A stretch of 26,918 nt of DNA from the IMG/VR virus record IMGVR_UViG_3300021961_008129, positions 1-26,918 of that record, one strand, 5' to 3'. The DNA is from a virus. A program made the position numbers and the translations under genes. Below, piece by piece: positions 1-26,918 of the stretch. The notes beneath the pieces are model-generated. The model worked only from the letters and a program-made list of their open reading frames with translations, searched no databases and was not told where the DNA came from. Within the stretch, counting starts at the first letter, position 1. The number at the start of each line of letters is the position of its first letter.

Positions 1-1
1 A

Positions 2-952
2 GAGCATTCTAAAACTCATGCAAATGAATTTATCAAAGGAGATCTAACAGATCAGATCTTTGTTGATAAAGTTGTTCAGTTTAGGGGATACGCAAATAAT
101 TTCTATACTTTTGTTCCTAGTGGATTCATTGAAACTTTTGATGAGATCTACCAGTTTGCTGCAGACATGGGTGGTGCTGGATATATCTTTACGGGGGATC
201 ATGATGCAGATGTAATGAATAACTCTGCAGCAATCAACCTTAATGTTCTTCGTTCCTTGAAGGATCTTAATGAATTGAAGGGAGTAAATAAGACAACTAT
301 TTTCTTCTCTTCATCTGCCTGCATGTATCCAGAGCACATTCAGATGGACCCAGAAAACCCAGGACTTAGAGAAGATGATGCATACCCAGCAGGACCTGAC
401 AGTGAGTATGGATGGGAAAAACTGTTTTCGGAACGTCTCTACTTTGCTTATAATCGCAACTATGGTATCCCTGTACGTGTTGCTAGATATCATAATATAT
501 TCGGACCAGAAGGAACCTGGCGCGGCGGTAAAGAGAAATCCCCAGCAGCAATCTGTCGTAAGGTAGCAGAACTTTCTGTTGAAGGTGGGGAAATTGAAAT
601 TTGGGGAGATGGTGAACAAACCCGATCCTTCCTTTATATTGATGAGTGTGTAGAAGCAACCTATCGCCTTGTTCAATCTGACTTTATGGGACCAGTGAAC
701 ATTGGTTCTGAAGAGATGGTAACCATCAATCAACTTGCTGATATTGCTGCTAAAGTGTCTGGTAAGACAATTACTAAAAAGCATATTGATGGTCCACTAG
801 GTGTTCGTGGTCGCAACTCTAACAATGATTTGATCCGTGAAAAACTTGAGTGGGACTATTCCATGTCTCTAGAGGAAGGTATCTCAAGAACTTACGATTG
901 GATCCACTCTCAAATTTACACAGGTAACACCATTATTCATCACAGAGTTTGA
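2..952 (+). CDS. GDP-mannose 3,5-epimerase-like SDR epimerase (5'-truncated by window edge)
   Basis: Extended short-chain dehydrogenase/epimerase strongly resembling plant GDP-mannose 3,5-epimerase, which converts GDP-mannose to GDP-L-galactose or GDP-L-gulose. The reading frame is open back to base 2 and includes the family-typical AADMGG segment (about 155-172), so the ATG at 167 is internal and the NAD-binding Rossmann start lies outside the window. Visible key residues: SSACMYP with the catalytic Cys at about base 320, YGWEK (Tyr 407, Lys 419), the second acid/base Lys in GGKEKSP (about 536), and VRGRNS with its Arg near 812. QTRSFLYIDE and VNIGSEEM are also family blocks. It opens the visible part of the sugar cluster, with a 1-base gap to the next gene. 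The last dozen residues (YTGNTIIHHRV) look like an added tail. The family call is solid; the exact product is inferred. Confidence 0.87.
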   Translation, partial: EHSKTHANEFIKGDLTDQIFVDKVVQFRGYANNFYTFVPSGFIETFDEIYQFAADMGGAGYIFTGDHDADVMNNSAAINLNVLRSLKDLNELKGVNKTTIFFSSSACMYPEHIQMDPENPGLREDDAYPAGPDSEYGWEKLFSERLYFAYNRNYGIPVRVARYHNIFGPEGTWRGGKEKSPAAICRKVAELSVEGGEIEIWGDGEQTRSFLYIDECVEATYRLVQSDFMGPVNIGSEEMVTINQLADIAAKVSGKTITKKHIDGPLGVRGRNSNNDLIREKLEWDYSMSLEEGISRTYDWIHSQIYTGNTIIHHRV

Positions 953-953
953 T

Positions 954-1811
954 ATGAAAATTACTGTACTAGGTTCCAGTGGGCAGATCGGTGCCTACCT
1001 GACGGAATATTTGCGTGGCAAAGGACACCTTGTTCATGAGTTTGATTTAGTCAATACTCCAGATGAGGATATGACCACTATTCCTAATCCTCTTCTTGAG
1101 GAAAGGATTTCGGACTCTGATTTTGTTTTCTTCCTTGCATTTGATGTTGGTGGTTCTAGGTATCTGAAGAAGTATCAGCATACCTTTCAGTTCATCAACA
1201 ACAACTGTCGTTTGATGGCAAATGCTTTCACCTTACTTCAAAAGTATAATGTGAGATTTGTTTTTGCTTCTTCTCAGATGAGTAACATGAGTTACTCTCC
1301 GTATGGCGTTCTCAAGAATGTTGGTGAACTTTATACTAAGTCTTTGAATGGATTGATTGTTAAGTTCTGGAACGTTTATGGTATTGAGAAAGACCATGAA
1401 AAAGCACACGTTATCACTGACTTTATTCGTAAAGGATTTGAAACTGGTGTGATTGATATGCTCACCGATGGTGAAGAGCAACGTGATTTTCTTTATGCTG
1501 AAGATTGCTGCGAAGCACTTGAAACGGTAATGGAAAATTATACAGACTTCACCCCAGAAGATAATTTGCATATCACCAGTTTCCGTTACACAAAAATTAG
1601 AGACATTGCCAGTATGATCTGTGGTCAGTTCAATCTGATTGAAAAGTATGATGTCACTATTAAACCATCAGATGAAAAGGATTCGGTGCAGCTGGATAAG
1701 AGAAACGAAGCAGATACTTTTATTGCAAAGTGGTGGATGCCAAAAACCACTATTGAACAGGGGATTGTCAAAGTCTTTAACGCTATGAGGGAGGAATATG
1801 AGAGTCGTTGA
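954..1811 (+). CDS. NAD(P)-dependent sugar epimerase/dehydratase (extended SDR)
   Basis: A 285-residue extended SDR sugar-nucleotide enzyme. The cofactor motif GSSGQIG is at residues 7-13, a SSQMSN strand at 106-111 occupies the catalytic Ser position, and the YxxxK pair is Y117/K121 (YGVLK). EQRDFLYAED near 180 matches the 'RDF(V/L)' block that closes the substrate pocket. The start at 954 follows the previous stop by one base. The 3' end overlaps the next gene by 14 bases. Sequence is divergent from the other epimerases in the window, so the substrate cannot be named; a role beside the GDP-mannose epimerase-like gene upstream is inference from position only. Confidence 0.85.
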   Translation: MKITVLGSSGQIGAYLTEYLRGKGHLVHEFDLVNTPDEDMTTIPNPLLEERISDSDFVFFLAFDVGGSRYLKKYQHTFQFINNNCRLMANAFTLLQKYNVRFVFASSQMSNMSYSPYGVLKNVGELYTKSLNGLIVKFWNVYGIEKDHEKAHVITDFIRKGFETGVIDMLTDGEEQRDFLYAEDCCEALETVMENYTDFTPEDNLHITSFRYTKIRDIASMICGQFNLIEKYDVTIKPSDEKDSVQLDKRNEADTFIAKWWMPKTTIEQGIVKVFNAMREEYESR

Positions 1812-2637
1812 TGTATTTCCTTTCTTTAATGAACTTGACATTTTAGAAATTAGATTAAATGTTCTAGATCCTTTCGTTGATTGTTTTATTTTAAGTGAAG
1901 CAACAAAGACATTCTCTGGTCTTGAGAAACCACTTTATTATCAAGAGAACAAGGATAGATTTGAAAAGTTTAATCATAAAATAATTCATAACATTGTTGA
2001 GGATACTACATCCCCAGATCTTCACCCATATCAAAGAGACGTTTTCCAAAAGGATAATATTAAAAAAGTTATTTTAGAAAATGTATCGGACGATGATGTT
2101 ATTATCTGGAGTGATGTAGATGAAGTACCAAACCCAGAAGCAATTTCTGATTTAGAATCATACTTTGAGCAAGATGCTATTTTCCATTTTGCTCAAGAAA
2201 ACTGTATGGGATACTTGAATCTTGTTGAAGTTGGTGGTATAATTCGTGCTATGACTACTGACTGGGACTATGGTGATAGACCCAGATGGTTGGGCACAAA
2301 GGTATTTGGAAAGTCAATTCTTGAAAAGTACACTTTGTCTGAACTTCGTAGTAAACAGGAAACTGAAAAAAATTATAGAATTTTTCCTGGAGGGTGGCAT
2401 TGGAGTTATGTTGGGAGTGAAGGACTTTCTGTTGAAGAGAGAGTCTTGAAAAAGATTGAGTGTGCTGCTCATTCTGAATTGAATAATGATCAGATCAAAC
2501 AAAATGTTGCTAGAGTAAAAGATAATAAAGATCCTTTAGGTAGGGACTATGCAATATATCAAACTGTACCAGTAGATGATTCGTACCCACAATATATCCT
2601 TGATAACAAAGAGAAGTTTACAAGTTTAATCAAATGA
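1798..2637 (+). CDS. Family GT17-like glycosyltransferase
   Basis: A 279-residue protein resembling glycosyltransferase family 17 (beta-1,4-N-acetylglucosaminyltransferase type). The N-terminus MRVVDVFPFFNELDILEIRL is typical of the family, followed by FILSEATKTFSG and a DVDE metal/nucleotide-sugar motif at residues 106-109 (IIWSDVDEVPNP). GGWHWSYVG at 198-206 is the conserved C-terminal block. No signal peptide or membrane segment, so it probably acts in the cytoplasm on a nucleotide-sugar donor. The ATG at 1798 lies 14 bases inside the upstream gene, preceded by GGGAGG, a good ribosome site. Donor and acceptor sugars are unknown. Confidence 0.85.
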   Translation: MRVVDVFPFFNELDILEIRLNVLDPFVDCFILSEATKTFSGLEKPLYYQENKDRFEKFNHKIIHNIVEDTTSPDLHPYQRDVFQKDNIKKVILENVSDDDVIIWSDVDEVPNPEAISDLESYFEQDAIFHFAQENCMGYLNLVEVGGIIRAMTTDWDYGDRPRWLGTKVFGKSILEKYTLSELRSKQETEKNYRIFPGGWHWSYVGSEGLSVEERVLKKIECAAHSELNNDQIKQNVARVKDNKDPLGRDYAIYQTVPVDDSYPQYILDNKEKFTSLIK

Positions 2638-3605
2638 TTGTTTCTGAAATTTATGATGGTTCTGGTATTGGGAACCAACTTTGGCACATTGTTGTTCCAA
2701 GAATCATTGCTGAAAGAATGGGGTATGATTGGGGTATTCAAAAGAAACCAACTACCCCTTTCAAAGCATGTGCGTTTATGACTAACTTTGATATGGGTAA
2801 ACCCGTCATTGGTGGTCATGGTCCTGAGGGTGGACCTCCGGTTGAACTGCCCGAAGGAATCAGTAACTATTACCTTGAGCGTAGGCAGAGGTATCCTTCC
2901 TACATGGGAGGAGAGGAGATGAATGTGTTTGATGATCACCTCTGGAGTGAACTTCCTGATAACACAAAGGTTGAGGGATACTTTCAAAATATGTCATACA
3001 TTAGTCATCGTAGGGATGATATTATTAAGTGGTTAGAGTATGATAACAAGATCGCTGATTATTCTTCTGATGATATTTGTGTAATTCAGTTCCGTGGTGG
3101 TGACTATCTTACGGGTGCTTCTTGGGTTCCTCCAGAGTATTACCAGAGTGCAGCAAAGCATATGTTGGATAAAAACCCAAATATGAAATTTGTTTGTGTG
3201 ACTGATGATCCCACAAATGCAAGGAAGTTCATTCCTTTTGCTGAGGTTGTTGGTTCTGCAGTTATGGAAGAGAAAGATCCCTACCAAGGTAGTATTGGTT
3301 GGTATGCTTATCCAGGTGGTCCTGTTGGAGTTGATTATTCTATTTTGAATACTGCTAAGAACGCAATTATATCTTCATCAACTTTTGCATTTTGGCCTGT
3401 TTGGACTAATAAGCATTGTGATGTTATTGCTCCAAAGTATTGGTTTGATTTTAAAACTTCTAATGGTTGGTGGAGACCTCATGAATCCATTGTTGATGAC
3501 TGGTACTGGTTGGATCGTGAAGGAGATTTGATGACGGGAACTGAGTGTAAGAAAGAATATGAAATGTACAAGCAATCCAAGGAATTTTACAGGAGTTTGA
3601 AATGA
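2634..3605 (+). CDS. Divergent GT11/fucosyltransferase-like glycosyltransferase
   Basis: A 323-residue protein with the layout of alpha-1,2-fucosyltransferases (GT11): GIGNQLWHIV at residues 11-20 in place of GRLGNQMFQY, a FRGGDYL block at 153-159 in place of HVRRGDY, a VTDDP strand near 190, and a SSSTFAFWPVW block near 250 in place of NSSMSWWGAW. The order and spacing match the family but one of the two Arg in the RRGD donor-binding motif is replaced by Gly, so donor use may differ. It overlaps the previous gene by 4 bases (ATGA). Fold assignment is fairly sure; the sugar transferred is not. Confidence 0.75.
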   Translation: MIVSEIYDGSGIGNQLWHIVVPRIIAERMGYDWGIQKKPTTPFKACAFMTNFDMGKPVIGGHGPEGGPPVELPEGISNYYLERRQRYPSYMGGEEMNVFDDHLWSELPDNTKVEGYFQNMSYISHRRDDIIKWLEYDNKIADYSSDDICVIQFRGGDYLTGASWVPPEYYQSAAKHMLDKNPNMKFVCVTDDPTNARKFIPFAEVVGSAVMEEKDPYQGSIGWYAYPGGPVGVDYSILNTAKNAIISSSTFAFWPVWTNKHCDVIAPKYWFDFKTSNGWWRPHESIVDDWYWLDREGDLMTGTECKKEYEMYKQSKEFYRSLK

Positions 3606-4678
3606 TTAAAATTTATACTTGTTCTCACAATAGACCAGACTTTATTGCTCTTCAATACCAAACAATGAAGAGGCACATAAAGGATGACTTTGAATTCATT
3701 GTCTGCAACAATGAACGTCCTGGTGGTGATGGTGGATATGATCCAAACAAAATTTCAGAGATTGATAAGATCTGTGAGGAGATTGGTATTAAATCTATTA
3801 GAGTTGAACTTGATCCAGAACTTCAGGTCTTGGGTGGTGCCAAGATGTTTGAAGGAGATAGTTATGTAAACGGCAACACTGCTTGTGCATATTCTCTAAC
3901 CTGGACTTGGAAAACTCAGATCATTAATAATGACTGTCTTTCTGTTTTCATTGACTCCGATATGTTCTTTATTAGGGACATCTCATTTGAAAAAGAAATG
4001 GAAGGATATAACTTTGGTTATGTTCCATCTTACCGATACAATAGTTTCTATCAAGACGAAAACAATAGGGGAGAAGTTGCCTTTACATATCCTTGGAGCG
4101 GTCTAATTCTGTTCAAACCATATGAAATGCCAAATCCAAATGAACTGAGTTTCGGATGTGGATTTGTTGGTGATATTGCTACTGACGTTGGTGGCGAAGC
4201 ATATGAGTATGTGCAAAAGTATAAAGATCAACTTAAAACCAAATATGTTGATCAGTGGGGAGTTTTAGTTGATATGCAACCACCATTTGAAATCAACCTA
4301 AATGGTTGTGCTCAGATGTTTGCAAACTTTGAAGAAGGTACGGTAGAAATCAAAAACTACCAAGAGTCTAATGAAAGAACCTTTCCTCATCAAAAAGAGA
4401 GAGATAATTATTGGGAGTATCTCTATAAGAACTTCACCGACATTATTAAAATCGGTGCGGAAAACAACTTCCCAAGACCAACCTTTGTTGACTTGCTAAA
4501 GTTTGAGCAAGACGACGATTTGATGAATGGTGCTTTTATTTTTCATTATAAGAATGCAAGCAACACACTTCCTTGGATGCAGGGGGATGTTGGACTTCAG
4601 TACAATCACTACAAAACTATTGCGCTGAACAACCTGCTCAATCAATTTCAATTTCAAAAAAGAATTTTAGGAGAATAA
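3602..4678 (+). CDS. Putative GT-A type glycosyltransferase
   Basis: A 358-residue soluble protein. The N-terminus MIKIYTCSHNRPDFIALQY and the phrase FIVCNNE resemble the first strands of GT-A glycosyltransferases, and a DSD motif at 118-120 (VFIDSDMFFI) is placed where the metal-binding DxD would be. Later the segment YPWSGLILFKP and the pair FEINLNGCAQ / IFHYKNASN look like acceptor-side loops, but I cannot assign a CAZy family. It starts with a 4-base ATGA overlap and is followed after 2 bases by the FkbM methyltransferase. Function is inferred from the DSD motif plus context. Confidence 0.7.
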   Translation: MIKIYTCSHNRPDFIALQYQTMKRHIKDDFEFIVCNNERPGGDGGYDPNKISEIDKICEEIGIKSIRVELDPELQVLGGAKMFEGDSYVNGNTACAYSLTWTWKTQIINNDCLSVFIDSDMFFIRDISFEKEMEGYNFGYVPSYRYNSFYQDENNRGEVAFTYPWSGLILFKPYEMPNPNELSFGCGFVGDIATDVGGEAYEYVQKYKDQLKTKYVDQWGVLVDMQPPFEINLNGCAQMFANFEEGTVEIKNYQESNERTFPHQKERDNYWEYLYKNFTDIIKIGAENNFPRPTFVDLLKFEQDDDLMNGAFIFHYKNASNTLPWMQGDVGLQYNHYKTIALNNLLNQFQFQKRILGE

Positions 4679-4680
4679 AA

Positions 4681-5385
4681 ATGGGAATCAGTCACGATCA
4701 AATTAAAAAATTAATTGGAGAGAAAGAAGAAGTTGTTATCTTTGAAATCGGATGTGCTGATGGAAGAGATACTAGAAAATTTCTTCAGACATTTGGTGAT
4801 AATCTGAAACTGTATACCTTTGATCCAGAACCAGTTAACATTAAGGCACTAACTGTTCTTGGAACAATGAACTGTGTTGATGAATTGAATGATGATATTA
4901 TTCAAGATTCACGAAACATTTTCCATCCATATGCAATGTGTGATGAGGATAAAACCATTACCTTCAAGCGTTCTAGGACTCTAGGATGCCCTGGTGAAGG
5001 GTATGAAGTTGGTAGGTATTCTGGTTCTATTCATGATCCAGTAAACCAGGCATCTATGTACACTGGTATTGTCTTTGATCAAACTGTGGAAGCAGAAGGT
5101 AGAAGTCTTGATTCTTTCTGCAGTGAAAAGTCAATCGGGCATATTGATTTTATTTGGATGGATACTCAGGGTGCCGAAAGAGAAGTTCTTGCTGGAATGA
5201 AAGAAAACTATGCCAATATTGATTACATCTACACTGAGTATTACAATGAAGAGATGTATAAGGATCAAATCTATCTTGATGGTATCATAGAAATGCTTTC
5301 CGAACATTTTGATCTTCTTGCAACTTTCCCATTCGTGGATTGTCAAGGAGGAGATGCTCTGTTTAAAAACAAAAGGATTCCATGA
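4681..5385 (+). CDS. FkbM-family SAM-dependent methyltransferase
   Basis: A 234-residue class I methyltransferase of the FkbM type, which methylates sugar or related hydroxyls. SAM motif I is FEIGCADGRD at residues 21-30, the acidic end of strand 2 is TFDPEP near 47-51, and the family signature HIDFIWMDTQGAE falls at 154-166. The chosen ATG at 4681 has a good ribosome site (AGGAG) and sits 2 bases after the previous stop; an upstream in-frame ATG at 4573 would bury 36 codons in the previous gene and is unlikely. Acts presumably on a sugar of the glycan built by the neighbouring glycosyltransferases. Confidence 0.87.
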   Translation: MGISHDQIKKLIGEKEEVVIFEIGCADGRDTRKFLQTFGDNLKLYTFDPEPVNIKALTVLGTMNCVDELNDDIIQDSRNIFHPYAMCDEDKTITFKRSRTLGCPGEGYEVGRYSGSIHDPVNQASMYTGIVFDQTVEAEGRSLDSFCSEKSIGHIDFIWMDTQGAEREVLAGMKENYANIDYIYTEYYNEEMYKDQIYLDGIIEMLSEHFDLLATFPFVDCQGGDALFKNKRIP

Positions 5386-6200
5386 TTAGTGTATATGGTG
5401 CTTCTGGATTTGTGGGTGGTAGATTCTGCAGTCTCTACCCAGATCTAGTCCTTAAGCAAGATAGGGAAGAGAGAAAACCAAAGACAAAAGAAATTCTTTA
5501 CTTTATTTCGACTGTAGACAATTATAACGTCCATTCAAATATTACTTTAGATGTCGAAACCAACCTCAAGGTTCTTTGTGAAGTTTTGGATTTTTGTAGA
5601 GATTCTGATATCATCTTCAATTTTATTAGCTCTTGGTTTGTTTACGGGGAAACTGAGTTACCAGCAAAAGAAGAATATACCTGCAGACCAACAGGGTTCT
5701 ATTCCATTACAAAGAAAACAGCAGAAGATCTTTTAATTTCTTTTTGCAAAACTTATGGAGTTAAATATAGAATCTTGCGATTGTGTAATGTTCTTGGAAA
5801 GAGTGATAATAAAGCATCTCTTAAAAAGAATGCTCTAGTTCATATGATTAATCTTCTTAAACAAAATGAAGATGTTTACTTATATGATGATGGCACACCC
5901 ATTCGTGATGTAATGCATTTGGATGATGTCTGCAGAGCAATAAAACTTATATGTGAAGAAGGAAATATAAATGAAATTTATAATGTAGGAAGTGGACAAC
6001 CAACAACCATTGGTGATATAATATCTAAAGCAAAGGAGTACCTAGATTCTAGATCTATTGTAAAGACAAAGGAAGCACCTGAATTTCATAAGATAGTTCA
6101 GGCAAAGGACTTTTGGCTTGATACAACTAAGTTACAGAAACTAGGATTTACTCAAACAATCTCAACGGAAGAAATCATTAAACAGTTATGTACGATCTAA
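5382..6200 (+). CDS. NAD(P)-dependent sugar epimerase/reductase (extended SDR)
   Basis: A 272-residue extended SDR. Cofactor motif GASGFVG at residues 6-12, active-site strand SSWFVYG at 83-89, catalytic Y107/K111 (YSITK), RDVMHLDDVCRA near 180, and IYNVGSGQPTTIGDI near 200. It begins with an ATGA overlap and ends 13 bases inside the following dehydratase gene. A short N-terminal half (few residues between the glycine motif and the catalytic Ser) suggests a compact member such as a 4-ketoreductase. Being directly before the 3-dehydratase, it could reduce that enzyme's ketosugar product, but this is inference from gene order. Confidence 0.83.
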   Translation: MISVYGASGFVGGRFCSLYPDLVLKQDREERKPKTKEILYFISTVDNYNVHSNITLDVETNLKVLCEVLDFCRDSDIIFNFISSWFVYGETELPAKEEYTCRPTGFYSITKKTAEDLLISFCKTYGVKYRILRLCNVLGKSDNKASLKKNALVHMINLLKQNEDVYLYDDGTPIRDVMHLDDVCRAIKLICEEGNINEIYNVGSGQPTTIGDIISKAKEYLDSRSIVKTKEAPEFHKIVQAKDFWLDTTKLQKLGFTQTISTEEIIKQLCTI

Positions 6201-7489
6201 TTGATAGTTTCATTCAATCTGCTAGGGATACGGACCAAGATGTATTCCCATACCTTGCAAACAAGAAAGAGTTTGTTGGTGGTACAGATAATGTTTACTA
6301 CTCTGGTCCTTATTGGGATGATCTAGAAGTTAGAGAAATCATCCACTCTACTATGAAAGGTAAGTGGCTTTCTTCTGGTGAGCAGGTTAATAAGTTTGAA
6401 CGTGAGTTTTCAAAGAAGTTTAACTTTAAGCATTCGGTGATGGTGAACTCTGGTTCATCTGCCAATCTAGTAATGTTTGCAGCACTCAAAAAATATTTTG
6501 GGTGGGAAGATGGGGACGAAATTATTGTGTGTTCTTGTGGTTTTGTTACTACTATTGCACCAATCGTTCAGTGTGGATTGAAACCAGTTTTTGTTGATAT
6601 TGACTGGGAAGATCTGAACTGGGATCTGGAACAGGTTGAAAGTAAAATTACAAATAGAACTGTTGGTGCAATTTCATCACCTGTTCTTGGTAATCCTTAT
6701 GATGTGAGTAAGTTTGTTGATCTTTGCCGTCGCAATAATATTGCAGTAATCGCAGACAACTGTGACAGTCTTGGTAGCACCTGGAAAGGCAACTATTTGA
6801 CCGACTATGCTGTTGCTGCTTCTTGTTCTTTTTATCCAGCTCACCATATCTGTACTATGGAAGGTGGTATGGTTTCTTCTAGCGAAAAGGGAATCATTGA
6901 TCTTGCACGTAGTTTTGCTTGGTGGGGTCGTGGATGTTATTGTGTTGGACAACAAAATCTTCTTTCCAATGGCGTCTGCGGTAAGAGATTTGATACCTGG
7001 TTAGAAAACTATGACGATGTAGTTGATCATAAGTATGTCTTCTCAACGATGGGGTACAACCTCAAACCTCTTGATCTTCAGGGTGCTGTTGGTCTTGTTC
7101 AACTAGAAAAGTTTGAAGAGATCCACCGAATTCGTAGAAGCAATAAAGAAAAAATCCAAAAGATTATTGAAAAGATCCCTGGCACCCGAGTTGTCAATGA
7201 GCGAGAAGGTGCTGAGACTAGTTGGTTTGGAGTTCCTATTGTATGCGATAACAAGGAACTGAAGAGATCCCTTGTTGCTCATTTGGAAAGTAACAAGATT
7301 CAAACAAGAAATTACTTTGCAGGTAATGTTCTTCTTCATCCTGGATATAGTCACCTTGATGATGCAACTAAATATCCAAAAGCAAACCAAGTACTGAACA
7401 AAGTGTTCTTCCTTGGATGCTCCCCAACAATTAATCAGAAAATGATTGATTATATTGAAACAGTAGTTGACTCTTTTATCAATGCTTGA
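6188..7489 (+). CDS. rfbH: RfbH/E1-type PLP-dependent sugar 3-dehydratase with Fe-S cysteines
   Basis: A 433-residue DegT/DnrJ/EryC1/StrS-fold protein of the E1 branch (CDP-6-deoxy-4-hexulose 3-dehydrase), the first step towards 3,6-dideoxyhexoses. The aminotransferase Lys is replaced by His in SFYPAHHI (first His about residue 219), the hallmark of dehydrases that use PMP without transamination. Cysteines C192 (ADNCDSLGS), C250 and C252 (GCYC) show the C-X57-C-X1-C spacing that holds the [2Fe-2S] cluster in E1; the fourth candidate, C264 (VCGKRF), is 11 residues on rather than the 7 I recall for E1. NSGSSAN (87-93) binds the cofactor phosphate. Length matches the family. No cognate E3 reductase, CDP-glucose synthase or 4,6-dehydratase is visible here; they may lie outside the window or come from the host. 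Confidence 0.85.
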   Translation: MYDLIDSFIQSARDTDQDVFPYLANKKEFVGGTDNVYYSGPYWDDLEVREIIHSTMKGKWLSSGEQVNKFEREFSKKFNFKHSVMVNSGSSANLVMFAALKKYFGWEDGDEIIVCSCGFVTTIAPIVQCGLKPVFVDIDWEDLNWDLEQVESKITNRTVGAISSPVLGNPYDVSKFVDLCRRNNIAVIADNCDSLGSTWKGNYLTDYAVAASCSFYPAHHICTMEGGMVSSSEKGIIDLARSFAWWGRGCYCVGQQNLLSNGVCGKRFDTWLENYDDVVDHKYVFSTMGYNLKPLDLQGAVGLVQLEKFEEIHRIRRSNKEKIQKIIEKIPGTRVVNEREGAETSWFGVPIVCDNKELKRSLVAHLESNKIQTRNYFAGNVLLHPGYSHLDDATKYPKANQVLNKVFFLGCSPTINQKMIDYIETVVDSFINA

Positions 7490-8186
7490 TTTATCTAGAA
7501 TAACCCTAGTTGCTGTTGATAACACTTCTAGGGTTGGTGGAACCATTAAAGCGATCTACACCTGCCTTGATCAGGCAAAGTTTGGATCAGTTAAACTTAT
7601 TACATCAAAAGAAATTAAGGATCAATACCAAGATTCTTTGCTACAAGATGGGATTGTAGTAGAAGAAATGGTTTATCCAATAACCAACATTGATGAGTAC
7701 AGTAAGTATTGTCTCTACGAACTTTATAAGCACGTAGACGATGATTATTGTTTGATGGTTCATGACCATGCATTTATTGTAAATCCAGATGCTTGGTCAG
7801 ATGAATTTTATGAATATGACTACATTGGTGCTCCTTGGCCATATCAAGAAAATTCTTATGTCTCGCCTTTTGGTGAACATATCAGAGTTGGAAATGGTGG
7901 ATTCTCTCTTCGTAGCAAGAAACTTTTAGAAGTTCCTTTGAAGAGAGAAATACCTTTTGATTGTACAAAAGGAGATTTCTATAAACACTTTAATGCAAAT
8001 AACTTTGCCGAAGATGGAAACATTTGTGTTCATAATAGACACATGTTTATTGAAGAAGGATGTAAGTTTCCACCCGTTGAAGTCGCTGCTAGATTTTCAT
8101 ACGAAACCCCAGTACCAGAAAACCAAGGATTAACTCCTTTTGGTTTTCATTTTAATCTTCCCCCAACAATTGTAATAGAGGAGTAA
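7482..8186 (+). CDS. DUF5672-like putative glycosyltransferase
   Basis: A 234-residue protein resembling the DUF5672 group found in glycan clusters. Visible blocks are MVHDHAFIVNPDAW (92-105), with a DxH in the position of a GT-A DxD, YDYIGAPWP (112-120), and VGNGGFSLRS (136-145), the family's most characteristic stretch. The ATG at 7482 overlaps the upstream stop by 8 bases; an in-frame TTG at 7467 is possible but less likely. No signal peptide. A role in adding a sugar to the glycan is inferred from family context; the enzymatic activity of the family is not established to my knowledge. Confidence 0.75.
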   Translation: MLDLSRITLVAVDNTSRVGGTIKAIYTCLDQAKFGSVKLITSKEIKDQYQDSLLQDGIVVEEMVYPITNIDEYSKYCLYELYKHVDDDYCLMVHDHAFIVNPDAWSDEFYEYDYIGAPWPYQENSYVSPFGEHIRVGNGGFSLRSKKLLEVPLKREIPFDCTKGDFYKHFNANNFAEDGNICVHNRHMFIEEGCKFPPVEVAARFSYETPVPENQGLTPFGFHFNLPPTIVIEE

Positions 8187-8188
8187 TC

Positions 8189-9034
8189 ATGATCGGATAT
8201 AATAGGCTCGGATCTAACGGCCGTCTTGGTAATCAAATGTTCCAATATGCTGCTCTTCGTGGCATTGCTGCTCATCATGGATATGATTGGGTAGTACCAT
8301 CTCCAGAAGGTCCGCATCAAACTAATTATGGTTTGTTTGACTGTTTTGAAATGTCTGGGGTTAGTGAGAAGAACCTTGGATTAGTTCCTAGCGATTTCCC
8401 AACTTACAAGGCAAACACTGGTGCATTTGATGAAGAGTTCTTTAATGTGTGCCCAGACAATTGCAACATTGAAGACTACTTCCAAACAGAAAAGTACTTT
8501 ACTCACATTAAAGATGAAATCAAAAAAGATTTTACTTTTAAATCTGAACACTTAGAACTTTGTAAAAACTTTATCTCTGAGATTGGTGATGTAATTTTCC
8601 TTCACGTTCGTCGTGGTGATTATCTAAATCTCCAATACTATCATCCAGTTTGTGAATTGGAATATTATGAACGTGCTTTAGAAAAATTTGATAAAGACAT
8701 TCCTGTTCTAGTCTTTTCTGATGACATCCAATGGTGTGCTAAACAAGAGATCTTCAGTTCTGATAGGTTCCTTCTATCGGAGGACAATGAAAGATATGGG
8801 CATGTTCATCTTGATGCCGATGGTCAAATGAGACATTCTTTGATTCCTTACATTGATCTTTGTTTGATGTCTCTTTGTTCTGGTGGAATTATTGCAAACA
8901 GTTCTATGAGTTGGTGGGGTGCCTGGTTGATTGAAAACCCCACTCAACCAATTATTGCTCCCAAGAAGTGGTATGGTCCTGCTGCTACTGTTGATGATAG
9001 TGACCTTATCCCAGAGAGGTGGGAGAGGATTTGA
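8189..9034 (+). CDS. GT11 alpha-1,2-fucosyltransferase-like protein (copy A)
   Basis: A 281-residue GT11 glycosyltransferase, normally transferring L-fucose from GDP-fucose. All family blocks are intact: GRLGNQMFQYAALRG (11-25), HVRRGDYL (139-146) with both Arg of the donor-binding motif, VFSDD near 178, and NSSMSWWGAWL (237-247). It has a close paralogue starting at 10581, and the two share a 31-base identical stretch. AGAGGAG precedes the ATG 2 bases after the previous stop. No GDP-fucose synthase is seen in the window, so the donor would come from the host or from GDP-sugar enzymes outside it. Confidence 0.9.
   Translation: MIGYNRLGSNGRLGNQMFQYAALRGIAAHHGYDWVVPSPEGPHQTNYGLFDCFEMSGVSEKNLGLVPSDFPTYKANTGAFDEEFFNVCPDNCNIEDYFQTEKYFTHIKDEIKKDFTFKSEHLELCKNFISEIGDVIFLHVRRGDYLNLQYYHPVCELEYYERALEKFDKDIPVLVFSDDIQWCAKQEIFSSDRFLLSEDNERYGHVHLDADGQMRHSLIPYIDLCLMSLCSGGIIANSSMSWWGAWLIENPTQPIIAPKKWYGPAATVDDSDLIPERWERI
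8249..8279 (+). repeat. 31-base exact repeat shared by the two GT11 genes (copy 1; copy 2 at 10641-10671)
   Basis: The coding sequence for AALRGIAAHH is identical at every base in the two GT11 genes over 31 bases (8249-8279 and 10641-10671), including third codon positions. Protein identity continues on both sides, but with silent differences. This points to a fairly recent duplication or to gene conversion between the copies. Confidence 0.8.
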
Positions 9035-9774
9035 TGCCCAAGATCTCAGTTGCTATCCCTGCATATGTAAATGACCTCCAAGGTGTGCAGCACCTAAAGG
9101 AACTGTTTGATAGCATTAAGATGCAGACATTTACTGATTATGAAGTAGTTGTATCTGATAATTCGCCTAATGATTTAATCAGAGAATTATGCTATGAGTA
9201 TTCTGTAAGATATGAAAAGAATTTAGATTATATTGGAATGTCTGCAAATTCAAACTACGCAATGGATTTATGTGAGGGTGAATATATTAAAATTTTGCAT
9301 TGCGACGACTTCCTTTATAAAAAGGATGCTTTAGAAGTTATTGTTGATAAGCTTGACAATAGCGACAACCATTGGTTGGTGAATGGGTTTACTCATACTT
9401 ATGATACCGTTAACTATTTTGATCCAAGAATTCCAAAGTATCCTGATCATTTGTTGGTGGGTAATAACCTCCTAGGTTCTCCCTCCAATGTGACTGTGAG
9501 AAACAAAGATCTAGAATACTTTGATACTAATGTTTCTACGAGTATGGATCATGAGTGGTATCATAGACTTCGTATGAAATTTGGAATGCCAACTATCGTT
9601 GAAAATATTTTAACAGTTAGTAGACAGCATAATAATAATGTAACATCAAAACTCAATTTTGATATTGTTATTGAAGGTGACGGGTCTGCTTGGCAATTTA
9701 TTCAAAGCGAGTTAGAATATCTACAAGAGAAACACTCAGACTTTTTTGAAAACTGGGAATATCCAAATGGTTGA
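9034..9774 (+). CDS. GT2-family glycosyltransferase
   Basis: A 246-residue GT-A glycosyltransferase of family 2 type. The N-terminus PKISVAIPAY is the classic first strand, followed by LKELFDSIKMQTFTDYEVVVSDNS ending in the nucleotide-binding acidic pair, and the DxD equivalent CDDFLY at 90-95. STSMDHEWYHRL near 175 supplies the usual acceptor-side acidic residues. No membrane segment, so cytoplasmic. The ATG at 9034 shares its A with the TGA of the previous gene and is preceded by GGGAGAGGA, an excellent ribosome site; this decides the start over an upstream GTG at 9019. Confidence 0.88.
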   Translation: MPKISVAIPAYVNDLQGVQHLKELFDSIKMQTFTDYEVVVSDNSPNDLIRELCYEYSVRYEKNLDYIGMSANSNYAMDLCEGEYIKILHCDDFLYKKDALEVIVDKLDNSDNHWLVNGFTHTYDTVNYFDPRIPKYPDHLLVGNNLLGSPSNVTVRNKDLEYFDTNVSTSMDHEWYHRLRMKFGMPTIVENILTVSRQHNNNVTSKLNFDIVIEGDGSAWQFIQSELEYLQEKHSDFFENWEYPNG

Positions 9775-10594
9775 TTTATCAAATGCTACTTTTATCATTC
9801 CTCTGAGGATAGAATCTGCAGATAGAATGAGAAATATTATTACTCTTCTGTGTTTTTTATTTGGCAATTTTGATACCAATGTAATCATAAAGGAAGTTGA
9901 TAGTGAACCAGTGTTTGAGGAAAATGTGCTTCCTCAAGTAAAGGAATTCATTGGCAAAGATATTAATCTAACTCACATATTTGAGAAGTCTGATGATTCG
10001 GTATTCTATCGTATGCACATCTTAAATGAAATGCTTGCGATGTCTAAAACTGATGTGGTTATTAATTATGATTGTGATGTGCTGATGCCAGTTCAAACAT
10101 ATGTAAGCGCATATGAATCAATTTTGAATGGCACATGTGATGTTGTCTATCCTTACGGAAATGGAAACTATCAAAAGCAAGTGCATGTAACTGATGAAAT
10201 TGTTTCTGACTTTTTGAACGGAGATTTTGATTTTTCTATTCTTGACAAAACATCTCAGGTTAGCACCTCTGATTTTGGGTGGGTACAGTTTTTTAATAGA
10301 TCTGTTTACATTGAGGGTGGAATGGAGAATGAAAACTTTAAAGGTTCCTCTCCAGAAGATAAAGAGAGATTCTTTAGATTTACCACTCTTGGATATAATG
10401 TTGGTAGAATTGATAACTGGATCTATCATTTGGAGCACAGCAGGGGTCCAAACTCTTGGCCTGCTTCAATTAGAGGCAACCCTTATATGGCACAAAACTT
10501 TGAAGTATGGAATCATTTGCAGACTTTAAATAAGAAAAAACTGAAAGAGTATTATTCAAATCAAGAGTATCTTAAGAAATATGTTAGCATTTAA
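9767..10594 (+). CDS. Putative galactosyltransferase-like GT-A glycosyltransferase
   Basis: A 275-residue protein with a GT-A pattern: ATFIIPLRIES at the N-terminus, DVVINYDCDVLMP (96-108) carrying a D102-C-D104 DxD motif, and a later block FFNRSVYIEGGMENENFKG then SPEDKERFFR, which resembles the G-G-x-(N/D)E...ED-D/E-R acceptor block of beta-4-galactosyltransferase and chondroitin polymerase C-terminal domains. The ATG at 9767 overlaps the previous gene by 8 bases; an in-frame TTG at 9746 is less likely. The 3' end overlaps the next GT11 gene by 14 bases. Transferred sugar unknown. Confidence 0.75.
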   Translation: MVDLSNATFIIPLRIESADRMRNIITLLCFLFGNFDTNVIIKEVDSEPVFEENVLPQVKEFIGKDINLTHIFEKSDDSVFYRMHILNEMLAMSKTDVVINYDCDVLMPVQTYVSAYESILNGTCDVVYPYGNGNYQKQVHVTDEIVSDFLNGDFDFSILDKTSQVSTSDFGWVQFFNRSVYIEGGMENENFKGSSPEDKERFFRFTTLGYNVGRIDNWIYHLEHSRGPNSWPASIRGNPYMAQNFEVWNHLQTLNKKKLKEYYSNQEYLKKYVSI

Positions 10595-11438
10595 TCAAAT
10601 AGGCAATTTGGGTAGATTGGGAAATCAAATGTTTGAGTACGCTGCTCTTCGTGGCATTGCTGCTCATCATGATTATGATTGGTCTATTCCTCCCTTTCAT
10701 ATTAAAGGAATTGAAAACTACAGTCTTAATGAATGTTTTAAATTAGAATCTGTCACTGAAAAAAATATTGGAGTCTATGAAAACTTCCAGTATGTTGGTG
10801 AGAGATTCTTTCACTTTGATTCATTGTTATTTGAAAAGTGTCCTGACAATGTAAGTCTTCATGGATTCTTTCAGTCTGAAAAATACTTTAAACACATCTC
10901 TAATGAGATTCGTAAAGATTATACTTTCCTAGATGAGCACCTAGAACCATGTAAAGAATTTATTGAACAGTTTGATGGTCAGGAACCAATCATGCTTCAC
11001 GTTCGTAGAGGAGATCCTAACTTAGTTGACCCTCGTGGATTTAAATGGGCATATGTTAATTGCTCAGACCAACATCCAGTTCAACCATTACAATATTATA
11101 AAGAAGCACTTGGTTACTTTAGAGATGATCAACCAGTGATTGTATTTTCCGATTCTGCCGAATGGGTCAAGGAACAGGAGTTCTTCTCTGATGATAGGTT
11201 CTTTATTTCAGAACCTCAAGAAAAATACTCTGATGGATCTTTCTTACCATATGCAGATCTGTGCTTGATGTCTTTGTGTTCTCATGCTATTATTGCTAAT
11301 AGTAGTATGAGTTGGTGGGGTGCTTGGTTGCAGTCCAATCCAAACAAAAAAGTCATTGCTCCCAAAATGTGGTTTGGTCCTGCTTATGCTGATAAAGATA
11401 CTAAAGACCTTTATGTAGATAACTGGATTGTTCTTTAA
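10581..11438 (+). CDS. GT11 alpha-1,2-fucosyltransferase-like protein (copy B)
   Basis: A 285-residue paralogue of the gene at 8189. Conserved blocks: GRLGNQMFEYAALRG (11-25), HVRRGD at 140-145 (followed by PNL rather than YL), VFSDSAEW near 180 and NSSMSWWGAWL near the C-terminus. The N-terminal 35 residues are almost identical to copy A while the middle differs, so the two probably use the same donor but different acceptors. It lies 14 bases inside the preceding gene and ends on the A of the next ATG. Whether fucose is the true donor cannot be told from sequence. Confidence 0.9.
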   Translation: MLAFNQIGNLGRLGNQMFEYAALRGIAAHHDYDWSIPPFHIKGIENYSLNECFKLESVTEKNIGVYENFQYVGERFFHFDSLLFEKCPDNVSLHGFFQSEKYFKHISNEIRKDYTFLDEHLEPCKEFIEQFDGQEPIMLHVRRGDPNLVDPRGFKWAYVNCSDQHPVQPLQYYKEALGYFRDDQPVIVFSDSAEWVKEQEFFSDDRFFISEPQEKYSDGSFLPYADLCLMSLCSHAIIANSSMSWWGAWLQSNPNKKVIAPKMWFGPAYADKDTKDLYVDNWIVL

Positions 11439-12385
11439 TGTATGTTTCTTCATGCCCACTCAGGGTTTCTTTATTTGGTGGTTCAACAGATAATCCATAC
11501 TTTGTAGAAAAGTATGGATATGGTGCCGTTATTAGTTTTACTTGCGATCTGAAAACTTATATCAGTTTGCATGAAGATAAGTTTGGATACAATATGCAAG
11601 GTCATAAGTACATTGTAAATTATTCAAAGAGAGAGGAGACTGAATTTATTGGTGATGTTCAAAATGATCTTGTTAGAGTTGTTCTAAATCATTTTGGATG
11701 TGCTCCATTAACTGTCAGTATGACGAGTGATGCATATTCTCAGGGTAGTGGTTTGGCATCATCTTCTTCTTATCTGATTAATTTGATCAAGTGTGTTTCA
11801 ATGTTCAAAGGTCTTAGTATGACTGACATTGAAATATGTGCCCTTGCATATGACCTAGAGAGAGAATTTAACCCTTACTGCGGATACCAAGATCCTTATG
11901 GATGTGGTATTGGTGGGTTTAAAAGAATTGAATTTCAAAGGGGTGGGATTGTAAAGTACGATTTTCAGTCAACTGAGTTGTTTGAACATTATGATGCACA
12001 CTTAGTATTCACTGGTGTAACAAGAAACTCAAAAAATGTTCTTAAAGACGTAAGTGATAATCTTGATAAGATCCCACCACTTCTTGACACTCTTGAAGTA
12101 GCGTATGATTCATTACTTCAAAAGAACTACGATGAATTCCTTTATCATCTAAATCAAAGTTGGGTTCAGAAGAAACAAACTAGTTCATCAATTAATGAAA
12201 ATTCAATGGTAAAGACCATTGATCAATATTTACTAAATAGTCCACTTGTCATTGCCCACAAGTTATGTGGTGCTGGCAATGGCGGTTTCTTTTTAACCTT
12301 CTCAGAAAAGGATAAATTGACATTGCCATATTCTTCGGTTAAAATTAATGTATCCCCTGATGGAGTAAAAGGTAAAAAGTTATGA
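11438..12385 (+). CDS. hddA: GHMP kinase, D-glycero-D-manno-heptose 7-phosphate kinase-like
   Basis: A 315-residue GHMP-superfamily sugar kinase. PLRVSLFGGSTDNPYF (7-22) matches the R(I/V)SF-GGGTD start of HddA-type kinases, and the ATP-binding motif appears as SQGSGLASSSS (101-111). GAGNGGFFLTF near residue 285 is the C-terminal GHMP motif 3. HddA phosphorylates heptose 7-phosphate at C1 in the GDP-heptose pathway; a GmhA-like isomerase and an HAD-nucleotidyltransferase fusion follow three and four genes on, which supports this reading. L-fucose kinases share the same fold and are the main alternative. TGATG-type 1-base junction upstream, ATGA overlap downstream. Confidence 0.8.
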   Translation: MYVSSCPLRVSLFGGSTDNPYFVEKYGYGAVISFTCDLKTYISLHEDKFGYNMQGHKYIVNYSKREETEFIGDVQNDLVRVVLNHFGCAPLTVSMTSDAYSQGSGLASSSSYLINLIKCVSMFKGLSMTDIEICALAYDLEREFNPYCGYQDPYGCGIGGFKRIEFQRGGIVKYDFQSTELFEHYDAHLVFTGVTRNSKNVLKDVSDNLDKIPPLLDTLEVAYDSLLQKNYDEFLYHLNQSWVQKKQTSSSINENSMVKTIDQYLLNSPLVIAHKLCGAGNGGFFLTFSEKDKLTLPYSSVKINVSPDGVKGKKL

Positions 12386-13143
12386 TTAGATTAGAGACAG
12401 AGCACCCTGTTGCAATTGAATCCCCCGATCATATTGCACCAGTTGGAACTGTAGACGATAATACAACTGATATTGATTATATCAACGCTGTAAAGAATCA
12501 TTTTAACAATGAGCAAATTAGGGTTCTTGATCTTGGATGTGCTGGTGGTCAACTGATCGCAGACTTTATCAGCAGGGGAGATATTGGTGTTGGTCTTGAA
12601 GGATCTACCAATGCTCGTGAACGCGGTGCTGGTAAGCACAACTGGGATCAATACGGTGATAAGAACTTGTTTACGGTTGATCTTTCCAAACCATATCAAC
12701 TGTATGAAGATGATGAAAAAATGCAGTTTGATTTCATCACAACCTGGGAAGTCGTAGAACATATTGCTGAAGAAGACCTGCATGTATTCTTTGAACAGAT
12801 CCGAAATCATCTTAAGGATGATGGTGTATTCTGTTGCTCAATTTCTGTTGTTCCTGATGATGTTGGTTGGGTTGATGGTAAGTTCCTTCGCCGCCACCAG
12901 TCAGTTTTCAACTCAGTGAAGTGGATTAATCTTTTGTTTGATTGTGGATTTGAACTTGCATACGATCCAAGTTGGCCACCAACTCCCGTTGGTATTCAAT
13001 ATCCTCATCACCCAGGCATTCCTGAAGGTGTTGCTGCTCGTCCTCAAGGTCTCTTCTTCGGATATCTTTTCGGGGATGCAATGTTCAGAATGCATACCAC
13101 TTATGGAAACAGTATCTTCTTCTGTCTGAAAAAGAAAGTCTGA
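12382..13143 (+). CDS. Class I SAM-dependent methyltransferase
   Basis: A 253-residue methyltransferase of the Methyltransf_11/23 type. SAM motif I is RVLDLGCAGGQL (47-58), the acidic residue after strand 2 is GLEGS near 71-75, and DFITTWEVVEHI (117-128) is the typical motif containing the E-V-x-EH pair; the post-motif LKDDGVFCCS is also present. The C-terminal part, with HHPGIPEG and GYLFGDAMF, is specific and unassigned. Situated inside the heptose gene set, it could methylate a heptose or its nucleotide form, but this is inference. It overlaps its neighbours by 4 bases and 1 base. Confidence 0.83.
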   Translation: MIRLETEHPVAIESPDHIAPVGTVDDNTTDIDYINAVKNHFNNEQIRVLDLGCAGGQLIADFISRGDIGVGLEGSTNARERGAGKHNWDQYGDKNLFTVDLSKPYQLYEDDEKMQFDFITTWEVVEHIAEEDLHVFFEQIRNHLKDDGVFCCSISVVPDDVGWVDGKFLRRHQSVFNSVKWINLLFDCGFELAYDPSWPPTPVGIQYPHHPGIPEGVAARPQGLFFGYLFGDAMFRMHTTYGNSIFFCLKKKV

Positions 13144-13649
13144 TGAGTAATCCATTTTCAGAGTATATTGAAGCACTCCAAGGTGCTCATTTGGAATCTC
13201 AATTTAAAAAATTTCAAGATGCCTTTTCAAAAACATCTGATATTATTATCTTGGGAAATGGTGGCAGCAATGCTGTTGCCTCTCACATCTCCCAAGACTA
13301 TGTGAAGTTCCACGGTAAGCGTTCAATGGTCTTTTCTGATCCATCAATGCTTACTTGTTATATCAATGACTTTGGAATGGAGAATGCATATGTTAAGTTT
13401 CTGGAAGCATATGCAACTCAAGATACTTTAATTATTTTGATTAGTTCTGGTGGAGAGTCTCCAAATATTCTGAATTGTATTGGTTGGTGCGAAAACACAA
13501 ATAAGAAGTATGGAATTCTAACAGGATTTCAGAAAGATAATAGTGCAAGAAAACTTGCTAAAAATTCTCTTTGGGATTATCATATCCCAAGTAGAAACTA
13601 TGGCATTGTTGAATGCGTCCATCAAATCTTTCTTCATGGAGTTGTATGA
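13143..13649 (+). CDS. gmhA: SIS-domain phosphoheptose isomerase-like protein
   Basis: A 168-residue SIS-domain protein resembling GmhA, which converts sedoheptulose 7-phosphate to D-glycero-D-manno-heptose 7-phosphate. Sugar-phosphate loops are IILGNGGSNAVASH (35-48) and LISSGGESPNIL (99-110), where GmhA has GNGGSAADAQH and STSGNSPN. The C-terminal helix VECVHQIFLHGV (156-167) keeps the E-x2-H pattern of the GmhA active site. It is about 25 residues shorter than usual family members, mostly at the N-terminus and in surface loops. TGATG junction upstream, ATGA overlap with the HAD fusion downstream. Confidence 0.83.
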   Translation: MSNPFSEYIEALQGAHLESQFKKFQDAFSKTSDIIILGNGGSNAVASHISQDYVKFHGKRSMVFSDPSMLTCYINDFGMENAYVKFLEAYATQDTLIILISSGGESPNILNCIGWCENTNKKYGILTGFQKDNSARKLAKNSLWDYHIPSRNYGIVECVHQIFLHGVV

Positions 13650-14362
13650 GATATTGTTTTGATATTGATGGGACACTCTGTGATACTCCCAATAATGAAA
13701 AGGGAAAACCAAATTATGAAAGTGCTAAACCATTTCCCTTTATGGTTGAATGTGTGAATCGTCTTTATGATGAAGGACACTACATTATATTACAAACTGC
13801 TAGAGGTAAGGGATCTGGGATAGATCATACTGAACTTACGAAAAGACAACTTGATGATTGGGGATATAAGTATCATGAACTATTCCCAATGTTCTGCAAA
13901 CCAACTGCAGATATTTTCATTGATGATAAAGGTGAAAACGTTGAAGATTGGAAACAGAGTCAACCACAGGTAAAAGGTATTATCGCTGGTGCATTCGACT
14001 TAATTCATCCTGGATATATTCGGATGTTTAAAGAATGTAAGATGCACTGCAATCATCTTACCGTTGCTCTCCATGAAGATCCATCATGGGCAAGACCTCA
14101 TAAACTTCCTCCAGTCCAAACTCTGGAAGAGAGAAAGGAAATTCTGAGAGCAATTAGATATATTGATGATATCGTTGTTTATCAGGCAGAAGATACTTTC
14201 CTATCATATCTTGATGATTATGATGTTAGGTTTCTTGGGGATGATTATAGTGATGGTAGTTATACTGGAAAGGATAAACCAATCCGTATAGTTTTTGTTG
14301 ATAGAAGTCATGACTATTCAACAACAGAGTTGAAAAGAAAAATTGCAAAATCTTTTAGGTAA
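13646..14362 (+). CDS. Fused HAD phosphatase and glycerol-3-phosphate/heptose-type cytidylyltransferase
   Basis: A 238-residue two-domain protein. Residues 1-105 are an HAD-type domain: DIDGT at 6-10 with the nucleophile Asp, a TARG loop at 51-54, Lys85, and FIDDKG at 91-96. Residues 110-238 are a nucleotidyltransferase of the glycerol-3-phosphate cytidylyltransferase/HldE-C class: GAFDLIHPGY (115-124) is the HxGH-type nucleotide loop and YSTTELKRKI (224-233) the second signature. GmhB (phosphatase) and a nucleotidyltransferase are the last two steps of heptose activation, so this one chain may do both after the upstream isomerase and kinase. The ATG at 13646 overlaps the previous stop as ATGA. 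The phosphatase could also act on a different phosphate. Confidence 0.82.
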   Translation: MRYCFDIDGTLCDTPNNEKGKPNYESAKPFPFMVECVNRLYDEGHYIILQTARGKGSGIDHTELTKRQLDDWGYKYHELFPMFCKPTADIFIDDKGENVEDWKQSQPQVKGIIAGAFDLIHPGYIRMFKECKMHCNHLTVALHEDPSWARPHKLPPVQTLEERKEILRAIRYIDDIVVYQAEDTFLSYLDDYDVRFLGDDYSDGSYTGKDKPIRIVFVDRSHDYSTTELKRKIAKSFR

Positions 14363-14363
14363 A

Positions 14364-15260
14364 ATGAAAGCACTAGTAACAGGTGGAGCAGGGTTTATTG
14401 GATCTAACCTTGTTGATAAATTAATTGGATTGAAATGGGAAGTTGTTGTAATTGACAACGAGAGTGCGGAATGCAATGAAAAGTTTTATTGGAATGATAA
14501 TGCAGATAATCATAAGTTAGATATCTGTGACTATGAAAATACTAGAGAACTTTATAACGGAGTTGACTACGTATTTCATTTAGCTGCGGAATCAAGACTC
14601 CAACCTGCCATTAAGAATCCAATTAATGCTGTTACAAAAAATGCTGTTGGAACCTGCACTGTTCTTCAATGTGCTAGAGAAGCAGGTGTACAGAAAGTCA
14701 TTTATTCTTCAACTTCTTCTGCATATGGACTGAACAAATATCCAAATTATGAAGAAGATCCTAATGATTGTTTGAATCCATATTCAGTGTCTAAAGTTGC
14801 TGGTGAGCAATTGTGTACACTATATACAAACCTCTATGGTTTGAAAACAATTATCTTCAGATACTTTAATGTTTATGGTAAACGTTCTCCAACTGCAGGT
14901 CAGTATGCTCCGGTAATTGGAATTTTCTTGCGCCAAAAGGATGCTGGAGAACCATTAACCATTGTTGGTGATGGTAAACAGCGTAGAGATTTTGTGCATG
15001 TTCAAGATGTTGCTAATGCGAATATTATGGTTGCATTAGCAAATCTTGAAGAAGAATGTTACGGTCAGGTTTATAATATTGGAAGTGGAAAAAATATTTC
15101 CATTTTTGAGATTGCTAATATGATTTCTGATAATCAAACTCATATTCCTCCAAGGGATGGTGAGGCAAGAACAACTCTTGCTTGTATTGATAAAGCAAAG
15201 AATACTTTTGGTTGGCAACCAAAATTTGATGTAGAGAAATGGATTGGGGATATATTATGA
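14364..15260 (+). CDS. UDP-glucose 4-epimerase-like NAD-dependent epimerase
   Basis: A 298-residue extended SDR with the full GalE-like signature: GGAGFIG (7-13), FHLAAESR near 71-78, SSTSSAYG (115-122), catalytic Y140/K144 (YSVSK), FRYFNVYGKR near 165, GDGKQRRDFVHVQDVA near 200 and VYNIGSGK. Probable substrate is a UDP- or other NDP-hexose or hexosamine. The ATG at 14364 is one base beyond the previous stop with a weak TTTTAGGT ribosome site; an in-frame TTG at 14343 is unlikely. Slightly shorter than GalE proper (about 330), as is common for bacterial epimerases of O-antigen clusters. Confidence 0.87.
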   Translation: MKALVTGGAGFIGSNLVDKLIGLKWEVVVIDNESAECNEKFYWNDNADNHKLDICDYENTRELYNGVDYVFHLAAESRLQPAIKNPINAVTKNAVGTCTVLQCAREAGVQKVIYSSTSSAYGLNKYPNYEEDPNDCLNPYSVSKVAGEQLCTLYTNLYGLKTIIFRYFNVYGKRSPTAGQYAPVIGIFLRQKDAGEPLTIVGDGKQRRDFVHVQDVANANIMVALANLEEECYGQVYNIGSGKNISIFEIANMISDNQTHIPPRDGEARTTLACIDKAKNTFGWQPKFDVEKWIGDIL

Positions 15261-16054
15261 GTACCTTTGTTGTTCTGCGTACCGCAGCACTTGGAAATCG
15301 TATTAAGTCATACGCATCTCATATGGCAAGGTATGATAGAATACTGGTTGAGAAACCAACTGATGTTCATTTGTTTGAAAACTTTGAATTAGCGACATCA
15401 GAAGATATCCAAAAATATCCTCATACAGGATCTGTCTGGCGTCTTCTTGTTGATGAGGATGAACAGCATTATATTGAAGATCTTAATACAATTGATTTTC
15501 TATATGAGAAGACACCTCAGTATTTTATTGATAAGTATGTTCCTGTTTTTGAGAGGTTTAAATTAAAACCAGATCTGCAAGAAATTGTAGATGATATAAC
15601 TAAAGACTGGGACAAGGATAATATGGTAGGAATCAACATTCGTAGTTGGTTGCCACCTATTGATAACTGTGGAAGGCATGTTTGGGTTGACTTTCAAGGA
15701 TTTGAAAGAGAAGTTCAAAAACTAAATTCAAATCAAAAGTTTTTCTTTTCCTCCGATAACCTTGAGATTAATAATTATTATAAGTCAAAATATCCTGACC
15801 AAATAATTACACTTCCAAGGACCGTGGGTATGATTGCTAATGATGGATGTGTTGATGATGTGCAGCAAAGCAAGGAAGCATTCCTTGAAATGTACTTATT
15901 ATCTCAGTGCAAAGGAAAAATAGTTTGCACATTTGGTAGTACGTTTCCTGAAGTTGCTTGGTGGTTTGGTGGATGCAAAGCAGAAGTTGTAACTCCAACT
16001 TTTTGGGATAAAGTACCTCAAGATTTTTATGACGACGTTTTTCAAAAGAAATGA
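15257..16054 (+). CDS. Putative fucosyltransferase-like GT-B glycosyltransferase
   Basis: A 265-residue protein with faint GT11/NodZ-like organisation: LRTAALGNRIKSYASH (7-22) parallels the GxGNQ loop, GINIRSW (125-131) parallels the HVRRGD strand, a SSDN strand near 175, and CTFGSTFPEVAWWFGG near the C-terminus parallels NSSMSWWGAW. The RRGD motif is reduced to a single Arg, so catalysis may differ or be lost. The ATG at 15257 forms an ATGA overlap with the upstream stop and is preferred over 15239. I regard the fold as likely and the activity as open. Confidence 0.68.
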   Translation: MSTFVVLRTAALGNRIKSYASHMARYDRILVEKPTDVHLFENFELATSEDIQKYPHTGSVWRLLVDEDEQHYIEDLNTIDFLYEKTPQYFIDKYVPVFERFKLKPDLQEIVDDITKDWDKDNMVGINIRSWLPPIDNCGRHVWVDFQGFEREVQKLNSNQKFFFSSDNLEINNYYKSKYPDQIITLPRTVGMIANDGCVDDVQQSKEAFLEMYLLSQCKGKIVCTFGSTFPEVAWWFGGCKAEVVTPTFWDKVPQDFYDDVFQKK

Positions 16055-16857
16055 TGGAATTATTAGATAAAAACAAATCAGCACATAAACTGAATGGTAT
16101 TGGTCCAATTTATTATTTGAATCTTGATGGACAACCAGAAAGAAAAGAGTACATGGAAAACCAGTTTAAGTACTGGGAGATTGAAAATTATGAACGTATC
16201 TCTGCCCATGATGGTCGTGAAGATGACCTTAGCGATATTATTGTAGGTCGTTATCCAGAAAACATGACATCTGGTGAGATTGGATGTATTACTTCTCACT
16301 TGAAAGCAATTAAACATTGGTATGAAACTTCGGATAGTCCTTATGCAATCATCATGGAAGATGATTGTAATTTGGATTTAGTAAAGTATTGGAATTTTAC
16401 TTGGAATGATTTTTATGCACACGTTCCTTATGATTGGGATGTTGTGCAAATTGCTATTATTTGCACGGGGGATCTTCACGTAAGACTTCACAAAAGATTT
16501 GTAAATGATTTTTCCACTGCTTGTTACTTGATCACTCGTCATCATGCAGAAAAACTTTTAAAGTTTCATGTAAAAGGAAATAAGTATCGTCTTGACAATG
16601 GTGTTAAACCACGTCCAGTTGCTGATGATTTAATTTATAACTCTGGTAATACTTATTCTATTCCCTTGCTTCTTTACAGAATTGAATTGGGATCTTCTAT
16701 CCATCCAGAACATATTGATGCTTTTCATAAGGGTAATCATTCAGCATTAACTAATTTTTGGCAACAAAATGGAGCAGGAGTTGATATCAAAGATTATATG
16801 AACTATGATCCTTATTTGGGTCGGATAACCGAAAATTCTGCAGCACAACAGGCTTGA
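16051..16857 (+). CDS. GT25-family LPS/LOS glycosyltransferase
   Basis: A 268-residue glycosyltransferase of family 25 (LPS beta-galactosyltransferase/LOS type). IYYLNLDGQPERK (20-32) is the family's start motif, ISAHDG (50-55) the next block, SGEIGCITSH (74-83) the conserved turn, and IIMEDDCNL (100-108) the acidic motif; FSTACYLITRHHAEKL near 160 is also diagnostic. Last gene of the sugar cluster; its TGA at 16855-16857 lies within the -35 box of the promoter for the next transcription unit. Overlaps the previous gene by 4 bases. Family sure, sugar unknown. Confidence 0.9.
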   Translation: MMELLDKNKSAHKLNGIGPIYYLNLDGQPERKEYMENQFKYWEIENYERISAHDGREDDLSDIIVGRYPENMTSGEIGCITSHLKAIKHWYETSDSPYAIIMEDDCNLDLVKYWNFTWNDFYAHVPYDWDVVQIAIICTGDLHVRLHKRFVNDFSTACYLITRHHAEKLLKFHVKGNKYRLDNGVKPRPVADDLIYNSGNTYSIPLLLYRIELGSSIHPEHIDAFHKGNHSALTNFWQQNGAGVDIKDYMNYDPYLGRITENSAAQQA

Positions 16858-16883
16858 CATGATCCCAAAGAGAATGCTAAGAT
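16854..16883 (+). promoter_or_regulatory. Predicted host-type (sigma70-like) promoter
   Basis: A perfect TTGACA (16854-16859), an 18-base spacer and TAAGAT (16878-16883) lie just at the end of the sugar cluster and upstream of the outer-membrane-like gene at 17001. The -35 box overlaps the stop codon of the GT25 gene. Predicted start is near 16890, giving a leader of about 110 bases. Confidence 0.6.
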
Positions 16884-16888
16884 AAATA
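16881..16888 (+). promoter_or_regulatory. T4-like late promoter motif (GATAAATA)
   Basis: GATAAATA matches the NATAAATA late motif of T4-like cyanophages. It overlaps the -10 box of the sigma70-like promoter, so both would start transcription at almost the same base, perhaps allowing use early and late in infection. Confidence 0.55.
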
Positions 16889-16911
16889 CGTAAGCGTGAC
16901 GAAGCCCCAAC

Positions 16912-16980
16912 TACTCGCTGAGTAACGTGAAGCAAACGGAGTTTGTCGAAACTCCTTACATCCGCAGGTATAACTCTGCG
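16912..16980 (+). promoter_or_regulatory. Structured 5' leader with three hairpins
   Basis: Three consecutive perfect inverted repeats lie between the promoter and the start codon at 17001. Hairpin 1: TACTC/GAGTA, 16912-16924, 3-base loop. Hairpin 2: GGAGTTT/AAACTCC, 16938-16955, 4-base loop GTCG. Hairpin 3: CGCAG/CTGCG, 16963-16980, 8-base loop. No U-tract follows, so they are not terminators. The ribosome site AGAGGT (16989-16994) lies just after hairpin 3. They may stabilise the mRNA or control translation. Confidence 0.55.
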
Positions 16981-17000
16981 AGAAACTTAGAGGTACAATT

Positions 17001-17360
17001 ATGTTTAAATCCGCAATCGCAGCTGTTGCTGCTGCTCCTTTCCTTGCCACCGCTGCGTTCGCTGGCCCTTATGTTAACGTCGAGGCTAATGCTGGTCTGA
17101 CTGGTTCTGACTACATCGGCACTCTGACCGAAGCACATATCGGTTACGAAGGCGCTCTGAGCGACACCGTTTCTGGTTACATCCAAGCAGGTCCTGCTCT
17201 GGCTACTCCTGAGTCTGGTGACACCAGTGTTGACGTTTCTGGTAAGGTTGGCGCTTCTGTTGCCGCTACCGAGAACCTGAGCGTTTATGGTGAGTATTGG
17301 TTCTTGACTGGTGACGAACTCACCAGCAACATCAAGGCTGGTGTGAAGTACACCTTCTGA
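17001..17360 (+). CDS. Small secreted outer-membrane-like protein (porin-like)
   Basis: A 119-residue protein with a clear signal peptide (Lys at position 3, Ala-rich core, likely cleavage after AFA at residue 21). The mature part alternates polar and hydrophobic residues in short strands and ends in KAGVKYTF, the terminal Phe typical of outer-membrane beta-barrels recognised by the Bam machinery. At about 98 mature residues it is short for a full barrel and might oligomerise. Codon use differs clearly from the neighbours: many CTG, GGT, GTT, ACC and AAC codons and higher GC, suggesting very high expression or a different origin. It stands alone between its own promoter and terminator. Exact role unknown. 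Confidence 0.75.
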   Translation: MFKSAIAAVAAAPFLATAAFAGPYVNVEANAGLTGSDYIGTLTEAHIGYEGALSDTVSGYIQAGPALATPESGDTSVDVSGKVGASVAATENLSVYGEYWFLTGDELTSNIKAGVKYTF

Positions 17361-17398
17361 TTTGTAAGTATTAATACTTAATCAAGTCAGGACTTTCT

Positions 17399-17428
17399 AA
17401 CAAGGGTGGGTTTCCACCCTTGTTTTTT
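17399..17428 (+). terminator. Rho-independent terminator
   Basis: An 11-bp perfect stem (17399-17409 with 17414-17424), a GTTT loop and a run of T residues. Ends the outer-membrane-like gene's transcript. Confidence 0.9.
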
Positions 17429-17448
17429 CTTTAGGTTTCCTATATAAT
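17420..17448 (+). promoter_or_regulatory. Predicted promoter for the hli operon
   Basis: TTGTTT (17420-17425), 17-base spacer, then a perfect TATAAT (17443-17448). The -35 box is built from the distal arm and T-tract of the preceding terminator. Start would be near 17455, about 20 bases before the hli ATG. Confidence 0.6.
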
Positions 17449-17475
17449 TGTGTAACAGTTCTTTACAAAGGAATT

Positions 17476-17685
17476 ATGACTGTAACTAAAAATGAATTTG
17501 GACAAATGAATATGTTTGCCAAAGAACCTTCCATGTATATGACTAAGGAAGATCTTGAGCGTTATGGTATTGAACCTTATGCTGAGAAAGCAGAAAAAAT
17601 GAATGGTCGTTGGGCAATGCTTGGTATTGTCGCTGGCGCGATCTCTTATGCACTGACAGGCAATCTCTTCTTTGGTGTTGTCTGA
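17476..17685 (+). CDS. hli: High-light-inducible protein (Hli)
   Basis: A 69-residue Hli/small Cab-like protein. The chlorophyll-binding helix signature EKMNGRWAMLG is at residues 40-50 and is followed by a hydrophobic helix ending TGNLFFGVV. Residues 1-35 are a soluble extension. Hli proteins bind chlorophyll and carotenoid and protect photosystems under stress; cyanophages carry them to keep host photosynthesis running during infection. Ribosome site AAAGGA precedes the ATG. First gene of a tightly overlapping set of four small genes, with a TGATG junction to the next. Confidence 0.95.
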   Translation: MTVTKNEFGQMNMFAKEPSMYMTKEDLERYGIEPYAEKAEKMNGRWAMLGIVAGAISYALTGNLFFGVV

Positions 17686-17771
17686 TGAGCGAAGTTATTT
17701 GGACAGTGACCACGGTTGCATTTTTTGTGATTCTGGGTTATGCTGTTGAACAACTCTCGGAAACTTATTAA
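17685..17771 (+). CDS. 28-residue single-membrane-span microprotein
   Basis: A 28-codon gene with a TGATG junction from hli and a TAATG junction to the next gene, so it fits the coupled operon exactly. The product starts MSEVIWTVTTVAFFVILGY and is one hydrophobic helix with a short polar tail (AVEQLSETY). Size and topology recall the tiny single-helix subunits of photosystems and cytochrome b6f, but I recognise no specific one. Location between two hli genes suggests a thylakoid role; this is inference. Confidence 0.65.
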   Translation: MSEVIWTVTTVAFFVILGYAVEQLSETY

Positions 17772-18049
17772 TGAGCACTGGTGGTATGTTGGGGCAGTTT
17801 GCTATTGCCCTTGAAAAACTTGGATGGGACGCTAATGATGATATCTCAGTTGAGATTGGGGGAGTTGCTGTAACAGGAACTGCTACTAACCCAAACAGCA
17901 ATCCAAAGTGGTCTAAACCTTTTGGAACCGTGACTTATCAGAACGATGCTTTTATTGTTATTAAAAACAAAAGTCGTTCACCAAAACAAACATCTAATCC
18001 CAATCCTGAACTTAAACAAAAACACCCTTATCAAGGAGAAAACAAATGA
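17771..18049 (+). CDS. Conserved-looking hypothetical protein in the hli operon
   Basis: A 92-residue soluble protein of unknown function. The N-terminal 60 residues (GGMLGQFAIALEKLGWDANDDISVEIGG then a short strand-rich part, KPFGTVTYQNDAFIVIKN) look folded; the last 28 residues are rich in Lys, Pro, Asn and Gln and probably disordered. No Cys, no membrane span. It begins on the TAATG junction with the microprotein and ends with an ATGA overlap with the second hli, so it is translated with them. Confidence 0.7.
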   Translation: MSTGGMLGQFAIALEKLGWDANDDISVEIGGVAVTGTATNPNSNPKWSKPFGTVTYQNDAFIVIKNKSRSPKQTSNPNPELKQKHPYQGENK

Positions 18050-18153
18050 ACGAAAGAGCAGAACGTATTAATGGTTGGGCAGCAATGATCGGTATTGTTG
18101 CTGCAATGGGTAGCTATGCTGCCACTGGTCAGATTATTCCTGGTATCTGGTGA
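18046..18153 (+). CDS. hli: Minimal high-light-inducible protein (Hli, 35 residues)
   Basis: A 35-residue Hli containing little more than the chlorophyll-binding helix: ERINGWAAMIG at residues 6-16 matches the E-x-x-N-G-x-x-A-M-x-G signature, and the helix ends TGQIIPGIW. The usual Arg after the NG is replaced by Trp (NGWAAM rather than NGRWAM). It starts by an ATGA overlap with the previous gene after an AAGGAGAA ribosome site. Too short for usual gene-calling length cut-offs. Confidence 0.88.
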   Translation: MNERAERINGWAAMIGIVAAMGSYAATGQIIPGIW

Positions 18154-18164
18154 TTGAGGTTAAA

Positions 18165-18740
18165 ATGAGACTTGAAAAATTTAGAATCCCCATTGTTGAT
18201 TTTATTTTTAGGGAAGAAGGAGAATTTGTAACAAAATCTAGTCTAGATCTTTTTGCTGGAAAAAGAGTGGTTCTCTTTTCTCTTCCTGGTGCATTCACTC
18301 CTACTTGCTCTGCATATCAACTCCCTGGATTTGAAGAGCAATATGATCAGATTACTTCAAACGGAGTTGATGAAGTATATTGCATTTCAGTTAATGATGC
18401 TTTCGTAATGAATGCATGGGGTAAAGATCAAAATATTGAAAAGGTAAAACTCATTCCTGATGGTAATGCATATTTTACTCGTTCAATGGGCCAATTAGTC
18501 TCTAAATCAAACATTGGTTTTGGTGAACGTTCTTGGCGATACGCTGCCGTTATTGATGATGGTATTATTGAAAAACTCTTCATTGAAAAAATGAAGATGG
18601 ATAATTCATCACAAGATCCTTATGAAGAAACTACTCCAGAAAAGGTTCTTGGATATCTGCAGAGTCTAGATCAGGAAGAACTTATTGCTATTCGGGAAAA
18701 ACGAGAAGCAATGCCTGAAGAAAAACTGTATAGAGTTTGA
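18165..18740 (+). CDS. Peroxiredoxin (Prx5/redoxin type)
   Basis: A 191-residue thioredoxin-fold peroxidase. PGAFTPTC at 41-48 is the peroxiredoxin 5 signature with peroxidatic Cys48; VNDAFVMNAWGKD (76-88) is equally typical. The only other Cys is C73 in strand VYCISV, so no clear resolving Cys exists and a 1-Cys mechanism, reduced by glutaredoxin or another thiol, is likely. A charged C-terminal extension of about 35 residues follows the domain. Start at ATG 18165 with GAGG at 18156-18159; a GTG at 18150 overlaps the hli stop. Likely detoxifies peroxide in infected, illuminated host cells. Closed by a terminator. Confidence 0.9.
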   Translation: MRLEKFRIPIVDFIFREEGEFVTKSSLDLFAGKRVVLFSLPGAFTPTCSAYQLPGFEEQYDQITSNGVDEVYCISVNDAFVMNAWGKDQNIEKVKLIPDGNAYFTRSMGQLVSKSNIGFGERSWRYAAVIDDGIIEKLFIEKMKMDNSSQDPYEETTPEKVLGYLQSLDQEELIAIREKREAMPEEKLYRV

Positions 18741-18743
18741 TTT

Positions 18744-18771
18744 AAAAGCACCTTAAAGGGGTGCTTTTTTT
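18744..18771 (+). terminator. Rho-independent terminator
   Basis: A 9-bp stem (18744-18752 with 18760-18768), 7-base loop and T-run. Ends the hli-peroxiredoxin operon; its T-run runs directly into the next late-promoter motif. Confidence 0.85.
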
Positions 18772-18778
18772 ATAAATA
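18771..18778 (+). promoter_or_regulatory. T4-like late promoter (TATAAATA)
   Basis: A perfect TATAAATA, the consensus T4-type late promoter, 23 bases before the ATG of the C39-like peptidase gene. Suggests the wall-degrading genes downstream are late genes. Confidence 0.7.
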
Positions 18779-18801
18779 CTGTGTGTTTTAAGTAATATCC
18801 A

Positions 18802-19473
18802 ATGACCTTAGATCTTCATAACTTTTTTAAGTATTATGATGATAAGAACGCCGACCATGTAGCGGCAGTTCAGTGGTTGGAGGATAATCTTCCTGCAGAG
18901 TTTATGGATGACTCTGAAACAGAATGGGTTGGTATTTTCAGAACCAAACCACCTACACCTGCAGTTCTAGATGTTCCCTATTTCAATCAAGTAGACAACT
19001 ACAGAGATGCACATAGAACTTGCAACTCTTCATCTTGTGCTATGTGCTTGGCATTCCTCAAGCCAGGAAGTATCAAAGGCGATGATGAATATGTCAAAAA
19101 AGTATTTGCGATTGGTGATACAACCGACCACGCAGTTCAGACAAAAGTTCTTGCTGGGTATGGTGTAAAGTCACACTTCAGTTACAACCTATCGTTTGCT
19201 GATATTGACAAGAGCCTTGATAGAGGCAAACCAGTTGTGATTGGTATTCTTCATAGAGGATCTTTAACAAATCCAACTGGAGGACACATGTGTGTAGTTA
19301 TTGGTAAGACTCCTGACGGTAAGGGGTATTATGTAAATGATCCTTATGGATCATTGAATGATAATTATAGTGGTCCTGTTACCAATGGTAAAAAAACTAT
19401 CTATACCAAAGCGGTTCTTAAGCACCGTTGGTGTCCAGGAGGTAATGATGGGTGGGGAAGGATCTTCGACTAA
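18802..19473 (+). CDS. C39-like cysteine peptidase with N-terminal LHNFF module
   Basis: A 223-residue protein. Residues 5-47 (LHNFFKYYDD...QWLEDNLP...WVGIFR) form a module repeated in the gene at 19581. Residues 55-220 are a papain-like Peptidase_C39_2 domain: VPYFNQ at 58-63 gives the oxyanion Gln, catalytic Cys79 in CNSSSCAMCLAF, His162 in GGHMCVVIG and Asp180 in VNDPYG. Such phage enzymes cleave peptide links, often in cell wall or as virion-associated proteases. No signal peptide. The ATG at 18802 has no good ribosome site, unlike the next two genes. Its end overlaps a 48-codon ORF. Role in entry or lysis is inferred from the neighbouring lysozyme and the shared module. Confidence 0.82.
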   Translation: MTLDLHNFFKYYDDKNADHVAAVQWLEDNLPAEFMDDSETEWVGIFRTKPPTPAVLDVPYFNQVDNYRDAHRTCNSSSCAMCLAFLKPGSIKGDDEYVKKVFAIGDTTDHAVQTKVLAGYGVKSHFSYNLSFADIDKSLDRGKPVVIGILHRGSLTNPTGGHMCVVIGKTPDGKGYYVNDPYGSLNDNYSGPVTNGKKTIYTKAVLKHRWCPGGNDGWGRIFD

Positions 19474-19594
19474 TTTCAAACGTAAGATATTGCAGTTAGT
19501 AAAAAAATTAACTGACGAAGGTAGACACAAAGAAGCATCAGAACTTTTTAAAATTTATTTTCCAGATATAGGAGGACCAGATGGCAAGAATTGA
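19448..19594 (+). CDS. Small helical protein of 48 residues
   Basis: A short ORF starting in the end of the peptidase gene (26-base overlap) and running 14 bases into the next gene. The ATG at 19448 is 5 bases after a strong AGGAGG ribosome site (19437-19442), which argues for real translation. The product (NFKRKILQLVKKLTDEGRHKEASELFKIYF and a GGPDGKN tail) is predicted to be two amphipathic, Lys-rich helices without membrane span. No family recognised. A second possibility is that it is only spacing sequence that keeps the next gene coupled. Confidence 0.6.
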   Translation: MGGEGSSTNFKRKILQLVKKLTDEGRHKEASELFKIYFPDIGGPDGKN

Positions 19595-19799
19595 TTTGCA
19601 CAACTTTTTTAATTATTATGATGAGAAAAACCCCAACCATGTGAAGGCAGTTCAGTGGTTAGAAGATAATCTCCCAGTTAAATTCCTTGAGGACAATGTT
19701 GACTGGGCTGAGATCTATAGGGGTAAGAAAGGTGGATCAGCACCTGCCGCCTCTGCAGGTGATGTGTGCCCTCACTGTGGCAAACCTCTGGGAAAGTAG
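19581..19799 (+). CDS. LHNFF-module protein with CPHC knuckle (zero-frame product before frameshift)
   Basis: A 72-residue protein. Residues 6-47 repeat the LHNFF module of the C39-like peptidase with roughly 60 percent identity. A Ala/Ser/Pro linker (GGSAPAASAGD, 51-61) leads to CPHCGKPLGK (63-72), half of a zinc ribbon or knuckle. The TAG stop at 19797-19799 comes directly after a GGGAAAG slippery heptamer whose codon phase (G GGA AAG) suits a -1 shift; the shifted frame continues without a stop into the lysozyme, giving a predicted 239-residue fusion. AGGAGG lies upstream of the ATG. Without shifting, this would be a free module and knuckle of unknown role. Confidence 0.8.
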   Translation: MARIDLHNFFNYYDEKNPNHVKAVQWLEDNLPVKFLEDNVDWAEIYRGKKGGSAPAASAGDVCPHCGKPLGK

Positions 19800-19828
19800 A
19801 GAGCGGCAGTGGTGCTCCTGCTGCCGCT
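19790..19828 (+). promoter_or_regulatory. Predicted programmed -1 ribosomal frameshift signal
   Basis: Slippery heptamer GGGAAAG (19790-19796) read in zero frame as G-GGA-AAG, followed at once by the zero-frame stop TAG. Five bases after the heptamer a perfect GC-rich hairpin begins: AGCGGCAG (19802-19809) pairs with CTGCCGCT (19821-19828), 11-base loop. Heptamer, phase, spacer and stem all fit the standard -1 frameshift layout; GGGAAAG is also the heptamer used by phage lambda G/GT. Confidence 0.75.
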
Positions 19829-20299
19829 TCTGGTGAAGTCCCTATGATGGGTATTAAGCTCATCAAAGAGTTTGAAGGATGCCACTTGAGTGCCTATCCA
19901 GATCCTCTGTCAGGTAACCTACCAATCACTATTGGTTGGGGTTCTACCCGTAAGAAGGATGGATCGCCATTCAAGATGGGTGATAAGATTACCCAGGCAG
20001 AGGCAGACGAACTACTGATTAGTCAGTGCAAGAATCAATTTATTCCAGCACTTGCAAAAATCCCACATTGGAATGAAATGTCAGATGGAAAAAGAGGCGC
20101 TTTGCTCAGCTTTGCTTATAATCTTGGTGCCGGTTTTTACGGTGGTGATAACTTTAATACTATTACTAAACGCCTGAAGAATAAGGAGTGGGACCAAGTG
20201 CCCGATGCACTTTATCTCTACAGAAATCCTGGTTCTAATGTTGAGGCAGGACTTGCTCGTAGAAGAAAAGCAGAAGGAGAAGCCTGGAAGAAGGGTTAA
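19796..20299 (+). CDS. T4-type lysozyme (GH24), -1 frame part of predicted fusion
   Basis: Muramidase that cleaves the N-acetylmuramic acid to N-acetylglucosamine bonds of peptidoglycan. Counting from the ATG at 19844, the catalytic residues are E11 (IKEFEG), D20 (SAYPDP) and T29 (ITIGWGST), nearly the T4 lysozyme numbering (E11, D20, T26). LLSFAYNLGAG and LARRRKAEGEAWKKG are the family's middle and C-terminal blocks. The coordinates given start at the first codon after the frameshift site; 167 residues would be added to the 72 of the upstream frame, joined by a second linker (SGSGAPAAASGE). Alternatively a free 151-residue lysozyme could start at 19844 using GGTGA at 19832-19836. Both forms may be made. 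Confidence 0.92.
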   Translation, partial: VESGSGAPAAASGEVPMMGIKLIKEFEGCHLSAYPDPLSGNLPITIGWGSTRKKDGSPFKMGDKITQAEADELLISQCKNQFIPALAKIPHWNEMSDGKRGALLSFAYNLGAGFYGGDNFNTITKRLKNKEWDQVPDALYLYRNPGSNVEAGLARRRKAEGEAWKKG

Positions 20300-20307
20300 A
20301 ATAAATA
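20300..20307 (+). promoter_or_regulatory. T4-like late promoter motif (AATAAATA)
   Basis: AATAAATA directly after the lysozyme stop, 130 bases upstream of the large secreted protein gene at 20438. Fits the NATAAATA pattern. The rest of the 138-base gap holds one hairpin and an AGAGGA ribosome site. Confidence 0.5.
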
Positions 20308-20355
20308 CACATAGAGATGATCTTTGATCTTAACTGGTCTGGATTAACATAAAAT

Positions 20356-20372
20356 AAAGTCCTCTGGACTTT
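20356..20372 (+). promoter_or_regulatory. Hairpin in the leader of the large secreted-protein gene
   Basis: AAAGTCC (20356-20362) pairs perfectly with GGACTTT (20366-20372) around a TCT loop. No T-run follows, so a terminator is unlikely. It would lie in the 5' leader if transcription starts at the AATAAATA motif; an RNA stability or processing role is possible. Confidence 0.4.
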
Positions 20373-20437
20373 GCGATTACTTTACTTTTCATACTTCGGT
20401 TTGTTTTGTTTAGTCACACAAAGTACAGAGGATTTTT

Positions 20438-22984
20438 ATGTCTTATACGCAAAAGGCGATTGCTGCAGCCTCAGCATTGCTTATGGGAAGTAGTGCAATT
20501 GCAGCACCCCTTACCTTAGAAGGAAACTACGTCAAGATTGGAACCAACGATGCAGGAACTGTTGGTTCTGGTGGAAGAACTGCTCCTGGCATTCTTTACG
20601 ATTCCACAGGAACAGGAACGTTCAACGATGCATACGATTATCTAACACCTGGAACTCCATTTGAAGGATGGACTGTAAAGGGTATTGATTCTGATGGAAC
20701 CACAGTTCTTTTCAACTATACAAATAACAATACTAATGTTACTTCACCTGCGATTACAGGAACACTGGTAAATTATTCTGGTGTTGAGTATCGTGGTTTA
20801 ACGTTTGATAACCGTGCAGTATGGTCTGGTTCAGTCACCGAATTTAATATTGAGCACGATTATCGTTTTAATGATAATCAACAGTTTGTTGATATCAATA
20901 CTCGTTTAGAGTTCCTTATTAATGTTCCAACATTATACTTTGGACGTTTCACTGACCCTGATGCAAGAGCTGCCGCTGGGGATAGTTCCTCAACACTGAA
21001 TGTCAGAGGATATGCTGGTGGTGTTCCTGAGACTAATATTGTTCTCTCAGAAGCACTTGCATCTAAGTATGCGTTAGGTTTATTCACTGCTGCAACAAAC
21101 TCCAATACTGGTATCAGTGCTGGATGGACAACTGACCCAGTTGATTACTACAACGGGGTCAATGATGGTGATGGGGACTATACAATCGGTATGGCATTTA
21201 TGTTCTCTGGCATCAGTGCAGGGGATATCGTTAATATTCAATATGCTTATATCTTTGGTCCATCTTCTTACGATGCTGCTTCTGGTGCAGTTGCAGGTGG
21301 TGCAGGTGGTGCAACCGCATCATCATTTACAGTTTCTGATGTTGGTTCTGCTTCTGCTCCTACAACATCCGCACCAACAGTTACTGGAACTTCAACAACC
21401 GATTCGGTTACAACTTCTACATCAACCGTTACTAGAACTGAAACTTCAACTGATTCTGATGGAAACCCAGTTGTTAATACTTATACTGATACTGTTTTAA
21501 CAACAACCACCACACCTGTTACAACCACAACTTACTCTGATGGTTCAACCACAACATCAGAGGGAACCCCAACATCAACATCAGTAGTAACTGGAACCAC
21601 TCTTGGATCAACCGCAGTAACTGGAACAGTTGTAACTTCTTCTGATTCTACTGCAAATACAACTGCAACCAGAACAGTTACTAGAACTGTTGAGTCTACT
21701 GATGCTGATGGAAACAGAGTTGTCAGAACTTATACTGATACAATCCTTGATACAACACCAGTTACAACTACAACAACCATATCCACACCAGTCACAACAA
21801 CTGTAAATGCGAATGGAACTACCACAACATCAGAGGGTACGCCAACTTCAACTTCATCTTCATCAACAGGAACCACAAGTTCTTCTGTGATTGCAACTTC
21901 GCTCAATTCAACAGCAGTTACAAAACCTTCTATCGTAACCACAAATGCACCAACAGCAGGGATTCCTGTTGTTAAAGTAACTCTGACAGAACACAAAGCA
22001 TCTGAGGATGATGGAGTCCAGGAGATTGCTAGAAAACATACCACAACAACCACAACTGGTATGACTAGGACTGTCGTGACTACGCCAGTTACAACTACAA
22101 CAACTGCTGAGGGAGAAGAAACTGTAACCAAAGGAACACCAGAAACAACTTATGAGTTTTTTAATGATGTAAGTATTTCTGTCGCTCGTGATTCTCTGTT
22201 TGGTCGTGTAGATCAGCACGAAGTTTTGGATAAGGTATCTGGTGGACTTCATGGTATTTTAAATCATACACCATCTTATACAAATGAAAAGGTTAGAGTA
22301 TTCTCTAAGAACTATTTTGGATGGTCTCATGCAGATAATGGATATTATGCAACCTCCAAAGTATTTGGTGGTGGATTGGAAATTGACATCAAACCAACTT
22401 GGACAATCGGTGCTCAGTATAATAATGTGAGAGTTGATCTTAATGGCGTAGATAGTGATTCTAAACTAAGTGCAAATCATTATGGAGTATTCAGTATGCT
22501 CCGTGGCAATACCTTATCTCTACGTACTAATGCTGGACTTGCTCAAAACAAATACTATGTTTCTAGAAATGTTGCTGGTATATTCAGCAACGAAAGCTCA
22601 ACAGAAGGGCAAGAGTGGTGGGTAAACAACAGACTCTACTGGCATCTTAATAAGAGTATCACTCCATTTGTGGGTCATACTGTAAGTGGATATCGTAGAG
22701 ATGGATTCACTGAGCGTGGATCTATTCAGTCTGCAAGAAAGGTTGGTGAAATTAATAGAACAACTAATGTTGGTGAAGCAGGTTTATCTCTTACTCATCG
22801 CTTTGGTGGTAAGAAGAATGATAGATTTGGTATTGGCGTAGAGGCATCTATTAATACTAATACTGATGTAGAAGTTCTTGCTGCTGTTGACTATAACCAA
22901 ACACTTTATCTTGAAGGACTCCATCAAATTTCTGATGGTATTAATAACACAGTAGTGTCCGCAAAAGTCAAATTCAGGTTCTGA
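20438..22984 (+). CDS. Large secreted Thr/Ser-rich protein with C-terminal predicted outer-membrane barrel
   Basis: An 848-residue protein. Residues 1-23 form a signal peptide (cleavage after AIAA). Residues 24-285 are an Asp/Asn/Gly-rich strand-forming domain. Residues 285-580 are a low-complexity Thr/Ser/Val stalk with two tandem copies of about 83 residues (TDxDGNxVVxTYTDT ... TTSEGTPTST ... LxSTAVT) and a decayed third. Residues 580-848 look like an outer-membrane beta-barrel, ending VSAKVKFRF with the terminal Phe required for barrel insertion. The layout of secreted domain, stalk and barrel recalls autotransporters, but without a recognised passenger. AGAGGA precedes the ATG. It might modify the host surface or be part of the virion; neither can be decided from sequence. 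Confidence 0.75.
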   Translation: MSYTQKAIAAASALLMGSSAIAAPLTLEGNYVKIGTNDAGTVGSGGRTAPGILYDSTGTGTFNDAYDYLTPGTPFEGWTVKGIDSDGTTVLFNYTNNNTNVTSPAITGTLVNYSGVEYRGLTFDNRAVWSGSVTEFNIEHDYRFNDNQQFVDINTRLEFLINVPTLYFGRFTDPDARAAAGDSSSTLNVRGYAGGVPETNIVLSEALASKYALGLFTAATNSNTGISAGWTTDPVDYYNGVNDGDGDYTIGMAFMFSGISAGDIVNIQYAYIFGPSSYDAASGAVAGGAGGATASSFTVSDVGSASAPTTSAPTVTGTSTTDSVTTSTSTVTRTETSTDSDGNPVVNTYTDTVLTTTTTPVTTTTYSDGSTTTSEGTPTSTSVVTGTTLGSTAVTGTVVTSSDSTANTTATRTVTRTVESTDADGNRVVRTYTDTILDTTPVTTTTTISTPVTTTVNANGTTTTSEGTPTSTSSSSTGTTSSSVIATSLNSTAVTKPSIVTTNAPTAGIPVVKVTLTEHKASEDDGVQEIARKHTTTTTTGMTRTVVTTPVTTTTTAEGEETVTKGTPETTYEFFNDVSISVARDSLFGRVDQHEVLDKVSGGLHGILNHTPSYTNEKVRVFSKNYFGWSHADNGYYATSKVFGGGLEIDIKPTWTIGAQYNNVRVDLNGVDSDSKLSANHYGVFSMLRGNTLSLRTNAGLAQNKYYVSRNVAGIFSNESSTEGQEWWVNNRLYWHLNKSITPFVGHTVSGYRRDGFTERGSIQSARKVGEINRTTNVGEAGLSLTHRFGGKKNDRFGIGVEASINTNTDVEVLAAVDYNQTLYLEGLHQISDGINNTVVSAKVKFRF
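21431..21920 (+). repeat. Tandem coding repeat in the Thr-rich stalk (period about 250 bases)
   Basis: Copy 1 starts near 21431 and copy 2 near 21680, each encoding TRT-(V/E)-x-ST-D-x-DGN-x-VV-x-TYTDT, then Thr runs, then SEGTPTST and LxSTAVT. A shortened third copy (TRTVVTTPVTTTT ... GTPETT) lies near 22060-22150. The match is mainly at protein level with scattered base changes, so the duplication is not recent. Confidence 0.7.
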
Positions 22985-22988
22985 TTTT

Positions 22989-22996
22989 ACTAAATA
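22989..22996 (+). promoter_or_regulatory. Possible late promoter motif (ACTAAATA)
   Basis: ACTAAATA in the 39-base gap before the gene at 23024. It differs from NATAAATA at one position and lies about 27 bases before the ATG. Only the position makes it a candidate. Confidence 0.3.
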
Positions 22997-23023
22997 TCAA
23001 AGAAACATCATCACATAGGACTG

Positions 23024-23404
23024 ATGGATAAGAAAAAGGAAAATCGTATGGGAACATTGATTCGTATTTTGATCTTGAGTTGGTCCGCTGCACTTTTAAC
23101 CGCAAGTTATGCTGGGGCTCTATCTAAGATGGACCCCACCTTCATTGCTACCGTCTTTACAGCATCTGCTGCTACCTTTGGTATTAACACTATGAAGAAA
23201 GGTGGAGATGATGAAGATGAAAGAGATGAAAAACCAGTAAGAAGAGATGAGTTTGTTGAAACTCCACCCACTCCACCTGTTGTTTGGGAAGAACCTGTTC
23301 CTGTAAGAGATTCATCACTTGAAGAAAGAGTAGAAGCTCTTGAAACAAAAGTTGAAGGTGAAGATGTTGAAGGTTTTGTCACCCCCCGTAGAGGAGAACT
23401 CTGA
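23024..23404 (+). CDS. Small two-span membrane protein, holin-like topology
   Basis: A 126-residue protein with two predicted membrane helices (about residues 10-33 and 37-57) joined by a very short turn, then a strongly charged cytoplasmic part (KKGGDDEDERDEKPVRRDE), a Pro-rich stretch and a short predicted coiled coil (LEERVEALETKVEG, near 103-116). Two helices plus a charged tail and a site near the lysozyme fit a class II holin, but many phage membrane proteins look alike and I recognise no family. TAGGA lies 3 bases before the ATG. It forms an ATGA overlap with the next gene. Confidence 0.7.
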   Translation: MDKKKENRMGTLIRILILSWSAALLTASYAGALSKMDPTFIATVFTASAATFGINTMKKGGDDEDERDEKPVRRDEFVETPPTPPVVWEEPVPVRDSSLEERVEALETKVEGEDVEGFVTPRRGEL

Positions 23405-23511
23405 TGTCTAAGTCGCCCAATAAGGGTAAGAAAGGTTCTGCTGGAAATAAAAAGCAGAACCAAGGCAACGCCACTGCCAAAAAGGCAAAAAATGGAGGAA
23501 AGAAAAAGTGA
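23404..23511 (+). CDS. 35-residue Lys-rich basic peptide
   Basis: A 35-codon gene joined to its neighbours by ATGA and TGATG junctions. Twelve of 35 residues are Lys, with Gly, Asn, Ala and Ser making up most of the rest and no acidic residue at all (SPNKGKKGSAGNKKQNQGN and a KKK end). Such a peptide should be unfolded and bind nucleic acid or acidic surfaces. An AGAGGA ribosome site lies upstream. Function unknown; the reading frame is convincing mainly because of the exact coupling on both sides. Confidence 0.6.
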   Translation: MSKSPNKGKKGSAGNKKQNQGNATAKKAKNGGKKK

Positions 23512-23675
23512 TGTTATTTGATGTTTTGATTGCCGGTAATGTAATGATTGGTCCTAATTTATGTCAGGCTGATCTAATATACCAAGACCAACTTTATACG
23601 GTCGAATACAAATGCCAAGAGAATGGAATACTCCCAAGAGGGAGTGTTGGAATGCTCCAATCCATCAAATCCTGA
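23511..23675 (+). CDS. Hypothetical small protein of 54 residues
   Basis: Starts at the TGATG junction with the Lys-rich peptide gene and has GGAGGAAAG upstream, a strong ribosome site. The product begins with a short hydrophobic stretch (MLFDVLIAGNVMIG), then CQADLIYQDQLYTVEYKC with two Cys that could pair. The end (LPRGSVGMLQSIKS) overlaps the next ORF by 64 bases in another frame, which is unusual here, so one of the two may be wrong or the overlap is real. No family recognised. Confidence 0.5.
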   Translation: MLFDVLIAGNVMIGPNLCQADLIYQDQLYTVEYKCQENGILPRGSVGMLQSIKS

Positions 23676-23812
23676 AAGCAATAGATAATCACACCCGCCT
23701 CTTTATGGAGACGGGTGATTCTTGGCATGAAGAACAGGCAGAAATATTACGAAAATATGTCAAAGATTTGAAAGTTTGGATACATAAACAAGAAGGATGG
23801 TGGAATGAATGA
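23612..23812 (+). CDS. Hypothetical small protein of 66 residues
   Basis: A soluble, Trp-rich product (five Trp in 66 residues: MPREWNTPKRECWNAPIHQIL, then a long predicted helix through GDSWHEEQAEILRKYVKDLKVWIHKQEGWW). It overlaps the metallopeptidase gene by 4 bases (ATGA), which supports its frame, while its own start at 23612 has no good ribosome site and lies inside the previous ORF. It may be reached by translational coupling with that ORF. Function unknown. Confidence 0.62.
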   Translation: MPREWNTPKRECWNAPIHQILKAIDNHTRLFMETGDSWHEEQAEILRKYVKDLKVWIHKQEGWWNE

Positions 23813-24555
23813 AAAAACTTTTGGCAACACTTGTATTAACATTTAGCTTAACATCTTCAGCATTTGGCGAATCTCTAGTACCAAAACAACCAACTGTAAA
23901 ACCATACAGTCTAGCAGCAATGGGTTGTATGATTCTTCTAGAATGTACTGAGGGTGTAGAAAAACTTACATCAGATTCTGAGGTCTTCACCAAAGAAGGA
24001 TTTGACCCATTCAGAGAAGAGGTTGTAAGAATTATTGCGGCATTAAACAAACTTGAGATTGGAGTATATCTAGCACCGAGTAGATACTTCACTCCAAGAA
24101 CAGTTGGGATTTATAAACCAAACTACAATCGTTTCTTCATCAATGAAAATCTTCTTGGTGATGAGAGAGAGTTTTTAGGAACTCTAAGACACGAAGGTTG
24201 GCACGTTGTTCAGGATGCTATGGGTGGTGGATTGGATACTGCTTTTATGGCACAGGTTCATCAGGATTCGGAGATTCCTGCTTGGGTTATGAAAAACACT
24301 AGATTGACTTATGAATCAGTAGGTCAAAGTCGTGCTGTTCCTTGGGAAGCAGATGCTAACTGGGCAGAAGAACAAATGAATACAACTGCTAGGCATCTTG
24401 AAATGATATTAGAAGCTCCATTATGGGAGCAAGTTACACCAACTCCTATGACTAAAGACTGGTTGATTGGATGTGGATGGATGAAACCGCAAGATGGTTT
24501 ATATCCTTACTATCCAAATAAGAAAGTTCAGTTCTGCACTGAAGGTAAATATTGA
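23809..24555 (+). CDS. Secreted HExxH zinc metallopeptidase-like protein
   Basis: A 248-residue protein with a signal peptide (MKKLL start, hydrophobic core, likely cleavage after AFG at residue 20). The zinc motif HEGWH sits at 128-132 (TLRHEGWHVVQDAM), and a downstream WEADANWAEE near 179-188 could give the third ligand Glu180, as in gluzincins. Four Cys (40, 46, 222, 243) may form disulphides, fitting an extracytoplasmic site. I cannot place it in a named peptidase family. Possible roles are degrading periplasmic or surface proteins or helping lysis. ATGA overlap upstream and TGATG junction downstream. Confidence 0.75.
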   Translation: MKKLLATLVLTFSLTSSAFGESLVPKQPTVKPYSLAAMGCMILLECTEGVEKLTSDSEVFTKEGFDPFREEVVRIIAALNKLEIGVYLAPSRYFTPRTVGIYKPNYNRFFINENLLGDEREFLGTLRHEGWHVVQDAMGGGLDTAFMAQVHQDSEIPAWVMKNTRLTYESVGQSRAVPWEADANWAEEQMNTTARHLEMILEAPLWEQVTPTPMTKDWLIGCGWMKPQDGLYPYYPNKKVQFCTEGKY

Positions 24556-24707
24556 TGGATCAGTTTCCTTGGGGTGTTGTAATAATATTATCCTGTGGAC
24601 TTGCGTTTACTGCATACGTCATTTACTACATATTAAAGTTAGCACACGAGGAGATGAAAGATGAAACATTTAAGTCTGATCCTATCAATCACAAGTCTGA
24701 GCATTAG
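24555..24707 (+). CDS. 50-residue single-span membrane protein
   Basis: Begins on a TGATG junction with the metallopeptidase gene. One predicted membrane helix (VVIILSCGLAFTAYVIYYIL, about residues 8-27) is followed by a charged tail (KLAHEEMKDETFKSD). The last 47 bases overlap the next membrane-protein gene in another frame. A nested pair of small membrane proteins recalls spanins, but neither has a lipobox, so I do not call them spanins. Confidence 0.6.
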   Translation: MDQFPWGVVIILSCGLAFTAYVIYYILKLAHEEMKDETFKSDPINHKSEH

Positions 24708-24873
24708 TGCTGCGATTGGTGTAGGAGCATACATCACATATCAAAAAGCACAGAAAATTCTAAACAATCCAGAAGAGTTTGTTGGGAAGGTTGTAGAGAA
24801 ACAAGTCAATAAAGCATTTGAGAAACTACCCATTCCAAAACTAAATACCGGGAGTATTAAGTTTCCTTTCTAA
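24661..24873 (+). CDS. 70-residue membrane-anchored protein
   Basis: An N-terminal hydrophobic segment (LSLILSITSLSISAAIGVGA) acts as signal anchor or signal peptide, then a predicted helix (YQKAQKILNNPEEFVGKVVEKQVNKAFEKL in part) and a Pro-rich end PIPKLNTGSIKFPF. GAGGAG (24648-24653) lies 7 bases before the ATG, so it is translated in its own right despite lying partly inside the previous gene. It joins the nuclease gene by TAATG. Function unknown; the pattern resembles small membrane proteins I have seen in cyanophages. Confidence 0.7.
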   Translation: MKHLSLILSITSLSISAAIGVGAYITYQKAQKILNNPEEFVGKVVEKQVNKAFEKLPIPKLNTGSIKFPF

Positions 24874-25304
24874 TGGCAGACAAAGATCCATACGTTTATA
24901 GAATCAAGTCAGTTGGAAGAGTAGTTGATGGCGACACTATTGATGCTGATATTGATCTTGGTTTTGATATCTCCCTTACCAAGAGAATTCGTCTTGCTGG
25001 TATCGATACCCCGGAGAGTCGCACAAGAGACCTTGCGGAAAAAGCACTTGGACTAGATGCTAAGAACTGGTTAAAGCATAAACTACATGATGCATACGAT
25101 ATTATCATTCGCACAGAACTTCCAGATTCTACTGAGAAGTATGGTAGAATCATAGGAAATCTTTATATTAATGGTGAAGATGAATCACTGAACAATAGAA
25201 TGATTACTGAAGGATATGCTCTTCCTTATGATGGTGGAACCAAAGACAAAGATTGGGAACCACTTAAAGAAATTAGAAGAAGAAACGGAACTCTGGTAGA
25301 ATGA
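24873..25304 (+). CDS. Staphylococcal-nuclease-type (thermonuclease) enzyme
   Basis: A 143-residue SNase-fold phosphodiesterase. VVDGDTI (17-23) carries the calcium-binding Asp21, RLAGIDTPE (40-48) the catalytic Arg40 and Glu48, and EKYGR (88-92) the second catalytic Arg92; these match R35, E43 and R87 of staphylococcal nuclease. There is no signal peptide, so it would act inside the cell, for example in host DNA or RNA breakdown, unless it is packaged in the virion. It begins on the TAATG of the previous gene and ends with ATGA to the next. Confidence 0.9.
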   Translation: MADKDPYVYRIKSVGRVVDGDTIDADIDLGFDISLTKRIRLAGIDTPESRTRDLAEKALGLDAKNWLKHKLHDAYDIIIRTELPDSTEKYGRIIGNLYINGEDESLNNRMITEGYALPYDGGTKDKDWEPLKEIRRRNGTLVE

Positions 25305-25516
25305 AACTTTTTATCTTAGATATTTTAATAGTTCTAAGATTATTGACGAATGATGGCATAATGCTTGAGAATAGAAGACCTATTCCCAAGAGACAACCAC
25401 CAGAAGTTATAAGATTTGTCAGAAGACCAGCACGAAGAGGTCGCAAAAAATCTTTACAGTTTGATACTACTTTGTTAAATAGTAAAGATTTGTTTAAGGT
25501 GATACCAAATGACTAA
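25301..25516 (+). CDS. Hypothetical basic protein of 71 residues
   Basis: Starts by ATGA overlap with the nuclease gene. A hydrophobic N-terminus (MKLFILDILIVLRLL) is followed by a Pro/Arg-rich middle with RRPIPKRQPPE and RRPARRGRKK, strongly positive, then a polar tail. The hydrophobic start is short for a full membrane span. The basic stretch could bind nucleic acid or lipid head groups. An 8-base overlap leads into the next small gene. An internal ATG (residue 21) is a possible start that would remove the hydrophobic part. No family recognised. Confidence 0.6.
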   Translation: MKLFILDILIVLRLLTNDGIMLENRRPIPKRQPPEVIRFVRRPARRGRKKSLQFDTTLLNSKDLFKVIPND

Positions 25517-25640
25517 TGCACCTGCAAAAGAAAAGCGTAAGGAAGAAAAGGATAACATCTTTGTTGATATGTTATACAATCTTGTGGTATATCTTCCAGT
25601 ATTGATCTTCTCTTGGGTAATCGATAAGTTTTCAGATTGA
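25509..25640 (+). CDS. 43-residue single-span membrane protein
   Basis: A small ORF overlapping the previous gene by 8 bases. Residues 1-16 are highly charged (APAKEKRKEEKDN), then one membrane helix (about 17-38: IFVDMLYNLVVYLPVLIFSW) and a short end. The ribosome site AAGGTGAT lies just upstream of the ATG. It is the last plus-strand gene; its end overlaps the end of the convergent minus-strand gene by 9 bases. Function unknown. Confidence 0.62.
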   Translation: MTNAPAKEKRKEEKDNIFVDMLYNLVVYLPVLIFSWVIDKFSD

Positions 25641-26492
25641 GAACTTAGCAGATAATTTTTTCGCAATCTTTTTAGCGGGGGCAAACAGAGGTTTAAATCT
25701 CTTTTGCCCCTCCTTTGTAAATTTGTCTGCGATTACATCATCAATAATGATCTTGTTATCAATCTCGTAGAGAGAATTGATTTCAACTTGGTCACGAATA
25801 TACTGCTCTACATTATCAACCTGCTCTACAAGTCTAGTGCCAGTAGCAGAATATTCAAAGACATCTATATGCCCACCTTCTGCTAGTACATAATGCAGCA
25901 CGGGTTTGACTTGTTTGATCTTGAGTTTAAACTTCTTCTTGGTTGCTTCTTTGATTAGTGGCTCTGCAGCATTCTTAAGAGTGTTGAATACTGTGGTTGC
26001 AACCATCGTAGCAGCGGTAGTTACTACTGCCACAGAACCAGCCGTAGCAACAAGAGATGGGTCAGGTAAATCGATGTTTAATCCTGCCACTGTGATGCTA
26101 GGTTTGTCTGCAGGGATCTCTGCTTTGACCTCAGGAGTGGGAGGGGTTTGGATTGCCTGAGGCAGTTGAGGAGGAGGGGGTGCAGTATCTGGTAGTCCTC
26201 TATTCTTCGCAGCATCTTCTTGTGCTTGCTTTTCTTTGTCTGCTCTTACAGCAGCATCAAACTCTTCCTGTGTAGGAACATTGATGACTGGATACTTGAT
26301 AGAAGGATCTGGTGCTTGGAATATTGGCAGAGCAAGTCCCCTTGTGACAGGTATTTCTACCTGACGCAATACTGGTGGATCAATTGTAGGTATGATTGAC
26401 GGACCATCAATGCCAATTTTTGGAATGCCGTTGGCATTAGTTGCTATATTGGCAATACCGTTGGCATTACTTATTGGATGTATTGGTTCCAT
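25632..26492 (-). CDS. Pro-rich protein with central membrane-like helix, probable virion protein
   Basis: A 286-residue minus-strand gene. The N-terminal part is rich in Pro, Ile and Asn with a NANGI repeat, then a charged helix (TQEEFDAAVRADKEKQAQEDAA, in part), a PPPPQLPQ stretch, a hydrophobic Ala/Val/Thr helix (about 147-170, SVAVVTTAATMVATTVF) and a Lys-rich C-terminal domain. No enzyme motif. GAGGT lies upstream of the ATG at 26490-26492, and the gene overlaps the end of its upstream neighbour by 26 bases. Architecture and position recall structural proteins of cyanomyoviruses, but this is a weak inference. Confidence 0.7.
   Translation of the reverse strand: MEPIHPISNANGIANIATNANGIPKIGIDGPSIIPTIDPPVLRQVEIPVTRGLALPIFQAPDPSIKYPVINVPTQEEFDAAVRADKEKQAQEDAAKNRGLPDTAPPPPQLPQAIQTPPTPEVKAEIPADKPSITVAGLNIDLPDPSLVATAGSVAVVTTAATMVATTVFNTLKNAAEPLIKEATKKKFKLKIKQVKPVLHYVLAEGGHIDVFEYSATGTRLVEQVDNVEQYIRDQVEINSLYEIDNKIIIDDVIADKFTKEGQKRFKPLFAPAKKIAKKLSAKFSI
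26428..26469 (-). repeat. 12-base direct repeat encoding NANGI
   Basis: CCGTTGGCATTA occurs at 26428-26439 and 26458-26469, 30 bases apart, encoding the N-terminal NANG repeat of the minus-strand gene. Probably a small in-frame duplication. Confidence 0.6.
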
Positions 26493-26918
26493 TCGGATAC
26501 CTCACAACTACGTCAGCACAGATCTTGTAGTAAGGACTATCTGGGTGGAATGTAACACCAGATTTGATTGCCTCACCACACTTTAATAATCTAACCAATT
26601 CAAAATCCAATCGTGCCTTGTCTGCTTCTGCTTGCTGCCTAGCAATCTCTGTTCTTGCTCTTGCTTTACAGAGTTCAGTTAGTCCTCCATCCAGAGGGAA
26701 GTTGAAACCCATGCTGACACCAAAGTTTCCATTCTGTGATTGGTATGTTGTAGGATCTTGACTGCTATTGAAGTTCCCCAATGCAAATGGGGACACACTC
26801 ATTGTTGGTCCTTGACAACTAACTCCTGCTCCATAGGTATTGACAGCATATGGTCCCTGTAATACTTGTACAGCCTGATTAGTGACATTACCTGTAGCGG
26901 AAGCAGAAGGACCAGCAA
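26467..26918 (-). CDS. Probable structural protein, 5' end beyond the right edge
   Basis: The minus-strand frame is open from 26918 down to the stop at 26467, so the ATG at 26802 is probably internal and at least 38 more residues (AGPSASATGNVTNQAV..., up to GVSCQGPT) belong to it. Visible features: small-residue-rich N-terminal part, a GFNFPLDGG turn, a charged helix with possible coiled coil (ARARTEIARQQAEADKARL), and four Cys in total (GVSCQG, TELCKA, LLKCGE, YKICAD). No enzyme motif. It overlaps the next minus-strand gene by 26 bases, so the two are co-expressed. Confidence 0.7.
   Translation of the reverse strand, partial: AGPSASATGNVTNQAVQVLQGPYAVNTYGAGVSCQGPTMSVSPFALGNFNSSQDPTTYQSQNGNFGVSMGFNFPLDGGLTELCKARARTEIARQQAEADKARLDFELVRLLKCGEAIKSGVTFHPDSPYYKICADVVVRYPNGTNTSNK

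Follow-up and report, generated by a model that had tools for sequence, protein, structure and literature searches.

In dnaX of Escherichia coli, the slippery heptamer A_AAA_AAG is followed one codon later by a stop codon in the −1 frame, and slippage gives the short product; in a few bacteria this arrangement is reported to be reversed: the site is immediately followed by the zero-frame stop, and frameshifting makes the long product (PMC5009743). A_AAA_AAG, C_CCA_AAG and G_GGA_AAG have all been reported as shift-prone in E. coli, the latter two highly so (PMC5009743). Early −1 frameshifting in E. coli copA frees the N-terminal domain, 70 aa long, as a small protein, and in the G/GT tail chaperones of lambda, a dsDNA tailed phage, a slippery heptamer near the end of the zero frame leads to an extended fusion (PMC5009743). 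In tailed phages, most known frameshifting concerns such tail chaperones, and our literature search on frameshifted endolysins, cyanophage frameshifting and these heptamers yielded no published cyanophage or GH24 case. A lactococcal phage lysin in two overlapping genes enters this comparison through the PRFect paper, which cites it as frameshift-containing (PMC10885494, reference 35). Two products also arise from one gene in the two-polypeptide endolysins (Lys170, LysIME-EF1, CTP1L and LysP7951), which yield a full-length enzyme and a free non-catalytic domain, several of them assembling with a defined stoichiometry at ratios such as 1:3 or 1:5 (PMC9430671).

A lysozyme gene in two reading frames

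We analyzed a virus record of 26,918 bases (the window), in which the gene under study lies within positions 19570–20299; the nearest cultured relatives of the region are the Synechococcus phages DSL-LC03 and DSL-LC02 of the family Kyanoviridae. With a probability of about 0.9, we read this gene as one coding unit with two predicted readings, an in-frame protein of 72 residues and, after a −1 slip, a lysozyme fusion of 239 residues. Its features and those of its surroundings are as follows:

18802–19473, plus strand: upstream partner gene, LHNFF domain followed by a C39-like peptidase
19570–19575, plus strand: AGGAGG ribosome-binding site of the LHNFF frame, from the sequence
19581–19799, plus strand: zero-frame ORF of 72 aa, comprising the LHNFF domain, a linker, CPHCGKPLGK and the stop TAG
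19581–19721, plus strand: LHNFF domain, 47 codons, from PHROG matches; a second copy opens the neighboring C39 peptidase
19767–19796, plus strand: CPHCGKPLGK knuckle including the slip codons; CPHCGK.LGK is invariant in 16 aligned homologues
19790–19796, plus strand: G_GGA_AAG slippery heptamer, in phase with the zero frame
19797–19799, plus strand: zero-frame stop TAG directly 3' of the heptamer (in homologues TAA in 14/21 and TAG in 7/21 clusters)
19796–20299, plus strand: −1 frame of 167 aa, linker and GH24 lysozyme; predicted fusion product of 239 aa
19802–19828, plus strand: 11-bp stem-loop, likely frameshift stimulator (19802–19812 with 19818–19828)
19844–19846, plus strand: internal ATG, candidate start of a free lysozyme by a rival route; lacking in L003 and L094
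19865–20275, plus strand: GH24 lysozyme domain, PF00959 match

The first-pass annotation of this DNA had proposed a programmed −1 frameshift joining an LHNFF/knuckle domain to a lysozyme, and its account of the two frames was borne out: the ORF at 19581–19799 ends CTG GGA AAG TAG, with the heptamer in exact phase and the stop at once after it, and the −1 frame from 19796 runs for 167 aa without a stop into a complete GH24 lysozyme (Pfam PF00959, E=3e-23, residues 24–160). The PF00959 match is full-length, FEG, YPDP and ITIGWG align with the solved lysozyme 9kbq, and the catalytic Glu, Asp and Thr motifs of GH24 phage lysozymes are present. The predicted tryptic peptide VESGSGAPAAASGEVPMMGIK begins exactly at the shift, and a start at GTG 19766 would yield the same peptide. 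Transcriptional slippage was considered and rejected, the A run being 6 and the runs within GGGAAAG 3, both below the 9 of the runs that have been described in bacteria (PMC5009743).

The LHNFF domain is common to the lysozyme gene and the adjoining C39 peptidase, and phage S-CREM1 encodes GH24–LHNFF–C39 as a single chain (L202:2980-4161), which suggests that lysozyme and C39 peptidase act together. No GGGAAAG, AAAAAAG or CCCAAAG stands out as a slip site in 191 distinct genes of the C39 partner. A second frameshift after the C39 gene was also rejected: in the window the conserved peptide at this place is preceded by an AGGAGG and starts with an ATG of its own, and it is therefore an ordinary overlapping small ORF. 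This ORF (19445–19594, plus strand, 49 aa, MMGGEGSSTNFKRKILQLVKKLTDEGRHKEASELFKIYFPDIGG...) has its AGGAGG at 19437–19442, within the terminal part of C39, and runs into the LHNFF start, which its stop overlaps. It is conserved in many relatives and missing where the lysozyme gene directly succeeds C39; in DSL-LC02 its place between C39 and the lysozyme gene is taken by a 127-aa ORF annotated as a hypothetical protein (L201, 2395–2778).

Conservation of the heptamer and the downstream stem

Relatives were retrieved from viral contigs using each half of the gene separately, which gave 134 distinct genes: 104 with a single frame, 29 with the lysozyme in the −1 frame and the heptamer, and one (L052) shifted without the heptamer. 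This last gene, on a 236-kb contig, is of the single-frame type, with a break in its linker, no heptamer at the break and no knuckle, and is probably a real or sequencing indel.

All 29 frameshift genes, which fall into 21 clusters at 90% nucleotide identity, carry CPHCGK(P/S)LGK ending in (C/T)TG GGA AAG and followed directly by TAA or TAG, with GH24 in the −1 frame. The codons NNG, GGA and AAG at the site are invariant in 21/21 clusters; elsewhere in the same genes GGA makes up 24% of Gly, NNG 19% of Leu and AAG 44% of Lys codons, and the Gly and Pro codons within the knuckle itself vary across the clusters. An unbiased scan of viral contigs for the knuckle, in which every synonymous codon was permitted and the heptamer was not required, returned 38 contigs, 37 of them with this lysozyme gene, and 37/37 had the heptamer and a TAR stop; the remaining contig (L197) holds an unrelated gene. 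Within the window, in-phase GGGAAAG, AAAAAAG and CCCAAAG occur in none of the other 7,739 codons of the larger ORFs. Site, phase, conservation and the conserved domain of the −1 frame are matters of direct observation. The idea of a mobile frameshift cassette present in other genes was dropped, the knuckle–heptamer module occurring among viral contigs only in this lysozyme gene; the module was not found in genome_contigs. No Shine-Dalgarno-like stimulator is evident within 30 nt 5' of the heptamer, and an Rfam search gave no match above chance.

The frame break could instead be a sequencing error, an assembly error or an inactivating indel in an ordinary LHNFF–lysozyme gene, as might be supposed from the close relatives, cultured DSL-LC03 and DSL-LC02 among them, that have one continuous frame, and from L052, whose shifted frame, lacking a heptamer where it breaks, exemplifies a true indel. 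Against this, 29 distinct genes, drawn from many metagenomes, share an identical break, heptamer and stop amid synonymous variation of the usual kind, which excludes an indel for practical purposes; the invariant knuckle at the end of the zero frame is also missing from most single-frame genes. We consider such an origin vanishingly improbable. The homologue alignment that the first-pass annotation had called for, with heptamer, phase and stem retained in 29 genes while the surrounding codons change, supports reading the break as a programmed −1 frameshift signal.

The hairpin had initially been described as 8 bp long and 5 bases past the heptamer; the spacing is correct, and the stem is in fact 11 bp, formed by AGCGGCAGTGG (19802–19812) and CTGCTGCCGCT (19818–19828) around a loop of 5. 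The 45 nt after the heptamer have a minimum free energy of −21.3 kcal/mol (z −3.1), with 0/200 shuffles as stable. A stem is present in 29/29 frameshift genes with its onset 5–6 bases after the heptamer, so that each has a downstream structure in the range of about 5–8 nt, the observed stability exceeding that of synonymous recodings (mean z −2.5). MAFFT offsets the two stem types by one base when they are aligned jointly, and compensatory changes were therefore counted within types only. Within each type 100% of cells pair, with three double compensatory changes in all, counts drawn from a small number of distinct stems (shuffles 74/500 and 53/500). Stable folding is common in Ala-rich linkers in any case: the median is −20.7 kcal/mol at the frameshift site and −17.2 kcal/mol for the best 45-nt window in single-frame genes, and for the latter the anchored stem is only modestly better than recoding (mean z −1.06). 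We take the stem as supporting evidence, weaker than the heptamer, on which our argument rests.

Single-frame relatives and the apparent exchange of linkers

The 104 single-frame genes, including those of DSL-LC03 and DSL-LC02, read LHNFF–linker–lysozyme continuously. In a heptamer count intended as a control, in-phase A_AAA_AAG surfaced in 96/104 of them, always at codons 48–50 (GKK; AKK in one), where the linker starts. Among 50 single-frame clusters the site reads GGA AAA AAG 48 times, GCA AAA AAG once and GCA AAG GGG once, whereas only 2/100 of the Lys-Lys pairs elsewhere in these genes are written AAA AAG. A −1 stop follows after one codon in 38/49 clusters (32.5% expected from synonymous recoding) and within 15 codons in 48/49 (47.6% expected). 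The dnaX-type arrangement, A_AAA_AAG with a near −1 stop, is thus kept beyond codon usage; the heptamer itself stands in 49/50 clusters. A scan for WAEIYRGKK with all synonymous codons permitted gave, among the matches listed, which are a sample, GGA AAA AAG in 67/67 single-frame genes (counting L427, which reads KLVKEF) and GGC AAG AAA in both of two frameshift genes; A_AAA_AAG is found in 0/29 frameshift genes.

A third arrangement occurs in four AKG genes without the GKK site (L212, L213, L214 and L250), in which the knuckle, CPKCGKG, lies in frame and holds an in-phase C_CCA_AAG, and the −1 frame reaches a stop two codons later. Linker cysteines are present in eight single-frame relatives, and seven of these have a C-x2-C knuckle; a knuckle within a continuous chain is therefore a real architecture, as had been surmised for the CPHC knuckle between two linkers of one chain. 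Altogether, one of the three heptamers is present in 129/133 genes and none in 4/133.

Single-frame homologues without the heptamer had been foreseen in the first-pass annotation as a sign that the break is an indel. Such genes do exist, 104 of them, and lack this knuckle–heptamer cassette, but the conclusion does not follow, as almost every one of them has a different slip site, with the polarity reversed. In these genes, normal reading would give the long enzyme, and slippage at A_AAA_AAG or C_CCA_AAG in the linker, with its near −1 stop, would release a short LHNFF protein. The outcome would be the opposite of that at G_GGA_AAG, and 129/133 genes could make both a short LHNFF protein and an LHNFF–lysozyme. 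Almost the entire gene family seems designed so that one gene yields two proteins, one short and one long, and the two-product output appears to be common to this lysozyme family with either polarity.

The invariant GGA AAA AAG might instead serve pausing, an RNA element or an internal ribosome-binding site, with frameshifting confined to the knuckle genes. A downstream stem weakly better than expected in the single-frame genes would suit such a role. This explanation is unlikely in our view, given that the near −1 stop is enriched beyond recoding and that the site is absent exactly from the genes with the other heptamer; A_AAA_AAG is moreover the dnaX site, where the stop also lies one codon on (PMC5009743).

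The single-frame genes also bear on whether internal initiation, at ATG 19844 or at GTG 19766 in the −1 frame, could be the sole source of the lysozyme, which would then be a free enzyme, with the heptamer incidental. The ATG noted in the first-pass annotation, with GGTGA upstream, is indeed there, most frameshift genes have ATG ATG with GGTGA upstream, and the window has the GTG. Yet single-frame genes contain the Met-Met pair as protein sequence, so it needs no explanation as a start; the ATG is missing in L003 and L094, and the start at −30 is cut off in most genes by a −1-frame stop at −12. Internal initiation accounts for neither the invariant GGGAAAG-TAR nor the mirror-image A_AAA_AAG, and we judge it highly improbable as the sole route. 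The start at ATG 19844 may serve as an extra route alongside frameshifting.

Placed on a tree built from the two domains, the frameshift type requires about seven changes, at least six of them on well-supported branches, with the bootstrap not fully settled. The frameshift gene L094 and the single-frame gene L251 are 99.3% identical in lysozyme DNA and 86% in LHNFF DNA and differ in their linkers, a comparison in which chimeric assembly is possible, both lying on short contigs from one sample. At the position of the single-frame A_AAA_AAG site, L094 has GGA GAA AAG. The pattern suggests that linkers and polarity have been exchanged by recombination.

Predicted products and comparison with known systems

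Ribosomes that stay in frame on the window gene would stop at TAG 19797 and give the 72-residue LHNFF–knuckle protein. A fraction would slip back one base at G_GGA_AAG, from GGA to GGG and from AAG to AAA, probably aided by the stem starting 5 bases on, and would continue in the −1 frame to the 239-residue LHNFF–knuckle–linker–lysozyme. That such slippage takes place in the cell, and its rate, we infer from the sequence. As for the products, we tentatively favor a short LHNFF protein that partners the full-length enzyme, perhaps also the LHNFF–C39 peptidase, in a defined ratio, by analogy with the two-polypeptide endolysins. The CPHC motif alone hints that the knuckle might bind zinc, and zinc-ribbon matches to it are weak and below the cut-off. 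The pLDDT is 60 for the LHNFF structure model and 46 for that of a homologue with a single-frame knuckle, values too low for either to be used in a fold search, so a binding role is without structural support. The earlier idea that the two products separate a virion-bound from a lysis form found no support here.

Pure dose control is the main alternative: frameshifting would be real and set only the amount of lysozyme, leaving the short LHNFF protein with no function of its own. Lysis enzymes are commonly limited in dose or time, and a shift toward the enzyme would lower its amount, as would a shift away from it. A ribosome-binding site could set the dose as well, however, and the retention of two products with either polarity, together with the invariant CPHCGK.LGK end, suggests that the short protein matters; we regard dose control as possible and slightly less probable than the partner subunit, which we continue to prefer. 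A bolder and equally doubtful extension would treat the linker as an exchangeable recoding module, swapped by recombination between backbones with its polarity reversed and its output kept, and would have an obligatory free LHNFF protein and LHNFF–lysozyme join each other and LHNFF–C39 in one lysis complex.

If the frameshift reading is true, gene callers will have overlooked a second product throughout this lysozyme family. The single-frame form sits in the annotated cultured phages DSL-LC02 and DSL-LC03 as an ordinary-looking lysozyme gene, which makes the idea testable now.

Among known systems, the window gene resembles lambda G/GT, which uses the GGGAAAG heptamer, in that a heptamer near the zero-frame end would give an extended fusion; it differs in that lambda makes a tail chaperone, whereas here a lysozyme is the part fused on, and nothing separates the stop from the heptamer. 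The small N-terminal protein of copA is like the one predicted for the single-frame lysozymes, although the proteins are unrelated. The lactococcal phage lysin, as cited in the PRFect paper, differs from the window lysozyme in host and gene. In the two-polypeptide endolysins, from phages of Gram-positive hosts, an in-frame internal start frees the C-terminal domain, whereas in the cyanophage lysozyme frameshifting would free the N-terminal one; the window gene, with a short N-terminal product predicted from a stop and a frameshift, is not of the type in which an in-frame internal start yields a free C-terminal cell-wall-binding domain. In dnaX both polarities occur, as they do in the cyanophage lysozyme family. 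We found no literature report of a polarity reversal in a phage lysozyme, and the reversal reported for bacterial dnaX concerns an unrelated gene; here a phage lysozyme has three heptamers, changes polarity within one close family and apparently exchanges linkers. If confirmed, this would be a second family beside dnaX in which selection keeps the product pair and not the direction of the shift.
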